Of a DNA stretch of 64,000 nucleotides, positions 1-64,000 are shown piece by piece; the first letter of the stretch is position 1, and every line of letters starts with the position of its first letter. The stretch is taken from contig JABXHO010000007.1 of the NCBI GenBank assembly GCA_013373595.1, positions 1-64,000 on the forward strand. Reading direction: 5' to 3'. The notes beneath the pieces were generated by a model. The model saw only the letters and a list, made by a program, of their open reading frames with translations, ran no database searches and was not told the DNA's origin. This DNA comes from Flavobacteriales bacterium (lineage in GTDB: Bacteria; Bacteroidota; Bacteroidia; Flavobacteriales_D; Crocinitomicaceae). A program made the translations under genes and the position numbers.

Positions 1-674
1 CCTTTTTCATGACCAAAGAGTTCACTTTCGATTAAGTCAGCAGGAATAGCCGCCATGTTTACCGGCACAAAAGGTTGGTTCGATCGGTCTGAATTATAGT
101 GAATTGCTTTTGCAACAACTTCTTTTCCCGTTCCTGTTTCACCAGAAACCATCACCGTAATGTTCGTTCGAACGGCTTTTTCCATGAGGTTGTACACGTT
201 TTGCATCGCTTTACTCGAACCAATCATGGTTTGGTCGAACTGGTATTTCTCCTTGAGTTCAGAACGTAAGGTTTGTACTTCGTCTTTTAATTCGATCTGT
301 TTTTGCGCATGCTGAATGGTTTTTAGCAAGCGGTCGCGGATATCATCAGATTTCACCAAATAATCGAAAGCTCCGAGTTTGAGTAATTCTACAGCCGTAG
401 AAATGTCTTCCTGTTCAGAAATAACAATCACTTCGGTGTCTGGACTTATTGATTTAATCTCTTTCAAAAGATCGATTCCTAACATATCAGGAAGTCGGTA
501 ATCGATGGTCACAATTTGTGGTCTTTTGTGCAGGGCTTTCAACGTGTCTTTCCCGGATGCAAAAGATTCAACGGAGTAGTCCGGATTTAATCCAACGGTA
601 TGAACAAGGAGTTTGTTATACCAATCGTTGTCTTCAACAACGAAAACTGTAAATGGTGTTTGCGACATATTCAT
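1..674 (-). CDS. sigma-54-dependent response regulator, NtrC type (partial, cut by left edge)
   Basis: The visible 224 residues comprise a receiver domain (acidic pair E14/D15, phospho-acceptor D58 in VTIDYRLPD, K108 in YLVKSDD) followed by a coiled linker and the start of an AAA+ domain with Walker A GETGTGKE (about 178-185). The last visible residues ESELFGHEK lead into the sigma-54 contact loop GAFTGA, which lies beyond the edge together with any DNA-binding domain. By family it would activate sigma-54 promoters when phosphorylated. It is the last visible gene of a four-gene run and starts 48 bases after the hybrid kinase stop, so it is the likely transcriptional output of that relay. ATG at 674; a second ATG sits two codons in. 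Confident of family; target genes unknown. Confidence 0.93.
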   Translation of the reverse strand, partial: MNMSQTPFTVFVVEDNDWYNKLLVHTVGLNPDYSVESFASGKDTLKALHKRPQIVTIDYRLPDMLGIDLLKEIKSISPDTEVIVISEQEDISTAVELLKLGAFDYLVKSDDIRDRLLKTIQHAQKQIELKDEVQTLRSELKEKYQFDQTMIGSSKAMQNVYNLMEKAVRTNITVMVSGETGTGKEVVAKAIHYNSDRSNQPFVPVNMAAIPADLIESELFGHEK

Positions 675-722
675 CGAAATTAGTAATTATTCGATTAGGT
701 AGTTGATGCTTGACGCGTGTTT

Positions 723-3158
723 TTATCCCTTTGATGAAATCTTTTTCAATTCTTCCTTCGCTTGGTCGATAGCACGCTTGCCTTTATGCTCCGCAGAGGC
801 AATAAGTTCGGGTAGTTGATCCGAGTTTTCCTTGTTTCTGCCGATTTCTTCAATCTGCTTAAGTTCCTGATAAAGTGCTTCAGCACCAAGGTGTTTGCAA
901 GGCGAACAAATCTTGTGGGCGTAGTCTGCCATTTTGATCCAGTCTTTTGCCGAATAGGCGTCCAACATGGCAGTTAAACCTGACGATGTTGTTTCCACAA
1001 AGGTTTCGAGCATGTCCCGATAGAAAGTGTGATCGTCCTGACTCATCTCTCGCAAACTCTCAAAGTTGAGTTGATCATCTGCAGGATTAGCTTCCTCTGG
1101 TTCTATTTCGGTTGAGAAATCTTTGTTGAGCATGTTTTTGAGTGTTTGAAGTAGTTCTCCCTCTTTGAAAGGCTTGGGTAAAAATGAAGTGAAGCCAGCG
1201 TCGCTGTACTTTTTCTGATCTTCTTTCATTACGGCTGCCGTGGTTGCAACAATTGGAATTGACCCTTTGCGTTTTTGCGTTAACTTTCGAATCTGAGCAG
1301 TTGCATCCACTCCGCCAAGAACAGGCATTCGAATATCCATTAAGATAAGATCGAAATCACCTTGCTTTACCTGTTCAATGGCTTCTTTTCCGTTGGTTGC
1401 CTCGGCATAACTAGCTCCATATTTGCGCAAGATGCTGATGATCAACTTTCGGTTAAATGCCTCATCGTCGGCAATGAGAATTCGAACATTTTTCAAGTCT
1501 ATTTTTTTAGTGTTGACTTCGTTGTGCTCTACATCTGCTTCGCGACCAATTCCATAAGGGATTTTACATTTGATAGTCGTTCCTTTAGATCGACGACTTT
1601 GAATTTGAATACTTCCTCCGTGAAGGTCGAGCAACATTTTCGTTATGGACAGTCCTAAACCTGTTCCTCCATAGTTTCGAGCTGTACTAACCTCGGCTTG
1701 TTCGAATTCTTCAAAAATGCGAGAAATGTTTTCCTGAGAAATGCCGACTCCTGTGTCTGTAACTTCAAAGGAAATGTCAATTTGGGTTTCGGAAATGAGT
1801 GCCACAACTCCCTTCAATTCGATGTAGCCGTTTTCAGTAAATTTGATTGCATTACTGAGTAAATTGATCAAAATTTGCCTCAATCGGAAAGGATCGCCCT
1901 TCAATACTTCAGGAATCTTCTGATCCAAATCGACTTTGATTTCTAGTCCTTTTTCGTGTGCTCTTCCTGCGACAAACCCAACAACTTCGTCAATTATCTG
2001 ACGCGGCTTGAAGCCAGTTGTTTCCAGTTTGAGCTTTCCAGCTTGTAATTTATTTAAGTCGAGAATGTCGTTGATTAGATACAGCATGTGGTCAGACGAT
2101 TTTCGAATCAATCCGACTTGTTCTTTTTGGGTCGTTGACAAGGTGCTTTGGTCAAGCTGCTCGGCAAAACCAGAAATGGCGTTCATTGGCGTGCGAATCT
2201 CGTGACTCATGTTTGCCAAGAACTTTTCCTTCGTTCGTGCTAGGCTTTCGGCTTCATTTTTGGCATTTCTCAATGCGCGTCTGTATTGAAGGCTGTTTCG
2301 AATATAGTTGATAATAATGGCAGCCATTACTACCAAAAGAACGCCCACAATGGCTAAAATCCAAGCGATTTGGTTATTCGTTTCGTTAATATGATTTGTT
2401 GCTTCTTCTTTTTTCCAATTGAGATTTTCGGCTTCCCATTCTTCTAGATTATCAACAATCGAGCGAATTTTATTGGTCACCAAACGGTCCTGTTCAATAA
2501 TCTCAAGTTCTACGCTTTTCAAACTTGCTTCTTCGCGCTGTGTCTTTCGTTTAATCTGTTTGACTTCACTGTGAATTTTCTCAAGCGGATTTTCATCAGT
2601 TTTTGTCTCAGTTGGCTCTTTCTTATTCTTATTTCGGTTGAAGATGTTTCGGAACAGTCCTTTTTTCTCTTCTTCTTCCTCTTTTGGTTGCGTATTCATT
2701 GTTGACGCAACCGATTCGAATTCTTGTTCAATTTGGGTGATCGCTTGTTCCGATCGGTCGGGATCTCTTAGTACGAGCAATTCATTCAACAATTCAATTT
2801 TGGTGGTAACGGCAGATTGCAAGGTGTCAAACGATCCTGCAACTTCTTCGTTGTGCCTATTGGTTTCGATAATTTCCGCTAATTCAGTATCAATTTGTTG
2901 GATTTTATCGTAAAATGACTGAAGATAAATGGTGTCGTTGGTGAGCCCAAACGATTTTACATGGTTTTCTGCATCTACGAGGTGCGACAGGAGTTCATTG
3001 ACATCCAATCTTCTCTCGGGATGATTGATTTCAGTTTTAATTTCCGTAACAATTCCCGATAAGCGGTGATAAGCAAACCATGCTGTAATGACGACCACGG
3101 CGATAATGGGAAGCATTAAAAGCACAGGACGATATTCGCTAAAGAACCGTTTTTTCAT
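723..3158 (-). CDS. hybrid sensor histidine kinase with receiver and HPt domains
   Basis: This is a membrane sensor for a multistep phosphorelay. Order from ATG 3158: transmembrane helix about 10-30, an extracytoplasmic region of roughly 240 residues with helical, CHASE3-like character and a Glu/Lys-rich stretch, transmembrane helix about 263-286, HisKA with H319 (MSHEIRTPMN), HATPase with the N-box (INLLSNAIKFTEN) and G-boxes DTGVGI and GGTGLGLSI, a receiver with acceptor D608 (LILMDIRMP), and a C-terminal HPt domain with H748 (AHKICSPCKHLG). All catalytic residues are present. A longer frame begins with GTG at 3200, sharing one base with the upstream TAG stop; I prefer ATG 3158 because it gives a Lys/Arg start directly before the first helix. 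Neighbours are two receivers upstream and an NtrC-like regulator downstream, likely relay partners. The signal is unknown. Confidence 0.93.
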   Translation of the reverse strand: MKKRFFSEYRPVLLMLPIIAVVVITAWFAYHRLSGIVTEIKTEINHPERRLDVNELLSHLVDAENHVKSFGLTNDTIYLQSFYDKIQQIDTELAEIIETNRHNEEVAGSFDTLQSAVTTKIELLNELLVLRDPDRSEQAITQIEQEFESVASTMNTQPKEEEEEKKGLFRNIFNRNKNKKEPTETKTDENPLEKIHSEVKQIKRKTQREEASLKSVELEIIEQDRLVTNKIRSIVDNLEEWEAENLNWKKEEATNHINETNNQIAWILAIVGVLLVVMAAIIINYIRNSLQYRRALRNAKNEAESLARTKEKFLANMSHEIRTPMNAISGFAEQLDQSTLSTTQKEQVGLIRKSSDHMLYLINDILDLNKLQAGKLKLETTGFKPRQIIDEVVGFVAGRAHEKGLEIKVDLDQKIPEVLKGDPFRLRQILINLLSNAIKFTENGYIELKGVVALISETQIDISFEVTDTGVGISQENISRIFEEFEQAEVSTARNYGGTGLGLSITKMLLDLHGGSIQIQSRRSKGTTIKCKIPYGIGREADVEHNEVNTKKIDLKNVRILIADDEAFNRKLIISILRKYGASYAEATNGKEAIEQVKQGDFDLILMDIRMPVLGGVDATAQIRKLTQKRKGSIPIVATTAAVMKEDQKKYSDAGFTSFLPKPFKEGELLQTLKNMLNKDFSTEIEPEEANPADDQLNFESLREMSQDDHTFYRDMLETFVETTSSGLTAMLDAYSAKDWIKMADYAHKICSPCKHLGAEALYQELKQIEEIGRNKENSDQLPELIASAEHKGKRAIDQAKEELKKISSKG

Positions 3159-3199
3159 GTGATGTCTGAATTCGTATACTCTAAAGTAGGTATTATTCA

Positions 3200-3619
3200 C
3201 TAAGATCGCGTTGCTAGGTACGATTCTTCAACAAAAACTCGGAGTTTATCGAAAAAATGTGGGTCCAACTTAGAAAGAAAAGTGGGAGCACCATGATCCG
3301 TGTAACTTACTTTTTGAGGAACACTTGCTTCTCCTGAAATTAATAAAACGCGGCAATTTTTATTTTTTAGTTGAAGGGATTTTATCAATTGAAGACCATT
3401 TGTTTGACCAAGATAGTAATCAATAATAGCTACGTCGGGCTGTGTGAAGTCGTTTAATTCAAAATCAACAAGACTTGAATATACACGGACATCAATTTCA
3501 GACCAAAACGTGAAACTGTTTCGTTCCTTTTCGCGATGAAGCGTTTGAACCATTAACTTCAGGAAGAAGCGACAATCGTCCAAAATGGCCACATTAAATG
3601 AAGAAGGTTGAGTATTCAT
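3200..3619 (-). CDS. stand-alone response regulator receiver protein
   Basis: The 139 residues form a single receiver domain with no output domain: acidic pair D14/D15, phospho-acceptor D67 in AIIDYYLG, a Ser in the LLISG position and K117 in FLSKLD. By family it would accept phosphate from a kinase or HPt and act by protein contact, or as a phosphate sink or carrier. It overlaps the upstream membrane-anchored receiver by ATGA (translational coupling) and its TAG stop touches a GTG candidate start of the hybrid kinase. The tight packing argues that it shuttles phosphate within this kinase system. No DNA-binding segment is visible. Confidence 0.88.
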   Translation of the reverse strand: MNTQPSSFNVAILDDCRFFLKLMVQTLHREKERNSFTFWSEIDVRVYSSLVDFELNDFTQPDVAIIDYYLGQTNGLQLIKSLQLKNKNCRVLLISGEASVPQKVSYTDHGAPTFLSKLDPHFFDKLRVFVEESYLATRS

Positions 3620-4200
3620 ATTTGCTGTGATCTATATTTTCGGGTGATCATTTCGATTACAAATACGGTGATTCCAAGTAGTACAATCGAACCAATGATC
3701 GAGAAAGAAGCAAAAGTAATCAATCCTACGCTGATCAGCACAAAGAAGGTAATCGTCAATAATAATGTTGAGAAGATGGCGACTTTCGCTCCTTGTAAGG
3801 GCAAACGCAAACGGTTGATGTGAAATGCGCTAATTGGACCAATTTCTTGGTAGAATGCTTTTGAGCGAGGAATGAATTCTTCCGCACCTTGAGCAATTAG
3901 TCGCAAGGCAAGTAGCTCATTCTTACTCGAAGAGTACACCAAAACGGGAACATCTGGATGCGACTTTTTTACCGCCAATAAGAGTTGTTCTCCAGAGAGT
4001 TCGTTGTGCAGGTGATGATCCAAGCGGTAATCTGTCAGTACCAAGTCGGGTGTTTGCTGTTCCATTGCTTTCAATGCTTCGTTGGGGTCCTGAAACAATT
4101 TGGTTTTGCAGCGAAGTGAGCGTTTCACCTTTTTGTCAATGGCTTTCAAATTATACAAACTATCGTCGATGATGTAAATGATTTTTGCTTTTCGTCTCAT
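3616..4200 (-). CDS. receiver-domain protein with C-terminal membrane anchor
   Basis: Residues 1-130 are a receiver domain: D12/D13, acceptor D57 (LVLTDYRLD), Ser in VLVYSSS, and a Lys in FIPRSK shifted relative to the usual KP position. Instead of an output domain, residues about 139-162 and 165-185 are two hydrophobic helices joined by a very short turn, followed by a basic tail (TRKYR). This predicts a cytoplasmic receiver held at the inner membrane by a hairpin. It is first in the phosphorelay run and overlaps the next receiver by four bases. A 444-base gene-free region with two overlapping hairpins lies upstream. Membrane-bound receivers without a kinase or enzyme domain are unusual. Function inferred only: a membrane-localised phosphate acceptor or scaffold for the adjacent kinase. 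Confidence 0.85.
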   Translation of the reverse strand: MRRKAKIIYIIDDSLYNLKAIDKKVKRSLRCKTKLFQDPNEALKAMEQQTPDLVLTDYRLDHHLHNELSGEQLLLAVKKSHPDVPVLVYSSSKNELLALRLIAQGAEEFIPRSKAFYQEIGPISAFHINRLRLPLQGAKVAIFSTLLLTITFFVLISVGLITFASFSIIGSIVLLGITVFVIEMITRKYRSQQI

Positions 4201-4644
4201 GGCATTTCTTTTTTTAGGTTAAAAGGGGAGGAAAAATATCTCCTCCCGATCTGCTTTGATCGGTGAATATGATCGAGCTAGAACGAGTTGTTTCTGTTTA
4301 CGAATCTCACCTGAATGATCTGGATTTCATTCTTTCCAATAGAGTGCCAAGTTGATGTTGAAGCGTGAACAGAAGCGCGCAATGTTCGGCTTTTCAATGA
4401 ATTGAGGGCATTTTTTGTTTGAGAGCTTGGGAAGGTGTACTTCAATTTATTTTCATTTTGAAAATAGATATGCCATATTGAATGGTAAAAAGATACGCCG
4501 ACCAACTATTTCAGCCGTGCGTTAAGGGTATGAAAACAGTCTTCTTCGACTATTCACTTCTCTCTTTTTGATATCGTGCGCAATTGGAACATCCAAAAAG
4601 GTAATTCACAATTGGATGAAACGGAAGGAATTCCCGATAAATGA
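4201..4644. other. gene-free region between the phosphorelay genes and pdxJ
   Basis: No convincing gene on either strand; the 75-codon minus frame at 4278-4505 lacks any recognisable composition. Near 4226-4263 are two overlapping inverted repeats just upstream of the first phosphorelay gene (separate entry). Around 4578-4622 an 8-base motif CAATTGGA occurs twice in direct orientation. I could not find a clear TAnnTTTG box on the minus strand here, so the promoter of the phosphorelay genes is not assigned. Confidence 0.5.
4226..4263 (-). promoter_or_regulatory. two overlapping hairpins in the leader of the membrane-anchored receiver gene
   Basis: Read on the minus strand: CCGATC, loop AAAGCA, GATCGG (4263-4246), then GGGAGGA, loop GATATTTT, TCCTCCC (4247-4226) followed by CTTTT. 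The two stems share two G residues, so full pairing of one limits the other. The second stem ends 25 bases before the ATG at 4200. The form resembles an attenuator or a translation-control element, but the U-run is short and no ligand or leader peptide is evident. Confidence 0.35.
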
Positions 4645-5361
4645 CTACTTCAACAAACGCAAGTACATTTGAACAGTATTCTCCAAACCGTAATAGAGCG
4701 CATCTGAAATGAGCGCATGACCAATAGACACTTCTGCCAGTCCCGGGATATTTTCTTGGAAATAGCGAAGGTTATCTAAACTCAAATCGTGCCCTGCATT
4801 TATTCCTAAACCTAAATCGCTGGCAAGTTGAGCCGCTTTCACGTACTCCTCAATTGCCTTTTCAGGGTTTGAAGCATAATTGTCCGCGTATGGTCCGGTA
4901 TACAACTCAATGCGATCCACACCTGATTTCGCAGCATATTCGATATTTTGAAGGTCCGTATCAACAAAAATGGAAGAGCGGATACCTTCTGCTTTGAATG
5001 TTTGCGCCAAATCGGTCAGTAAATCCAAGTGTTGCTTCGTGTCCCAACCTGCATTCGATGTTAATACATGCGGAGGATCAGGTACAAGCGTAGCTTGAGC
5101 AGGTTTTACTTCCATCACCAAATCCATAAATCGTTCGTTGGGATATCCTTCAATGTTGAACTCCGTGGTAACAACTTTTGAAAGGTCAGTGACATCTTGT
5201 CGTGTAATGTGTCGCTCGTCAGGTCGTGGATGAACAGTAATTCCATCGGCTCCAAATCGCTCACAATCAAGCGCTACTTGTACAACATTGGGCGTATTTC
5301 CTCCTCTAGCATTTCGCAGGGTGGCAATTTTATTCACATTTACACTAAGTTTGACTGACAT
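4645..5361 (-). CDS. pdxJ: pyridoxine 5'-phosphate synthase
   Basis: PdxJ condenses 1-deoxy-xylulose 5-phosphate with 3-amino-2-oxopropyl phosphate to give pyridoxine 5'-phosphate, the last step of the DXP-dependent vitamin B6 route in the cytoplasm. The 238 residues begin [20 protein letters not shown], the standard PdxJ amino end, and contain [16 protein letters not shown] and the late [12 protein letters not shown] and SIGHALI motifs; the length is normal. The frame can be extended to a TTG at 5385, but that lies inside the TAGGTTTG promoter box at 5383-5390, so ATG 5361 is the start. It is monocistronic, divergent from the CBS/nadK pair. Confidence 0.97.
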
Positions 5362-5382
5362 ACGGTATAGTTTTTGACAACA

Positions 5383-5390
5383 CAAACCTA
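5383..5390 (-). promoter_or_regulatory. candidate -7 box of pdxJ
   Basis: TAGGTTTG on the minus strand matches the Bacteroidota -7 consensus TAnnTTTG. The predicted transcript would start about 15-18 bases before ATG 5361. No clear -33 TTTG partner at the usual distance. Confidence 0.5.
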
Positions 5391-5454
5391 CAAACTATAT
5401 AAGTATAAGTCCGAATTCTTAACAGATTTTACAATGAGAATAGGGTTATTATGC

Positions 5455-5463
5455 TACTTTAGC
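5455..5463 (+). promoter_or_regulatory. candidate -7 box of the CBS-protein gene
   Basis: TACTTTAGC differs by one base from TAnnTTTGC and ends seven bases before ATG 5471, implying a very short leader. The same TTAGC variant precedes the PPIase gene and a TTAG variant precedes fabF. Confidence 0.35.
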
Positions 5464-5470
5464 GATTGAA

Positions 5471-6133
5471 ATGAGAGCAGTTACGTTAATTACAGATGAG
5501 ATTCCACCACTGATGCATTCGGATAGCGGTGAGAAAGCTTTGAACTGGATGGAAGAGTTCAAAGTGTCACATTTACCCGTGCTTAAGAACGGTAACTTTG
5601 TTGGGGTAATTTCAGAATCAGACCTTTTGGATCAAGGCAACCCGGAATGGACCTTGGATAAGTTGTTTCAACATCTTCCACGACCTTATGCCTACGAAGG
5701 AGATCACATATATCAGGTGCTTGCCCAAATGGCAGAGCATAAATTGAGTTTAATTCCAATTTTGGATAAAGATGAAAAATACCTCGGATGTACGAGTGTT
5801 CATCATTTATTGACTTTAATTGCCAATACGGGCAGTATCAAGGAAAATGGCGGAATTCTGGTTCTAGAAATGGCACGAATTGATTACTCGATGGCAGAAA
5901 TTGCTCAGATTGTAGAAGGAAATGATGCAAAGATTTTGAGTTCATACATCATGTCTTCGCCCGATTCTACCAATATCGAAGTGACATTAAAGATAAATAC
6001 GGTGGAACTTGATCGAATTATTCGAAGTTTCGAGCGATACGAGTACATCATCAAGGCATCTTTCCAAAAGAGTCAGTACGCGGAAGATTTAAAATTCCGA
6101 TACGATGCACTCATGAATTATTTGAACTTTTAG
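5471..6133 (+). CDS. CBS-domain protein with C-terminal ACT-like region
   Basis: The 220 residues hold a tandem CBS (Bateman) pair at about 1-135 (HLPVLKNGNFVGVISESDLL and LSLIPILDKDEKYLGCTSVH), the usual adenine-nucleotide sensing module. The last 80 residues (AEIAQIVEGNDAKILSSYIM and following) look like the ACT-type region seen behind CBS pairs in AcuB-like proteins. No catalytic domain is present, so a regulatory role is inferred. The gene starts at ATG 5471 and ends three bases before nadK, so the two are co-transcribed; a nucleotide-sensing partner next to NAD kinase is plausible but unproven. Confidence 0.88.
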   Translation: MRAVTLITDEIPPLMHSDSGEKALNWMEEFKVSHLPVLKNGNFVGVISESDLLDQGNPEWTLDKLFQHLPRPYAYEGDHIYQVLAQMAEHKLSLIPILDKDEKYLGCTSVHHLLTLIANTGSIKENGGILVLEMARIDYSMAEIAQIVEGNDAKILSSYIMSSPDSTNIEVTLKINTVELDRIIRSFERYEYIIKASFQKSQYAEDLKFRYDALMNYLNF

Positions 6134-6136
6134 AGA

Positions 6137-7018
6137 ATGAATGTAGCAGTATACGGTCAAAGGGTAACGAAGCAAACCGCGGTTTACTTCATGGAATTTC
6201 TAGGAATTTTGAAAGATTTCGGATGGAACCCTGTGCTACATACCGACCTCAAAGACATGCTCGTTAAGAAAATCGGACTTTCTGAAAGTACGGACGAGTT
6301 TAGTTCATACAAAGATTTGGAGGAAGGAATTGACTTAAGCTTCAGTATTGGAGGAGACGGAACGTTTATGAAAAACGTGAAATACATCCGAGATTCGGGT
6401 GTTCCCGTACTGGGAATCAATACGGGGCGTTTAGGTTTCCTTGCGAATGTTGGTCGCGATCAGATTCAGGAAGCCATGGATTTGGTCAATCGAAAGCAAT
6501 ATGTTCACCAGAAGCGCTCAATGATCAAAGTGGAAACGGAAGACAATATTTTTGGTGACGACAATGTCGCGCTAAATGAAATTGTTCTTCAGAAGAAAGA
6601 TACGTCGACCATGGTAACGGTTCATGCAGAATTGGAAGGAAAGTACTTGAATTCGTACTGGGCCGATGGATTGATTGTAGCCACACCATCAGGATCTACA
6701 GCATACAGCTTAAGTTGTGGTGGTCCAATCATTACTCCAGGTTGTCAAGTACATATTTTGACGCCAATTGCTCCGCATAACCTGAACGTTCGACCAATGG
6801 TTGTTCCCGATCATATGCCGATCAAGTTATCTGTGGAAGGGAGGAGTAGAAAGTACCTTGCGAGTCTGGATGGACATTCCAAGAGCATTCGCCAGGGAGA
6901 AGAGTTGATTGTGCGTAAAGCAGATTTTATGATCAACGTAATTAAATTTGAAGACAATAACTTCCTCGATACGATTCGAAATAAAATGTTGTGGGGAATT
7001 GATCGACGAAACTACTAA
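6137..7018 (+). CDS. nadK: NAD kinase
   Basis: NadK phosphorylates NAD+ to NADP+ with ATP or polyphosphate in the cytoplasm. The 293 residues carry the family signature GGDGTFM (about 73-79), the INTGRLGFLANV segment, and the conserved YWADGLIVATPSGSTAYSLS region with the following CGGPIITP. Length and order are normal for bacterial NadK. It follows the CBS gene by three bases in the same operon. The next gene starts about 100 bases on with its own candidate promoter. Confidence 0.97.
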   Translation: MNVAVYGQRVTKQTAVYFMEFLGILKDFGWNPVLHTDLKDMLVKKIGLSESTDEFSSYKDLEEGIDLSFSIGGDGTFMKNVKYIRDSGVPVLGINTGRLGFLANVGRDQIQEAMDLVNRKQYVHQKRSMIKVETEDNIFGDDNVALNEIVLQKKDTSTMVTVHAELEGKYLNSYWADGLIVATPSGSTAYSLSCGGPIITPGCQVHILTPIAPHNLNVRPMVVPDHMPIKLSVEGRSRKYLASLDGHSKSIRQGEELIVRKADFMINVIKFEDNNFLDTIRNKMLWGIDRRNY

Positions 7019-7088
7019 GAGAATCACTGAGTTCACAGTTTTTAACGTTGGCAAGATGTTTGTCGTTATGTCTCTAGTTTGAAAATAG

Positions 7089-7097
7089 TATTTTAGC
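7089..7097 (+). promoter_or_regulatory. candidate -7 box of the double PPIase gene
   Basis: TATTTTAGC, one base from TAnnTTTGC, lies 21 bases before ATG 7119. A TTTG occurs at 7059-7062, 26 bases upstream of the box. Confidence 0.4.
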
Positions 7098-7118
7098 AAT
7101 TCAAATAAAAAATCATTT

Positions 7119-8450
7119 ATGATACGATTACTTTTTAGCATGTTGACAATCGCACTTGTAAGTACGAGTGTTTTCGCAGCAGAAGCAGGAAAAGACAAGA
7201 AAAAGAAGCCGAAGAAGCCAAAATTGGAAAAAGGAATTTACGCACAATTCACGACATCAAAAGGATTGATTATTGTGAAGTTGGAGTATGAAAAAGCACC
7301 AATGACGGTTGCAAATTTCGTTGGTTTAGCCGAAGGAGATTTCAAAGTAGATACGATAGAATACGATGAGAAATTCTACGATGGTTTGAAGTTTCACCGT
7401 GTGATTGCGGATTTCATGATTCAAGGGGGAGACCCACTTGGGAATGGAACGGGCGGACCTGATCACCGATTCGAAGACGAGTTTCATCCAGATTTGAAGC
7501 ATTCAGGACCAGGTATTTTGTCGATGGCAAACTCAGGACCGTCAACCAATGGAAGTCAATTTTTCATCACGCACAAAGCAACACCATGGTTAGATGGAAA
7601 ACACTCTGTTTTCGGACATGTTGTTTTTGGTCAGGACGTAGTGAATGCGATTGAGCAGGATGATGTGATGGAGAAGGTGAAAATCATTCGTAAGGGTAGA
7701 GACGCACGAAAGTGGGATGCTACGGAAGAATTTGCCAAAGCTCGAGAAGAAATTAAAGCACAGCAACTCAAAGATGTGGAAGCATTCATGAAGAACATGG
7801 AGGAAGCTGGAGAATACCCTTCTGTGATTCAAGCTTGTGCAGAAATTAAGCGTTTGGACCCAAGTCGAAAAGAAGAGATGGACGCGAAGGTTGCAGAAGT
7901 TACTTCGGTAATGGAAGCTGAAAAAGCGGCACTTGAAGCGCGTATCGAGAAGATTTCGAAAATGAAACCACCGGCATACAACGATTTGATGTATCAAGAG
8001 ATTTTGGAGGAGTATCCAAATGCGAAGCAATCGCCAAGCGGATTGGTTTATATCATCGATAACCCTGGAGAAGATACAAAGCCTGGTAAAGGAAGTAAGA
8101 TGTCGGTACACTACCGTGGAACTTTCCGTTTAACAGGAAAACAATTTGATGCGTCATACGACCGCGGACAACCAATGAACTTCCAATACCTAGTGAACCG
8201 TATGGTTCCTGGATTCGAAGAAGGTTTGGGATTAATGGGTAAAGGAGGAAAAGGAAAAATCTTTATCCCTTACCACATTGCATACGGTCCAAAAGGGCGT
8301 GGAGCAGCGATTCCACCTTACTCAGATTTAGTGTTTGATTTGGAAATTTTAGACGTTCAGGCAGCGCCGGTGCAAAAGCACGATCACAAAGATGGTGATG
8401 GACATAATCACAGTCATGACGGACATGATCACGATGGTCACAACCACTAA
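7119..8450 (+). CDS. secreted peptidyl-prolyl isomerase: cyclophilin plus FKBP fusion with His-rich tail
   Basis: A 443-residue periplasmic folding catalyst. Residues 1-21 are a signal peptide (VSTSVFA then AEAGK) followed by a Lys-rich stretch (KKKKPKKPK). Residues about 41-195 are a cyclophilin domain with FHRVIADFMIQGG, NGSQFFITH and WLDGKHSVFG. About 195-310 is a charged, helical linker. About 320-415 is an FKBP domain (MSVHYRGTF, FDASYDRG, MVPGFEEGL, IPYHIAYG, PPYSDLVFDLEIL). The last 23 residues contain nine His interspersed with Asp and Gly, a likely metal-binding tail as in SlyD but here on a secreted enzyme. The gene stands alone with a strong terminator after it. Substrates are unknown; outer-membrane or T9SS clients are a guess. 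Confidence 0.95.
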   Translation: MIRLLFSMLTIALVSTSVFAAEAGKDKKKKPKKPKLEKGIYAQFTTSKGLIIVKLEYEKAPMTVANFVGLAEGDFKVDTIEYDEKFYDGLKFHRVIADFMIQGGDPLGNGTGGPDHRFEDEFHPDLKHSGPGILSMANSGPSTNGSQFFITHKATPWLDGKHSVFGHVVFGQDVVNAIEQDDVMEKVKIIRKGRDARKWDATEEFAKAREEIKAQQLKDVEAFMKNMEEAGEYPSVIQACAEIKRLDPSRKEEMDAKVAEVTSVMEAEKAALEARIEKISKMKPPAYNDLMYQEILEEYPNAKQSPSGLVYIIDNPGEDTKPGKGSKMSVHYRGTFRLTGKQFDASYDRGQPMNFQYLVNRMVPGFEEGLGLMGKGGKGKIFIPYHIAYGPKGRGAAIPPYSDLVFDLEILDVQAAPVQKHDHKDGDGHNHSHDGHDHDGHNH

Positions 8451-8469
8451 AATGATATAAAAGAAATAG

Positions 8470-8501
8470 AAATCCTCAGCGGTAACGTTGGGGATTTTTT
8501 T
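8470..8501 (+). terminator. strong intrinsic terminator of the PPIase gene
   Basis: AAATCCTCAGCG, tetraloop GTAA, then CGTTGGGGATTT pair over 12 bases (two G-T pairs) and are followed by a run of T. The GTAA loop is of the stable GNRA type. Confidence 0.88.
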
Positions 8502-8544
8502 ATGAATCATTATTTCAATTGATGATAAAAAAGAAGCAGAAAAT

Positions 8545-8985
8545 TTAGTTCCAGCCATCGTATTTCAAGCGTCGTCGTTTCTTACGCTTTTCAACCAGTC
8601 CAATTTCTGCGTAGGCTTTACCTGCCGCTATGAATGCAGCTCCAACGATTCCAAACGGGACAATTAAAATGCCCGTGCCAAATGAGAAGAGTCCAAGCGC
8701 TCCTGCAATCGAAAAAGCAATTCCTGCAAAACCAATAATTAAACTCGAAACGAGTCGTTGTTTCGCTCTTTTGATACCGATGCCCGCTAAAAGTTCTTTA
8801 TCGGCATCATCATCTATTTCAATGAGTATGTCTTGCGTTTGATCTTCGCTGTATCCAAGTTTACGGATTCGTTGACGGAACTGAGCTGTTTCAATCGGAG
8901 CGTTTTCTCGCTTTTTTGCGATGTATTCTTCCACGAGCTCAATCAATTCATGCGAAGATAAATTCGAATCGAGAATGCCATTCAT
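8545..8985 (-). CDS. uncharacterised two-helix membrane protein at the end of the Bat operon
   Basis: I do not recognise this 146-residue protein. Residues 1-65 are soluble and charged and include helices predicted from ELIELVEEYIAKKR; residues about 78-100 and 103-125 are two hydrophobic Gly/Ala/Ile-rich segments; the end is strongly basic (EKRKKRRRLKYDG). It starts five bases after batE, so it is most simply the last gene of the moxR-bat operon. A DUF-like accessory for the Bat complex is possible but not shown. The plus-strand terminator at 8470-8501 may also limit transcription from this side. Confidence 0.8.
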   Translation of the reverse strand: MNGILDSNLSSHELIELVEEYIAKKRENAPIETAQFRQRIRKLGYSEDQTQDILIEIDDDADKELLAGIGIKRAKQRLVSSLIIGFAGIAFSIAGALGLFSFGTGILIVPFGIVGAAFIAAGKAYAEIGLVEKRKKRRRLKYDGWN

Positions 8986-8990
8986 ACGTT

Positions 8991-9728
8991 CTAGATAAAA
9001 TCTACATCTGTTCGTTTCACCAGGTAGGTGTCGCCAGATTGTGAGGAAACTTCGATAAAATCGTTCTCATTTTTGTCAAGATTCAAAATCTCCACTTGGT
9101 CACCTTCTTTCAGGGTCACTTCTGAAATTTTGCTCTCATCTTTATAGGTTGGAATGCTATCCTGAGTAACTACTGCAAAGCGTGTTTGCTCGGCATAACT
9201 CGAAGCGCCGTAGGCAATCATAATCGATGAAATGAGCGAACAGATAAAGACAAAAGTAATTGCCATAAACAAGCGTTTATACGAAAGATCCCTCGCGCGT
9301 ACGAACAAGATAATGCTGATAGCAAGTGCAAAGCTAAAGATGATCGCAAGCACAGACCAAGTCATGCCTGAGTAGCCGTAAAGAATAGATTTAAATCGAT
9401 TCAAGCGAGGTTCCCAAACGGTATTTTCATTGAGTTTGATGTAACACATTTCAATGTGCTCCTTGGCGTCGGTATCGCTTGGGGACAACTTCAGGACTTT
9501 CTCAAATGCCCAAATCGCTTTTCCCAGCTGTTTTGATTCTTGATGCGCCAGACCAAGGTTGTAGTACGAAGCAACGTCATTCGGTGTTTCTGCTAGAGAC
9601 GCCTGAAATTTTTCGATGGCCAATACGTAATTTGAATCTTGGAATGCATCTATTCCTTCATCAAAATTAGATCCAGCGAAGCTGAAAAGCGAATTAAAAA
9701 GCGCTATGATGAACAGCACTTGCTTCAT
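8991..9728 (-). CDS. batE: BatE: TPR and SH3-like membrane protein of the aerotolerance operon
   Basis: 245 residues: signal sequence to about 18, two to three TPR units (DSNYVLAIEKFQASLAETPN, VASYYNLGLAHQESKQLGKA, IWAFEKVLKLSPSDTDA), two membrane segments about 123-145 and 154-175, and a C-terminal SH3-like fold (EVTLKEGDQVEIL, FIEVSSQSGDTYLVK). Bat proteins were linked to aerotolerance in Bacteroides fragilis; the mechanism is not settled. Start ATG 9728 overlaps the batD stop by ATGA, and the small membrane gene follows after five bases. Confidence 0.9.
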   Translation of the reverse strand: MKQVLFIIALFNSLFSFAGSNFDEGIDAFQDSNYVLAIEKFQASLAETPNDVASYYNLGLAHQESKQLGKAIWAFEKVLKLSPSDTDAKEHIEMCYIKLNENTVWEPRLNRFKSILYGYSGMTWSVLAIIFSFALAISIILFVRARDLSYKRLFMAITFVFICSLISSIMIAYGASSYAEQTRFAVVTQDSIPTYKDESKISEVTLKEGDQVEILNLDKNENDFIEVSSQSGDTYLVKRTDVDFI

Positions 9729-11443
9729 ACTTTCAATGTTTTAATGATTGACTCCAATTGATCGAGTACTGGTTGACGATCGTTCGCCGATGCACCAAAT
9801 CCGAATCGCGATTCTTCACATGTTCTGAACACGCCACGAACGGATTCGAGTAAATCTGTTTGACCTGTTTGACGCAGGAAGTCGAAGATTTCTGACTTAT
9901 CCAAAATACGATCGGTATCTGTGAACGCCATTTTGAGTTCAAATGCTTTACGAAGTGTATTTTCAATGCTTGAATAATAGGCGTCGTTTTCACCCGAATG
10001 TAGCAGTGATTTCGAACGCGCCAGTAAATCATTCAGTTCTTTGTTTTTTTGATGGATGACTTGTTTTGTTTCAATTTCATCTGCAGACTGTTCGCGTCTT
10101 TTTACTAAGAAAATGAATAGGAATGCGCAAAGGATTGGTGCGCTCACACCGGACCAAAACAAGGTGGAACCAAAGATAGATTCAGTGGATTTCACTTCCT
10201 TCGTCAGGCGCAATTCTGAATCGCTTTGTTTGTATATAGCTTCATCTGATGCCTGTTTTTTCTCTTCAGTGGCGATCAGGCTTTTGTCTTTTTCTACTTC
10301 AATAGAGTGCTCATTGGTGGTTACCGTTTTGTACACTTCATCGTCTAAATCAAAATAGGAAATACTTGTTCCGGGAATCGTGATAGATCCGCTCGTAGTT
10401 ACCTGAATATTGAATTCATACTCAATTGAACCTTCAGCGCCGTTCACACCATAGGAAATGTCTTTAGAAACGATAGGATCACCGTAAACAATAAATCCTT
10501 TGGGAAGATTTAGTTCAGGCTCCAAACTGTTTTGAATATTACCCGTTCCAGAGACTTCAACCGTCATTTTAAAGACTTCTCCCTGCTTGATTTTTGTTGT
10601 ATCGATTTTTCGTTGGAGTGAGAATGAGCCAACTGCGCCAATGAAATCGTTGGGTGCGCCATTTGGAAGCGGTTTTATCTCGATGGATGCTCCGCTGGAT
10701 TGCAAGCTGTATCCTTTAAATCCTTGCATTACATCCATGCTGAATGGATCGAGTGTAAATGATCCCGTTCCTGGAGGAAAGACCAAATTTCGATCGTATT
10801 CGAAGGTGTAATACATGTTGCCATGGAACTTTTCTTCGCGCACTTGCAGTTGGCGCGATGTGTTCTTTAATTCTTGAAATTCGATTCCTTTTCGTTGAAT
10901 GAAAGTGTTGTAGTTTCCAATGCGTGTGGGCTGGAATCGGGAATATACTTTCGCTCCAACAATGATTGATTCACCTTCGTAGATAGATGTTTTGTTGAGC
11001 TGAATCATTCCAAATGCAGGCTCGTTGAGTTGCTGACTGCTCGGCTCACCATTGCTTAAATGAACCTTTTTGGCTACTTCGATGGTGATTACATTTGATT
11101 GGTAGGACTGTCCTGACCTGCTTTTTACGTAAGCTGGACCAATTTTGTACGTTCCAGGTTTGGTAAAAGCACCAACTTCTTTGTTTGTATAAATGATGAG
11201 AAGGTTTCCAGTGTTGTAATCCATTTGATAACTGATACCCCCATTGATTCCTCCACTATTTACAAAAGAAGGAGGGACGTTATCAATTTGAGTTGTTCCT
11301 TCAATATTCGACTCAATCGTGAAGGCAATCGTTTCGCCAACTTCAATTTTCGTTTTAGAGGCAGACAAAACCACTCTCGATTTCTGAGCAATCGCAGAAA
11401 AGCAAAACAGGAGACTTAGAACTGAAAGTACTTTATGCATCAT
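9725..11443 (-). CDS. batD: BatD: oxygen-tolerance membrane protein
   Basis: A large BatD family protein of 572 residues from ATG 11443: signal peptide (LSVLSLLFCFSAIAQ), several Ig-like beta domains exposed to the periplasm (for example LNKTSIYEGESIIVGAKVYS, FKMTVEVSGTGN), a membrane helix near the end (STLFWSGVSAPILCAFLFIF) and a cytoplasmic helical tail of about 115 residues. The frame extends to GTG 11491 inside batC, but ATG ATG at 11443/11440 follows the batC stop directly and begins the signal peptide, so that start is used. It overlaps batE by ATGA. Probably a periplasmic arm of the Bat complex with the VWA proteins BatA/BatB. Confidence 0.93.
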   Translation of the reverse strand: MMHKVLSVLSLLFCFSAIAQKSRVVLSASKTKIEVGETIAFTIESNIEGTTQIDNVPPSFVNSGGINGGISYQMDYNTGNLLIIYTNKEVGAFTKPGTYKIGPAYVKSRSGQSYQSNVITIEVAKKVHLSNGEPSSQQLNEPAFGMIQLNKTSIYEGESIIVGAKVYSRFQPTRIGNYNTFIQRKGIEFQELKNTSRQLQVREEKFHGNMYYTFEYDRNLVFPPGTGSFTLDPFSMDVMQGFKGYSLQSSGASIEIKPLPNGAPNDFIGAVGSFSLQRKIDTTKIKQGEVFKMTVEVSGTGNIQNSLEPELNLPKGFIVYGDPIVSKDISYGVNGAEGSIEYEFNIQVTTSGSITIPGTSISYFDLDDEVYKTVTTNEHSIEVEKDKSLIATEEKKQASDEAIYKQSDSELRLTKEVKSTESIFGSTLFWSGVSAPILCAFLFIFLVKRREQSADEIETKQVIHQKNKELNDLLARSKSLLHSGENDAYYSSIENTLRKAFELKMAFTDTDRILDKSEIFDFLRQTGQTDLLESVRGVFRTCEESRFGFGASANDRQPVLDQLESIIKTLKV

Positions 11444-11444
11444 T

Positions 11445-12212
11445 TCACCAATCTTTCCCTGATTTTGCGGAGCTTCCACCAGATCCGGCACCCGTCATTT
11501 TTCGTTTTGTTTCTCCTTCTTTCTTCGAAAGTTCATCCAACATACGTTCTACCATTTGGTTGGATAATTTTCCTTCGGAAGATCCCCCAGAACCACCGCC
11601 TGAACCAGAATTATTTGGTTTTTTTTGTCCGTTTGATTCATTCCCTTGGGAACTCTTGTTTTGGCCTTGACCATCTTTCGGGTCGCCTTGCTGCCCTTTT
11701 TGACCTTGGTCTCCCTGATCACTTTGATTTTGATCCTGACTGTTTTGGTTGTTGGGTTTTGGGGGCGGAGGAGTGCGCTGCTCTTTCACTTTTCGAATGG
11801 CTTTTGAAAGATTATAGCGTGTTTCTTTATCGTTTGGATTGTTGCGTAGTGCTTCTTTATACGATTCGATCGCACCTTCATAATTTTCTTGCTTCATTTG
11901 AGCATTCCCCAAATTGTGCATGGCGTCGCCTCGAGCACTTTTACTCATTTTCGTGCTGCTTCCTTGGCGATAGATTTTTTCGGCACGTTCGAAATCACGC
12001 GAGCGATAGGCCGACTGTGCCATTTCATCCGAAAGATCGATGTCGTCTGGAGCAATTTTTTGTGCAGACTCGTAGTACTCTAATGCTTTGTTGTACTCTT
12101 TCTTTTCGTAGGATTTTCGCGCCATCAGCAATGTATCACGCCAAGCATCTTCGTCTTGCGAAAAGCTTATCGCGCTAGCAAATACAAACAGAAAAACGAT
12201 TAATCGTCTCAT
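11445..12212 (-). CDS. batC: BatC: TPR protein with low-complexity Gln/Asn-rich region
   Basis: 255 residues from ATG 12212: signal peptide (RLIVFLFVFASAISFS), three TPR units at about 25-130 (YEKKEYNKALEYYESAQKIA, SRDFERAEKIYRQG, QENYEGAIESYKEALRNNPN), then a proline patch and a low-complexity Gln/Asn/Gly/Ser stretch (about 155-215), then a short helical end. ATG 12212 overlaps the batB stop by ATGA, which favours it over ATG 12224. The repetitive stretch makes long open frames on the opposite strand; those are artefacts. Role: partner of BatA/BatB/BatD in the envelope, by family. Confidence 0.9.
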   Translation of the reverse strand: MRRLIVFLFVFASAISFSQDEDAWRDTLLMARKSYEKKEYNKALEYYESAQKIAPDDIDLSDEMAQSAYRSRDFERAEKIYRQGSSTKMSKSARGDAMHNLGNAQMKQENYEGAIESYKEALRNNPNDKETRYNLSKAIRKVKEQRTPPPPKPNNQNSQDQNQSDQGDQGQKGQQGDPKDGQGQNKSSQGNESNGQKKPNNSGSGGGSGGSSEGKLSNQMVERMLDELSKKEGETKRKMTGAGSGGSSAKSGKDW

Positions 12213-13366
12213 TTTTTCATCCATTTATCGAGCAAACCAACATAATTTTTAGACCAAAGTAAAAAAGCGAGCCAGAACAGAATCGCCATAAACAGAGGCA
12301 CTTGATATCGTTGTTGTTTAGTATCGAACTCTAAAGTATCAATTTTGGTTCGCTTCATTTGATTTATTTCTGTTAATAAAGCTGAAAGATCTGGAAATTC
12401 ACTTGAACTCACTGAAGCAGCTCCTCCCGTTTGGGCTGCTAACTTATCGATAAATGCTTCATTTAGCTTGGATACCACGGTTTTACCTCTTGCATCTGTT
12501 TTGTATCCGAGATTGGGTCGATGGGGATTTTTCGGAATCAAACCGCCTTGTTTTGTTCCTATTCCGAGGATGGAAAGTTGTAGATTCTTCTCCTTGAGTT
12601 CTTTAATCGACTTGTCTAAACTGCCTTCGTGATCCTCACCGTCCGTAATGAGAATGATTCCCTTGGTGGTTTTTTGCTTGGAGAACATACGCGAGGAAAT
12701 ACTCAAAGCCATGGCAATGTTGGTTCCTTGACTCGAAATCAAGTCCGTTTCGATGTCTTCAATAAAGAGTTTGGCGGCACCGTAATCGCTTGTGATGGGC
12801 AAGTGGACAAAGGCATTATTCGCAAAGAGAGCAATCCCTATTTTTTCGCCATGTAAATTATTGATCAACTGAATGATGGCGCGTTTCGAGATGTCTAGTC
12901 GAGACATGTTCGGAGTGATGTCGCGCGTATTCATCGAATTTGAAATATCCAAGGCGATGACCAGTTCGAGCGATTCTGAGGTTCCCTTCACTTTTTTTGT
13001 TCCAAATACGGGCTGACTGATCGCGATGATCAAGAGTACCAGCGCATTTCTAAAGAAGAAAAATTTTAGGAAAGCACTCATGGATGAAACAGGACGCAAG
13101 TACGATTTCGCTACGCGAGTTGTGGCATTCGACGCCATTCGATTATTACGAAGTAAATTGAAAATGAAGATTCCCAGTACAGGAATCATCAGAAAAAGAA
13201 GGTAGAAAGCAGAAGGGAAGATGTATCCCAATTTATCACTAGAATCGTCGCCAAACCATCCCAAGGAGTTGGTCAGTAACACAAAAAGTGTCCAGAAAAT
13301 TACTTCCCAAGCAACAATTCCCGTGAGGATCAATTTCAGGCGATATGTGAACTTTTTCTTAGTCAT
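12209..13366 (-). CDS. batB: BatB: von Willebrand factor A membrane protein
   Basis: 385 residues: two or three amino-terminal membrane segments (LILTGIVAWEVIFWTLFVLL, IFPSAFYLLFLMIPVLGIFI, NALVLLIIAISQPVFG), then a VWA domain at about 125-320 with intact MIDAS (LVIALDISNSMNTRD, later IILITDGEDHEG) and a final membrane helix (YQVPLFMAILFWLAFLLW). VWA domains bind partner proteins through a divalent metal. It overlaps batA by eight bases and batC by four. Paralogous to the preceding batA product. Confidence 0.93.
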   Translation of the reverse strand: MTKKKFTYRLKLILTGIVAWEVIFWTLFVLLTNSLGWFGDDSSDKLGYIFPSAFYLLFLMIPVLGIFIFNLLRNNRMASNATTRVAKSYLRPVSSMSAFLKFFFFRNALVLLIIAISQPVFGTKKVKGTSESLELVIALDISNSMNTRDITPNMSRLDISKRAIIQLINNLHGEKIGIALFANNAFVHLPITSDYGAAKLFIEDIETDLISSQGTNIAMALSISSRMFSKQKTTKGIILITDGEDHEGSLDKSIKELKEKNLQLSILGIGTKQGGLIPKNPHRPNLGYKTDARGKTVVSKLNEAFIDKLAAQTGGAASVSSSEFPDLSALLTEINQMKRTKIDTLEFDTKQQRYQVPLFMAILFWLAFLLWSKNYVGLLDKWMKK

Positions 13367-14396
13367 TGTGTTTGAAAACGAGGTAGTTTGCTGACCAAAC
13401 GATCAACGATAAAATGAAGGCCCAATTCAAAAATGCCGAAGGATTTGCGGGTGGCTCCGATTTAAAATGTTGATTTTCTATTTTTCGTTTTTCCAGTGTT
13501 TCAATTTGTTTGTAAATCTCACGCAAACTTTCTTCGTCGGTAGCACGGAAATATTCTCCGCCCGTCATGCTTGCAATTTTGCGCAATTCAGGCTCGTTGA
13601 TTTCGACGGGCATTGTTTGATAGTGCGTTCCAAATGGCGTCACAACAGGAGATTTGGCATTCCCATAACTTCCTACTCCGATGGTGTAAACCCTCACATT
13701 TTTTGCTTTCGCAAGCGACGCAGCTTCCAAAGGTGAGGTTTTGTCGGGATCTCCACCGTCCATTCCATCCGTTAGCAAAATCACCACTTTGGATTTCAGA
13801 CTATCGCTTCGCAAACGTGTTACGGCAAGTCCGAGTCCTTCACCAATGGCTGTTCCTCCTTCGAGATAATCACCACTAATTCCATCTATTTGCTGCTTGA
13901 GAATGTTATAGTCTAAAGTTGGAGGACAGGCAGTGTGGGCCGCTCCTGCGTAGGCAACGAGTCCAATTCGGTCGCCATCTCTTCCGTCTACGAAATCCTT
14001 CGCGACTTCTTTTGCCGCTTCTAATCGGTTCGGATTGAAATCCATCGCGAGCATAGAACCTGACACGTCCATGGTAATCACAATATCGATTCCGTCTTTG
14101 TAGTCTTTATCGGTATTATCGTAGTTGGCCCAATGAAATGGCTTTGCCATAGCGAAAATCAAGAGTGCGGCAATGATTCCGTAGATGAACAAATTCACCT
14201 CGCGGACACGCCCAATCCAACTGGAACCCAAAGCGCGTTGACTGGATGTTGTTCCGCTGTATTTCACTTCTCCTTTTCGGGAGCGCTCAATACGATAGAT
14301 AATGAACAGCACAACAGGAATTGCACACATCAGCCAAAGCCAGTGTGGAGAGAAGAATTCATATTCCCAAAAACGGATGTTCCAATTAGTCAGCAT
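13359..14396 (-). CDS. batA: BatA: von Willebrand factor A membrane protein
   Basis: About 345 residues: membrane helices near 14-30 (HWLWLMCAIPVVLFIIYRI) and about 62-82 (VNLFIYGIIAALLIFAMA), VWA domain about 93-290 with MIDAS DIVITMDVSGSMLAMDF, a conserved Thr and VVILLTDGMDGGD, then a C-terminal helix (FLNWAFILSLIVWSANYLVF). Start ATG 14396 is chosen because the longer frame begins with TTG at 14402. It overlaps the preceding Bat membrane protein by 11 bases and batB by eight. Same complex as BatB by family. Confidence 0.93.
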   Translation of the reverse strand: MLTNWNIRFWEYEFFSPHWLWLMCAIPVVLFIIYRIERSRKGEVKYSGTTSSQRALGSSWIGRVREVNLFIYGIIAALLIFAMAKPFHWANYDNTDKDYKDGIDIVITMDVSGSMLAMDFNPNRLEAAKEVAKDFVDGRDGDRIGLVAYAGAAHTACPPTLDYNILKQQIDGISGDYLEGGTAIGEGLGLAVTRLRSDSLKSKVVILLTDGMDGGDPDKTSPLEAASLAKAKNVRVYTIGVGSYGNAKSPVVTPFGTHYQTMPVEINEPELRKIASMTGGEYFRATDEESLREIYKQIETLEKRKIENQHFKSEPPANPSAFLNWAFILSLIVWSANYLVFKHND

Positions 14397-15354
14397 TGTC
14401 AAAGTCCAGCGGGCTGGTTTCAGCGATAATTTGTTTTACAAGTGTGGATTGTCTCAAAATTGAAATCGTATCGGGTTTCGACTTGGCAAATTTCACCATG
14501 TCCGATTGCGATAAAATACGTGCAATGGTATCAACAGTTTCAGCGTTCAATCCCTGTTTTGTTAAAATGTATTTCGTTTGTTCGGTTGTTTTCTCAAGCA
14601 ACGATATGTTATATCGAGCGGTAAGATACGAACGTAAGATATAACTGAGTTCTACGAAGTGTTCTTTCAGCTCTCCCTTTTTCCAAAGTTCACTTTTATC
14701 GAGCGCTTCAACGGCTTTAATCGTTCGCTCTTTCAGGTTCATTGGACGAATATCTTCACGATTTTCAATTTCCTTATCCCATCTTCTTCTTCGAACTAAC
14801 AACCAACCAAAAACAAGTGCTCCAGCTACAATCGCAATCCACCACCAGTTTTGTTTCAAGAACTTCATGGGAGAGAAGGGTTGGTCGGGAATGTCAGTGA
14901 AGTTTTCTCGAATCTCGTAGAGATCTACATCTTTTTTCTGCTCAACTAGACTCACTTGAAGAGCTAGATCATCAAAGCGAAAAGTTGAATCGTTGATAGA
15001 GATTGTAGGGCCAGGAATGATGTATTCGCCATCTTCCCAAGCAGTAACCACGTATTCTCCGATCCATTTTTTATTCATTCCCAAAGCAATAATCGTGTCT
15101 TTGAATTTTCCAATGATTTCGAATTCTGCGCCTTTTTGAGAAAGTGTTCCTCCGCTTTTGAATCGTCCTTCAATTACTCCTTGTTTTTCGGAAAACGCGA
15201 GTGTGTCGGTCATTTTCGTTTTCAAGACATATCGAATGGAAACTGGTTCACCGATCAAGATGTTGTCGTGTGAAATCTCTTCCAGCAATTGCTGAGCACG
15301 GCTCGAAAAAATCGAACCAAAAATCATCAAGAAATAAATCGCGTACTTCATCAT
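14386..15354 (-). CDS. Bat-operon membrane protein with periplasmic Ig-like and cytoplasmic domain
   Basis: 322 residues: signal peptide to about 20 (FLMIFGSIFSSRAQ), a periplasmic beta-rich domain (about 25-160, HDNILIGEPVSIRYVLKTKM), one membrane helix about 172-190 (WWWIAIVAGALVFGWLLV) followed by RRRRW, and a cytoplasmic helical domain of about 120 residues. It sits in the standard slot between the DUF58 protein and batA and has the BatD-like plan of Ig domain, helix and cytoplasmic tail, but is much shorter. It overlaps the DUF58 stop by four bases. Function: structural part of the Bat/MoxR assembly, inferred from position. Confidence 0.82.
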   Translation of the reverse strand: MMKYAIYFLMIFGSIFSSRAQQLLEEISHDNILIGEPVSIRYVLKTKMTDTLAFSEKQGVIEGRFKSGGTLSQKGAEFEIIGKFKDTIIALGMNKKWIGEYVVTAWEDGEYIIPGPTISINDSTFRFDDLALQVSLVEQKKDVDLYEIRENFTDIPDQPFSPMKFLKQNWWWIAIVAGALVFGWLLVRRRRWDKEIENREDIRPMNLKERTIKAVEALDKSELWKKGELKEHFVELSYILRSYLTARYNISLLEKTTEQTKYILTKQGLNAETVDTIARILSQSDMVKFAKSKPDTISILRQSTLVKQIIAETSPLDFDNAD

Positions 15355-16217
15355 CTATTTTTAAACAAATGAATTAAAGGTTTGATATAATCTTCTTCTG
15401 TGGCGATGGAAGCGTAATCGATTCCTGCTCGCTTAAATTCTTTGAACAACTTTTCTTCGAACTGTTTGAAGTTGTCGGCGTGAATTTTCTTGGCGTTTGG
15501 ACTGCTTGAGTTCACCCACGTTGTTTCTCCCGTTTCTGCATTGAAGAGCTGAATAATCCCAATATTGGGGAGTTCGCTTTCAGATTGATCGAACAATCGA
15601 AGAGCGACCATGTCGTGTTTTTTCCGAGAGACTTTCAATCCTTCCATATAATCGTGATCGTCAACAAAATCACTGATCACGAAAGCAATTCCACGTTTTT
15701 TCTGTGTATTTCGGAAGTATTTGAGTCCTTCGTTGATATTGGTTCCTGCGCTTTCTGGTTCCAGTTCGATCAACTCTCGTAAAATCACGAGTGCATGTTT
15801 TCGCCCTTTTCCTGGAGCGATGTAGCGTTCTACTTTGTCAGAAACGAAAATGGCACCAATTTTATCATTGTTGGTAATGGCAGAGAAGGAGAGGATTGCC
15901 GCAATTTCGAGGGCTAAATCTTTCTTCGTTTTCTCCGTTGATCCAAAATCTTCTGAACCGGAAACATCAATGATCAGCATCACGGTTAACTCGCGTTCTT
16001 CATCAAACACTTTCACGTAAGGCTCGTTGAATCGGGCGGTAACGTTCCAGTCGATGGTTCTCACTTCATCACCAAAGTGGTAGTCGCGAACTTCACTAAA
16101 GGTCATTCCACGCCCCTTAAAAGCGGATTGATACTCACCAGAAAAAATGTGTTTGGTAAGACCTTTCGCCTTTATTTCAAGGTGTCGAATTTTCTTCAGA
16201 AGTTCTTTTGTATCCAT
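15351..16217 (-). CDS. DUF58 (VWA-like) protein partnered with MoxR
   Basis: 288 residues with the DUF58 signature FSEVRDYHFGDEVRTIDWNV and PYVKVFDEERE, followed by a VWA-like fold with a metal-site motif VMLIIDVSGSEDF and FVISDFVDDHDY. No membrane segment. DUF58 proteins regularly pair with MoxR ATPases, which are thought to remodel or activate VWA-containing clients. The gene begins 15 bases after moxR and overlaps the next gene by four bases. Confidence 0.93.
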   Translation of the reverse strand: MDTKELLKKIRHLEIKAKGLTKHIFSGEYQSAFKGRGMTFSEVRDYHFGDEVRTIDWNVTARFNEPYVKVFDEERELTVMLIIDVSGSEDFGSTEKTKKDLALEIAAILSFSAITNNDKIGAIFVSDKVERYIAPGKGRKHALVILRELIELEPESAGTNINEGLKYFRNTQKKRGIAFVISDFVDDHDYMEGLKVSRKKHDMVALRLFDQSESELPNIGIIQLFNAETGETTWVNSSSPNAKKIHADNFKQFEEKLFKEFKRAGIDYASIATEEDYIKPLIHLFKNR

Positions 16218-16232
16218 TTGAAAACCCTTGGT

Positions 16233-17264
16233 TTATGGTACTTCTACTTTATTGATAATCTTCGAAATGATTTGAGCTGCGTCGAGATTTTCCGCTTCCG
16301 CTTCGTAGGTTAAACCTAATCGGTGTTGCATTACGTCTGGAGCAATTGCGCGAACATCACCTGGAATCACAAAACCACGTCCGTTCAAGAACGCATATGC
16401 TTTCGCTGCCAATGCTAGGTTGATACTCGCACGAGGAGAACATCCTACGGAAATCATTGGTTCGAGATGCGCCAATCCAGCTTGCGCAGGTTCTCTTGTT
16501 GCAAACACGAGGTCTACGATGTACTGCTCAATTTTCTCATCGAGATAAACTTGTTTCACCAAAGCTCGACAGCGGTGGATGTCATCAGCAGAAATCACTT
16601 GTTCAGCTTTTGCCAATCCTGTTTCGCGCACATTGGAGCGCACGATCATTTTTTCATCTTCTTTTGTCGGATATCCTAATGACACTTTTAGCATGAAACG
16701 ATCGACCTGTGCTTCTGGTAAAGGATACGTTCCTTCTTGCTCAATTGGGTTTTGCGTAGCAAGCACCAAAAATGGCTTGGGCAATGGGTAAGTCGTATCA
16801 CCGATTGTAATTTGTCGTTCCTGCATGGCTTCGAGTAACGCACTTTGCACTTTTGCAGGTGCACGGTTAATCTCATCGGCCAGAATAAAGTTGGCGAAAA
16901 TCGGTCCTTTCTTCACCGTAAACGATTCACTCTTTTGATTGTAAATCAACGTTCCTGTAACATCGGCAGGAAGGAGGTCTGGTGTGAATTGGATTCGACT
17001 AAATTCGACATTGATAGCATCTGAAAGTGTTTTGATGGCAAGTGTCTTTGCCAAACCAGGAACTCCTTCGAGCAACACGTGACCATCTGCGAGTAGCGCA
17101 ATCAGCAATCGGTCCATCATGTATGATTGGCCTACAATTACTTTTTTTACCTCTTTTCGAAGCATCTCGATGACCTGTGCTTCGACCTTGATTTTTTCAC
17201 TAACAATTCTCAGCGCTTCCGCTGGATTCATTGGGTTATTATTCGTTTCCTCCATGCTGTTCAT
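16233..17264 (-). CDS. MoxR-family AAA+ ATPase
   Basis: About 343 residues: AAA_3 ATPase with Walker A LLEGVPGLAKT, Walker B FILADEINRAPAKVQSALLE, sensor ATQNPIEQEGTYPLPEAQVD, and the C-terminal lid domain (GCSPRASINLALAAKAYAFL). MoxR ATPases act as chaperones for VWA-domain complexes; here it heads the run with DUF58 and Bat proteins, its expected clients. The longest frame begins with TTG 17273; ATG 17264 or ATG 17255 are better, and 17264 fits a transcript start just downstream of the box at 17282-17290. Confidence 0.94.
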   Translation of the reverse strand: MNSMEETNNNPMNPAEALRIVSEKIKVEAQVIEMLRKEVKKVIVGQSYMMDRLLIALLADGHVLLEGVPGLAKTLAIKTLSDAINVEFSRIQFTPDLLPADVTGTLIYNQKSESFTVKKGPIFANFILADEINRAPAKVQSALLEAMQERQITIGDTTYPLPKPFLVLATQNPIEQEGTYPLPEAQVDRFMLKVSLGYPTKEDEKMIVRSNVRETGLAKAEQVISADDIHRCRALVKQVYLDEKIEQYIVDLVFATREPAQAGLAHLEPMISVGCSPRASINLALAAKAYAFLNGRGFVIPGDVRAIAPDVMQHRLGLTYEAEAENLDAAQIISKIINKVEVP

Positions 17265-17281
17265 TAAGATCAAACAAAAAT

Positions 17282-17290
17282 GTAAAGATA
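17282..17290 (-). promoter_or_regulatory. candidate -7 box of the moxR-bat operon
   Basis: TATCTTTAC on the minus strand, one base from TAnnTTTG, ends 17 bases before ATG 17264. A GTTAA-N6-TTAAC palindrome at 17315-17330 lies further upstream between the divergent genes. Confidence 0.35.
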
Positions 17291-17363
17291 AGTGCGGAAG
17301 GTCTTGATTTTGCTGTTAATTATTGTTAACATTGGTTGGTAATCAAGCGACTATTCACTTCTC

Positions 17364-17726
17364 ATGAAAGATAGAAAATGTAAGGAATGCGGCCAGCAAT
17401 TGTTGGGGCGTAAGGATCAAAAATTTTGCTCGGATTACTGTCGAAATACATTTAACAATCGGCAGAATCAGGATGCGACGAAATATATTCGCAGAATCAA
17501 TAATATTTTGAGGAAAAATCGGCGGATTTTGGCAGAGATGAATCCAAAAGGAAAAGTTACGGTCGATGGAATTCGCTTAGCAGAGGAAGGATTCAACTTT
17601 CATTATTTCACGAATACTTATGTTACGAAGAAGGGAGCGACGTATTTTTTCTGCTACGATCAGGGTTATTTGAAGTTAGATAGTGACCAGTACATGCTGG
17701 TGCAAAAGCAGGATTATGTGAAGTAG
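17364..17726 (+). CDS. small zinc-ribbon protein conserved in Bacteroidota
   Basis: 120 residues. The amino end has CKECGQ (C6, C9) and FCSDYCRN (C22, C26), a four-cysteine zinc site of treble-clef or ribbon type. A basic helical middle follows (NNILRKNRRILAEMNPKG), then a beta-rich end with aromatic residues (FHYFTNTYVTKKGATYFFCY). I recall similar short proteins as common hypothetical genes in this phylum, but know no function; nucleic acid binding is a reasonable guess from the ribbon and basic helix. It starts 99 bases from the divergent moxR and has a T-run but no stem after its stop. Confidence 0.8.
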   Translation: MKDRKCKECGQQLLGRKDQKFCSDYCRNTFNNRQNQDATKYIRRINNILRKNRRILAEMNPKGKVTVDGIRLAEEGFNFHYFTNTYVTKKGATYFFCYDQGYLKLDSDQYMLVQKQDYVK

Positions 17727-17810
17727 TTGGTTTTTTTTTGTGAAAGAATGAAATAAGCTCACTTTGTAACATTTTGCGCGAGCATGTTGTTCTATTTGAA
17801 ACCTGTACCG

Positions 17811-18461
17811 ATGCGTTTCTGCTTGCTCATTTTTCTTTTTCTCTTTGGATTTTACGGATCTTCACAGGATTCGAGTTGGTTGCAAACGAAAATGTCAGTT
17901 GATCTATTTTACGGTCAAAAAGTACTGTTAAAACCAGCATTGAATCAGAGTGTAGGAGATATTAAGCTGGCCACCTTTGGTCAACCAATGACGTATTTGG
18001 GTGTGGCATTCAGTGGAGTATTGTCAGTAAATCGCAAGTTTCATTATCCTGCGGAAGTAACTTTAGCTCACCTCGTTCCTCAAGGAATTAAATTCAATGA
18101 TTCTATTTCTGGTCGCATTTCCGGTTTTAACATAGGTTTTCCGCTCGCAGGTTATGACATTTTTCGGAATTCAAGAAACGTCGATCTGTTGATGGCTGTG
18201 GGATTCAATACCGGGAGAGTTCGACTTTTTGGAGATGCCCGCTTGGAACAGGTGAATGCTTATTTTTCTCCGTACGTTGCACTTTCTCCACGTCTTGTTA
18301 TTGGAAGGGTAGCCATGAGGATAAAAGTCATGTTCGACGTTGATCTTACTCGTTCAAGATGGCGAAATGTTTGGTTTTCTCGTTCGCCTAAGGTCGATTT
18401 GGGACCAATGAAAAATTCGGGCTTTTCGTCTTCAATATCCGTTGGTTGGATAATTGTATAA
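17811..18461 (+). CDS. secreted or outer-membrane beta-barrel-like protein, unknown
   Basis: From ATG 17811 the 216 residues begin with a signal peptide (MRFCLLIFLFLFGFYGSSQ), which is why I prefer this over ATG 17784. The rest is rich in alternating hydrophobic strands with aromatic girdles (MTYLGVAFSGVLSVNRKFHY, VDLLMAVGFNTGRVRLF) and ends with a strand closing on a hydrophobic residue (SSISVGWIIV), as small outer-membrane barrels do. I do not recognise a family. The next gene is convergent, 26 bases away. Confidence 0.75.
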   Translation: MRFCLLIFLFLFGFYGSSQDSSWLQTKMSVDLFYGQKVLLKPALNQSVGDIKLATFGQPMTYLGVAFSGVLSVNRKFHYPAEVTLAHLVPQGIKFNDSISGRISGFNIGFPLAGYDIFRNSRNVDLLMAVGFNTGRVRLFGDARLEQVNAYFSPYVALSPRLVIGRVAMRIKVMFDVDLTRSRWRNVWFSRSPKVDLGPMKNSGFSSSISVGWIIV

Positions 18462-18467
18462 GCGATG

Positions 18468-18484
18468 ATTGAAAGGTCTTCAAT
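18468..18484. terminator. weak hairpin between convergent genes
   Basis: ATTGAA, loop AGGTC, TTCAAT. Symmetric and short, without a clear T-run on either strand, but placed exactly between two convergent stops. Confidence 0.25.
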
Positions 18485-18487
18485 AGC

Positions 18488-19261
18488 TCATTCCAATCGA
18501 AAATCAACATGAAAATGATCATCGTGCAAAGAATTGATCAATGGAGTCAAGTTACGGACAACATAAATTCCACTTGCTTTTAATTTTTTGCCGTTTTCTG
18601 TAGCGAAAAGTTCATCTTTTAAGTCCGTATTGATAATGACTTTTTCAATCGAAAGTCCATTTTGCTTCGCGGCAGATTGAAGTTGTAAAATATGAAGCGC
18701 GATGGTATTGAAATCAAGTTCAACACTTGGATCGTCGGAATAAACGCCATTTTTATCGAATGTCAACATATAATGCTGAGCTCCAAGATCATCCAGTCCG
18801 TAGTACGCTTCGCCATTTTTCAATTTTGGCATCATGAAGTCAACACTTAGTCCATTCTGGTGTGTTCGGTGCGGAAACAATTTCCCTCCATGTTTGTGGG
18901 AGCATTCCATAAGGCAAAAATGTCGATTGGGCAGAAGGCTGTCAAGTGCTTCGTAAGCCGTAAGAACCGTTTCGAGTACTTTTTGGTGAGTGAATCCGCG
19001 ATCGGCAAGGTAACTTGTAGTGTCGAAGTAATGAAAGTTCTTCCCTGAAAATGGGACAATTCTTCCGTGAATCAATTCACCTTTTGATACCGAACCTTTC
19101 GAGATTGATGCTTCATGTACGGTGTCGTTGAGTTGGTAATGCTTCTCGACTTCAGATAGTACTTCGGTTTCTGCTTTGGGATTTGTGGTAGCTTTTTCTT
19201 CAAGCTGAGCCGAACAGCTTCCTAAAGAAAAAAGAATGAGGAGTGCAACTATACATTTCAT
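18488..19261 (-). CDS. lipoprotein, MepA-like (M74/LAS family) murein endopeptidase homologue
   Basis: 257 residues with a lipoprotein signal (LILFSLGSCSAQ, lipobox Cys 16). The catalytic-type motifs are HRTHQNGLSVDFMMP (about 131-145) and, near the end, HDDHFHVDFR. These match the zinc-binding H-x-H/D pattern of penicillin-insensitive murein endopeptidase MepA, which cleaves D-Ala-meso-DAP cross-links. The acidic segments between are unlike E. coli MepA, so this is a divergent, membrane-attached version. The start is preceded by AAAGGAG three bases from the ATG, a Shine-Dalgarno-like sequence that is rare in this window. Function inferred from motifs. Confidence 0.8.
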   Translation of the reverse strand: MKCIVALLILFSLGSCSAQLEEKATTNPKAETEVLSEVEKHYQLNDTVHEASISKGSVSKGELIHGRIVPFSGKNFHYFDTTSYLADRGFTHQKVLETVLTAYEALDSLLPNRHFCLMECSHKHGGKLFPHRTHQNGLSVDFMMPKLKNGEAYYGLDDLGAQHYMLTFDKNGVYSDDPSVELDFNTIALHILQLQSAAKQNGLSIEKVIINTDLKDELFATENGKKLKASGIYVVRNLTPLINSLHDDHFHVDFRLE

Positions 19262-19302
19262 GCACTCCTTTAATCAATAATTATTCCAAGTTCAAACGTT
19301 TG

Positions 19303-20610
19303 CTATTGAACAATCAACTTTTGTGAATGTTGCGTTTGATTATCTCTAATCGATACAATATACATTCCCTTCTCAATCGAAAGGTTTTGAAGATTGATTT
19401 CAATTGATGCTTTATCCGTTGTTTCTGAATACACAATTCCTCCGGTAGCATTCAAAATGTCAATAGTCGTTGGAGAATTTGCATCAAAGGCAAGTGTTAC
19501 GTTTCTGTTCTGTGACACGGGGTTTGGGAAGATCGTGAATACATCGAGTGATTTCTTTACCGAAACTACTTCTGATCGTGAAGATTGTCCGTCAAAATCT
19601 ACTTGTTCGATTGTGTAGTAATTGATCCCGTTCTGTGCTGTGTAATCCGTAAAGGTATAATCCTGACGTTCTGTTGTGCTTCCTGCACCGTGAACACTAC
19701 CAATTACTTCCCACTCATTGGAAGATGTGAATCTCAAAATATTGAAATGAGAGTTGTTGTTTTCTGAAACAGTGAACCAATCAATAACAGGTGAACCTGA
19801 AGCATTTAAAGATGCAGTAATTTCACCCATTTCTACAGGTAGGATAACCAAGTTACAGATAACGTTTGCTCCCAAACAGTTTTCAAAACCAGGCATTCCA
19901 GAAGCGTTTCCTGCAGAACACCATGCAACAAAAGGACTCCAATAACCTTGGTTCGACATGTTTCCCGATGTAGACGTTGCTGCCCCCGATCCTAAGACTT
20001 GTCCAGAGGAAAAATTTCTCCAGTTTCCGCTCGTAGTGAAGCAACATGTTGAACATAAGTTAAACTCTCCGTAGTTCGAGATATTTCCATTTTGGATGTC
20101 AACCTTTCCTGAGTTTGTGGTGTTAAAAACGGCTCCAGAGTTGATTGTAATGTTTCCGCCTGTCATGAGCAAGTAACCTCCGTCAACGTTTACAGTTCCG
20201 TGGATGTCCATTTGTGAACTTACTGTAAGGACAGAAGTGTTGAAATCAACTTCGGAATTGGCGTCAATTTCTAGTTTTGTAACGGAAACATTTCCATTCA
20301 TAACGGCTACAGAATTTTCAATCGATAGAACGAAACCTCCAGAAAGGCTTGCTCCCGCAGAAACAGTAAGTGCGCTTCCGTTAGCAATAATAATCGACAA
20401 GTTCGATGTAATGTTGTGATTGATGATAATATTATCACCATTCGTTGGTATTGAAGGTGCGCATCCACATGGATTTACTCCGTCGAGACTCCAAACATTT
20501 GTTGTGTTTGACCAGTCGCCGCTGTTGATCGTTGTATATGTTGCGGAAAAGGAAAAAAGAGGAAGTATTAGAAAAGAAATTAAAAATAGGAGTTGATGTT
20601 TCGTAGACAT
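19303..20610 (-). CDS. T9SS type A secreted protein with beta-helix-like body
   Basis: 435 residues: signal peptide about 1-23 (FLILPLFSFSA), a repetitive Ser/Asn/Val-rich region of about 200 residues suggestive of a beta-solenoid (SGASLSGGFVLSIENSVAVM, NITINSGAVFNTTNSGKVDI), a Cys-containing segment (CSTCC), then a fibronectin-like segment (NYYTIEQVDFDGQSSRSEVV) and a C-terminal type IX secretion domain: FTIFPNPVSQNRNVTLAF and KGMYIVSIRDNQTQHSQKLI. It would be exported by the Por/Gld machinery and anchored or released at the cell surface. Ligand unknown. Confidence 0.9.
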   Translation of the reverse strand: MSTKHQLLFLISFLILPLFSFSATYTTINSGDWSNTTNVWSLDGVNPCGCAPSIPTNGDNIIINHNITSNLSIIIANGSALTVSAGASLSGGFVLSIENSVAVMNGNVSVTKLEIDANSEVDFNTSVLTVSSQMDIHGTVNVDGGYLLMTGGNITINSGAVFNTTNSGKVDIQNGNISNYGEFNLCSTCCFTTSGNWRNFSSGQVLGSGAATSTSGNMSNQGYWSPFVAWCSAGNASGMPGFENCLGANVICNLVILPVEMGEITASLNASGSPVIDWFTVSENNNSHFNILRFTSSNEWEVIGSVHGAGSTTERQDYTFTDYTAQNGINYYTIEQVDFDGQSSRSEVVSVKKSLDVFTIFPNPVSQNRNVTLAFDANSPTTIDILNATGGIVYSETTDKASIEINLQNLSIEKGMYIVSIRDNQTQHSQKLIVQ

Positions 20611-20798
20611 GTTTCGTTTTTATTGATTCGCCATACATACGCTACGGATTGGAGCTTGGATTTTAAAAATCGAAACTTTTTTATAACATGCTTACTTGCA
20701 ATTATTTGAAAATGAGAAAATCTAACATTTCACGGAGAGACAGAACAAATAGGGGGCAATCACAAGTAATGAGGGAACTTATTGGGGAATGCAAATGA

Positions 20799-21920
20799 TT
20801 AACTCTTAAAAAACGCTTCCAATCCTTTTCCTTCAAAATAGTCGTTTGACCATTTCTTGACTGTTTCAATAGAGTAGGGAAGAACACCTTCCTTTTTTAA
20901 GCGAATGAGTGATCGCTTTTCAATTTGTGAGAGTCCGCCATCAATCAAAATACCAAACACAATCAGCTTTGATACTGCTTTTTGAACGGGTGGAGTTAGT
21001 TCATCCACTTTTTTGAGGAAATCCTTATCGTAGGATGGATCGGATTTCACTTCAATATCGAATCGCGTTAGAAGTGAAGTTGCCAATAGGTAGTGGTTGT
21101 AGTGAAAAGATCGCTTCGACACCGAAATGGCTTGCAATGTGGAATAAAGTACCGATCGAAATTCTTCATTCTCACCAAACTCCTTTTCGAGTTGTAACGA
21201 GAAGTGATTGATAAGGGGCGGAGCCATCACACGCACGCGCGCTTCATTCATTACTTTTCTTGATCCGTAAATGTTCCATGCTGCGTATATCGGAGCGCCC
21301 AAAACATCCACAACTATTCGTAGTGCATAGCGTCCAAGAATTTTTGAAACGAAAAGCTTCCAGATAAATCCACTGATCGCAGCTTTTAACTTAATCAACA
21401 CTTGAAATGCAAGAACACCCCATTTGGAAAGTCCTTCGTACGGATTGATTCCTACTTTTTTCAGCTCTTCGTGCTTTTTTTCTAATCCAACTTGAATCAA
21501 CGAATCGACATCTTCATCGAACTTTGGATCTTCTGGGTCGAGACATCCACATGCTTTCGAAATAGCATCGACAGCCTTGATATTAATGTAGGTTAAATAC
21601 CAGATTTCAATGAAAACAAGTACAACGCTGTAGATCAAAAATTCAATTTCAATTTTCAAGGAGTCGTTGTAAATGGGAATCCAAATGTCGCGTTTGGGAA
21701 ATAGCGTTTCTTCAAAAAGATGATAAGGAACATACAGCAAGATGACTCCCAGTGCACCGGCAAGCCCAGCTTTTAAATAGGTTTGGTTCCGAATGGATTT
21801 AAGCGATTTTTTCTCCTCTTCAGAAAGAAGAAATAAATTGTCAGTTGCTTGTGTTCGAACGTTTTTAGATAGTTGTCGATATGCATATCGCTCCCAAAAA
21901 GATCGTTTTTTCGTTTCCAT
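20799..21920 (-). CDS. conserved membrane protein of unknown function
   Basis: 373 residues with two clear membrane segments near 52-68 (AGLAGALGVILLYVPYHLF) and 93-118 (IEFLIYSVVLVFIEIWYLTY), a re-entrant or peripheral hydrophobic stretch near 165-225, and a soluble helical C-terminal half. I do not recognise it with certainty; I recall a Leptospira/Bacteroidota family of this size and plan (LBF_2804-like) but cannot confirm. It starts eight bases after the PTPS stop, so the two are co-transcribed; no functional link is evident. A gene-free stretch of 188 bases follows before the T9SS gene and contains nothing I can assign. Confidence 0.7.
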   Translation of the reverse strand: METKKRSFWERYAYRQLSKNVRTQATDNLFLLSEEEKKSLKSIRNQTYLKAGLAGALGVILLYVPYHLFEETLFPKRDIWIPIYNDSLKIEIEFLIYSVVLVFIEIWYLTYINIKAVDAISKACGCLDPEDPKFDEDVDSLIQVGLEKKHEELKKVGINPYEGLSKWGVLAFQVLIKLKAAISGFIWKLFVSKILGRYALRIVVDVLGAPIYAAWNIYGSRKVMNEARVRVMAPPLINHFSLQLEKEFGENEEFRSVLYSTLQAISVSKRSFHYNHYLLATSLLTRFDIEVKSDPSYDKDFLKKVDELTPPVQKAVSKLIVFGILIDGGLSQIEKRSLIRLKKEGVLPYSIETVKKWSNDYFEGKGLEAFFKS

Positions 21921-21928
21921 TGAAGCGC

Positions 21929-22333
21929 TTATTTCCCGTTGTAGAAAACTTTATTCTTCTCGGTTTCGGATAGCTGAACTTCCAATCCAAATTTAGGATC
22001 GAGTTGCTCGCGTAGAATGTCCCAAATTACTTTCGCAATGTTCTCTGTTGTTGGGATAATTCCTTCAAATTCGGGACAGTCCAAATTAAGATTTCGGTGG
22101 TCGAAACGATCGGACACGAATTCATGAATCAAATGCTTCAAATCTTTTAAATCGATAACAAATCCTGTGAGTGGGTCAATTTCTCCCTCTACCCAAACCT
22201 CGAGCGCATAGTTGTGTCCGTGGTAGTTGGGGTGACTGCATTTCCCAAACACTTCGCGATTTTTTTCATCGCTCCATTCGGGTCTGAACAATCGGTGTGC
22301 GGCATTAAATGTCTCTCTTCGGCAAACTTTCAT
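21929..22333 (-). CDS. queD: 6-carboxytetrahydropterin synthase / PTPS family protein (copy 1)
   Basis: 134 residues of the tunnelling-fold PTPS family. Zinc ligands H13 (ETFNAAHRL), H38 and H40 (YHGHN), and the catalytic Cys C32 in FGKCSHPN are all present, as are DLKDLK and DHRNLNLD, and the late Glu (SETEKN). QueD converts 7,8-dihydroneopterin triphosphate to 6-carboxytetrahydropterin for queuosine synthesis; the family also includes pyruvoyl-tetrahydropterin synthases. A paralogue with the same motifs lies at 57687-58118 beside folE, so which copy serves queuosine is not decided by sequence alone. Confidence 0.88.
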   Translation of the reverse strand: MKVCRRETFNAAHRLFRPEWSDEKNREVFGKCSHPNYHGHNYALEVWVEGEIDPLTGFVIDLKDLKHLIHEFVSDRFDHRNLNLDCPEFEGIIPTTENIAKVIWDILREQLDPKFGLEVQLSETEKNKVFYNGK

Positions 22334-22424
22334 CTGGATCTTATTGTCGTGAATTTGATTCGTTTCGACAAAAATCGGTTTTTTTTAGTTCGATACCATG
22401 AAAACACAGCACCATTCGATCAGC

Positions 22425-25400
22425 TTACGATGATTTTCGTTTTCTGCGCTGTACTCCCATAACGGTTACATCGTCCGTTTGTGGCTGATTCGACATCCAT
22501 TGGTCGAACTCTGCTTCGATCATCATACGTTGATCTTCTAGACCTAAATTGACATTCGCTTCGAGTAAATCTAGGAAGCGTCGGAACGAATATTTTTTGT
22601 TCTTTGGACCTCCAAACTGATCTTGGAATCCATCGGAAAATAGATAGATGATATCATTTTCTGAAAGGTCGGTGTAATGAGTTTGATACCCATTAAACTC
22701 GGAGTGTTTTCTGTCTCCAATGTGTTCTGAGCTTCCTTTGTACATGGTGAACCCTTCTTCACTATGAATCAAGAATCGAGAGCCTGCACATGCGTAGGCA
22801 ATTTCCTGTTTGTTTTCGTCAATAACGCAAATGCTGAGCTCCATGCCGTCAGATACTTTTGAGCTTCCTTGGGTATCAAAGTATTCTTCAAGGCGTTTGT
22901 CGAGTTCGTTAAGAATGGCACCTGGGTCGGTGATGTGTCCTTCAAGCACAATGTTGTTCAACAAGTTGATTCCTAGTAATGTCATGAAGGCTCCTGGCAC
23001 ACCGTGTCCTGTACAATCTCCCAATACAGTAACCAGCTTGTCATCCAGTTTATGCAGCCAATAAAAATCTCCAGAAACGATGTCTTTCGGGCTAAACATG
23101 ATGAAATGATCGTTGAAATACTTCTCGAAAAGTTGTCTGTCTGGTAGAAGCTGAAACTGTATCCGTTGAGCATAACTGATGCTGGCAGTAATGTCATCGC
23201 GTTGAGCATTCAGGATTTTTTGCTGATTCTTGATTTCGGTGATATCACGAGCGAGGGAAATAAAACCTTTCACGTGTTTGTTTGTCCCAGGCGTCATGAT
23301 GGTGTTTACATATTGACCAATCCAAATGGTTTTGCCAGATTTCGTGACAATTGGAAGCTCTTTGTATGAACTCTTTTTACGTTCTAGGAAATGACTTCGA
23401 TAAAAATATTGAATTTCTTCGCGCACACTTTCATGAACAACCTGGGTGGAATCGGTGCCCAATAATTCCTCCTTGGTATATTCCATTCTGTTTAAGAAGG
23501 TATCGTTAAGAAAGACGAAGTTACCATTGATATCCACGGTAAAAATGAGGTCTTCCACGTTTTGAACAAGGAGTTCATGGGTGTTTTGAAGTTCAACCCG
23601 CTCCGATACATCTTGACCAATAATCACGCGTGTGTTTTCGGAAAAACGTTTATACGACCACTCCATCCAGCGTATATGCTGGTTTCCATCCACCATTGGG
23701 ATGAGGTATTTTGATCCTTCTTCAAATTCCACCGTTGCATCTTGCGCTTTGTATCGATCATCGAATGGAACAAAGGTGTTCAGGAATGAGATCTTTTTAT
23801 GAATCAGCTGATCGTGGGTGGTGTCGGCATAATCGCTGATGTTTTCACTCACGTAGGTGATGGTTCCATCGGCGCGGTAAGCCACAACTGGGAAGTTTCC
23901 TCGATTGACAATGCCACTGATGAATAATAGTTTTTCCAACGAGTTGTAGCGTAGATAGGTATTGATAACCAACAATCCAATTGCGGCAATGATCGAGATC
24001 ATTAAGTTGATTTTTGAATACACGGGATCATCCGTGATGATGACACATAGTGATGTAATAATGAATACAACAATACCGTAAGCTACCGTGTTTACAATAC
24101 GATTGAGGATGAAAGGAGCGATGGAAACCGTTAGAATGATACCGATCAAATGAAATGGGTGCAGCTTCGATACATACAGTTCCCATGCAAAATGCAAGGT
24201 TACGATGTAGATGCCAATAACTAAAAGATGTTTGAAGTAACGCTGATTACCATTGTTCTTGAACGAAAGGGAAAAAATATATAGGGTGAATATGGCGAAT
24301 CCAACAAGGATATTCATCCCGAAATTCATTCCCAAGGTGTCATCGAAGTAGCTGCCAACAATATGTGTTCCAGTAGTAAGGATGGAGCCGAATAAAAGGA
24401 TGGTGGGAGCCATTTGAATATGTAACTCTGTATCTTTTGAGCTCAAAATTCGGGACGAATCGTATTTCCACCCAAACAGAAGAAGTAAGATGTTCAATAA
24501 TAAGACAACTAGGATGAAGCCAACGACAAACCATTTAGAGCTCCAAAAGTTTATTTCGACATTTAAGCTTTTGGTACTGCTCTCTCCGTAATTAAAGCCA
24601 TTGTGGGATGCGCTGACTTCAAGCGTAAACTCTCCAGACCCAAGATCGTGCAAGCGGATGATGTTATTCTTTCCAAGCTCTGTCCACTTATCGCCATTTT
24701 CGACAATTCGGTAGCGGTAATACAAAATCGGACTCTTGGGGTTGTTTACCTTCAAACGATAGGTGCGCGTCGTTTTGATTTTTTTGTCAGAAATATCAAA
24801 GATTAACGGAGCACGCGGAGGAGCAAGGTTTTCAAGGATGTTTGTGTTAATGGTGAAAAGACCTTCAATTGTTCCAAGGTAAATGAGATCCCCATTCTTG
24901 TATTGCGACCGCATATGAGATTCGTAGCCATCGAATCCGGTACCTCCAGAGTAGTTCTGAAAGTTCATGACCTCGCCGTCTGCATTCATTCGAAGAATGG
25001 TTATTCCTTTGTTTGTTCCAATAAGGAGGTTGCCATACTTATCCGCAATGAGGGTGTAGATCACGGACGACGAAGTGAATTTCGACAGTTTAATCGTGAT
25101 TAACTTGTCATTTATGAAGCCAATTAAGCCTTTTTCAATACTGAACCAGTTGTTTCCAAAGACATCTGTAGTAGAAACACCGGAATAGCTGCCCATTTTT
25201 TCTCCGTAATATTTAGATTTAGAGAAGGCATTTTTTTCCTTGTTGAACTTTATGATTCCGTCATTTGTTCCGAAGTAAATGAAGTTTCCATCGGCAGAAG
25301 ACTGAGCCGTGTAGACGTAGGCTGGAATCGTATTGGATTTTTCGTATTCCTCTTTGTGTTTGGTGAGAATGTTGTAACGGTAAAGTCCTTTGTTGGGAAC

Positions 25401-26678
25401 AGAGTACCAAATGTCAAATCCATCGTTGTGGATAAAAAGAGTCGAGGTATTCTCTTCGAGAAAACCTGAGAAGGGTTGATCACTTGTTGGATCGAACTTC
25501 TTTATGCCTTCACTTGTTGAAAGAAAGCGAACACCTTTTATTTCACATGCTCCGTTGATCCGAAAGGGAAAACGTTGAAAATCTGGATGCTCACTCAGTT
25601 CACCAATAACAGTTTCTCCAGTCATGAAACTTAGAGCGATTTTATCGTCATAAGCAAAAGGAAAGAAAATCATTGGCGAGGTAAACTGCTCATTCAATTG
25701 AACCCGAGTAAACGGTTCGATGGAAATTTTGAATACGCCACTAAATTCGGATGCTACCCAGAATTCACCATTATCTCCAATTTTCAAACGGCTTGGGCCT
25801 TGAATTGGCTCCGGATAGTTATGCGTTACGAGGGAGAATGAGTCGATCTGGTTGGTTAGAAGCTGTCCTTTGTTGGTGATCATGACTCTCTGGTCAGATG
25901 TGAAATCACACGAGATAACGTATTCTTCTGAATCGAGGGGAGAAATGATTGGTTTTTGAACCACAGATCGAACGGCTCCTTCCTTGTCAAAGTTGAAAAT
26001 CAATTTTTCCTTTAAGAGTGAATCATAAAGAACCAACCGATTGCTTTCGTACCACCCAAAACGAAAATTGGAAAAGTTGGAGATCGAAGCTGTTTTGGGC
26101 GAATTTTTCACCTCTCGAAACTCATCATCGTTGAAATAGAAAATACCATTCTCCGATGTTGCATAAACTCCATGTGGTGTCTCAATGATTTGAAAAACAG
26201 GACGGTCTATCCGATCGTAGGATTTGACGGTTTTTTCTTTTCCATCCTTGAAACGCGAAATGCTTTTTCTCCCGATGAAGTAGAGGCACGATTCCTGAAC
26301 AATGATACGGTAACCATCGCCTTTGTCGATGTAAGGATCGTCTAAGCGCTCTATCGTGTGTTTCGATCGTGAGTATTTTCGAAAGCCAGAATAGCTTGTT
26401 GCAACGTATAAATCGTTTTTATGCGCAACAATGTCTACAAAATGAAAGTTTTTGACCTCTCCTTTGAAGTGCGCCTCTTCAAATTGGGTTCCATCAAACC
26501 GAACGAGCGCAGCTCCATCCGTTCCAAGCCACATGTAACCGTCCTCTGATTGCTCAAAGGCATTGATTTGTGACATGGTTAATCCATCTCTGTGTGTGAA
26601 GTTTTGAAAGGTATACAGCTGAGCACTCCCGAAAAAGCTAAAACTAAGTAATAGGATAAATGACAGTAGTGTTTTCAA
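22425..26678 (-). CDS. two-component-type propeller sensor with PAS domains and SpoIIE phosphatase output
   Basis: 1417 residues. Signal peptide 1-19, then a periplasmic seven-bladed-type regulator propeller of about 600 residues (GLTMSQINAFEQSEDGYMWL, GTDGAALVRF and repeated GxNxGI-like strands), a Y_Y_Y domain (about 640-720, PILYYRYRIVENGDKWTELG), a membrane helix about 728-750, a block of six or seven further membrane helices (about 765-935), two PAS domains (about 945-1060 and 1075-1190; VEDLIFTVDINGNFVFLND), a short helix, and a SpoIIE/PP2C phosphatase (FSPKDIVSGDFYWLH, GDCTGHGVPGAFMTLLG, FSDGFQDQFGG, QTDDVTVMGV). Unlike the hybrid two-component sensors with this ectodomain, it has no histidine kinase; the output is Ser/Thr dephosphorylation. 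Partners (anti-sigma or anti-anti-sigma factors) are not nearby. Confidence 0.93.
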   Translation of the reverse strand: MKTLLSFILLLSFSFFGSAQLYTFQNFTHRDGLTMSQINAFEQSEDGYMWLGTDGAALVRFDGTQFEEAHFKGEVKNFHFVDIVAHKNDLYVATSYSGFRKYSRSKHTIERLDDPYIDKGDGYRIIVQESCLYFIGRKSISRFKDGKEKTVKSYDRIDRPVFQIIETPHGVYATSENGIFYFNDDEFREVKNSPKTASISNFSNFRFGWYESNRLVLYDSLLKEKLIFNFDKEGAVRSVVQKPIISPLDSEEYVISCDFTSDQRVMITNKGQLLTNQIDSFSLVTHNYPEPIQGPSRLKIGDNGEFWVASEFSGVFKISIEPFTRVQLNEQFTSPMIFFPFAYDDKIALSFMTGETVIGELSEHPDFQRFPFRINGACEIKGVRFLSTSEGIKKFDPTSDQPFSGFLEENTSTLFIHNDGFDIWYSVPNKGLYRYNILTKHKEEYEKSNTIPAYVYTAQSSADGNFIYFGTNDGIIKFNKEKNAFSKSKYYGEKMGSYSGVSTTDVFGNNWFSIEKGLIGFINDKLITIKLSKFTSSSVIYTLIADKYGNLLIGTNKGITILRMNADGEVMNFQNYSGGTGFDGYESHMRSQYKNGDLIYLGTIEGLFTINTNILENLAPPRAPLIFDISDKKIKTTRTYRLKVNNPKSPILYYRYRIVENGDKWTELGKNNIIRLHDLGSGEFTLEVSASHNGFNYGESSTKSLNVEINFWSSKWFVVGFILVVLLLNILLLLFGWKYDSSRILSSKDTELHIQMAPTILLFGSILTTGTHIVGSYFDDTLGMNFGMNILVGFAIFTLYIFSLSFKNNGNQRYFKHLLVIGIYIVTLHFAWELYVSKLHPFHLIGIILTVSIAPFILNRIVNTVAYGIVVFIITSLCVIITDDPVYSKINLMISIIAAIGLLVINTYLRYNSLEKLLFISGIVNRGNFPVVAYRADGTITYVSENISDYADTTHDQLIHKKISFLNTFVPFDDRYKAQDATVEFEEGSKYLIPMVDGNQHIRWMEWSYKRFSENTRVIIGQDVSERVELQNTHELLVQNVEDLIFTVDINGNFVFLNDTFLNRMEYTKEELLGTDSTQVVHESVREEIQYFYRSHFLERKKSSYKELPIVTKSGKTIWIGQYVNTIMTPGTNKHVKGFISLARDITEIKNQQKILNAQRDDITASISYAQRIQFQLLPDRQLFEKYFNDHFIMFSPKDIVSGDFYWLHKLDDKLVTVLGDCTGHGVPGAFMTLLGINLLNNIVLEGHITDPGAILNELDKRLEEYFDTQGSSKVSDGMELSICVIDENKQEIAYACAGSRFLIHSEEGFTMYKGSSEHIGDRKHSEFNGYQTHYTDLSENDIIYLFSDGFQDQFGGPKNKKYSFRRFLDLLEANVNLGLEDQRMMIEAEFDQWMSNQPQTDDVTVMGVQRRKRKSS

Positions 26679-26698
26679 ATTCGGTAGTCTTCAGTATG

Positions 26699-26716
26699 TT
26701 CACGACGAAACGTGAA
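26699..26716. promoter_or_regulatory. short palindrome upstream of the SpoIIE sensor gene
   Basis: TTCACG, six-base spacer, CGTGAA, in the 67 bases between purK and the sensor gene. It could be an operator or a weak purK terminator; there is no T-run. Confidence 0.25.
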
Positions 26717-26745
26717 TATACAAAAATCTTCTGTTTCACACTTTT

Positions 26746-27891
26746 CTAGTCAGTTACGACGCGAATCTTCCCTTTTACTTCAGCGGCAATTCGCTTCGCT
26801 GTTTGAATATCTTTTTGAGCCACGGTGATGTGTCCCATTTTTCGATTCGGCTTGGTTTGTTGCTTTCCATACAAATGAATATGAACGCCAGGCATCTGCA
26901 TCACATCCATAAGTCCTTCGTATTTTGCAAGTCCTGTATGATTGGGCTCTCCAAGCAGGTTAATCATGGCTCCTTCTCGAATCATTTCAGTTGATCCCAA
27001 TGGAAGATTGAGTACCGAACGAAGATGTTGTTCAAATTGCGAAGTGATGTTGCATTCAATAGTGTGGTGACCGCTGTTATGAGGTCTTGGAGCAACTTCG
27101 TTTACGTACAAGGTTCCGTCTTTCAAAAGGAAAAGCTCCACAGCCAAAATACCAACCATTTCGAGCTTGTTAATTACATCAATGGCTAATTCCGTGGCGC
27201 GTTGTTCAATATCTTGGGAGATATCTGCCGGAGAAAACAAGAAAGCAACCAAGTTGGCATCATTGAATTCGCACTCTACAGTTTGGTAAACGGCCGTTTC
27301 TCCACGTTCGTTTCGGGCAACGAGTACGGAAAGCTCTTTTTCGAAGGGAACCAATTCTTCCAGTAGCGAGGGAGCCTTGAAAACATTTTCGAGATCGGCT
27401 TCTGTGCGAATTAATTCGACACCGCGACCATCGTATCCACCCGTTCTCAGTTTGTGAACGAAAGGTAATTTTGACGCATAATGTGCCGTGTCTGTATTTT
27501 CGGTTGTCAATTCGAAAGCAGAAGTAGGAATGTCGTTTTCAAGATAAAATTGCTTTTGAAGACCTTTATCTTTGATGATTTCCAATACACGAGGTTGAGG
27601 AAAAACCTTTACGCCATTTGCTTCTAACTCTTTTAAAGCATCAACATTGACGTTTTCAATTTCAACAGAAACAACATCTTTATCTTTTCCGAAGGCAAGC
27701 ACTTCTTCATAATTTTTGATGTCGCCAATGGTGTGAGATGTGGCGATGGACGCGCTTGGATCTGTCGCATTTTGATCCATTGTGTGCACATGAATGTCGT
27801 AGCTAATCGCTTCCTGAATCAACATTCTTCCGAGTTGTCCACCACCTAAAATTCCCAATTTGTGTCTTGATCCGATAACTTGTTTTTCCAT
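26746..27891 (-). CDS. purK: 5-(carboxyamino)imidazole ribonucleotide synthase
   Basis: PurK uses ATP and bicarbonate to carboxylate aminoimidazole ribonucleotide, the step before PurE in purine synthesis. 381 residues of ATP-grasp fold: LGILGGGQLGRMLIQEA (about 12-28), FVHKLRTGGYDGRGVELI, EELVPFEKELSVLVARN, EVAPRPHNSGHHTIE, and GKIRVVTD at the end. Length is normal. ATG 27891 lies three bases after TATCTTTGC, suggesting a leaderless mRNA. It is divergent from hpt-adk, another purine gene, across 123 bases. Confidence 0.97.
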   Translation of the reverse strand: MEKQVIGSRHKLGILGGGQLGRMLIQEAISYDIHVHTMDQNATDPSASIATSHTIGDIKNYEEVLAFGKDKDVVSVEIENVNVDALKELEANGVKVFPQPRVLEIIKDKGLQKQFYLENDIPTSAFELTTENTDTAHYASKLPFVHKLRTGGYDGRGVELIRTEADLENVFKAPSLLEELVPFEKELSVLVARNERGETAVYQTVECEFNDANLVAFLFSPADISQDIEQRATELAIDVINKLEMVGILAVELFLLKDGTLYVNEVAPRPHNSGHHTIECNITSQFEQHLRSVLNLPLGSTEMIREGAMINLLGEPNHTGLAKYEGLMDVMQMPGVHIHLYGKQQTKPNRKMGHITVAQKDIQTAKRIAAEVKGKIRVVTD

Positions 27892-27894
27892 AGT

Positions 27895-27903
27895 GCAAAG
27901 ATA
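27895..27903 (-). promoter_or_regulatory. -7 box of purK, leaderless arrangement
   Basis: TATCTTTGC on the minus strand, a full TAnnTTTGC match, then three bases and ATG. TTG occurs 26 bases upstream at 27930-27932. The predicted transcript begins at or next to the start codon. Confidence 0.65.
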
Positions 27904-27988
27904 CGGTCATTTTTATTTTATCGTGTACTCAAGTTGTTTCTGAAAGGTGAAATACTGATTTTCTACGAGCTAGTTGCCTAGAAAATCG

Positions 27989-27997
27989 TACTTTTGC
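27989..27997 (+). promoter_or_regulatory. -7 box of hpt-adk
   Basis: TACTTTTGC, a full match to TAnnTTTGC. It contains the TTG at 27994 that would start the longest frame, so translation must begin downstream, at GTG 28015. Confidence 0.65.
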
Positions 27998-28014
27998 AGT
28001 CTAATCGAAAAAGC

Positions 28015-29136
28015 GTGATTCAAGTACTCGACAAATCTTTTGAAGTTTTTATCACCCGAGAAGAAATCCAACGGGAAATCGCAAGTTTAGCGGAGAAGAT
28101 CAATAACGACTACAAAGGTCGTGATTTGGTGTTTCTTTCCGTTTTGAACGGAGCATTTATGTTTACGTCTGATCTGATGAAGAAGATCACCATCGACTGC
28201 GAGGTGTCATTTGTTAAAATGAGCTCGTATTCTGGCGTAGAATCCCGAGGAAGAGTGGATGAGTTAATCGGTCTGGGTGACAATATTGAAGGTCGTGACA
28301 TTGTAATAGTGGAGGACATTGTAGATACGGGAATCACGATCGATAAGATTATTTCTCTTCTCGAACCAGAAGGTGCAGCATCCGTTAAAGTATGTACATT
28401 GTTGTATAAACCAGATGCTTTCAAAGGAAAGAAGCGCCCGGATTACGTTGGATTCTCCATTTCGAATGCCTTTGTTGTTGGGTACGGATTGGATTACAAT
28501 GAGAAAGGAAGAAATCTTGACGCGATTTATCAAATACGTGAACAAAAAAAGCAAAGAAATAGCATGTTGAATATAGTACTTTTTGGACCTCCAGGTGCGG
28601 GGAAAGGGACGCAATCGGAGCGTCTAATCGAAAAATACAACCTCGTACATCTTTCTACAGGTGATATTTTTAGAGCGAACATCAAAGGATCTACTGAGTT
28701 AGGTGTCCTTGCGAAAACATATATCGACAAGGGACAATTGGTTCCTGACGAAGTAACGATTAACATGTTGAAAGCGGAAGTGGAAAAACACGATGATCCG
28801 AAAGGATTTATCTTTGACGGTTTCCCTCGCACAATTGCTCAGGCTGAAGCTTTGGATGAATTCCTATCGAGTATTGGAACTTCAATCACATCTATGATTT
28901 CTTTGGATGTAGAGGAAGAAGAATTGAAAGCGCGTTTGGCGAAACGAGCGGAAACAAGTGGTCGTCCAGATGACGCTGATCCGAAAGTGATCCAAAACAG
29001 AATCGACGTGTATCGAAATGAAACAGCACCTGTGAAAGATTACTACGAGTCGCAAGATAAGTGGGTAATGATTAACGGAGTTGGATCAATCGATGAGATA
29101 ACTTCGCGCTTGTTTGCAGCCGTTGACGCGCTGTAA
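28015..29136 (+). CDS. hpt-adk: bifunctional hypoxanthine phosphoribosyltransferase-adenylate kinase
   Basis: 373 residues in two enzymes. Residues 1-180 are HPRT (LNGAFMFTSDL, the PRPP loop VIVEDIVDTGIT about 97-108, KPDYVGFSI-like segment RPDYVGFSI), which salvages hypoxanthine or guanine with PRPP. From about M184 is adenylate kinase: P-loop FGPPGAGKGT, STGDIFR, FDGFPRTIAQAEAL, and a short LID without zinc cysteines (RAETSGRPDDADP), which interconverts AMP, ADP and ATP. The longest frame starts at TTG 27994, inside the promoter, so GTG 28015 is chosen; it gives MIQVLDKSFEVFI, typical of HPRT. I recall the same fusion in other Bacteroidota. obgE follows after 34 bases. Confidence 0.95.
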   Translation: MIQVLDKSFEVFITREEIQREIASLAEKINNDYKGRDLVFLSVLNGAFMFTSDLMKKITIDCEVSFVKMSSYSGVESRGRVDELIGLGDNIEGRDIVIVEDIVDTGITIDKIISLLEPEGAASVKVCTLLYKPDAFKGKKRPDYVGFSISNAFVVGYGLDYNEKGRNLDAIYQIREQKKQRNSMLNIVLFGPPGAGKGTQSERLIEKYNLVHLSTGDIFRANIKGSTELGVLAKTYIDKGQLVPDEVTINMLKAEVEKHDDPKGFIFDGFPRTIAQAEALDEFLSSIGTSITSMISLDVEEEELKARLAKRAETSGRPDDADPKVIQNRIDVYRNETAPVKDYYESQDKWVMINGVGSIDEITSRLFAAVDAL

Positions 29137-29170
29137 GTCGAAGTAGTAAATCGAAATAAAATTTTGAAAG

Positions 29171-30166
29171 ATGGCTTCAGGAAACTTCGTTGATTACGTA
29201 AAAATTCATTGCAAGTCAGGTAAAGGTGGAGGTGGTTCTACACACTTCAGACGGGAAAAGTATATCCCAAAAGGAGGACCTGATGGAGGTGATGGTGGTC
29301 GCGGAGGACACGTGTACCTTCGTGGAAATAAACAATTGTGGACGCTTCTGCATCTCAAGTATTCAAAGCACATCAAGGCTGGACATGGAGAGCATGGATC
29401 GGGTAACTTGAAAACGGGTGCGCAAGGAGAAGATAAGTACATCGAGGTGCCGCTAGGAACGGTTGCACGCGACGCTGAAACAGGTGAGTTTCTATTTGAA
29501 ATTACCGAACACGGTGAGGAGCGCATCATTCAGCGAGGTGGACAAGGTGGACTCGGAAATAATAATTTTAAATCAGCAACAAACCAAACACCAAGATATG
29601 CCCAGCCGGGAGGTGACAGTATTGAAGGATGGAAGATTCTTGAACTGAAATTATTGGCGGATGTTGGTCTTGTTGGATTCCCGAATGCTGGAAAAAGCAC
29701 ACTTCTTTCTGTGTTGTCTGAAGCGAAACCTGAAATTGCTGATTACCCATTTACCACGTTACGTCCGAATTTAGGAATTGTTGGTTACCGCGATTTCCGT
29801 TCGTTTGTGATGGCCGATATCCCTGGGATTATCGAAGGAGCGCACAAAGGAAAAGGATTAGGACTTCGCTTTTTACGTCATATAGAACGAAATTCATGTC
29901 TGCTCTTTTTAATTCCAGCAGATAGCGATGATATTAAAAAGGAATACGAAGTATTGCGATCGGAATTACAAGCGTTTAATCCAGAGTTGATGCACAAAGA
30001 TCATATTCTTGCAATTTCAAAATCAGACATGCTCGACGACGAATTGAAGGCGGAAATCAAACAAGAGTTGCCCACTTCGGTAACCACGTTGTTTATCTCC
30101 TCTGTTGCCCAGACTGGACTGCTTGAATTGAAAGATTTAATCTGGAAAACACTCACGGATGATTGA
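29171..30166 (+). CDS. obgE: GTPase ObgE/CgtA, ribosome assembly
   Basis: 331 residues: the glycine-rich Obg domain (about 1-160; [32 protein letters not shown]), then the G domain with G1 [12 protein letters not shown]2 YPFTT, G3 [11 protein letters not shown]4 ISKSD and G5 SSVAQTG. No C-terminal OCT extension, as in several Bacteroidota. Obg binds the 50S subunit and links ribosome maturation to the guanine-nucleotide state. Co-transcribed after hpt-adk. It overlaps the PAP2 start by eight bases. Confidence 0.97.
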
Positions 30167-30752
30167 ATACTTGGAATCCATCGACATCGCAATTGTTCAG
30201 CTAATAAACGGCTGGAATACTCCTTTTTTGGATGAGGTGATGTGGATCGTTTCAGGTCGATTAACGTGGGTTCCATTATACATTTTATTAATCTATTTGG
30301 CCATACGTCAAAGTGGTTGGAAAGCTGGATTGCTTTTTGTGCTTGGCGTGGCGCTTTCGGTAGTTTTGGCAGATTTTATTTCTACTCAAGGAATGAAGGA
30401 GGTCATTCAGCGCTACCGACCTTCGCATAACTTGGATCTCAAAGATCACTTGCATTACTATCAAATTGGTTGGGGCGATTTTTACCGAGGTGGTATGTAT
30501 GGTTTCGTTTCCTCGCATGCCGCGAATTTCTTTGCGATTACCACCTTTTCGATGTCGTTTCTCATTGATTACAAGAAATGGCTTTTCCCTTTACTCATAT
30601 TTATAGCCGTTCTTGTATCGTTTAGCCGTATCTATCTCGGAGTTCATTATTTCTCTGATGTGTTTGTTGGTGGGTTGTTAGGAATGACTATAGCGTTACT
30701 TGTTTATCGTTTCATTTTCCTACCGCTCCACAAGAAAATCGTACAAGTATGA
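30159..30752 (+). CDS. PAP2-family membrane phosphatase
   Basis: 197 residues, five or so membrane helices, with the three acid phosphatase motifs [12 protein letters not shown] (KxxxxxxRP), SSHAANFF (PSGH variant SSHA) and [13 protein letters not shown] (SRxxxxxHxxxD). Such proteins remove phosphate from undecaprenyl pyrophosphate or from phospholipid precursors on the periplasmic face. Translation is coupled to obgE by overlap, and crcB begins on the ATGATG at its stop. The specific substrate cannot be told from sequence. Confidence 0.9.
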
Positions 30753-31111
30753 TGTATTTCTACGTATTTATCGGGGGAGGACTCGGTTGTTTAGCACGGT
30801 TCAGTTTGACGCAATTCGTGAGTCACTTAGTCAAATCTTCGTTTCCTTTAGGAACATTTCTAACGAATATGTTTGCCTGTCTTTTATTGGCGTTATTCGT
30901 TATCGGAGCACGTGAGTATTCCGATCATAGTTCGTGGATTCAGCCCTTACTAATCATTGGGTTTTGCGGTGGGTTTAGTACGTTTAGTGCTTTCAGCAAC
31001 GAGTCTGTTCAACTCATCGATCAAGGGAATGTACTTCTTGCAGCGCTGAATATTTTCATTTCTGTTGCCGTCGGTATCGCACTGATTTATTTTATCAGAG
31101 CAAAAGCGTAA
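30749..31111 (+). CDS. crcB: fluoride channel CrcB/Fluc
   Basis: 120 residues, four membrane helices. Family motifs are GGGLGCLARF at the amino end, GTFLTNMFAC (the N in helix 2), and GFCGGFSTFSAFSNE, the helix-break and phenylalanine track of Fluc channels. It forms a dual-topology dimer exporting fluoride. The gene overlaps the PAP2 stop by four bases, so no fluoride riboswitch precedes it; expression follows the obgE run. Confidence 0.95.
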   Translation: MMYFYVFIGGGLGCLARFSLTQFVSHLVKSSFPLGTFLTNMFACLLLALFVIGAREYSDHSSWIQPLLIIGFCGGFSTFSAFSNESVQLIDQGNVLLAALNIFISVAVGIALIYFIRAKA

Positions 31112-31116
31112 GTCGC

Positions 31117-32445
31117 TTAGTGAAATTCCGCAGGAACAACTTCTTTCAATTTCTCAACAAGCTTTGCACGTTTCGCTTCAAACTTTGAGGTGTCCATCTT
31201 CATGATGATTCCTTTCGCTTTGAAATCTTTAAAGTTGAGCATCCAAACATATGCACAGAGACCAAAAATACCAATCAGGAAGTAGTACAAGATGGCTAAT
31301 CCCCAGCTAGGATAAACATATGCATGAAACAAGAAAATGGCTGGGATATTCAAAAAGCCCATAATGATCTGTCCGAGGATGAGCTTCACAGAGCCGTAGA
31401 ATACTTTTCGTTTGAATGATTTCTCTACAAATCGCTTGATGAGAATGTACGGAAGTCCAAGGTGAAGAACACCCAGAATTCCAAGTGGTGTCAACGCGAT
31501 CATCGTTAATACTTCTTTCATTCGACTTCCATTCGGATGCTTGATTTTCCAAAACAGGAGTCGTTCTTCTAGCTTGACGCGCTTCAACAAAGAGAAATAT
31601 GATTTGGCTTCTTCTTTGAACTCAGAAAGTGCTTCATTCCCGGAAACATCTTGTTTGTTGATCCAATTGGCTAATTTTTGAGAGTATTTCCATCGCTCTT
31701 TGAGAGAATAACTGCGGTCAAAACTATCTGGGTTCATTCCTCGTCGAGTGAGAATCATGATGTGCTCATGAAGATCCGTGTTTTTGATATCTTGAACATG
31801 GGTGATTTGCTCTTGCATCAACACTTCAATGCGCTTCGTTAACTCTGTAATAACCTTGTTTGGATTTTTCGCGTACTCTTCTTGGTAATCGTTCAAGCAA
31901 ATTTTGTCTGATGTAGAAATCAATAAATCACTGCGCATTTTATTGGGTCTCGAGTAATTACATCCCACCGCTGCAACGTATATTTTCTTCTTCCAATTGA
32001 TCGTTTCGAGTGTGTTGAATCCAATTCGGATGGCACCTTTCTTTACGGGTTTAAGTCGACGAACGAATACATCATCCGTAAACCCTTCTCCAAAGATGAG
32101 TAGGTTTCTTCCATATTTGAGCACGCGTGCACAGGTCTGGAATACTTCTTCGTTCTTCTTTTTGGTGTCTTCCCCGTCATGCTGACGATAAATAGGAAGC
32201 ATGTGACTTGCCCAAAGTAATGGACGAGAAATCGGCGTAAAAACATCCGATCGCGTCATGAAAAAGACAATAGGTCTTCGAAGAGCCGCCACAACCAATG
32301 GGTCCATAAATGAAGCCGCGTGATTACTGACGTAAATGGTTCTTCCAAAAAATCCTTTTGGACTGTTGACGGTTTTTAGGCGTGGGTAAAAAACACGCAG
32401 GGTATACTTTAGTGTGAAGTACAGAATAAAGTAAACTAAACGCAT
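31117..32445 (-). CDS. PlsC-like acyltransferase with membrane domain
   Basis: 442 residues. The acyltransferase part (about 1-200) has the catalytic block SNHAASFMDP, in which H and D are separated by five residues rather than the classical four, and a second block FGEGFTDDVFV in place of EGTRS. The middle is helical and charged; the end has several membrane helices (about 315-400; ALTPLGILGVLHLGLPYILI, FGLCAYVWMLNF). By family it would transfer acyl chains to a glycerol-phosphate or related lipid. It ends six bases from convergent crcB. ATG 32445; no strong promoter box seen. Confidence 0.82.
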   Translation of the reverse strand: MRLVYFILYFTLKYTLRVFYPRLKTVNSPKGFFGRTIYVSNHAASFMDPLVVAALRRPIVFFMTRSDVFTPISRPLLWASHMLPIYRQHDGEDTKKKNEEVFQTCARVLKYGRNLLIFGEGFTDDVFVRRLKPVKKGAIRIGFNTLETINWKKKIYVAAVGCNYSRPNKMRSDLLISTSDKICLNDYQEEYAKNPNKVITELTKRIEVLMQEQITHVQDIKNTDLHEHIMILTRRGMNPDSFDRSYSLKERWKYSQKLANWINKQDVSGNEALSEFKEEAKSYFSLLKRVKLEERLLFWKIKHPNGSRMKEVLTMIALTPLGILGVLHLGLPYILIKRFVEKSFKRKVFYGSVKLILGQIIMGFLNIPAIFLFHAYVYPSWGLAILYYFLIGIFGLCAYVWMLNFKDFKAKGIIMKMDTSKFEAKRAKLVEKLKEVVPAEFH

Positions 32446-32470
32446 AGGTTCTGTGCAAGCTATAAAATGA

Positions 32471-33514
32471 TTATTCTTCCGCGGCCTTTTTAGACTCTTT
32501 GATTTCTTTTGCGGTGTTTCGGTTGTTTCCGATGTAGAAACCGATTTGCAATTCGTGTGTGCCGTTGGTGCCTGTTCTCAAGGGACCAGTACCAAATTCA
32601 TAGCCGTAGGCTGCGTAAATGTTCTGGATGATGTTTGTCCCTAACTGAAAAGTAATGGCATTACTCGTTCTGTATTGAAGTGCCAACCAAGACGCATTGT
32701 TGTAAATGAAACGTGCCCCAATATCCGCAGAAAGAGGACTGTTTTGAACGTATTTCGTAACGAGAGTTGGTTCAATCGAGAATTGCTCATTTACACTGAA
32801 ATTGTATTTCGCTACCAAGAAATAGTGACGATTGAAGTTGCTTTCTGTGACAACATCTGTAAACTCAACCGAGTTTTTGAGGAGTTGCGTTGTAGAGATT
32901 CCAACGAACAATTTCTCACCATAAAACACAACTCCGGCGTTGGCATCTATGATATTTTGTGAAGATGTGTTTCCTAGAAATTGGTTATACGCCGCATCGT
33001 CTTCTTGGAAAAGAATAACACGGTCTTGAATGATTCCAAGGTTGCTCCAACCGAGTCCAATACCGCCTCCAAAATTGATTTTTTTGGTGAATGGTAGGTG
33101 GAAAGCATAGCTTCCGTAAACTGAAGTTTTTACGAAAGGACCGATAGCATCGTACACCGCTTTTCCTCCAACTACATGCTTCATGACTCCCGTCGAGCGT
33201 TTTGGCGATTGGAAAAGCATGTCGTTTTGAGAATTGAATTCGTCCAATGAACTTTCTGACTGTTTGCCCACTTTTATTGGAGCATGTCCCACCAAAAGAA
33301 CAGATCGAGGTCCTCCGTTGTATCCCGACCACTGATTTCGTGTGGATAACTCCAAATGAGCCACTTTTGACATTCCTCCAGCTGCTGGGTTCAACATGAA
33401 TGGATTACTCGCCATGTTTAAGTAATGCCCTTCCTGTTGAGCATGTCCAACTCCTGCAAAGCAAATGAGTACGGTTACAAGAAGATAATTGGTTGTGTGA
33501 AATATGTTTTTCAT
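32471..33514 (-). CDS. type IX secretion PorP/SprF-family outer-membrane protein
   Basis: 347 residues: signal peptide about 1-25, then the PorP/SprF hallmark NPFMLNPAAGGMSKVAHLEL and STRNQWSGYNGGPRSVLLVG, followed by alternating barrel strands (FNFGGGIGLGWS-like FGGGIGLGWSNLGIIQDRV, VFYGEKLFVGISTTQLL) and LQIGFYIGNN near the end. In this phylum SprF/PorP-like proteins sit beside, and are needed for surface display of, type B (CHU_C) T9SS cargo. It begins ten bases after the HYR adhesin, its evident partner. Confidence 0.92.
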   Translation of the reverse strand: MKNIFHTTNYLLVTVLICFAGVGHAQQEGHYLNMASNPFMLNPAAGGMSKVAHLELSTRNQWSGYNGGPRSVLLVGHAPIKVGKQSESSLDEFNSQNDMLFQSPKRSTGVMKHVVGGKAVYDAIGPFVKTSVYGSYAFHLPFTKKINFGGGIGLGWSNLGIIQDRVILFQEDDAAYNQFLGNTSSQNIIDANAGVVFYGEKLFVGISTTQLLKNSVEFTDVVTESNFNRHYFLVAKYNFSVNEQFSIEPTLVTKYVQNSPLSADIGARFIYNNASWLALQYRTSNAITFQLGTNIIQNIYAAYGYEFGTGPLRTGTNGTHELQIGFYIGNNRNTAKEIKESKKAAEE

Positions 33515-33524
33515 GTTTCTTCTA

Positions 33525-36500
33525 TTATCTGATGATACTGATGTCTCCTGTTAATACTGTTCCATCGGTGTCGTTTAGTTCGATTCGATAGAAATAAGTT
33601 CCCATTGGTAGCGGTTCTCCTTCGTGAGTTCCATCCCACGGCTCGGCGTAGCCAGTCGATTCAAATACGAGATCACCCCAACGGTTGACAATCGTAACGC
33701 GACAATCTGGATACAACACATCCAAGAATTCGACAACGAAGAGGTCGTTTTTACCGTCGAAGTTCGGTGTGATGACTGTGGGTATGATTGGGTCAAGTCC
33801 CTCGCAAATGCTTCCAGCGATTATCACGGTATCGCTAACGGTTGGGCAGTTCGGGTGAGAAACTTCGTAAATCAAGATACTGATGCCATTCTCCGTAATT
33901 TCTACAGAAGTGTTTGGTGAATAAAGATCATCAATCGAACCTCCACCTGAAATAAATGACCAGTAAGCTGATTGACCGCTTTCTAGAGAGTCAGCACTTA
34001 GCTGTACAATGGCGTCCTCAAGGCAGACAAGAGAATCTGAGCTTGTGGCGTTTAATTCGTTCGAAGTATAGAAGACAACGACACTGTCCGAAGTGGATGG
34101 ACATGTTCCGTTGCTTACCGTCCAAGTGTATGTGTAGTAACCTGTCGAATCGAGTGTCGTGAACATCACGTTTGAGTTCGCGTTTCCGATAGTTGCTTGA
34201 GGCGTTACAGTCCAAATACCTGTTCCAACTGTGGCTGCGGTTGCTTGCAGCATAACTACACTGTCCGAACATGTAAAGATAGAATCGGCAGAAATACTCG
34301 TTGGGAATGGAGGCTCATGTCGAATCACAATAATACTATCACTGGTTGACCCACATTGAGCGGTCGAAATCGTCCATGTGTACATGTTTGTTCCGTACGC
34401 AATGTTATTGACACCTGTTGTGTTCGCGAATTCGTTGTTGAAGCTTCCAACTCCTGAACTAACCGTCCATTCTCCAGTTCCTGAAGTAGCTGGATCTGCC
34501 TCAAGCAATGCTGTTGCGCTCGAACAAAGTTCAATGGTATCCGCTAAAATGGTTGCATCAGATGGATATTCCAAAACCTCTACGCGGAAGTTACATCCGG
34601 CTACGTTACCTGAGCTATCAACAGCTTGATATTCGAGGATAGTAATACCTATTGGGAAGGTGCTTCCCGACGAATAACCTGTTCCGTCCGTTTGATTAAG
34701 GCTTACCAAACAATTGTCTGAGAATACCGGTGAAGTGTAAAATACAACAGGGTCGCACGTCACAGTGTCGTTTGGACAGCTAATCAGTGGTGATTCGGTT
34801 TCTGTAACAAACAATTCGAAATCGCATGATGCTGTGTTTCCTCCGGCATCAGTTGCTGTAAGTGTTATGGTGTTGTACCCAACAGGAACAGTTGATCCAG
34901 CAGCAGGAGATTGAGAAATGGTGTAGCCACTACAATTGTCCGTAACCGTAGCTAAAGTGATGTAACTAGGAATTACATAATCACATGACGTTCCTGCGCT
35001 TGCTGTTTGCGGACCAGGACATGTAATGGTTGGAGGAGTGGTGTCATCTGGAAGTACATTCGCAATACATGTACTTGAATTTCCACTTTCGTCCGTGAGT
35101 GTAATCAAAACAGGCGTGATTCCACTTGAAATCGTTCCTGCAGTTGGGTTTTGCGTAACGGTCATGTCTGCTAAAGCCGAACAGTTGTCCGTTCCTCCAA
35201 CAAGCGAAGAGAAGTCTGGGATGGGGTATGAACAACTCGCATCAATCGCAACTGTTTGGTCGGCAGGACATGCAATTACGGGACTAGTTGTATCGTCCAA
35301 CACAACATTGAATGTACATGTGTTTGAGTTTCCTGCTTGATCAGTAGCGGTGAGTGTTACCAAGGTTGTTGTTGAAATGGTGCTTCCTGAAGCCGGGCTT
35401 TGCGTCAATGTAATTCCTGCCGTATTCGAGCAGTTATCTGAAACAGTTGCCAATGGTGTGTAGTCAGGAAGTGATGCTGAACAAGCAGCGTCAACAATGA
35501 CACTTTGTGTTGGAGGACACACGTCAAAAACGGGAGCTGTCTGATCCGATACTGTTAAATCAAAACTACAGTTCGATGAATTTCCATTTTCATCAGCCAC
35601 GGTGATGGTGATAGAATGTGTTCCTGCAGTTAAAATCGTTCCTACTGAAGGAGATTGTGAAAAGGATAATGATCCACTCACCGTACAGTTATCTGAAGCA
35701 GATGCCAAACCTGTGAAGTCTGTCAATGTATACGTACAGTTTGCAGAAGACGTTCCAACGGTTTGGTTGGGAGGACATGTTATCGATGGTGGTGTTTGAT
35801 CAACAATGGTAACCGTAAACGTACATGACCCTGTATTTGAAGATTCATCTTCAGCTGTTAACGTCACAGTTTGTGGTCCGCTAAATGGAGTTCCAGGGGC
35901 GGGAGATTGAGTAATGGTAATGTTCGACGGAGCTGAACAGTTGTCACTTGCAGGAACCAAAGATGTATAATCACCTAGTGTTCCGTCACAGGTAGCGTTC
36001 GCTGGCTCTTGTTGATTCGATGGGCAAACAATAACAGGTGAAATAGTATCAACTACTGGAACAAAGAATTGACATGAATTTGTGTTTCCTGATGTGTCGC
36101 TCACGGTTAAAGTAACAGGTAATGTTGGGTTCAATCCTACAGTGGCTCCTGGAACAGGTGATTGCGTCACCGTTAATGTTGATCCACAGTTTTCAGTGAC
36201 GGTTGCTCCTGCGGTTAAATCGTCGAGTAGTGCTGTACAGTTTGTTCCGACGTATTGAGGAGTTGGATTGGTAGGACAAATAATTGCGGGGGCAATTGTA
36301 TCCACAATCCACCCGTTGAATGTACATGATTTCGGAAGGTTGGGTGTTCCACCAGTAACTGTCAACGTAATTACTTGATGCGAACTAACAACCGTACCTG
36401 GCGCTGGAGATTGCGTCACTGTCAAATTAGAAAGAGGCTCACAATTATCAACCAAAACGGCGTCTGCAGTGTAGTCTCCAACCGTTGCCTGACAGGTCAT

Positions 36501-37673
36501 GTCAACGATTAGTCCTGTATCTGAAGGACAGGTTATCGAAGTGGGAATTGTATCCAGTGTCCGCATATCGAATGTACACGTCGTACTGTTTCCGTATTCA
36601 TCCGTTGATGTCATAATGATTGGCGTTACCACAATGGCTCCGTTGATGATGGTTCCTGGAGTAGGACTTTGCGTTGTGGTAATGTTCGAGGCAGACGAAC
36701 AATTGTCTGACTCTACCACGAAGGCAGTATAATCCGGTAGTAAACCATCACAGTTATTGTCTACGAACACAGAGGTGTCTGCAGGACAAACAGATGTTGG
36801 AGAGATGGTATCGATAATGTTTAATGTGAAGTTACAAGTTGAAGAGTTTCCTGACTCGTCTGTTGCAGTTAACACAATCACTTGTGAACCTCCAGGTCCT
36901 GCGCCTAGAACAGTGTTCGCAGGGATATCTTGAACTACGGTAATGTTTACCGAATCAGAACAGTTGTCGGATAAGGTAAATCCTGAAGTTGTGTAATCTT
37001 CTGTAACGGCAAGACAGGCACCTTGAACGGGTAAATCTCGTGGGCTGTCGCATACAATAACGGGTGGTGAAGGATCAATTCCCGTAATAACTACGTTATC
37101 TACCGCAAGTGGTTCTCCAGAGATCGTTGCATCGTTGTACGTAAAACGGAATCCAATTTCGAATACGGTTCCTTCTAAAGCAACAGGCAATGGAAATCCT
37201 GAAGCAGCAGACCATGTAGCAGAAATCGGCAACGCAGGTCCCAAAGAAATCCATGTTACTCCTCCGTCAGTCGAGTAAACGGCCTCAGCGAAATCTTCAC
37301 CAGCAATTCCTCCCATCAGGTAATCAAAAGATAACTGGAGCGTGGTTGCACATCCTGCGTCTACTGTGTGCGAAATAATGGTGCTATGCGTTAAACCAGC
37401 AGGTGCGTTCGCATATGCGAATTCTTCTGTTTGACCAGGATCACAACCTGGCGAAGATCCTCCGGTAGGTGAGATATACATACTGTTGATACCTCCTAAA
37501 GTGGGTCCGTTTCCGGGACAGTTGCTAACAATCCACTCGTTTGGAGTGAGATCACCACTTGCGGTCCATGTTATTCCTCCTGTTTCGAATAAATCTTCGA
37601 GAAGTGTAATATTTTGCGCAGTAAGTTGCGTTGAAGCTAGTATTGCCAGCGAACATAAGAGCAGCTTGATCAT
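33525..37673 (-). CDS. giant HYR-repeat adhesin with T9SS type B sorting domain
   Basis: 1382 residues from ATG 37673: signal peptide (IKLLLCSLAILASTQLTAQ), a jelly-roll-like domain of about 190 residues, ten tandem HYR repeats of about 80-86 residues (each with xPxIxCP near the start, DNC in the middle, QSPxxGT, and LTxTDxxGNxxxCxF near the end), three further repeats of about 85 residues (GTGxWTV and a TSDSxxV end), and a type B C-terminal domain (PNFDGKNDLFVVEFLD, VTIVNRWGDLVFES, PMGTYFYRIEL). The longest frame starts with TTG 37700 inside the TATATTTG box, so ATG 37673 is used. Surface adhesion or gliding is inferred from SprB-like layout; the PorP/SprF gene follows. Confidence 0.94.
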   Translation of the reverse strand: MIKLLLCSLAILASTQLTAQNITLLEDLFETGGITWTASGDLTPNEWIVSNCPGNGPTLGGINSMYISPTGGSSPGCDPGQTEEFAYANAPAGLTHSTIISHTVDAGCATTLQLSFDYLMGGIAGEDFAEAVYSTDGGVTWISLGPALPISATWSAASGFPLPVALEGTVFEIGFRFTYNDATISGEPLAVDNVVITGIDPSPPVIVCDSPRDLPVQGACLAVTEDYTTSGFTLSDNCSDSVNITVVQDIPANTVLGAGPGGSQVIVLTATDESGNSSTCNFTLNIIDTISPTSVCPADTSVFVDNNCDGLLPDYTAFVVESDNCSSASNITTTQSPTPGTIINGAIVVTPIIMTSTDEYGNSTTCTFDMRTLDTIPTSITCPSDTGLIVDMTCQATVGDYTADAVLVDNCEPLSNLTVTQSPAPGTVVSSHQVITLTVTGGTPNLPKSCTFNGWIVDTIAPAIICPTNPTPQYVGTNCTALLDDLTAGATVTENCGSTLTVTQSPVPGATVGLNPTLPVTLTVSDTSGNTNSCQFFVPVVDTISPVIVCPSNQQEPANATCDGTLGDYTSLVPASDNCSAPSNITITQSPAPGTPFSGPQTVTLTAEDESSNTGSCTFTVTIVDQTPPSITCPPNQTVGTSSANCTYTLTDFTGLASASDNCTVSGSLSFSQSPSVGTILTAGTHSITITVADENGNSSNCSFDLTVSDQTAPVFDVCPPTQSVIVDAACSASLPDYTPLATVSDNCSNTAGITLTQSPASGSTISTTTLVTLTATDQAGNSNTCTFNVVLDDTTSPVIACPADQTVAIDASCSYPIPDFSSLVGGTDNCSALADMTVTQNPTAGTISSGITPVLITLTDESGNSSTCIANVLPDDTTPPTITCPGPQTASAGTSCDYVIPSYITLATVTDNCSGYTISQSPAAGSTVPVGYNTITLTATDAGGNTASCDFELFVTETESPLISCPNDTVTCDPVVFYTSPVFSDNCLVSLNQTDGTGYSSGSTFPIGITILEYQAVDSSGNVAGCNFRVEVLEYPSDATILADTIELCSSATALLEADPATSGTGEWTVSSGVGSFNNEFANTTGVNNIAYGTNMYTWTISTAQCGSTSDSIIVIRHEPPFPTSISADSIFTCSDSVVMLQATAATVGTGIWTVTPQATIGNANSNVMFTTLDSTGYYTYTWTVSNGTCPSTSDSVVVFYTSNELNATSSDSLVCLEDAIVQLSADSLESGQSAYWSFISGGGSIDDLYSPNTSVEITENGISILIYEVSHPNCPTVSDTVIIAGSICEGLDPIIPTVITPNFDGKNDLFVVEFLDVLYPDCRVTIVNRWGDLVFESTGYAEPWDGTHEGEPLPMGTYFYRIELNDTDGTVLTGDISIIR

Positions 37674-37697
37674 AGGGAAATGCCTTTTTAAGTCGTA

Positions 37698-37705
37698 CAA
37701 ATATA
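37698..37705 (-). promoter_or_regulatory. -7 box of the HYR adhesin operon
   Basis: TATATTTG on the minus strand, full TAnnTTTG match, about 24 bases before ATG 37673. Confidence 0.6.
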
Positions 37706-37770
37706 CGATTCTTCGATTGTTTTTTGCTCATTTTCAATGGAGGATCTATTTCGAAAACGGTAGTTCACAT

Positions 37771-37779
37771 TACTTTTGC
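37771..37779 (+). promoter_or_regulatory. candidate -7 box of ddl
   Basis: TACTTTTGC, full match, with TTCG 17 bases upstream as a possible -33 element. The leader to ATG 37849 would be about 65 bases. A weaker box, TAAATTCGC at 37825, is closer. Confidence 0.45.
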
Positions 37780-37848
37780 TCATAACTTTTTTGACAGATG
37801 ATTTATTTGAGAAGGAAATGAACTTAAATTCGCTTAAAATCGATTGAA

Positions 37849-38823
37849 ATGAAACAAGTCGGAATCATTTGCGGAGGGTTTTCGTCGGAGCACGAAATCT
37901 CAGTAAAAAGTGCAACAACCATTCGTGATCATTTTCCTGAGGAATACGAGGTGTACCTTGTTCACATGAACAGAAGTGGTTGGCAAATTGAGGTGAATGG
38001 AGAACTGTACGATTTCGATTCCAAGAATTTCGAAGCAACGGTCAATAATGAAACCATCAAGATTGATTTGGCAATTGTTTATATACATGGAGATCCTGGA
38101 GAAAATGGGAAATTGCAGGCCTACCTCGAAATGATAGGAATTCCGTACGTGAACTCTGGACCCTTGGCTTCAGAATTGTCTTTCGATAAATGGTTCTGTA
38201 ATCAATTTTTGAAAGGTTTTGGAGTCAACGTTGCGGATTCAATCTACTTGAGATCAAAGAATGAATCAATCGATGAAGCTCAAATTGTAGCGCGATTGGG
38301 ATTGCCGATTTTCGTGAAGCCATGTGATTCGGGATCGAGTTACGGGATCGCTCGTGTTGAAAAACAGGAAGATTTAAAGCTTGCCATCAATGCGGCATTT
38401 GAAGAAGGACGAACAGTTGTGCTGGAAGCTTTCTTGAAGGGAACGGAAGTAACGTGTGGAGTTTATCGTTCGGAGAATGGCTTGGTAGCGCTACCGCTCA
38501 CAGAAATCGTGTCGAAAAATGCTTTTTTTGATTTTGAAGCGAAGTACAAAGGCTTGTCGGATGAGATTACTCCTGCACGAATTAGTGATGAGTTAACACT
38601 CAAGATTCAGGAGGCGTCGAAAGAAATTTACGACTTGATGCAATTGCGATCCATTGCGCGAATTGATTACATGCTTGTGGATGACGTGCCGCATGTTATT
38701 GAAGTCAATACAACACCTGGTTTCTCAGCAGAAAGTCTCGTGCCTCAGATGATTGCTGTAGCTGGAAAAACAATCACGGAATTCTGGTCGGAGATTCTCG
38801 CCGTAGAAGTGCAAAATCAATAG
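37849..38823 (+). CDS. ddl: D-alanine-D-alanine ligase
   Basis: Ddl joins two D-Ala for the peptidoglycan stem peptide, using ATP. 324 residues: IICGGFSSEHEISVKSATTI at the amino end, YIHGDPGENGKLQAYLEMIG, GIPYVNSG, FVKPCDSGSSYGIARV, the omega-type region and IARIDYMLVDDVPHVIEVNT with PGFSAESLVPQM. ATP-grasp residues appear complete. It has its own promoter and converges on dacB, so two cell-wall genes end together. Confidence 0.97.
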   Translation: MKQVGIICGGFSSEHEISVKSATTIRDHFPEEYEVYLVHMNRSGWQIEVNGELYDFDSKNFEATVNNETIKIDLAIVYIHGDPGENGKLQAYLEMIGIPYVNSGPLASELSFDKWFCNQFLKGFGVNVADSIYLRSKNESIDEAQIVARLGLPIFVKPCDSGSSYGIARVEKQEDLKLAINAAFEEGRTVVLEAFLKGTEVTCGVYRSENGLVALPLTEIVSKNAFFDFEAKYKGLSDEITPARISDELTLKIQEASKEIYDLMQLRSIARIDYMLVDDVPHVIEVNTTPGFSAESLVPQMIAVAGKTITEFWSEILAVEVQNQ

Positions 38824-38859
38824 AGTTGAATGTCCTGGAGTGAATGCTGAAAGGTGTTT

Positions 38860-40326
38860 TTAATTCCTGGCAATGGTGTTAAACACGACTTCCATCTTGT
38901 CGATCAACGCGGAATTCGAACAAGTCTGATTATTAACGATAAGTGCAAAGGCATATTTCTTTCCGCTAGAAGCATCAACGTACCCTGCATAACTTCGAAC
39001 GCGCGTCATTGATCCACTTTTTGCTGCGATTTTCCCATGTCCTGATTGGTTTCTGCAAATGTATCGCATCGTGCCGCTCACTCCAGCAACAGGCAGGGAT
39101 TCTTTAAATCGGACACCATTTTTGCCTGAATGCATCGCTTTCAATAAATCTGTGAAATTAGAGGCAGAAATGGCATTCGAACGTGATAAACCACTCCCGT
39201 CATTGATATGCATGCCAGAGGTTGACCATTTTTTTGACCAATAATTTTCCAAAACACGGAGTCCGTTTTCGGTGCTTCCATCGCCTGTTTTGTGGTAGCC
39301 AACCAAATTGACGAGGTGCTCAGCGAACAAGTTAATGCTGCGCTCGTTTGTTTTGTCCACGATATCGCCTATTCGCGCTCCAAAATGACTAAATAATAAT
39401 GTGTGCTTAGCATAAAAACTGTTCCCTGAATTGAGTTCCATACTTCGAGCCGTGTTCAAACTGCCGTCAATCTGAATCCCTTTTTCTTTTAACACCTTTT
39501 CCAATTCATACGCAAATTGATGTTCAGGATCGGGTAAACTTCCTTTTACAACAAAGGCTGAACTGCCCGCAGGTAATGTTCCCGTTACAAAGCGATCCAT
39601 GGAATATGGAGCACCGTAAATGTAGGAATTGTCTCCACCGCCAGAAGCAGCTTTTACGTAGTTGTGAACCTCCAGATTGGGTACGGATGGTGTTAAGGAA
39701 GTAAGTTTGGAAGATGATCCCACTCTCGATGGTACTTTGAATGTGTATTGCACGAGGTTGTCAAAAATCGTTAGTCCAGAAGGTCCTGCACCGTAGTAAT
39801 TTCCCATGTCGACCCAATTCCACCCATCTGGCGCACCATTATATCCAAATTCGGAAGCATCAGCAATAATGGAACCTTCAATTTTTTGTATTCCTTTTTC
39901 TTTTAAGCTATCGGCCCATGCAAAGAGGAAATCGCGCTCATGACCTGCAGAACAAAAGTACTTGCTGCCCAAGGAAGGGTCGCCGCCGCCACGAATCCAA
40001 AGATTTCCGTGAAGAACGCCGGCAGAATCAATGTTTCCATCGGCATAAATGCGCGTGGTGGGTCGGTAGTCTTCACCCAATATTTCCAATGCTGTTGCAG
40101 TCGAAAAGAGTTTCGCGGTGGAAGCAGTCGGAAGAACGGTTTCTTCGTTGTAAGAAGCAACGGTTGCTCCATTGGATAGGTCAATAACATGGAAGCCAAT
40201 GCTGGCATTTTTCAGGTGAGTTGAAGCCGCAAATTGATCAATGGCTGTTTGAACCTGATTTTGCTGAGCATTAACGAAGTTTCCAATCAAGAAACCGATC
40301 AAAAGAAATGAACTTAGTATCTTCAT
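38860..40326 (-). CDS. dacB: D-alanyl-D-alanine carboxypeptidase/endopeptidase (PBP4 type)
   Basis: 488 residues from ATG 40326: signal peptide (LSSFLLIGFLIGNFVNAQ), then the class C penicillin-binding fold with the active-site S-x-x-K in PTASTAKLFSTA, SxN in DGSGLSRSN, and the KTG equivalent AAKSGSM. A large inserted domain separates the first two motifs, typical of PBP4. It trims or cleaves D-Ala-D-Ala peptide bonds in the periplasm. The longer frame back to 40398 adds 24 residues without signal character, so ATG 40326 is chosen. Confidence 0.94.
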   Translation of the reverse strand: MKILSSFLLIGFLIGNFVNAQQNQVQTAIDQFAASTHLKNASIGFHVIDLSNGATVASYNEETVLPTASTAKLFSTATALEILGEDYRPTTRIYADGNIDSAGVLHGNLWIRGGGDPSLGSKYFCSAGHERDFLFAWADSLKEKGIQKIEGSIIADASEFGYNGAPDGWNWVDMGNYYGAGPSGLTIFDNLVQYTFKVPSRVGSSSKLTSLTPSVPNLEVHNYVKAASGGGDNSYIYGAPYSMDRFVTGTLPAGSSAFVVKGSLPDPEHQFAYELEKVLKEKGIQIDGSLNTARSMELNSGNSFYAKHTLLFSHFGARIGDIVDKTNERSINLFAEHLVNLVGYHKTGDGSTENGLRVLENYWSKKWSTSGMHINDGSGLSRSNAISASNFTDLLKAMHSGKNGVRFKESLPVAGVSGTMRYICRNQSGHGKIAAKSGSMTRVRSYAGYVDASSGKKYAFALIVNNQTCSNSALIDKMEVVFNTIARN

Positions 40327-40466
40327 CGCGCGTTTTGTGTAAATGTCATGAAGAATCTTCAATGAATGTGCCAAAACACAAAAACTTTTGAACATCATGT
40401 GTTCGATAGTGAGGCAAGTAGCGGTTTGATACCAACCGATTGAGTTACAAACGAGAGAGAAGTTAG

Positions 40467-41633
40467 GTGGGGAAAATAAAAATACTACGAATTATAAACC
40501 GATTCAATATCGGTGGACCTACGTATAATGCAACATTTCTGACGGCCTTTTTGGGTGACGATTATGAAACGATGTTGGTAGGTGGATTGCCTGAAGAAGG
40601 AGAATCCGATTCTTTGTTTATTCTTGAAAAATATAACGTAAATCCTTTGCTGATTAAAGAATTGGTTCGTGAACCGAATCTGAAGAGCGATCGAGCAGCT
40701 TACAGGAAACTGAAGGAAATCATTCGTGAATTTCAGCCGGATATTGTGCATACGCATGCATCAAAAGCGGGTGCTTTGGGGAGAAAGGCAGCAAAAGCCT
40801 GCAAGGTTCCTGTAATCGTGCATACCTTCCACGGACATGTTTTTCATTCCTATTTCGGGAAATTGAAAACGGATTTGTTCAAGCGAATCGAGCGGAATTT
40901 AGCCCGAAAATCAACGGGGATCGTCGCGATTTCCGAAGGACAAAAACGAGAATTGTCGGAAATCCATAAAATCTGCCCTGCAGAGAAGGTGAAAGTGATT
41001 CAGCTTGGCTTCGACCTCCTTCCATTTCACGAAAAAAGAAAGTCCGAGAGAGAAGCAGTCCGCGAAAAGTATGGTTTGAAACCGGATGATATTGCAATCG
41101 GTATTGTGGGAAGGCTCGCTGCAATTAAAGATCATGGCTTTTTCCTTGATGTGATGAAGCAAGTATTAGCGACCACAACGAAATCAATAAAAGTGTTCAT
41201 CGTGGGAGATGGTCCTGATCGAGCACCAATCGAAAATCGTGTAAAAGAATTAAATCAAACCTACCCGAATGCCATTTTGATGACATCTTGGATCAAAGAT
41301 ATTGGAACCTTCAATGCGGGAATGGATATCATTTGCCTCACGTCTAAAAATGAAGGAACTCCTGTTAGTTTGATCGAGGCGCAGGCAGCAAATATTCCAG
41401 TTGTGACAACTGATGTAGGAGGAGTTCGAGATATTATCGATGTTGACAAAACGGGGTTTGTGGTGCCGAAAGGTGACCTCAAAACTTATGTCGAAAAGGT
41501 GACGGAGTTATGCGAAAATGAAAAAATCCGCGAAAAAATGTCACAAAATGGCTGGAACTACGTACACGAAAAATTCCATTACACCACTTTGGTGAAGAAT
41601 ATGGATCGGTACTACCGTGAGTTGTTAAATTAG
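40467..41633 (+). CDS. family 4 glycosyltransferase
   Basis: 388 residues with a GT-B fold: N-terminal KILRIINRFNIGGPTYNATF, PDIVHTHASKAGALGRKAAK, HTFHGHVFHSYFG, and the C-terminal donor half with GIVGRLAAIKDHGFFLDVM and the family EX7E block TSKNEGTPVSLIEAQAANIP. Predicted to add a sugar from an activated donor during exopolysaccharide synthesis. Start GTG 40467. It ends exactly where the Wza-like gene begins, so it heads the polysaccharide operon. Confidence 0.92.
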   Translation: MGKIKILRIINRFNIGGPTYNATFLTAFLGDDYETMLVGGLPEEGESDSLFILEKYNVNPLLIKELVREPNLKSDRAAYRKLKEIIREFQPDIVHTHASKAGALGRKAAKACKVPVIVHTFHGHVFHSYFGKLKTDLFKRIERNLARKSTGIVAISEGQKRELSEIHKICPAEKVKVIQLGFDLLPFHEKRKSEREAVREKYGLKPDDIAIGIVGRLAAIKDHGFFLDVMKQVLATTTKSIKVFIVGDGPDRAPIENRVKELNQTYPNAILMTSWIKDIGTFNAGMDIICLTSKNEGTPVSLIEAQAANIPVVTTDVGGVRDIIDVDKTGFVVPKGDLKTYVEKVTELCENEKIREKMSQNGWNYVHEKFHYTTLVKNMDRYYRELLN

Positions 41634-42407
41634 ATGGAGATGAAATTTTTTGTTCGCATACTTGGTATTTGCTCTTTGTTGTTCACAATTATGAGCAGCT
41701 GCGGGGTAAACAGTAACCTAATGTTCAAGGAAGCAAAGGGGGCAACTCCATCAGACTCCATTCCGCTAAAACCTACACAGGATTATCGAATTTCTGCTTC
41801 CGATAAGTTTACGTTTACTCTTGCCACGCGAAATGGTCAGGGAATTATTGAAGATATGACCGGGATGAATGACGGAGAATTGCGCCGATCCACCGAGATG
41901 GAGTACGTTGTACGTCAAAATGGTGAGGTGAAACTACCATTGGTGGGCGATGTAAAAGTGGCAGGTTTGACCATCCCAGAGTGCGAAAATGTATTGGAAG
42001 AGAAATACGGAGAAACGTTTCAGGAACCTTTTGTGCAAGTAACATTAACCAATCAACGGGTGATTGTGTTTCCAGGGAACGGTTCGGATGCTAAAGTTAT
42101 TCCGCTAACAAATACGAATACGACACTCATGGAGGCGTTGGCGGCAGCCGGAGGAATTACCGATCGAGGAAAAGCAAGTGCCGTTAAACTCATGCGAAAA
42201 GTTGACGGAGAACGTTTTATTTACACGCTCGATTTATCAACTATCGACGGACTTAAATACGTGGATATGATCGTTCAAGCGAATGATTACATTTATGTTG
42301 AGCCAACTCCAGAACTAGGGAAAGAAATTGCGGAGGATGTCGTCCCCGTTATTTCACTAATTTCGAGCGCAGCTTTCATTTTGTCAGCAATCATATTATT
42401 AAAATAG
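41634..42407 (+). CDS. polysaccharide export lipoprotein (Wza/OPX family)
   Basis: 257 residues: lipoprotein signal (ICSLLFTIMSSCGVN, lipobox Cys), the polysaccharide export domain (YRISASDKFTFTLATRNGQG, VRQNGEVKLPLVGDVKVAGL, VQVTLTNQRVIVFPGNG), one SLBB-like segment (TNTTLMEALAAAGGITDRGK), and a C-terminal hydrophobic helix (VISLISSAAFILSAIILL) that could insert in the outer membrane. Partner of the Wzc-like kinase directly downstream, with zero-base spacing. Confidence 0.92.
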   Translation: MEMKFFVRILGICSLLFTIMSSCGVNSNLMFKEAKGATPSDSIPLKPTQDYRISASDKFTFTLATRNGQGIIEDMTGMNDGELRRSTEMEYVVRQNGEVKLPLVGDVKVAGLTIPECENVLEEKYGETFQEPFVQVTLTNQRVIVFPGNGSDAKVIPLTNTNTTLMEALAAAGGITDRGKASAVKLMRKVDGERFIYTLDLSTIDGLKYVDMIVQANDYIYVEPTPELGKEIAEDVVPVISLISSAAFILSAIILLK

Positions 42408-44807
42408 GTGAATAATAAAGGACTCATTATCAATAAATCGTACGATCCGCTCATTCTGAGAACGGTGCTTCGTCGCTATTGGTGGTGGGCAGCTCTTTTG
42501 GTACTGACATTCGCTGCTTGTGCCTGGGTGTATCTTCGATATACAAAACCAACGTACGAATCGTCAATGGTGCTGCAGTTGGGCGATCAGGATAACGCAA
42601 AAGATGTCCTCAACATCGAAAACATAAACAGTAGAGAGAATGATATGTCGGGCGTGGTCGAATTACTGCGCTCTGAATTGCTTTTCGAAAAGGCGCTGAA
42701 TAAGTTGAATCTGAGTGTCAGTTTATTTTCTAGAGGTGAAATCCTTACTGAGGAAAAGTATTTATCAAGTTCGTTTAATATTCAGCCCTACGAGTTGAGC
42801 GATTCATCTATTATCAATCAGGAAGTTGCTGTTGTCTCAAAAGGAAGAAATAAAGTTGAACTTTCCTATATGAAGGGAGGAGAAAAACAGCGTGTGGAAG
42901 GAATGCTCAATGAGCACATTCAGAACAGTGATTTCGATATTGTTGTGAAGGCGGCTGATCCGGATAACTTTCATAAAGTTTCGAAGGAAAATGATCTGTT
43001 CTTTATATTCAACGGGCGAGAACAATTATCGAATCGTTTAATCAAAGACCTTTCGGTGGCGGCAATCGATCCAAACGCGAAGACAATCAGTATTTCTTTC
43101 CGTGGACACAATGCAACGCTTTGTCGAGATATTGTGCAAGCTGTCTCAGAGTCCTTTATTGAGTATGACGAAGAGCAAAAACGACAAAGCTCCGAGAATA
43201 TTATTTCTTTCATCGATGCCCAGCTCGATTCACTTTCATCTGAGGTACGAATAGCAAAAGATAGTCTGATTGAATACCAGCGAAGATCGCAGTTGTCAGA
43301 TCCGGAAAACGTCGGGGTCTCGATCAATGAGAATGCCAATAAGCTTCAAGATCAACTCTTCGAATTGGAAGAGGAGTACAACGGACTGTTGAATGTAAAG
43401 CGAAAGTTGAGCAAATCTCCAAATCGTTTGGAGGTATACAAGCTTTTACCTGAGTTGTTGGGAAGATCCTACGAAGCTTCGCTTGCTGGGCACTTGAGAG
43501 AGTTGCACGAGTTTTTAGAAAGGAAGGAAGACTTGCTTTTTGAAGTGACGGAAAACAATTCGGAAATCGAAATTATCAATCAACGAATTACGTCTAAACT
43601 CAACATCATTCAGCGAAGCATAGCTGCAATCGAAGAACGATTTAGTCGAAATATAAGTGCACTTCGAGCAAAAATTGGAGTGTTGGAAGGTGAAGCGTTT
43701 GAACTTCCTGAGAAAAAGATGGAGTTTAATCGACTCAAAAATATTCAGGAACTGAATGAGAAGTACTTCACCTTACTCACGGAAAAGAAAGTACTGTACG
43801 AAATCTCAGACGCAGGATATGCATCTACGAATCGCGTGCTGTCGAAAGCAAAAATAAATTTAGCACCTGTTGCTCCAAGTAGAAATTTTGTGTACTCGGC
43901 GTTTACGTTTTTCGGCTTGTTCGTTGGGTTTGGATTGATTCTCTTTCGATACCTTACCTTCAATGAAATCAATACCGTTGAGGATTTGGAGCAGATTTTA
44001 CCCTCGCAAGCGTCTATTTTGGGAGGTGTTCCTTTGTTCAAGCAAGCGCTGGAGTATTCTCAGTTGGTGGTAGCAGACGCGCCCAAGTCAATCATGGCGG
44101 AATCGATGCGGAAGATTCGGACAAATTTGAACTATATCCATCCAAATTATCAAACAATTGCCATTTCCTCTTCCATTTCAGGTGAAGGAAAAACGTTTGT
44201 AGCCTTGAACCTCGGAGGAATCATTGCGATGTCTGGGAAACGAACCGTATTACTCGATTTGGACCTCAGAAAACCAAAAGTACACCTCGGTTTGGATGTG
44301 GATAATCGCGTTGGTATGAGTAGCTTGATTGTCAATCAGGCAACGTTGGAAGAGTGTATTCATAAATCGAAAGTGGAAAACTTGGATTTCATTACGGCAG
44401 GACCAATTCCGCCAAATCCTTCGGAACTTTTATTGAGTAAGCGTTTCCAAGAAATTGTAGCTGAACTCAAAGAGAGCTACGATGTGGTAATTATCGATAA
44501 CCCTCCTGTAGGATTGGTGTCGGATGGAATTAAAAACTTGACGGATTCTGACATTCCAATCTATGTCTTCAAGTCGCATTATTCGAAGCGCGTGTTTGCC
44601 AATCGCGTGAAAGAGTTGTTTACAATGCAGCAACTCAAATCGTTGAATGTGATTTTGAATGGCGTGAAATCGAACAGATCGAGTGGTTACGGATATGGCT
44701 ACGGTTATGGATATGGCTACGGTTACGGCTATTATGATAACGGTTACACGGAAGAGCCAGAAGCGAAAAGAAATAAATGGTATCAGCGAATTTTTAAGCG
44801 GAAATGA
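42408..44807 (+). CDS. Wzc-like polysaccharide co-polymerase and BY-kinase
   Basis: 799 residues: cytoplasmic end, membrane helix about 25-44 (WWWAALLVLTFAACAWVYLR), a Wzz-type periplasmic region with long coiled coils (about 240-470), GNVR segment (ELNEKYFTLLTEKK), a second helix about 505-523, and a cytoplasmic tyrosine kinase with Walker A SISGEGKTFVALNLGG, Walker A' RTVLLDLDLRKP and Walker B DVVIIDNPPVGL. The tail has (GY)8 followed by YDNGY and a basic end, the autophosphorylated tyrosine cluster. It controls chain length and export with the Wza partner. Start GTG 42408 directly follows the stop of that gene. Confidence 0.95.
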   Translation: MNNKGLIINKSYDPLILRTVLRRYWWWAALLVLTFAACAWVYLRYTKPTYESSMVLQLGDQDNAKDVLNIENINSRENDMSGVVELLRSELLFEKALNKLNLSVSLFSRGEILTEEKYLSSSFNIQPYELSDSSIINQEVAVVSKGRNKVELSYMKGGEKQRVEGMLNEHIQNSDFDIVVKAADPDNFHKVSKENDLFFIFNGREQLSNRLIKDLSVAAIDPNAKTISISFRGHNATLCRDIVQAVSESFIEYDEEQKRQSSENIISFIDAQLDSLSSEVRIAKDSLIEYQRRSQLSDPENVGVSINENANKLQDQLFELEEEYNGLLNVKRKLSKSPNRLEVYKLLPELLGRSYEASLAGHLRELHEFLERKEDLLFEVTENNSEIEIINQRITSKLNIIQRSIAAIEERFSRNISALRAKIGVLEGEAFELPEKKMEFNRLKNIQELNEKYFTLLTEKKVLYEISDAGYASTNRVLSKAKINLAPVAPSRNFVYSAFTFFGLFVGFGLILFRYLTFNEINTVEDLEQILPSQASILGGVPLFKQALEYSQLVVADAPKSIMAESMRKIRTNLNYIHPNYQTIAISSSISGEGKTFVALNLGGIIAMSGKRTVLLDLDLRKPKVHLGLDVDNRVGMSSLIVNQATLEECIHKSKVENLDFITAGPIPPNPSELLLSKRFQEIVAELKESYDVVIIDNPPVGLVSDGIKNLTDSDIPIYVFKSHYSKRVFANRVKELFTMQQLKSLNVILNGVKSNRSSGYGYGYGYGYGYGYGYYDNGYTEEPEAKRNKWYQRIFKRK
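44685..44732 (+). repeat. hexanucleotide repeat coding the Gly-Tyr tail of the Wzc-like kinase
   Basis: Eight GGN-TAY units in tandem. Third positions vary (GGT/GGA/GGC, TAC/TAT) in a partly doubled 12- to 18-base pattern, so unit gain or loss by recombination or slippage would change the tyrosine number without a frameshift. Confidence 0.8.
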
Positions 44808-45346
44808 CAATAACGAAAACAGAAATAGAAGGATTACTCATTTTGGAGCCAAGAGTCTTTAAGGATGATCGAGGACTCTTTTTCGAAAGTTTTAATGAAA
44901 AGCTCTTCGAGGCTGAAGCAGGAAATATTCGATTCGTTCAAGACAATCAATCTGTTTCGAAAAAAGGAGTTTTACGAGGATTGCATTTTCAAAATCCACC
45001 TCATGCACAGGGGAAATTGGTTAGAGTAGCGAAAGGAAGCGTGATTGATGTAGCTGTCGATATCCGTCGAGATTCGCCTACTTATGGAAAACATGTTGCC
45101 GTAGAGCTTTCAGCTGAAAACAACAAGCAATTTTGGATTCCTGCAGGGTTTGCTCACGGTTTTGTCGCCTTGGAAGATGATACTATTTTTTGCTATAAAT
45201 GTACAGACTACTACGCGCCTGAATGCGAAGGAAGCCTTCTTTGGAACGATGAAACACTTAAAATTGATTGGGGAATTGAAACGCCTCTCGTATCTCCAAA
45301 GGATGAGGTAGCACCAACGTTTACTAATTTTGAGACATCTTTTTAG
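44804..45346 (+). CDS. rfbC: dTDP-4-dehydrorhamnose 3,5-epimerase
   Basis: 180 residues of RmlC cupin fold: LLILEPRVFKDDRGLFFESF, FVQDNQSVSKKGVLRGLHFQ (catalytic His), KLVRVAKGSVIDVAVDIRRD, FWIPAGFAHGFVALEDDTIF and CYKCTDYYAPECEGSLLWND. It epimerises C3 and C5 of the 4-keto sugar in dTDP-L-rhamnose synthesis. It overlaps the kinase stop by ATGA. No rfbA, rfbB or rfbD in this window, so the rest of the pathway must be elsewhere. Confidence 0.95.
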   Translation: MTITKTEIEGLLILEPRVFKDDRGLFFESFNEKLFEAEAGNIRFVQDNQSVSKKGVLRGLHFQNPPHAQGKLVRVAKGSVIDVAVDIRRDSPTYGKHVAVELSAENNKQFWIPAGFAHGFVALEDDTIFCYKCTDYYAPECEGSLLWNDETLKIDWGIETPLVSPKDEVAPTFTNFETSF

Positions 45347-46429
45347 ATGACATTGCTAACTATAAAAATACTATCCCTTATCGGTTTTGGACTCGGTGGA
45401 GTTCTCATGGCCTACGTTAGCAATATTTTGCTCTTAAATTTCTCGAAATCGTTAGGGATTCGTAATAAGAATGATGTAATTGTACGTTGGAGTCGCGAGT
45501 CAAAACCGTCACTGGGCGGTGTGAGTCTATTCATTGTTTTTGTGTTCGCAGCCATTGCATTTTCCATTGTATACGGTGAAACGAACATCTTTCAAAATCA
45601 CAAATATGTAGGTCTATTTTTGGCCAGTTCCATTGCATTCGTAATGGGTTTGGCAGATGACGCGTACAATACAAAACCACTCATAAAGCTGGGTGTGCAA
45701 GTGCTCTGTGGAGTGTTGTTTGTGATAAGCGGCACTTACGTCATGTTATTCGAAAATATCTACATCGACGGTGCACTTACCGTGCTGTGGGTAATCATCA
45801 TCATGAATTCCCTCAACATGCTCGACAATATGGATGGTATAACGGGAACGACATCATTTTTTATTCTCGTTTCTTGTTTATTGAGTAGCTGGATTATTCT
45901 AGGATTTAACATCAATATTTGGTCGGTTTCCTTAGTGAGCATACTCGGTGCTTTACTCGGTTTTCTCTCCTTAAACATTCATCCTTCGAAGTTGTTTATG
46001 GGCGATGCAGGATCGCAGTTTATCGGTGTGTTTGTGGCCTTCTTCGGACTAGAATTTTTGATCAATTCCGCGACGCATCTTGAACAACATTCTTGGCTCG
46101 GACTGTGCGTGGCCATTATCGCGTTTACACCAGCAGCGGTCGATACCTTAACAGTTGTGATTAATCGATTGAAACGCGGACAATCGCCTATGGTTGGAGG
46201 AAAAGATCATACAACGCATCATCTGGTATATGCGGGCTTAAGCGATCGAAAGGTATGGTATGTTTTCGTTGGAATTGGAGCGGGAGCAATGTTGATTTCG
46301 TTGTACATGGTCAGCTTGATCAAGGTAAATGTAGTCGGACCAATCTTGTTTTTTCTCGCTTACTTCGTGATCGTTTTTGTAATTCTCTATCGAAACACGA
46401 TTAAATACAAACAGCCTCAGGGAAAATGA
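45347..46429 (+). CDS. WecA/MraY-family undecaprenyl-phosphate sugar-1-phosphate transferase
   Basis: 360 residues with about ten or eleven membrane helices. Family motifs: SKPSLGGVSLF, FVMGLADDAYNTKP (DD), NSLNMLDNMDGITG, LFMGDAGSQFIGVFVAF and GGKDHTTHHLVYAG. It loads a sugar phosphate, probably GlcNAc-1-P or a related amino sugar, onto undecaprenyl phosphate and so starts the repeat unit. Zero-base spacing from rfbC. Sugar specificity is not readable. Confidence 0.92.
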   Translation: MTLLTIKILSLIGFGLGGVLMAYVSNILLLNFSKSLGIRNKNDVIVRWSRESKPSLGGVSLFIVFVFAAIAFSIVYGETNIFQNHKYVGLFLASSIAFVMGLADDAYNTKPLIKLGVQVLCGVLFVISGTYVMLFENIYIDGALTVLWVIIIMNSLNMLDNMDGITGTTSFFILVSCLLSSWIILGFNINIWSVSLVSILGALLGFLSLNIHPSKLFMGDAGSQFIGVFVAFFGLEFLINSATHLEQHSWLGLCVAIIAFTPAAVDTLTVVINRLKRGQSPMVGGKDHTTHHLVYAGLSDRKVWYVFVGIGAGAMLISLYMVSLIKVNVVGPILFFLAYFVIVFVILYRNTIKYKQPQGK

Positions 46430-46440
46430 AGCAAGTTTGT

Positions 46441-46449
46441 TAATTTCGT
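46441..46449 (+). promoter_or_regulatory. weak -7-like box before the lytic transglycosylase gene
   Basis: TAATTTCGT followed by AAG and ATG 46453: the same box-three bases-ATG spacing seen for purK, sufS and tlyA, but with TTCG for TTTG. It may allow separate expression of this gene and uvrA. Confidence 0.25.
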
Positions 46450-46452
46450 AAG

Positions 46453-47349
46453 ATGCGAAATTCTCTCTTTTTAATTCTTTCTTTTAGTTTATGGAGTACG
46501 CTTTTTTCATGTCAAAATGAAGCGGTTCAAACGGAGCAGGTAGCATCAGACTCAATTGAACGTCAAGGTGTCACTTATCCTGATCTCCCAAAGGAAATGA
46601 CTTTGTTCGGAGAGAAAATCAAGCTCGATAATTTTGATGTGCGCGAGCGCCTAGACAAAGAGGTAATTGTAAATACATACTACCACAGTTCGACCATTCA
46701 AATTTTAAAGAAAGCGAACCGCTATTTCCCGATGATTGAGAAAATACTAGCGGAGGAAGGAATTCCTGAAGACATGAAGTACTTGTGTGTTATTGAAAGT
46801 GCACTTAACCAAGCAACAAGTCCTTCAGGAGCAAAAGGGTTCTGGCAATTCATGCCTGCTGCGGGAAAGGAAAATGGGCTGAAGATAAATAAGGAGGTAG
46901 ATGAGCGATTCCATGTGGAAAAGAGCACGCGCGCTGCCTGTAGTTACTTAAAAACGTCCAGACGAAATTTTAGCAATTGGATTTTAGCTTCGGCATCATA
47001 CAATTGTGGAATTGGTGGTTTAAAAAGAGTCATGAAAGAGCAAGGGGCAAAAGACTTTTTTGAGCTATACATGAACCGTGAAACAACGCGCTACGTATTT
47101 CGAATTATGGCCCTCAAAATATTGATGGAAAACCCTGCAGCTTATGGTTTCGACCCATCACAAATGGAATTGTACGAACCCATCAAAACACGAAAAATTA
47201 CCGTATCGGAATCCATTAAGGATTTGGCTGATTGGGCAAAGGAACAAGGAAGCAATTTACGCATGCTTAAAGTGCTGAATCCGTGGCTAATCAGCAATAA
47301 ATTGACCGTTTCCGAATCAACATACATCATCGAATTACCTGTAAAGTAA
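46453..47349 (+). CDS. lytic transglycosylase (SLT domain) lipoprotein
   Basis: 298 residues: lipoprotein signal with lipobox FSCQ, an SLT catalytic domain with KYLCVIESALNQATSPSGAK (catalytic Glu in VIES) and GFWQFMPAAGKENGL, SASYNCGIGGLKRVM, and a C-terminal region resembling a degraded LysM-like repeat (ESTYIIELPVK). It would cleave the MurNAc-GlcNAc bond in the periplasm (MltD-like). It may help polysaccharide export or wall remodelling; it follows the polysaccharide genes by 23 bases and shares one base with uvrA. Confidence 0.9.
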   Translation: MRNSLFLILSFSLWSTLFSCQNEAVQTEQVASDSIERQGVTYPDLPKEMTLFGEKIKLDNFDVRERLDKEVIVNTYYHSSTIQILKKANRYFPMIEKILAEEGIPEDMKYLCVIESALNQATSPSGAKGFWQFMPAAGKENGLKINKEVDERFHVEKSTRAACSYLKTSRRNFSNWILASASYNCGIGGLKRVMKEQGAKDFFELYMNRETTRYVFRIMALKILMENPAAYGFDPSQMELYEPIKTRKITVSESIKDLADWAKEQGSNLRMLKVLNPWLISNKLTVSESTYIIELPVK

Positions 47350-50156
47350 TGGCAAAGGAAGATAAAGAATACATTGAGGTTTTTGGAGCGAGAGAGCACA
47401 ACTTGAAGAATATTGATCTCAAAATTCCACGCAATGAACTCGTGGTATTCACGGGCTTAAGTGGTTCAGGGAAGTCGTCGCTGGCGTTCGATACCATTTT
47501 TGCGGAAGGTCAACGTCGATACATTGAAACGTTTTCATCCTACGCACGCCAGTTCTTGGGTGGATTGGAGCGTCCAGATGTGGATAAAATCGAGGGACTC
47601 AGTCCTGTGATTTCCATTGAGCAAAAAACGGTTTCACGATCACCGCGGTCAACGGTTGGAACAATCACAGAGATTTACGATTTCATGCGCTTGCTATTTG
47701 CGCGTGCGAGTACGGCCTATTCGTATGTTTCGGGAGAACCGATGGTGAAGTATTCAGACGATCAGATTGTGGATTTGATTATTGATCAATACGAAGGGAA
47801 AAAGGTGATTTTTCTCGCGCCGAAGATCAAAGGTCGAAAGGGACATTACCGCGAATTGTTCGAACAAATTTTGAAGCTCGGGTTTACAAAAGTTCGAGTG
47901 GATGGCGAGTTGAAGGATATCACAAAAGGAATGAAAGTGGATCGTTATAAGATTCATGACATCGATATCGTTGTTGACCGCCTCGCGATTTCTTCAAAGG
48001 ATAGAAAACGCATTTACGATTCTGTGGTTACGGCAATGAAACACGGTTCGAAGGCGATGATGATCATGGATTTTGAAACAGAAGAAGTTCGCCATTTCAG
48101 CCGCATGTTGATGTGTCCAACGAGTGGAATCAGTTATCCAGAGCCTGAACCCAACCTATTTTCGTTCAACTCTCCATACGGTGCGTGCAAGTCATGCAGT
48201 GGTTTAGGGGAAGTTTCGGAAGTCGATTTAGACAAAATCATTCCCGATGATTCAATTTCGATTAAAAAAGGGGGAATTGCACCACTCGGATCGTACAAGC
48301 GAACATGGATTTTCGAAAAGTTGACGGCATTTTTGGAACAAGAAGGCTACAAGCTCGACACGCCTATCAAAGATATTGATGAAGAGGTGATGCAAGGGAT
48401 TCTCTATGGAAATGAGGGAATGGAACGCTCAAATAAGAGCAACACACTTCGATTTGAGGGAATTATCAACTTTATTGGTCGACATTCCGAAGGAAGTTCT
48501 GCAGCTGTTCAGCGATGGGCACAAAGTTTCATGAACCGAAAAACCTGTCCAACATGTGAGGGAACTCGATTGAAGAAGGAAGCGCATTTCTTCAAAATTG
48601 GAGGGAAACATATTGGCGATTTGGCACAAATGGATATTGCGGATTTAAGTGAGTGGTTCGCCAATGTCGATCAGCATTTCTCAAAACAGCACAAGGTGAT
48701 TTCTACGGAGATCATGAAAGAAATAAATGCGCGATTGGGCTTCATTGTGGAAGTGGGATTGACGTATTTGACACTTCACCGCTCGGCAAAAACACTTTCG
48801 GGTGGAGAGGCGCAACGAATTCGTTTGGCAACCCAAATTGGAAGTGAGTTGATGAATGTGTTGTACGTTCTAGATGAGCCATCCATTGGTTTGCACCAGC
48901 GTGATAATTCCCGATTGATTCGTTCGCTACAGCGCCTCCGTGATACGGGAAATTCGGTGATTGTAGTAGAACACGATAAAGAAATGATCGAAGCAGCAGA
49001 CTTCGTGGTAGATATCGGTCCTGGAGCGGGAGTACATGGCGGCTCCATTGTGAACGCGGCTCCCATTGATAAATTGACCGAAAAGGATTCGTTGACAAAT
49101 CAGTACTTGACGGGAACGCGAAAAATTGAAGTTCCAAAGGACAGAAGAAAAGGAAATGGGAAAAAATTGGTGCTCAAAGGAGCGTCGGGTAGAAATCTGC
49201 AAGATGTTAATCTGACAATTCCCTTGGGAACGTTTACCTGCATCACTGGGGTATCGGGAAGTGGAAAATCTTCTTTGATTAATCAGACCTTGTATCCAAT
49301 TTTGTTGGCTGAAATCTACAATGGTGTCCGCAAACCGCTTCCGTACAAATCGATCAAGGGAATGGAGCATTTGGACAAGGTGATTGAAATCAATCAAAGT
49401 CCAATTGGGCGAACGCCGCGTTCCAACCCTGCAACATACACGAAGTTATTCGATGAAATTCGTTCCTTGTTTGCTTCATTGCCCGAAGCACAAATTCGCG
49501 GGTACAAAGCTGGACGATTCTCCTTCAACGTGAAAGGCGGACGTTGTGAAACCTGTAAAGGTGGAGGAATGAAGGTGATCGAGATGAACTTCTTGCCAGA
49601 CGTACTTGTGGAGTGTGAAACGTGTAACGGACGACGTTACAATCGCGAAACCTTGGAAGTTCGGTACAAAGGAAAGTCCATCAGTGATGTTTTGGAAATG
49701 ACGATCGCCGATGCTGAAAAGTTCTTTGAAAGTATTCCGAAAATTCACCGCATTTTATCGACGCTTGTCTCTGTAGGTTTGGGTTATGTGACGCTTGGAC
49801 AGCCTTCCACAACGGTTTCCGGTGGAGAAGCGCAACGCATCAAATTGTCTTCTGAATTATCGAAACGAGGAACAGGAAACACCTTGTATATTTTGGATGA
49901 ACCCTCCACAGGATTGCACTTCGAAGACATCAAAATGTTATTGGCAGTACTTCAGCGCTTGGTCGACGAAGGAAATACGGTGCTGGTGATAGAGCACAAC
50001 TTAGACATTGTAAAAGTTGCCGATCACATCGTGGATATCGGTCCAGAAGGTGGAAAAGGCGGAGGAAAAATTGTCTGTGAAGGAACGCCCGAAGCGATTG
50101 TCAAAAAAGCCAAGGATGTTTCGCATACTGCGCGCTATCTCGCAGAGGAGTTATAG
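47349..50156 (+). CDS. uvrA: excinuclease ABC subunit A
   Basis: UvrA recognises DNA damage in nucleotide excision repair. 935 residues, full length: first ABC half with Walker A GLSGSGKSSLAFDT, zinc module CxxC (CKSCSGLGEV and CPTCEGTRLK), signature TLSGGEAQRIRLA, Walker B VLDEPSIGLH; second half with GVSGSGKSSLINQT, zinc CETCKGGG and CETCNGRR, VSGGEAQRIKLS and LDEPSTGLH. Start ATG shares the A of the preceding TAA stop. Ends four bases from the convergent acetyltransferase. Confidence 0.98.
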   Translation: MAKEDKEYIEVFGAREHNLKNIDLKIPRNELVVFTGLSGSGKSSLAFDTIFAEGQRRYIETFSSYARQFLGGLERPDVDKIEGLSPVISIEQKTVSRSPRSTVGTITEIYDFMRLLFARASTAYSYVSGEPMVKYSDDQIVDLIIDQYEGKKVIFLAPKIKGRKGHYRELFEQILKLGFTKVRVDGELKDITKGMKVDRYKIHDIDIVVDRLAISSKDRKRIYDSVVTAMKHGSKAMMIMDFETEEVRHFSRMLMCPTSGISYPEPEPNLFSFNSPYGACKSCSGLGEVSEVDLDKIIPDDSISIKKGGIAPLGSYKRTWIFEKLTAFLEQEGYKLDTPIKDIDEEVMQGILYGNEGMERSNKSNTLRFEGIINFIGRHSEGSSAAVQRWAQSFMNRKTCPTCEGTRLKKEAHFFKIGGKHIGDLAQMDIADLSEWFANVDQHFSKQHKVISTEIMKEINARLGFIVEVGLTYLTLHRSAKTLSGGEAQRIRLATQIGSELMNVLYVLDEPSIGLHQRDNSRLIRSLQRLRDTGNSVIVVEHDKEMIEAADFVVDIGPGAGVHGGSIVNAAPIDKLTEKDSLTNQYLTGTRKIEVPKDRRKGNGKKLVLKGASGRNLQDVNLTIPLGTFTCITGVSGSGKSSLINQTLYPILLAEIYNGVRKPLPYKSIKGMEHLDKVIEINQSPIGRTPRSNPATYTKLFDEIRSLFASLPEAQIRGYKAGRFSFNVKGGRCETCKGGGMKVIEMNFLPDVLVECETCNGRRYNRETLEVRYKGKSISDVLEMTIADAEKFFESIPKIHRILSTLVSVGLGYVTLGQPSTTVSGGEAQRIKLSSELSKRGTGNTLYILDEPSTGLHFEDIKMLLAVLQRLVDEGNTVLVIEHNLDIVKVADHIVDIGPEGGKGGGKIVCEGTPEAIVKKAKDVSHTARYLAEEL

Positions 50157-50159
50157 TGA

Positions 50160-50684
50160 TTAGTGAGAGAACCAATCACTTTTATTGAGCGCATAATACA
50201 CAGCGTCTTCATCATAAATACGAATGTCTTTTTCGTAGACGAAACCTAATTTTTTCATCAGTCCAGTAGAAGCAACGTTTTCAGGATTTGCAAGTGCAAT
50301 GATTCGATCTAAACCGAGGTCATTGAATCCGAAATCCAAACTCGGCAGTGCTGCTTCGTACGAATAGCCCTTTCGCCAATATTTGCTCGAAATTCGATAG
50401 CCCAGGTCTACTTCGTCTAATTCTTCGATGTATTTTAAACCTGTAAATCCGATGTACTCTTGGGTAATTTTATCGATCATTGCGAAGCGTCCGAAACCAT
50501 ACTTCTCGTAATCACCAATGGGTGCTTTTTTGAGCATTTCGCGGTGTTCTTCAACCGTTCCCGTGTCAATACCTCCTAGGAATTTCATCACTTCCTCGTC
50601 TTGACTTAATCGCCAGCTTCCCTCAGCATCGTCCAAGGTGAAAGGGCGTAATATGAGTCGTTCTGTTTCAATGACTTTTTTCAT
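50160..50684 (-). CDS. GNAT-family N-acetyltransferase (RimJ/RimL-like)
   Basis: 174 residues: ETERLILRPFTLDDAEGSWR at the start, YIGFTGLKYIEELDEVDLGY, YRISSKYWRKGYSYEAALPS (acetyl-CoA loop), IALANPENVASTGLMKKLGF and a Tyr/Asp end. These are the RimJ/RimL-type features, acetylating a protein N-terminus or a small amine. It begins two bases after the secreted-protein gene upstream, so they share a transcript; no functional relation is visible. Confidence 0.88.
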   Translation of the reverse strand: MKKVIETERLILRPFTLDDAEGSWRLSQDEEVMKFLGGIDTGTVEEHREMLKKAPIGDYEKYGFGRFAMIDKITQEYIGFTGLKYIEELDEVDLGYRISSKYWRKGYSYEAALPSLDFGFNDLGLDRIIALANPENVASTGLMKKLGFVYEKDIRIYDEDAVYYALNKSDWFSH

Positions 50685-50686
50685 GG

Positions 50687-51364
50687 CTAACGGATAGTAT
50701 TATCGTAGCAAGATACTTGTTTGTATTGAAAACCAACGTATTCACGGTTTTGGAGGAAAGCGTACCATGGATATTCTTTTGTCGATGTAATATCATTCAT
50801 TAAACGTGCTAGATCAATCCAAAAGAGCTCCTCTACATTATCGTATTTGTCCTTTATGTAGAAACCGATTTTGGTTGGAACAAATTCACCATTATCATCT
50901 CGATCCTCTTGAATACGCAATTCAACAAGTTGATCCAAGTTGATGCGATAAACCTCTGGTTCTTCGTACAGAATTGTGATGCTTCCATCGGCTTCTATAC
51001 GAGAGAGCGGTTCGCCATATTCGTCAACAAGACAAACATCAGATTGAACGTAGATGGTAATGATGTGATTGCTCGTATCTAAATAGTCTTCGTACGTGAT
51101 AAAGTTCGAGTCTATTTTCATCAGAGGAGATGGTGTCGAAGATTGATACCTTTGAAATGAGCACTGGCTATGAAATGGTAGAATCTTATGTTCGTGGCTC
51201 TTTTTGCGTATAGTTCTCAGGATACTTGTGGAAGGGGCGAACAAAACCCGATTTTCAGCAGAATTCTTTACCGAAATCCAACGCGTTTGAATGCATGCAG
51301 TATCCACTTGACTAAAGCCAGAATTTAGGAGGGAAATAAAAAAGACCAAAAACCAATAGTTCAT
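50687..51364 (-). CDS. secreted protein with GldN-like C-terminal region (paralogue 1)
   Basis: 225 residues: signal peptide (LVFFISLLNSGFSQ), then DTACIQTRWISVKNSAENRV, shared with the neighbour, one copy of a 35-residue repeat (QSDVCLVDEYGEPLSRIEAD and GSITILYEEPEVYRI), and an end with VELRIQED, KIGFYIKDK, EELFWIDLARL and YPWYAFLQNREYVGFQYK. From memory the end follows the order of GldN, a T9SS ring protein (ELFWIFFPS and NSRRF segments), but the match is remote. Two conserved cysteines, one near each end, suggest a disulfide. Not a canonical GldN. Function unknown; envelope location inferred from the signal peptide. Confidence 0.72.
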   Translation of the reverse strand: MNYWFLVFFISLLNSGFSQVDTACIQTRWISVKNSAENRVLFAPSTSILRTIRKKSHEHKILPFHSQCSFQRYQSSTPSPLMKIDSNFITYEDYLDTSNHIITIYVQSDVCLVDEYGEPLSRIEADGSITILYEEPEVYRINLDQLVELRIQEDRDDNGEFVPTKIGFYIKDKYDNVEELFWIDLARLMNDITSTKEYPWYAFLQNREYVGFQYKQVSCYDNTIR

Positions 51365-51367
51365 TTC

Positions 51368-51376
51368 AGAAAGGTA
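51368..51376 (-). promoter_or_regulatory. weak -7-like box of the downstream paralogue gene
   Basis: TACCTTTCT then GAA then ATG 51364. Spacing matches the leaderless set but the box has C for the final G. Confidence 0.25.
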
Positions 51377-51398
51377 GCTAATTCAAAAATAAACGTAA

Positions 51399-52289
51399 CT
51401 AGTTCTTACTGCAGGGCATTTTCATTGTTGTTTTTCCGGTGTAGTATCGTCCTTTTAAGAAGTTATACCATTCCTGTTTTTCAGGCGATTCGATGTTTTT
51501 GTAGAAATCGTCCAAGTCAATTTTGAGTCGCTTGAGGTATTTCCCCAATTTGATGTCAAACTGAATAGACACAGCACGGAATTCACCAAAGTACTCATTG
51601 GTTTCTTCATTGTAGAGGCGCTCTTCGGTAATAATCATGCCGTTAATTGATCGTGTGTATACACTGTATTCTTTTGGATTTTCGAATAGGAAGGCTTCTG
51701 TTCCGTCTTCAAGTGTTGTTATTTTATAGGTTCCGTCCTCATTTTTTAGTGGAATGTCCGATTGAATAGAAAATGACATCAAATCCGTGTACACGCCAAC
51801 CTCTGATCCGTCAGGATTGGTAATAGTCAGCAAATCCCCGTCGTCGTCGACGAGAGGAAGATCCGATTCATGCGTAACCGAGATTGGTTTTGGATGATAG
51901 AATTGCTGCGTCCCATCAGGTAGATTGCGCATCATTGTCGAGCCGTCAGGATTTTCTAACGATCCGTATTTGTGAGCATAAATCGTGTTTGGTTCGGGAA
52001 AAAGGACGGACATTCCGTGATCTGTAGTTACGATTGTCGATTTCCCTTTTCGGTTCGGTATGGGAACTACATCTAATTCTTCATCATTGATGGTTAGTTG
52101 TTGTTCGTCGAGTTGTCGTGCTAATTCTTGAACGAGGTTATTCATATCGCTAAATAACAAGGCGTTCAACTCTGTGTTTTCGACTAGAATCCATCGTTTT
52201 CCGACACAGTTCGTATCCGATTGAGAAAAAGTTCCAAAGGAAAAAGTAGTTGCCAGAAGCAAAATGAATAATGGTTGTGAAAGTGTCAT
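51399..52289 (-). CDS. secreted repeat protein with GldN-like C-terminal region (paralogue 2)
   Basis: 296 residues from ATG 52289 (the longer frame to TTG 52337 precedes the signal peptide and is dropped). Signal peptide LSQPLFILLLATTFSFGTFS, then DTNCVGKRWILVENTELNAL, shared with the 50687-51364 product. Residues about 106-211 are three consecutive units of about 35 residues, two of them clear (ESDLPLVDDDGDLLTITNPD, QSDIPLKNEDGTYKITTLED) and the first looser. The end, ITEERLYNEETNEYFGEFRA to PEKQEWYNFLKGRYYTGKTT, again has the layout of the GldN tail. Final Cys near the end. The paralogue has only one repeat, so copy number differs. Function unknown. Confidence 0.72.
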   Translation of the reverse strand: MTLSQPLFILLLATTFSFGTFSQSDTNCVGKRWILVENTELNALLFSDMNNLVQELARQLDEQQLTINDEELDVVPIPNRKGKSTIVTTDHGMSVLFPEPNTIYAHKYGSLENPDGSTMMRNLPDGTQQFYHPKPISVTHESDLPLVDDDGDLLTITNPDGSEVGVYTDLMSFSIQSDIPLKNEDGTYKITTLEDGTEAFLFENPKEYSVYTRSINGMIITEERLYNEETNEYFGEFRAVSIQFDIKLGKYLKRLKIDLDDFYKNIESPEKQEWYNFLKGRYYTGKTTMKMPCSKN

Positions 52290-52550
52290 TTGTATAGCTT
52301 TTTTATTGTCAATAGCAATATAATAACTGAAAACCAATACGTTACTTAATTTTCTCTTAAATCTTTGTTAAAAGTTGAAAGAAGCACTTTTCAGAAATTC
52401 TCGCTACAATGAGCTTCAGCATTTTCAAACTTGAATTTGTCTGACTGCATAAGTTAGATCATTGTGCTCATTGAACGCAGATGAAAAAAGATGTTTTGGG
52501 ATGAGCACTTTATTTGACCCTACGAAAGTTCTGTGGTTTGAGCGCGATGC

Positions 52551-52595
52551 ATTGAGCAGAGTCGAAATGGAGCCGAAGCCCACGACGACTCCATT
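52551..52595. repeat. GC-rich hairpin with a possible dispersed-repeat sequence after fabF
   Basis: AATGGAGCCG (52566-52575) and CGACTCCATT (52586-52595) pair with one mismatch; next to it is ATTGAGCAGAGTCGAAATGG. That TTGAGCxxAGTCGAA wording resembles a short element I recall scattered in Bacteroidota intergenic DNA. Only one copy occurs in this window, so the repeat nature is unverified. It may serve as the fabF terminator. The remaining 52290-52550 holds nothing else I can assign. Confidence 0.35.
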
Positions 52596-52611
52596 CAACC
52601 TTCGTTTCAAT

Positions 52612-53856
52612 CTATTCTTCAAACTTCTTGAACAACACCGATGCGATGTGTCCTCCAAACCCAAAGGTATTACTCATTCCGTAAGTCATTTCTTTTGGAA
52701 CAGCTTTTCCGAGTGGGAAGTCGAAATTATCGGCAAAATCGGGTTCAATATCTGTTGTATTGATGGTAGGTGGAACCATTCCTTCTTTCAATGCCAAAAC
52801 GGTAGCAATTCCTTCAATGGCTCCAGCCGCACCGAGCAAGTGTCCTGTCATGGATTTAGTCGCAGAGATCGACAATGATTTTCGTTTTCCAAATACGCGA
52901 TCAGCTGCAATCAATTCGCTTTTATCTCCCAGTGGAGTAGACGTTGCGTGCATGTTTACGTAATCAATGTCTTCTGCAGTGATGCCTGCTTCTCGCATAG
53001 CTTCGTTCATTCCGAGCACGGCTCCATCTCCGTCAGGATGCGTTCCCGTTAAGTGGTAAGCATCGGCAGCCATTCCGCCACCAACAATTTCTCCGTAGAT
53101 TGTCGCTCCACGTTTTTTGGCGTGTTCGTATTCTTCCAAAACGAGTGCTCCCGCTCCTTCGCCCATTACGAAACCATCACGATTCACGTCAAATGGTCGT
53201 GAGGCACTTTTCGGGTCGTCGTTGCGCATCGATAGCGCTCTTGCTGAGGCAAATCCTCCCATGGATGCTTCGGTAATTGCCGCTTCTGATCCTCCGCTGA
53301 TAATCATATCTGCTTTGTCCCATTTGATGTAGTTGAACGCTTCAATTAATGCCGTGTTTGATGTTGCACAGGCCGAAACGGGACAGAAATTTACTCCGCG
53401 AAGTCCGTACTTAATAGAAATGATTCCAGCGGCTATATCCACCAAAATTCGAGGGATGAAGAAAGGAGTGAAGCGTGGTGTTCCATCTCCCTGAATGTAT
53501 TCGGTCATTTGGTCGCCAAAGGTTTGAATTCCTCCGTTTCCAGATCCCCAAATCACTCCAATTCTGTCTTTGTTGAGTCCTTCAAAATCGATGTTGCCAT
53601 TCGTTAATGCTTGATCTACGGCATGGAGTGCATAGAGCGAGAATGGATCGTATTGTCTGATTTCTTTGACATGAAAATGATCCTTCACGTCGAAATCTTT
53701 CAGTTCGCACGCAAATTGAGCGCGAAATTTTGAAGCGTCGAATTTGGTAATCGTACCAGCTCCGCTCACACCATCTTTTAAATTATTCCAAAATGTATCT
53801 ATATCATTTCCGATGGGAGTTAATGCTCCCATTCCAGTAATTACAACTCTTCTCAT
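52612..53856 (-). CDS. fabF: beta-ketoacyl-[acyl-carrier-protein] synthase II
   Basis: FabF condenses malonyl-ACP with acyl-ACP in fatty-acid elongation. 414 residues: RRVVITGMGALTPIGND, catalytic Cys in VSACATSNTALIEAF, catalytic His in YVNMHATSTPLGDKSE and SMTGHLLGAAGAIEGI, and NTFGFGGHIASVLFKKF. All three catalytic residues are in place. In many bacteria fabF follows acpP and precedes rnc; neither is here, so this could be a second KAS-II copy or a relocated one. It has its own structured leader (53874-53930) and promoter candidate. Confidence 0.96.
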   Translation of the reverse strand: MRRVVITGMGALTPIGNDIDTFWNNLKDGVSGAGTITKFDASKFRAQFACELKDFDVKDHFHVKEIRQYDPFSLYALHAVDQALTNGNIDFEGLNKDRIGVIWGSGNGGIQTFGDQMTEYIQGDGTPRFTPFFIPRILVDIAAGIISIKYGLRGVNFCPVSACATSNTALIEAFNYIKWDKADMIISGGSEAAITEASMGGFASARALSMRNDDPKSASRPFDVNRDGFVMGEGAGALVLEEYEHAKKRGATIYGEIVGGGMAADAYHLTGTHPDGDGAVLGMNEAMREAGITAEDIDYVNMHATSTPLGDKSELIAADRVFGKRKSLSISATKSMTGHLLGAAGAIEGIATVLALKEGMVPPTINTTDIEPDFADNFDFPLGKAVPKEMTYGMSNTFGFGGHIASVLFKKFEE

Positions 53857-53873
53857 GTTTGTCGTTTTGGTTT

Positions 53874-53930
53874 AGACCTATGTCCGTCTGATTAGTTCAC
53901 CGACTTGGGTGCTAATGATTTCTTAGGTCT
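53874..53930 (-). promoter_or_regulatory. structured leader RNA of fabF (nested helices)
   Basis: On the minus strand: outer helix AGACCTA/TAGGTCT (53930-53924 with 53880-53874), inside it ATTAG/CTAAT (53916-53912 with 53895-53891), then CACC/GGTG closing the loop CAAGTC, with AA bulged. The 3' arm ends 17 bases before the ATG. It is not a riboswitch I recognise; a cis-acting or protein-binding leader is inferred from structure alone. Confidence 0.4.
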
Positions 53931-53932
53931 TT

Positions 53933-53946
53933 CTAAATTAATTTAG
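53933..53946 (-). promoter_or_regulatory. palindrome containing a candidate fabF -7 box
   Basis: CTAAATTAATTTAG is a perfect 14-base palindrome; its minus-strand half TAATTTAG is one base from TAnnTTTG. Transcription would begin near 53927-53930, the first arm of the leader helix. Confidence 0.35.
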
Positions 53947-54009
53947 GGAAAGAAAATACGAGAATTTCATCTCAAAATGAAATCCTGCTGCAAATTGTTG
54001 TCGAATCGA

Positions 54010-54315
54010 TTAAAGGAATCCGAGTTCCAATTTCGCTTCCTCACTCATCATGTCTTTGTCCCAAGGTGGGTCAAAAACGATGTTCACTTTCGCGTCATTT
54101 ACATCTGGGTGTCCTTTCACTTTGTCTTCTACCTCTTTGGGCATCGACTCCGCAACAGGACAGTTTGGCGATGTTAATGTCATTTCGATGTCAACGTTAT
54201 TGTTTGAATCGATTTTTACTTCGTAAATAAGACCTAATTCGTAGATATCGACGGGAATCTCAGGATCGTAAATCGTTTTGAGAATGTCGACAATTTTATT
54301 TTCTAATACGTTCAT
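54010..54315 (-). CDS. sufT: SufT-type MIP18/DUF59 iron-sulfur assembly protein
   Basis: 101 residues: KIVDILKTIYDPEIPVDIYE, LGLIYEVKI, MTLTSPNCPVAESMP (the conserved Cys) and VNIVFDPPWDKDMMSEEAKL, a complete MIP18-family protein. Such proteins help mature Fe-S proteins and sit next to SUF genes in many Bacteroidota. It follows sufE by nine bases and is the last gene of the sufS-sufE-sufT operon. SufB, C and D are not in the window. Confidence 0.92.
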   Translation of the reverse strand: MNVLENKIVDILKTIYDPEIPVDIYELGLIYEVKIDSNNNVDIEMTLTSPNCPVAESMPKEVEDKVKGHPDVNDAKVNIVFDPPWDKDMMSEEAKLELGFL

Positions 54316-54324
54316 AGTTTCTTC

Positions 54325-54738
54325 TTAACTCGTTGCGGCGATCGCGCTCAATTTTAGTTTTTTGACCATACTCGCCAATCCATTTGATCGGGTTGGAGAG
54401 AGGTGTTCGTGCAGTCCAATTTCATCAATGAAACGAAGTTCGGCTGTTGCTACTTCCTTCGGGTCTTCATTGTTCAACACACGAATCAATAATCCAATAA
54501 TTCCTTTGGTGATGATGGCATCTGAATCCGCAGTAAAACTCATTTTTCCATCCACTACGTCTGTGTGAAGCCATACGCGAGACTGACATCCTTCGATGAG
54601 TTTGTCGTCTGTTTTATTTTCATCCGAAATGATAGGAAGTTCTTTTCCGAGCTCAATGATGTACTCATATTTGTCCATCCAATCGTCATAGATTGCGAAC
54701 TCGTCAATTATTTCTTGTTGTTTTTCGTCTAATGTCAT
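54325..54738 (-). CDS. sufE: SufE sulfur acceptor
   Basis: 137 residues from ATG 54738 (the GTG 54765 extension is not typical of SufE). Motifs: TLDEKQQEIIDEFAIYDDWM at the start, KLIEGCQSRVWLHTDV with the sulfur-accepting Cys, and IGLHEHLSPTRSNGLASMVK. It takes persulfide sulfur from SufS and passes it to the SufBCD scaffold. It lies between sufS and sufT in one operon. Confidence 0.95.
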   Translation of the reverse strand: MTLDEKQQEIIDEFAIYDDWMDKYEYIIELGKELPIISDENKTDDKLIEGCQSRVWLHTDVVDGKMSFTADSDAIITKGIIGLLIRVLNNEDPKEVATAELRFIDEIGLHEHLSPTRSNGLASMVKKLKLSAIAATS

Positions 54739-54806
54739 CTGATTCGTTTCTTGTTTATTTACCACGTAACTGCGTACTAAGCAGAGTTGAAGTGGAATTT
54801 TTTACA

Positions 54807-56045
54807 CTATCTCAACATATTTAAACTGCGTTCCAATGCTTTGATGAACACGTCAATTTCTTCTTTTGTATTGTAAAAGGCGAAAGATGCTCGAATGGTT
54901 CCAGGTATTTGGTAAAAATCCATCAAAGGTTGTGTACAATGATGTCCTGTTCGAACGGCAATTCCTTGTTTATCAAGCAGAGTTCCCACATCGAATGGGT
55001 GAATTCCATCTACCACAAATGAAACAACGCTTGTTTTTCGTTGAGCGGTTCCAACGATACGCATTCCTTCAAACTGAAGTAATTTTTCTTCGGCGTAGGC
55101 AGCCAGTTCCATTTCATGGGCGTGAATGGCGCTTAAGTCCATTTCAGAGAGGTAGGAAATCGCTGTTCCTAGACAAATTCCTCCCGAGATATTTGGTGTT
55201 CCTGCTTCAAACTTGTGTGGAAGCTCATTGTACGTCGTTTTTTCAAAGGTCACCTTTGCAATCATGTCTCCACCACCTTGGTAGGGAGGCATTTGATCCA
55301 AAATCTCTTTCTTTCCGTATAAAATTCCAACTCCTGTTGGACCGAAGACCTTGTGACCAGAAAAGGCGAAGAAGTCGCAATCGAGAGCTTGTACATCGAC
55401 AGGAATGTGTTGTACACTTTGCGCACCGTCGATCATTACGTATCCACCAGCTGCATGTGTTTTTTTAATAATTTCTTCAATCGGGTTGATCGTTCCCAAT
55501 GTATTTGAAATGTGTGTAACCGAAACGAGCTTGGTTTTATTCGAAAGTAAACGATCGAACTCATCCATCTTTAACTCACCCGATTCACTAATTGGAATCA
55601 CTTTCAATATACAACCTTTGCGCTCACAAAGCATTTGCCATGGAACGATGTTGGAGTGGTGCTCCATTGCCGAGATGATAATTTCATCGCCTTCCGAAAA
55701 GAGTTCGCCTAAGCTGCTTGCAACTAGGTTGATCGAATCCGTTGTTCCTTTGGTGAACAAAACCTCTTCCGAAAGTGGAGCGTTGATGTATTCCTGAATA
55801 ATTTTTCGTGCTTCTTCGTACTGCGATGTCGCGAGTTGACTTAAAAAATGCACGCCACGATGAATGTTCGAATTATTGTTGGTGTAATAGTCGTTAATTG
55901 CGTCAATTACAACTTGAGGTTTCTGCGAAGTTGCACCATTATCAAAGTAAACTAAATCCTTGCCATTTACGCTACGAAGCAGCGTTGGGAAGTCTTCGCG
56001 AATCTTCTGAACATCAAACGGAATCGAAATATCATCTCTTATCAT
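54807..56045 (-). CDS. sufS: cysteine desulfurase SufS
   Basis: 412 residues, class V aminotransferase fold with PLP: FDVQKIREDFPTLLRSVNGK at the start, HHSNIVPWQ, the PLP lysine in FSGHKVFGPTGVGILYG, and the catalytic Cys in RTGHHCTQPLMDF. It releases sulfur from L-cysteine as a protein persulfide. ATG 56045 follows the TATCTTTGC box by three bases, so the mRNA is probably leaderless. Heads the sufS-sufE-sufT operon. Confidence 0.97.
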   Translation of the reverse strand: MIRDDISIPFDVQKIREDFPTLLRSVNGKDLVYFDNGATSQKPQVVIDAINDYYTNNNSNIHRGVHFLSQLATSQYEEARKIIQEYINAPLSEEVLFTKGTTDSINLVASSLGELFSEGDEIIISAMEHHSNIVPWQMLCERKGCILKVIPISESGELKMDEFDRLLSNKTKLVSVTHISNTLGTINPIEEIIKKTHAAGGYVMIDGAQSVQHIPVDVQALDCDFFAFSGHKVFGPTGVGILYGKKEILDQMPPYQGGGDMIAKVTFEKTTYNELPHKFEAGTPNISGGICLGTAISYLSEMDLSAIHAHEMELAAYAEEKLLQFEGMRIVGTAQRKTSVVSFVVDGIHPFDVGTLLDKQGIAVRTGHHCTQPLMDFYQIPGTIRASFAFYNTKEEIDVFIKALERSLNMLR

Positions 56046-56048
56046 ACC

Positions 56049-56057
56049 GCAAAGATA
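56049..56057 (-). promoter_or_regulatory. -7 box of the sufS operon, leaderless arrangement
   Basis: TATCTTTGC on the minus strand, three bases (GGT) before ATG 56045; identical box and spacing to purK and tlyA. Confidence 0.65.
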
Positions 56058-56140
56058 CGAAAAGCCTTTATTTGGAACGATTCTAAGTTAGTAATTTGAG
56101 TTACACAAGCATAACGAGCGATTCCTTGCTTTTGAAAATG

Positions 56141-56168
56141 AAAAAAGGCACCCAATTTGAGTGCCTTT
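56141..56168 (-). terminator. intrinsic terminator of the EF-hand gene
   Basis: AAAGGCAC and GTGCCTTT pair over eight bases around a nine-base loop; on the minus strand the stem is followed by TTTTTT. It lies 21 bases beyond the EF-hand stop. Confidence 0.85.
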
Positions 56169-56188
56169 GATGGAGATTTCACTTCCGT

Positions 56189-56758
56189 CTATTTGACTTT
56201 TTTTCCGTGTGCCTTATTGTTTTTTCTATGTTGGTGCGCATTTTCAAATTCTGATTTGTCGATTACACCATCAGCATTCGCATCCAATTGTTTGAACTTT
56301 TTGTCTGCATCAATAGGTTTACCATCTGGATGTTTCTCTTTGCGTTTGGCTTCCATCACTTCGTGATGCGCATCAAATTCGGCTCGACTTACGGTGCCGT
56401 TTCCATCGCTGTCAATCTTAGCGAAAAATTTATCAAGTCTTTCGGCTACTTTTTTTTTTCGTTCGGCTTGCGCTTCTTCAAATTCTGATTTTTCAATTGT
56501 ACCATCGGAATTTCGGTCGAGCTTACTGAATTGTTTATCAACATCGATTTCCTTGCGCTCTTTTCCTTTTTCTTCTCGCTTTTTGTTGAATTTTTCCTTG
56601 GCGGCAATGAATTCCTCTTTAGTGACTTTTCCGTCAGCATTTGCGTCCATCATTTCGAATTTTTTATCTCCATGACGGTTATCGTTATTTTCTTGAGCGT
56701 TTACCATGCTTGCTGCGAGCAATCCCACTGCAACAAGTCCAAATTTTACGTTTTTCAT
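56189..56758 (-). CDS. secreted EF-hand calcium-binding protein
   Basis: 189 residues: signal peptide (FGLVAVGLLAASMVNAQ) and four EF-hand loops with the full D-x-N/D-x-D/N-G pattern and a Glu at position 12 (DANADGKVTKEE, DRNSDGTIEKSE, DSDGNGTVSRAE, DANADGVIDKSE), separated by Lys/Glu-rich helices; the end is strongly basic (HRKNNKAHGKKVK). By motif it binds calcium, probably in the periplasm or outside. Physiological role unknown. A terminator follows directly. Confidence 0.9.
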   Translation of the reverse strand: MKNVKFGLVAVGLLAASMVNAQENNDNRHGDKKFEMMDANADGKVTKEEFIAAKEKFNKKREEKGKERKEIDVDKQFSKLDRNSDGTIEKSEFEEAQAERKKKVAERLDKFFAKIDSDGNGTVSRAEFDAHHEVMEAKRKEKHPDGKPIDADKKFKQLDANADGVIDKSEFENAHQHRKNNKAHGKKVK

Positions 56759-56823
56759 GATTTTCCTTTTCTAGTTATTACTGTCTTTCTTATTTAGATG
56801 TCGTTCACTAGAAAAGGTTTAAT

Positions 56824-57564
56824 TCACGAAGTCGCTTTTTTGAAATAAATCAGGAATTCTTTGTTTCCGTCACCCCCAAGTATCGGAGAATCAATGAGAT
56901 CAACAAATGTTAAATTATTCATCTTTCCCAGTTGTTTGATGTTCTCGATTACCTTGGGATATAGTTTTTTGTCTTTTACGACTCCGCCTTTACCGATATT
57001 TTTCTTCCCAACTTCAAATTGAGGTTTTACCAAGGCAAACACAAAAGCATCTTCTTTGAGGAAGGTGTGAATAAAAGGAAATATTTTTTCGAGGGAGATG
57101 AAGGAAACATCGATAACACAGCCATCATTCATTTCGGGGATGAGTTTTGGAGTAAGTTCTCGAACATGCGTCTTTTCGAGATTTACAGTTCGCTCATCTG
57201 CCTCAATTTTAGGGTGCAATTGCTTGGTTCCAACATCGACGCAAAACACCTTCGCCGCATTTTTTGAGAGCAGTACTTCGGTAAATCCTCCAGTTGAGGC
57301 ACCGATATCCATAAATGTTCCACCTTCAATTGTTGGATTCCATTTTTCGATGGCAGCCAGTAACTTGATTGCTCCACGGGATACCCACGGAATTTCTTCA
57401 GCTAACATTTCAATTTCGCAGTCGAGAGGAAAGCGCTTTCCCGTTTTGGTGATCAACTTTCCGTTTACTTTTACGCCTGTCTCTCGAATAATTTTTTCAG
57501 CGCGAACGCGTGTAGAAACAAGCTTGCGTTGAATTAGAATTTTATCTAATCGTTCTTCTTCCAT
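56824..57564 (-). CDS. tlyA: TlyA-family rRNA 2'-O-methyltransferase (or hemolysin-type)
   Basis: 246 residues: S4 RNA-binding domain (ERLDKILIQRKLVSTRVRAE, VKVNGKLITKTGKRF) followed by an FtsJ-type methyltransferase (TFMDIGASTGGFTEVLLSK, VFCVDVGTKQLHP, GCVIDVSFISLEKIF, FALVKPQFEVGKKN). TlyA methylates 16S and 23S rRNA ribose in mycobacteria. The longer frame to 57633 would read through the TATCTTTGC box, so ATG 57564 is used. Divergent from the PTPS/folE operon. Confidence 0.93.
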   Translation of the reverse strand: MEEERLDKILIQRKLVSTRVRAEKIIRETGVKVNGKLITKTGKRFPLDCEIEMLAEEIPWVSRGAIKLLAAIEKWNPTIEGGTFMDIGASTGGFTEVLLSKNAAKVFCVDVGTKQLHPKIEADERTVNLEKTHVRELTPKLIPEMNDGCVIDVSFISLEKIFPFIHTFLKEDAFVFALVKPQFEVGKKNIGKGGVVKDKKLYPKVIENIKQLGKMNNLTFVDLIDSPILGGDGNKEFLIYFKKATS

Positions 57565-57567
57565 GCG

Positions 57568-57576
57568 GCAAAGATA
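57568..57576 (-). promoter_or_regulatory. -7 box of tlyA, leaderless arrangement
   Basis: TATCTTTGC, then CGC, then ATG 57564. TTG lies 21 bases upstream, the best-placed -33 candidate in the window. Confidence 0.68.
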
Positions 57577-57661
57577 ATTGAAACAGTTTTTTTTTAACAA
57601 GTCTGAAACACTTTGGATGTAATCTCTCCTCAAACTAAAACGCCATCTAAGGACTAAGAAC

Positions 57662-57670
57662 TATATTTGC
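57662..57670 (+). promoter_or_regulatory. -7 box of the PTPS-folE operon
   Basis: TATATTTGC, full match to TAnnTTTGC, 16 bases before GTG 57687. Confidence 0.62.
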
Positions 57671-57686
57671 ATTTTTATTGGAAATT

Positions 57687-58118
57687 GTGAAGACAGTTTA
57701 TATTACGAGAAGAGAGACCTTCAATGCAGCGCACAAGTTGTGGCGAGAAGATTGGTCGGAAGAGAAGAATGCAGAAGTGTTCGGGAAGTGCAGCAATCGC
57801 AATTGGCACGGACACAATTTTACGATTTACGTAACGGTGAAGGGTGCTCCTAGTCCAGAAACAGGATTTGTTATCAACCTAAAAGATCTAAGTAAAATAG
57901 TTAAGGATGAAGTGGTTGAGCCGCTTGATCACAAAAACTTAAACTTGGATGTCCCATTTTTAGCAGGACAATTGGCATCAACAGAAAACATCGTGATTGC
58001 CGTTTGGGATCGCATGAAAGAACCAATAGCAAAAGCAGGAGGGGAGTTGTGCAAGATTAAATTGGTAGAAACGGAGAACAACTACGTTGAGTATTTCGGT
58101 GGAGCCGAACCGTTTTAA
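57687..58118 (+). CDS. 6-pyruvoyl/6-carboxytetrahydropterin synthase family protein (copy 2)
   Basis: 143 residues from GTG 57687, preferred because MKTVYITRRETFNAAH matches copy 1 and the TTG at 57678 sits too near the transcript start. Zinc ligands are His in FNAAHKL and in WHGHN, the catalytic Cys is in FGKCSNRN, and LDHKNLNLD and the late Glu (LVETENN) are present. It is clearly paralogous to the protein at 21929-22333. Being next to folE, which supplies dihydroneopterin triphosphate, it may be the pterin-specific or the queuosine copy; either is possible. Confidence 0.87.
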   Translation: MKTVYITRRETFNAAHKLWREDWSEEKNAEVFGKCSNRNWHGHNFTIYVTVKGAPSPETGFVINLKDLSKIVKDEVVEPLDHKNLNLDVPFLAGQLASTENIVIAVWDRMKEPIAKAGGELCKIKLVETENNYVEYFGGAEPF

Positions 58119-58151
58119 GCAATTTCTTCTCTTCGAAAGTACAAAGTGACT

Positions 58152-58742
58152 ATGGCAGAATTTAAATACAACGACGAATTAACGGAAAATTTGAAAGGGC
58201 ATTACGAAGAGGTGCTCAAAGGAATAGGAGAAGATCCGAAACGTGAGGGATTGCTCAAAACACCTGAGCGCGTAGCAAAGGCAATGCAATTTCTAACGAA
58301 AGGGTACGATCAGGATGCAGATGAAATCATCAAGCAAGCTATTTTCCACGAAGAATATTCGGAAATGGTGATTGTGAAGGATATTGAATTGTACTCTTTG
58401 TGCGAACATCACATGTTGCCGTTTTTTGGAAAAGCGCATGTGGCTTATATCCCGAATGGAAAAATTGTTGGATTGAGTAAAATTCCACGTGTAGTGGATA
58501 CGTACGCACGCCGATTACAGGTTCAAGAACGTTTAACAATTGAGATACGCGACTGTATCCAACGAACGCTAGATCCGAAAGGAGTGGCCGTTGTGATTGA
58601 AGCTGAACACATGTGCATGCAAATGCGAGGAGTGCAAAAACAAAACTCATCCACAACCTCCAGCGCGTTTACAGGATTGTTCATGTCGAACGATTCTACG
58701 CGGAAAGAATTTATTAACTTAGTACAAGCAAAATTACATTAA
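58152..58742 (+). CDS. folE: GTP cyclohydrolase I
   Basis: FolE opens GTP to 7,8-dihydroneopterin triphosphate, the first step of folate, pterin and queuosine routes. 196 residues: [20 protein letters not shown], the zinc site [40 protein letters not shown], and the C-terminal [20 protein letters not shown]. Zinc Cys and His and the catalytic His are present. ATG 58152 is used rather than GTG 58146. It follows copy 2 of PTPS by 33 bases. Confidence 0.97.
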
Positions 58743-58743
58743 G

Positions 58744-59460
58744 ATGAATCAAATTTTAGATCAAGATCAAAGCTTCTCTCAGGAATTGAGTAGAGACTTT
58801 TTTAAGAGTGTATACTCTTATATGTTCGGAGCCTTGGCGGTTTCTGGAATTATCGCATACATGGCAGGAACGGAAGAATTTGTTTCCACATATTTTGTCA
58901 GTTTGACGGAAACAGGACCGAAGATGAACGCACTTTTTTATGTAGTTGCGTTTGCACCAGTTGGACTCGCACTTTTAATTCAAATGGCGTACCGTAGATT
59001 ATCCATGGGAGTGCTCATGCTGGCATTTTTAGCCTATTCTGTTTTGATGGGGCTTTCCTTTAGTGTGATACTATTGGCTTATACAGCTCAATCAATTGCG
59101 GTTACTTTCTTTATTACAGCAGGAGCTTTCGGAGCGATGGCGGTTCTGGGATATACTACAAAGACTGACCTTACGAAGATGGGAAGCTTGTTATACATGG
59201 TATTCATAGGTATGTTCATCGCAAGTATCGCTAACTTTTTCATTGGAAGTGGTCCACTCGATTACGTGATCTCTATTTTAGGAGTGTTCGTTTTTACAGG
59301 GTTGACAGCATACTACATGCAAAAGTTGAAAGGAATGTCTCAAGATGTGTCATTGTCTGGTGTGGAACGAAACAAATTAGCACTTGTAGGAGGTTTATTG
59401 CTTTACATTATGTTCGTGAACCTTTTCATGTCTTTACTTCGTCTTCTCGGAAACGATTAA
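58744..59460 (+). CDS. Bax inhibitor-1/YccA-family membrane protein
   Basis: 238 residues with seven membrane segments and the BI-1 features FFKSVYSYMFGALAVSGIIA, YSVLMGLSFSVILLAYTAQ, GAFGAMAVLGYTTKTDLTKM (BI-1 type GxTxxxxDxTxM), a final hydrophobic region and the charged loop GVERNKLAL. Bacterial members are thought to modulate calcium leak or FtsH proteolysis. It begins one base after the folE stop, so it is part of that operon; the reason for the linkage is unclear. Confidence 0.92.
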   Translation: MNQILDQDQSFSQELSRDFFKSVYSYMFGALAVSGIIAYMAGTEEFVSTYFVSLTETGPKMNALFYVVAFAPVGLALLIQMAYRRLSMGVLMLAFLAYSVLMGLSFSVILLAYTAQSIAVTFFITAGAFGAMAVLGYTTKTDLTKMGSLLYMVFIGMFIASIANFFIGSGPLDYVISILGVFVFTGLTAYYMQKLKGMSQDVSLSGVERNKLALVGGLLLYIMFVNLFMSLLRLLGND

Positions 59461-59478
59461 TTGAACAAAAGAATTCGT

Positions 59479-59524
59479 AAAAATGCAGATCAGTTCCGAT
59501 AACCGGAATGGTCTGCATTTTTTT
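59479..59524 (+). terminator. strong intrinsic terminator after the BI-1 gene
   Basis: AAAAATGCAGA and TCTGCATTTTT pair, enclosing GTTCCG/CGGAA, followed by TTTTG. It closes the PTPS-folE-BI-1 operon. Confidence 0.92.
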
Positions 59525-59591
59525 GTTTGGGGGTACCGTTTCGTGTAACAATTTTTAGCACGTTGCCGAAATAGCGCGCCTCAATTTTCTT

Positions 59592-59599
59592 TATCTTTT
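59592..59599 (+). promoter_or_regulatory. weak -7-like box for the small membrane gene
   Basis: TATCTTTT, one base from TAnnTTTG, 21 bases before ATG 59621; TTG at 59563-59565 is 26 bases upstream. Confidence 0.3.
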
Positions 59600-59620
59600 A
59601 TTGATTAAAATTGAGAGAAA

Positions 59621-59959
59621 ATGCACGAAGGAATGTCTGTTGGAATTGGATTGTATTGGCCGCTGATGATTGGTGGTGCCACACTTTATTCTTCCTTTCC
59701 TGTTGATTTGGTGCTTTGGATCATGGTGGGAGCGTACGGTGCAATGGCCTTATTCGCTGTGGTCACCTTACCCGTAGAATTCGATGCTTCTCGTCGCGCT
59801 CTGGCGTGGATCAAAGACAGTGGAACGGCAACAGTCCAAGAGTATGAAATGTCGAAAGATGCCCTGAAGTGGGCGGCGATGACTTACGTTGTAGCGGCGT
59901 TGGCAGCGATTACATCTCTGGTGATTGTACTCGTTCAATTACTTGGAAGAAGAGATTAA
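59621..59959 (+). CDS. small membrane protein, unknown
   Basis: 112 residues with about three membrane helices (GLYWPLMIGGATLYSSFPVD, LVLWIMVGAYGAMALFAVVT, WAAMTYVVAALAAITSLVIV) and a short charged middle (EFDASRRALAWIKDSGTATV). No recognised domain. Plan and residue pattern resemble the DUF4149 or Bacteroidota small membrane proteins with a zinc-less middle, but I assign none. Its TAA stop overlaps the convergent GH3 stop by two bases. Confidence 0.75.
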   Translation: MHEGMSVGIGLYWPLMIGGATLYSSFPVDLVLWIMVGAYGAMALFAVVTLPVEFDASRRALAWIKDSGTATVQEYEMSKDALKWAAMTYVVAALAAITSLVIVLVQLLGRRD

Positions 59960-61473
59960 TCGTCTTTCCCTAGATGGTTTAACCAAAGTTGATTCTGTTC
60001 TTTTGTGAGGACATGAGGGAATTTATTTTGTCCGCCCATGCGTCCACATTTTTCCATGAATTCGTAGAATACACGAGTTGGAAGTACGCGTACTTTGGGT
60101 GATTTCAAAATGTGCTTTCGAACAGTTTCGTAATCGTCGTTTAGTTGTTTCAGCGATTCGTCGATTGTATGCGCTGCATTCGCGGTGCTGATCAATTTGT
60201 TTGCACCAATGTACCAATATTGCCGTTGTTCTTGTTTGTTTGAGTAGACGGTGAATTCCTCAATTGATGCATTTTCTTCTTTTGATAATAACTCGATTGC
60301 ATGAATGAGGTTTGAGTCGGATAAATGTTCACCATGATCACTCAAATGAAAGGAAATGCGCCCCGTTATTTTGATTGTTCGCGATGCGATATCGGTGAAT
60401 TCAATAGTGTCACCCAAAGAATACCTCCAAAGTCCTGAACAGGTCGATATGATCAAGGCATATGGCGTTCGTTCCTGCACCTGATCGATAGCGAGCGTTT
60501 GCACCTGATCCATTTGATTCGAAGAGAGCAAATCGAAGTATTTTTCTTCAACGAATTCATAAAACACACCATTGGAAAGCATGAGTTGCATTCCGCCTTT
60601 CAAAAAGTCTCGCTGATACGCAAAATATCCCTCGCTGGCTAAATAGGTGTTTTGATACACCATCGGTCGTCCAAAAAGTTGATCTAGTTTCTGTTTGTAC
60701 GGTTTTAGGAAAATACCGCCATGACTGTACACGCGTAGATTAGGCCAAATTTCATGAATGTTTGCCAATTGGTAGCGCTCAATGATGCGTTCAAGGAGCT
60801 GTGAAACCCAGGATGGAACTCCGGCAATCACACCAATGTCCCAATTAGGCGCTTGCTCAATAATGGCTTCTACCTTCTTGTTCCAATCGGTCATTTTCGC
60901 AATACGTGCCGTGGGTTTGGTGAACGGTGTAAGTACAAAGGATTTGTTTTTGGCAAGAATTCCGCTCAAGTCTCCGTGATACGACTTGTTGACTTTCTTC
61001 AAATGAGTTGATCCGCCTACTATTAATGCATTGGATTCATAGAAAGAGGGAGGAAGCTGCAGTTCAGTGAGTCCTGAAACTTGTTGAATGGTCGTTTTGT
61101 GAAATTTCCGAAGCATTTTATCTGAAACGGGAATTTTCTTGCTTGTTCCAGCACTCGTGCCAGATGATAAGGCGAAATAGTTAATTCTACCCGGCCAAAT
61201 AATGTCTTTTTTTCCTTGAATTGCCAAGTGCAGCCAATTGGTGTGAAAGTCTTCGTAATTGGTAATAGGCACGGACGATTTAAATTCAGAGATGAGTGCC
61301 GCATTTTTGTGCATTTCTTTGAACCCATGGGCAGCGCCAAAAGCGGTGTTTTTTGCTTTTTTGATGAGCTTGAATAGTGTTCGTTGCTGAATTTCATCTC
61401 GCTTTGCTTTCTTACGCTGACGCACATAACTAATTCGAGTGGTTTCCTTCAAGATACTTCCAATAAGTTCCAT
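59956..61473 (-). CDS. GH3 auxin-responsive promoter family protein (copy A)
   Basis: 505 residues from ATG 61473 (the longer frame begins upstream and crosses the TACCTTTGC promoter box). An adenylate-forming fold of the GH3 family: ATP motif SSGTSAGTSKKIP (about 130), YLASEGYFAYQ, and the YSLGDTIEFTD motif with following RTIKITGR. Plant GH3 enzymes join amino acids to acidic hormones; the bacterial substrates are unknown. Paralogous to the gene at 61834-63393, to which it is divergent. Confidence 0.88.
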   Translation of the reverse strand: MELIGSILKETTRISYVRQRKKAKRDEIQQRTLFKLIKKAKNTAFGAAHGFKEMHKNAALISEFKSSVPITNYEDFHTNWLHLAIQGKKDIIWPGRINYFALSSGTSAGTSKKIPVSDKMLRKFHKTTIQQVSGLTELQLPPSFYESNALIVGGSTHLKKVNKSYHGDLSGILAKNKSFVLTPFTKPTARIAKMTDWNKKVEAIIEQAPNWDIGVIAGVPSWVSQLLERIIERYQLANIHEIWPNLRVYSHGGIFLKPYKQKLDQLFGRPMVYQNTYLASEGYFAYQRDFLKGGMQLMLSNGVFYEFVEEKYFDLLSSNQMDQVQTLAIDQVQERTPYALIISTCSGLWRYSLGDTIEFTDIASRTIKITGRISFHLSDHGEHLSDSNLIHAIELLSKEENASIEEFTVYSNKQEQRQYWYIGANKLISTANAAHTIDESLKQLNDDYETVRKHILKSPKVRVLPTRVFYEFMEKCGRMGGQNKFPHVLTKEQNQLWLNHLGKDD

Positions 61474-61489
61474 ACTTAGTGATTTGAAA

Positions 61490-61498
61490 GCAAAGGTA
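61490..61498 (-). promoter_or_regulatory. -7 box of GH3 copy A
   Basis: TACCTTTGC on the minus strand, 16 bases before ATG 61473. TTTG occurs 26 bases upstream at 61525-61528. Confidence 0.6.
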
Positions 61499-61628
61499 TT
61501 GTACCTGTTTAGCCTGAGAAGGAACAAAAGGTTATTGTTTCATGCCTTGTAGGTTATCAGAAAATGAAAATTACGGTTTGACTTGTTTTATTTTTTAGTT
61601 CGATCAATTACTACCGAAATATTTTTTC

Positions 61629-61636
61629 TACCTTTG
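61629..61636 (+). promoter_or_regulatory. -7 box of the 32-residue membrane protein gene
   Basis: TACCTTTG, full match, 17 bases before ATG 61654. Confidence 0.55.
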
Positions 61637-61653
61637 GAAAAAAACACAAAGTC

Positions 61654-61752
61654 ATGTCGGATAATTTTTTTGAAAGCTCAACAGCAGCGGTAGGAACGAT
61701 CATAACAATTGTATTATTATCAGTTGTATTTGGAATCGTATTCTTCGGATAG
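61654..61752 (+). CDS. 32-residue single-helix membrane protein
   Basis: Translation: MSDNFFESSTAAVGTIITIV followed by LLSVVFGIVFFG. The first ten residues are polar and acidic; the remaining hydrophobic run of about 20 forms one membrane helix. A TACCTTTG box at 61629-61636 gives a short leader, so the gene is expressed on its own promoter although it is too short for usual gene finding. It lies between the divergent GH3 genes, with 81 bases to copy B. I do not recognise a family. Evidence is the promoter plus a clean membrane-helix composition; proteomic proof is lacking. Confidence 0.62.
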   Translation: MSDNFFESSTAAVGTIITIVLLSVVFGIVFFG

Positions 61753-61833
61753 ACTACGCTAATTTTAAGACAATTATCCTGTCATTCCTTTGGAAAGATG
61801 GGATTTTTTTTTGCCCAAAATTAACATCATTTC

Positions 61834-63393
61834 ATGCCGTTTAACTCCATATTTGCCTGGGTAATGAAGAAACGAATCCATCAGATTGATTTGTTTCGAA
61901 AGTATCCGATTGAAGTTCAGCAAGAGCTTTTTCTCCGGCATCTTGAGGCGGGAAAGCAAACGGAGTTCGGAAAAAAGCATGACTTTTCATCCATCGAATC
62001 ATACAATGACTTTAAGTCCAAGGTGCCCCTTCAGGAATATAGTGACGTAAAACCGTGGATTGATCGTTTGATGGCAGGGGAACAAAATCTTCTCTGGCCA
62101 ACAGAAACCAAATGGTTTGCGAAATCTTCTGGTACCACAACAGGGCGTAGCAAGTTTATTCCAGTTACGAAAGAATCGCTGGAAGACTGTCACTACAAAG
62201 GCGGAAAGGATTTGTTGGCGTTGTATTACGAGAATCATCCCAAGCGAAAATTATACAAGGGAAAACATTTGATAATTGGAGGAAGTGCTGAAATCAATCA
62301 GCTCAGTGATGACTCCTATTTTGGTGATTTGTCGGCCATTATTGTTAAGAATTTGCCGTGGTGGTGTGAGATTCGACGTACGCCAGCCAAAGAAATTGCG
62401 CTGATGTCCGAATGGACGGAAAAGATTGAAAAAATGGCTCAATCCACCATCAATCAAGATGTGTACATCATAGCGGGAGTTCCAAGTTGGACGATGGTTT
62501 TAGCCAATAGAGTGCTCGAAATCACAGGGAAATCAAACCTGAAGGAAGTGTGGCCAAACCTCGAATTATTCATGCATGGCGGAGTGAGTTTTGATCCGTA
62601 TCGCGAACAGTTCAAACGACTGATTCCTGATCCTTCCATGAATTACGTAGAAACCTACAATGCTTCTGAAGGATTTTTTGGCATTCAAGATGAGGTCAAT
62701 TCAAATGAGATGCTTTTGATGCTCGATTATGGAATTTTCTTCGAGTTTATTCCGATGTCCGACTTCAAAGGAACAGAATCTACGAAGGTCTTATCAATTT
62801 CAGAAGTGGAAACAGGCGTCAATTATGCGATGGTCATTTCAACAAACGCTGGATTGTGGCGATATATCATTGGTGACACCATCAAGTTTACTTCCTTGAA
62901 ACCGTTCCGTTTCAAAATTACAGGAAGAACCAAAAGCTTTATCAACACATTTGGTGAAGAGCTAATTGAAGAGAATGCAACCGTTGCCATTGCTGAAGCG
63001 TGCAAACGAACCAATGCGGTAGTGCGCGATTTTACGGCTTGTCCTGTTTTTATGAATGGAGAAGAGCAGGGCGCACACGAGTGGTGTATCGAATTTATGA
63101 AGTCTCCCGATGAAATGGAGCGTTTCAAATTGATTTTAGACGAGGAACTACGCGCTGTGAATTCGGATTACGATGCCAAACGATACAATAATATGGTGTT
63201 GCTCGAGCCGAAGATTCATCTGATGGAAAAAGGAACATTTGATCGTTGGTTGGATTCAATTGGGAAATTGGGTGGACAGAATAAAGTGCCGCGTTTGTCG
63301 AATAGTCGAACAATTGTGGAACAAATATTGCGTTTAGATGATGCGCTTGATCTTCAAGTAAAGCCATCAGAAGTAGAAGAAGATGAAAAATAG
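61834..63393 (+). CDS. GH3 auxin-responsive promoter family protein (copy B)
   Basis: 519 residues with the same three signatures as copy A: SSGTTTGRSKFIPVT, YNASEGFFGIQ and YIIGDTIKFTS with FRFKITGR. The remaining fold is also comparable (DLSAIIVKNLPWWCEIRRTP and EIVHDFTACP-type end). It is adenylate-forming by motif, but substrate and product are unknown in bacteria. The upstream region contains TTCCTTTGGAAAG, a near repeat of the small-gene promoter region CTACCTTTGGAAAA. Start ATG 61834; the 3' end overlaps the next gene by 11 bases. Confidence 0.88.
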   Translation: MPFNSIFAWVMKKRIHQIDLFRKYPIEVQQELFLRHLEAGKQTEFGKKHDFSSIESYNDFKSKVPLQEYSDVKPWIDRLMAGEQNLLWPTETKWFAKSSGTTTGRSKFIPVTKESLEDCHYKGGKDLLALYYENHPKRKLYKGKHLIIGGSAEINQLSDDSYFGDLSAIIVKNLPWWCEIRRTPAKEIALMSEWTEKIEKMAQSTINQDVYIIAGVPSWTMVLANRVLEITGKSNLKEVWPNLELFMHGGVSFDPYREQFKRLIPDPSMNYVETYNASEGFFGIQDEVNSNEMLLMLDYGIFFEFIPMSDFKGTESTKVLSISEVETGVNYAMVISTNAGLWRYIIGDTIKFTSLKPFRFKITGRTKSFINTFGEELIEENATVAIAEACKRTNAVVRDFTACPVFMNGEEQGAHEWCIEFMKSPDEMERFKLILDEELRAVNSDYDAKRYNNMVLLEPKIHLMEKGTFDRWLDSIGKLGGQNKVPRLSNSRTIVEQILRLDDALDLQVKPSEVEEDEK

Positions 63394-64000
63394 GATTGCG
63401 ATTTTGTGTATGCTGTTTATGGTTGTTGGGGCATCGGCTCAGGACATTCAGGAGACACGTCTGGTCGAAAAATCCAAGATGCCATTAGATTCTCTTGCCT
63501 ATTGGAACATGGATGTGCTTGGAAATCATCTTATCTCCATCGATGGAACGATTTCAAAAATCGATTCTACAGGAAAAGTGCGCTATACACAAAGCATTCG
63601 AGCGTACGGAGAAACAGCCGCGATTGTAAGCATCAATACCATGAAATTGGTTCATTTTTCTGAGGAACAACAAACATTGTGTTTTTTGGATAATACCTTG
63701 TCTGCAACAGAAGATTGTCTTGAATTGGCAGATGAAGAGGTGATTAACGCCACGTTCGTGAGTGCATCTAGTCAACCTGATAAGATGTGGATTATGGATC
63801 AACTGAATTCGACGCTTTATCAATTGCCGATTATGGGAAATGATCCTACGCGACAAGTCGGAAACCTGAGTGGATTGCTCAATTTTAGCTCTGTCGACCA
63901 ACTAAAAGAAGCGGGAAATCGATTGTACCTGCGCACATCTGAGGGGATTTTCGTATTGGATATTTACGGGTCACTTATCGAAGTAATTCGCAACGAAAAT
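63383..64000 (+). CDS. secreted protein, partial (runs off right edge)
   Basis: 206 residues visible from ATG 63383. Signal peptide: RIAILCMLFMVVGASA, then QDIQETRLVEKSK. The rest is beta-rich and repetitive in style (LISIDGTISKIDSTGKVRY, TMKLVHFSEEQQTLCFLD, RLYLRTSEGIFVLDIYGSLI), reminiscent of a beta-propeller that reports values, but no repeat motif is clear. Translationally coupled to GH3 copy B by an 11-base overlap. I recognise no family; the end is unseen. Confidence 0.75.
   Translation, partial: MKNRIAILCMLFMVVGASAQDIQETRLVEKSKMPLDSLAYWNMDVLGNHLISIDGTISKIDSTGKVRYTQSIRAYGETAAIVSINTMKLVHFSEEQQTLCFLDNTLSATEDCLELADEEVINATFVSASSQPDKMWIMDQLNSTLYQLPIMGNDPTRQVGNLSGLLNFSSVDQLKEAGNRLYLRTSEGIFVLDIYGSLIEVIRNEN

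Follow-up and report, generated by a model that had tools for sequence, protein, structure and literature searches.

Two neighbouring genes on the reverse strand of the window, by which we mean the whole stretch of 64,000 nucleotides analysed here (contig JABXHO010000007.1 of a Flavobacteriales bacterium of the family Crocinitomicaceae), encode the small proteins P0001 and P0002. They raise the question of how these proteins are related to GldN, a core ring protein of the type IX secretion system (T9SS), and what they might do beside it. The original prediction described secreted paralogues with a GldN-like tail that lacked the rest of GldN and could serve as modified or accessory ring parts. 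The features from which it set out, i.e. adjacency, likely Sec signals, a shared DTxCxxxRWI motif, a repeat of about 35 residues and a WYxFLxxRxYxG motif near the end, were all found at the place given for them (Table 1). P0001 also has an alternative TTG start, upstream and in frame, at 52337, and 34 bp lie between the two genes. As set out below, P0001 and P0002 are GldN cores and not a GldN tail; we call them and their relatives mini-GldN.

Table 1. Features of the P0001/P0002 locus in window positions and, in the last three lines, hairpin-only genes of related genomes in positions of their own loci
Feature	Position	Strand	Basis or remark
P0001, mini-GldN with extra hairpins, 296 aa from ATG	51399..52289	(-)	GldN core by hhalign and fold
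P0002, mini-GldN with one hairpin, 225 aa	50687..51364	(-)	hhalign and fold
Likely Sec signal peptide of P0001, cleavage before SDTNC	52221..52289	(-)	by eye from sequence
Likely Sec signal peptide of P0002	51308..51364	(-)	by eye from sequence
DTNCVGKRWI of P0001	52188..52217	(-)	Cys at the position of the invariant Trp of family GldN (PorN W47)
DTACIQTRWI of P0002	51275..51304	(-)	alignments
P0001 first hairpin unit (weak), residues 112-133	51891..51956	(-)	HMM E 0.06
P0001 second hairpin unit, residues 140-169	51783..51872	(-)	HMM E 2.5e-8
P0001 third hairpin unit, residues 176-203, GldN register	51681..51764	(-)	HMM E 4.4e-5
P0002 single hairpin unit	50951..51046	(-)	HMM E 5.7e-9
WYNFLKGRYYTG, WYxFLxxRxYxG motif of P0001, runs into last core strand	51435..51470	(-)	sequence and profile alignment
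WYAFLQNREYVG, WYxFLxxRxYxG motif of P0002	50732..50767	(-)	sequence and profile alignment
C-terminal invariant Cys of P0001, C293, 3 residues before end	51411..51413	(-)	
C-terminal invariant Cys of P0002, C219, 6 residues before end	50708..50710	(-)	
Presumed GNAT-type acetyltransferase, syntenic marker 2 bp downstream of P0002	50160..50684	(-)	named from its sequence
Presumed FabF-type ketoacyl synthase, upstream syntenic marker	52612..53856	(-)	named from its sequence
Repeat-only protein, 4 GldN-type hairpins	L136 2117-2578		
Repeat-only protein, 4 GldN-type hairpins	L138 2123-2596		
Repeat-only protein, 2 GldN-type hairpins	L137 877-1212		

With P0001 as the query, matches were obtained in 7 of 60 genomes, its own counted, including proteins of about 235 aa with a similar plan. 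Eight small proteins aligned with four GldN in hhalign over 176 columns (P 4.7e-11). The comparison of 14 mini-GldN with 95 GldN rows, 65 from the family (63 distinct genes, since two rows are cut copies of genes already included) and 30 from the phylum sample, gave P 3.3e-14 over 181 columns in local mode, with an equal result in a rerun, and P 8.8e-17 over 215 columns in global mode. The match spans almost the entire mature protein, and 200 column permutations scored at most 21.9, compared with 97.1 for the real profile handled alike. The 14 mini-GldN are distinct, each being counted once where two handles denote it (L103=G032:C42, L105=G004:C165, L102=G018:C52, L100=G127:C12, L104=G198:C6); 12 of their rows were counted by hhalign after redundancy filtering, and eight positions are invariant across all 14. 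The Pfam GldN family (PF19841, cut-off 23 bits) recognised the Taishania pollutisoli member L100 (32.3-33.6 bits) and G004:C165 (23.1 bits). The clade members L104, L008 and L013 stayed below this cut-off, and P0001 and P0002 had no match to PF19841 up to E 10. NCBIfam TIGR03523 (equivalog cut-off 85.9 bits) was not matched by P0001, P0002 or four other clade members, the two window proteins gave sub-threshold matches only in Pfam and NCBIfam, and PorN was absent up to E 10 when a profile of eight members was run against the sequences of solved structures.

The predicted folds point to the same relationship. AlphaFold2 was run on the mature proteins from eight sequences, the two window proteins and six related loci, and reached a mean pLDDT of 73.9 for P0002 and 65.4 for P0001. 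In VIA-align, a re-ranking of Foldseek's own list, both models matched PorN 7pvh, P0002 with Z 12.9 (3.1 A, 142 residues; best unrelated fold 4.3) and P0001 with Z 11.4 (4.2 A, 144 residues; best unrelated fold 2.5), and in both lists three more PorN entries followed before the unrelated folds, so that the structural check proposed at the outset gave the expected match. In Foldseek itself, ranks 1-5 for P0001 were all PorN chains (best E 8.6e-4), and no PorN was among the top 50 for P0002. The models cover PorN residues 66-260 (7pvh) or, for P0002, 44-235 in 9ots numbering. Head, hairpin and tail of the PorN-like core are all present in P0001 and P0002, and the statement that the rest of GldN is lacking was therefore mistaken, the terminal arms alone being missing. 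The proposed likeness to GldN was borne out by hhalign, by the fold and by Pfam on two clade members, but it extends over the whole protein and is not confined to a tail. We consider it almost certain that P0001 and P0002 are GldN-core paralogues.

The lengths outside the two junctions between core and arms were compared for the 14 mini-GldN and the 65 GldN rows of the family. Of these GldN rows, 60 have 36 residues beyond the C-junction, versus 3-15 in 13 of the 14 mini-GldN; the remaining mini-GldN has 115 residues there, representing an added domain. Before the N-junction, the eight commonest lengths in GldN, 54-67 residues, account for 52 of the 65 rows, and the 14 mini-GldN have 23-52 residues with the signal included. 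The N-terminal arm and the C-terminal helix are thus absent from mini-GldN. Loop 7 is altered as well: its signature F-F-D-K-E-R-S was found in 40 of 95 GldN rows, the rest of those listed being mostly close variants, and in mini-GldN variable residues take the place of this signature (F-DK-R) as judged by eye. The Taishania genome (G127) has a second mini-GldN (L091 2334-3377) that is extended at its C-terminus by a Cys-rich region of some 115 residues, for which there was no Pfam match over the cut-off.

The repeat was traced with a hairpin HMM derived from the 65 true family GldN rows. One unit was detected in P0002, and two clear units and a weak one in P0001, in agreement with the predicted count of one versus two or three; none of 1854 shuffled ORFs matched at E<0.01, the best reaching 0.52. 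True GldN of the genus hold stretches like GPQSDIPLTDDYGDPIIITNPDGSQEYKYPP (L007), which correspond to the repeat of about 35 residues. The sequence evidence identifies this repeat as the hairpin of GldN itself, which P0001 has in additional copies. An assignment to independent surface repeats (CFSR, TIGR04203) was rejected, as these gave sub-threshold matches and the GldN hairpin HMM performed far better. The hairpin is present in 66 of 200 family genomes, many of the listed matches having the frame length of true GldN, and several of 29 GldN from other families have, by eye, a similar stretch containing D and G at the corresponding position. We also observed long proteins of 441-809 aa with one or two GldN-type hairpins (L053 2247-4676; L052 1-1808, cut; L055 1717-3687; L096 1187-2512), of which L052 and L053 show the stretch IPCEPC close to where the C-terminal Cys would stand and continue beyond it with another region. 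Given that the hairpin directly precedes the strand entering the PorK-facing loop 7, it should lie at the opposite, motor-facing end of the GldN core, i.e. the end facing PorM. PorM is predicted to bind PorN loops 4 and 6 according to PMC12421860, and the hairpin would be part of loop 6, assuming sequential loop numbering.

GldN-type hairpins occur even apart from the core. Secreted proteins of three genomes (G022, G028 and G032) contain 4, 4 and 2 hairpin units, the best with E 1.3e-11 against the GldN hairpin HMM, and beyond the hairpins a signal peptide alone was discerned in them. Their genes occupy the place of P0001/P0002 in the order acetyltransferase, hairpin gene, FabF, SufE and SufS, with an additional thioesterase-like gene at these loci; the names of these neighbours are our assumptions from their sequences. 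The DNA encoding the end of the P0001 signal peptide and the start of the G028 gene are 86% identical across 29 bases (E 5e-4 within a small comparison). It is plausible that a P0001-like gene gave rise to the repeat-only genes when it lost its head and tail, perhaps between two QSD stretches.

In a tree of 34 sequences, the 14 mini-GldN are split off by one branch with support 100/99, 15 true GldN are grouped at 99/97, and five sequences form a second arm-less group at 100/99. The tree carries several long branches that leave the places of P0001 and P0002 within the clade unfixed; we therefore do not claim the two as tandem duplicates of each other. Values of dN/dS of 0.11 and 0.22 in two close mini-GldN pairs point to purifying selection. 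Within the genus, 5 of 34 genomes had a full-length mini-GldN; such proteins were found in at least 4 of 299 genomes of the order sample (up to nine candidates scored per genome) and in at least 1 of 395 genomes of the class sample (up to seven scored per genome), namely the window's own. All holders with a genome handle belong to the window's family, and six loci in named records come from Taishania pollutisoli, Lishizhenia tianjinensis and uncultured Flavobacteriales, the two named species being, as we presume, Crocinitomicaceae.

The P0001/P0002 locus is situated on contig C153, and GldK and both true GldN of the same genome on C101, i.e. the pair lies outside the gldKLMN operon when contig positions are compared. 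On C101, GldK is followed by two ORFs that we take to be GldL and GldM and then by the tandem GldN pair (226 and 215 bits with PF19841; 176 and 195 bits with TIGR03523). The most divergent mini-GldN (G008:C23:26155-26874) shares a contig with gldN, at a distance of about 9 kb, and mini-GldN and gldN were on separate contigs in the other seven holders searched. Across 13 loci there was no recurring neighbour besides the mini-GldN themselves, except in one conspecific-like pair with shared neighbours, the Taishania locus and a near-identical UBA5422 record. A scan of promoters and terminators yielded fewer sites than in shuffled DNA. Elsewhere in the window, a single ORF at 27994-29136 reads as what is presumably a hypoxanthine phosphoribosyltransferase-adenylate kinase fusion, and two proteins that we take to be GH3-like, of similar length and in divergent orientation, occupy 59956-63393.

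A GldN over the cut-off together with exactly one GldK over the cut-off was present in 10 of 10 genomes, eight holding mini-GldN and two repeat-only proteins, which we regard as weak evidence for a link to the T9SS. A distribution in organisms without a T9SS, named at the outset as grounds for refutation, was thus not seen among these ten. The search for a second gldKLMN set, which had been suggested as a further check, gave no second gldK over the cut-off in any of the ten, and such a set was rejected as an explanation. With no recurring neighbours, descent and co-occurrence are what connect mini-GldN with the T9SS.

Taking identity and function together, we see about an even chance that P0001 and P0002 are arm-less GldN paralogues with an accessory function in the periplasm, on that side of the GldKN track which faces the motor; their identity is well supported, and their function we infer. 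Both proteins would be exported to the periplasm without being docked onto GldK. They could then take an accessory role at the motor-facing side of the track, e.g. by binding the GldM tip or a neighbouring GldN, and such binding would tune the engagement of motor and track. The accessory part of the original prediction may hold in this form.

A less probable, though quite conceivable, alternative is that a copied GldN core was taken into a role unrelated to the T9SS, for example as a periplasmic binding protein or scaffold, with the hairpin as a merely structural repeat. The scattered loci without shared neighbours and the patchy presence of mini-GldN would fit such an exaptation, as would the strong divergence within the clade (terminal branches reaching 2.1), a lipobox seen by eye in two members (L011 and L013), the added domain in L091 and the existence of repeat-only proteins without a core. 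However, the occurrence of GldN and GldK in all ten holders checked speaks weakly against it, and the hairpin has stayed near GldN's own sequence even in the repeat-only proteins, as the E value of their best unit indicates.

Doubtful, in our view, is the first suggestion that the two proteins are modified subunits that stand in for GldN at certain sites in the GldKN ring. Their full PorN core fold and the presence of several GldN versions in one genome, including tandem true GldN, in the manner of gldN/gldO, are consistent with it. In the PorKN ring, however, PorN is fixed to PorK by its N-terminal helix, its C-terminal helix with the following loop, and loop 7 (F156-D162), and PorN is anchored mainly via PorK, as described in PMC12421860; the ordered termini likewise pack within the ring in PMC12635249. 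Because these PorK-docking elements are absent from mini-GldN or, in the case of the loop-7 signature, changed as judged by eye, the reading as modified ring parts is weakened. A role as T9SS cargo was rejected, as P0001 and P0002 had no sorting-domain match in Pfam or NCBIfam. The window contains at 32471-37700 a 1391-aa repeat protein whose end resembles what we take to be a type-B T9SS sorting region, and the adjoining gene, presumably PorP/SprF-like, encodes a C-tail without the twin Cys described for SprF.

Two cysteines, one at each arm junction, are kept in 14 of 14 mini-GldN. In the global profile alignment, the N-junction Cys aligns with Trp in 65 of 65 family GldN rows, and the 30 phylum rows have an aromatic residue, Met or Lys at this position; the C-junction Cys aligns with Asn in 63 of 65 family and 28 of 30 phylum rows. 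The two positions map to PorN W47 and N236 (profile match to PorN, converted to the numbering of PMC12421860 via an offset of 21), so that each Cys sits where an arm departs from the core. By the residue contacts in PMC12421860, W47 belongs to a PorK-facing loop, and N236 lies where PorN touches the adjacent PorN, five residues away from A241, a position cross-linked to PorM. Since these are different regions of PorN, the two sites are probably distant from one another, and a simple internal disulfide would seem disfavoured if the topology is kept, as the cysteines seem to map to different PorN faces. They may tie the two ends of mini-GldN together or bind another copy or a partner. It is established for the gliding track that disulfides join GldK to outer-membrane partners (PMC12635249), and in the GldK of the P0001/P0002 genome one Cys stands in a GCF context resembling the reactive one. 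Improbable as a whole is a more elaborate model, in which the amplified hairpin would be a docking module for the GldM tip, and mini-GldN and hairpin-only proteins, having arisen as GldN lost its GldK anchors, would be free multivalent ligands in the periplasm competing for or bridging motors, with the junction cysteines forming disulfide chains or links to the track.

High-resolution structures of the PorKN ring date from 2025, and the engagement of the motor tip with PorN is described by models and cross-linking, as given in PMC12421860. The mini-GldN clade keeps the core and the presumed motor-facing hairpin and drops the PorK anchors, thereby separating two functions, and in the hairpin-only proteins of this locus one GldN element stands by itself. 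Both offer natural test pieces for the question of which GldN face the motor engages. They also show that, inside one family, copying and remodelling of a secretion-ring subunit took place more than once.

Arm-less GldN or free hairpin proteins were not described in the literature searched, a scope outside which most subscription journals fall. Among the closest known proteins are GldN-like proteins of about 280 aa from the same genus ('class C'; one each in G018, G027 and G032, two in G022), which have an arm-less core (by eye) and the hairpin. They differ in having no junction Cys (by eye) and in forming the separate clade supported at 100/99, and Pfam GldN was over the cut-off in the four from G018, G022 and G032. 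This second arm-less group was observed at L056 1911-3679, L057 1980-2825, L058 2430-3263 and L060 2128-2985, in tandem in G022.

With GldN/PorN itself (PF19841, TIGR03523; PDB 7pvh, 9mzu, 9ots, 9myj), mini-GldN share the core fold, the hairpin, the order of elements and a likely Sec signal. In contrast to GldN/PorN, they have no N-terminal arm and no C-terminal helix, their loop-7 motif is altered, a Cys stands at both arm junctions, the genes lie outside the gldKLMN operon, and P0001 has extra hairpins. GldO is a full-length copy adjoining gldN. It is known as a second GldN-type protein from PMC8986121, where the title of a cited reference describes gldN and gldO as partially redundant. P0001 and P0002 resemble GldO of Flavobacterium johnsoniae in being GldN paralogues within the same genome but, unlike GldO, they occur in a genome that already has its own tandem pair of full-length GldN on C101.
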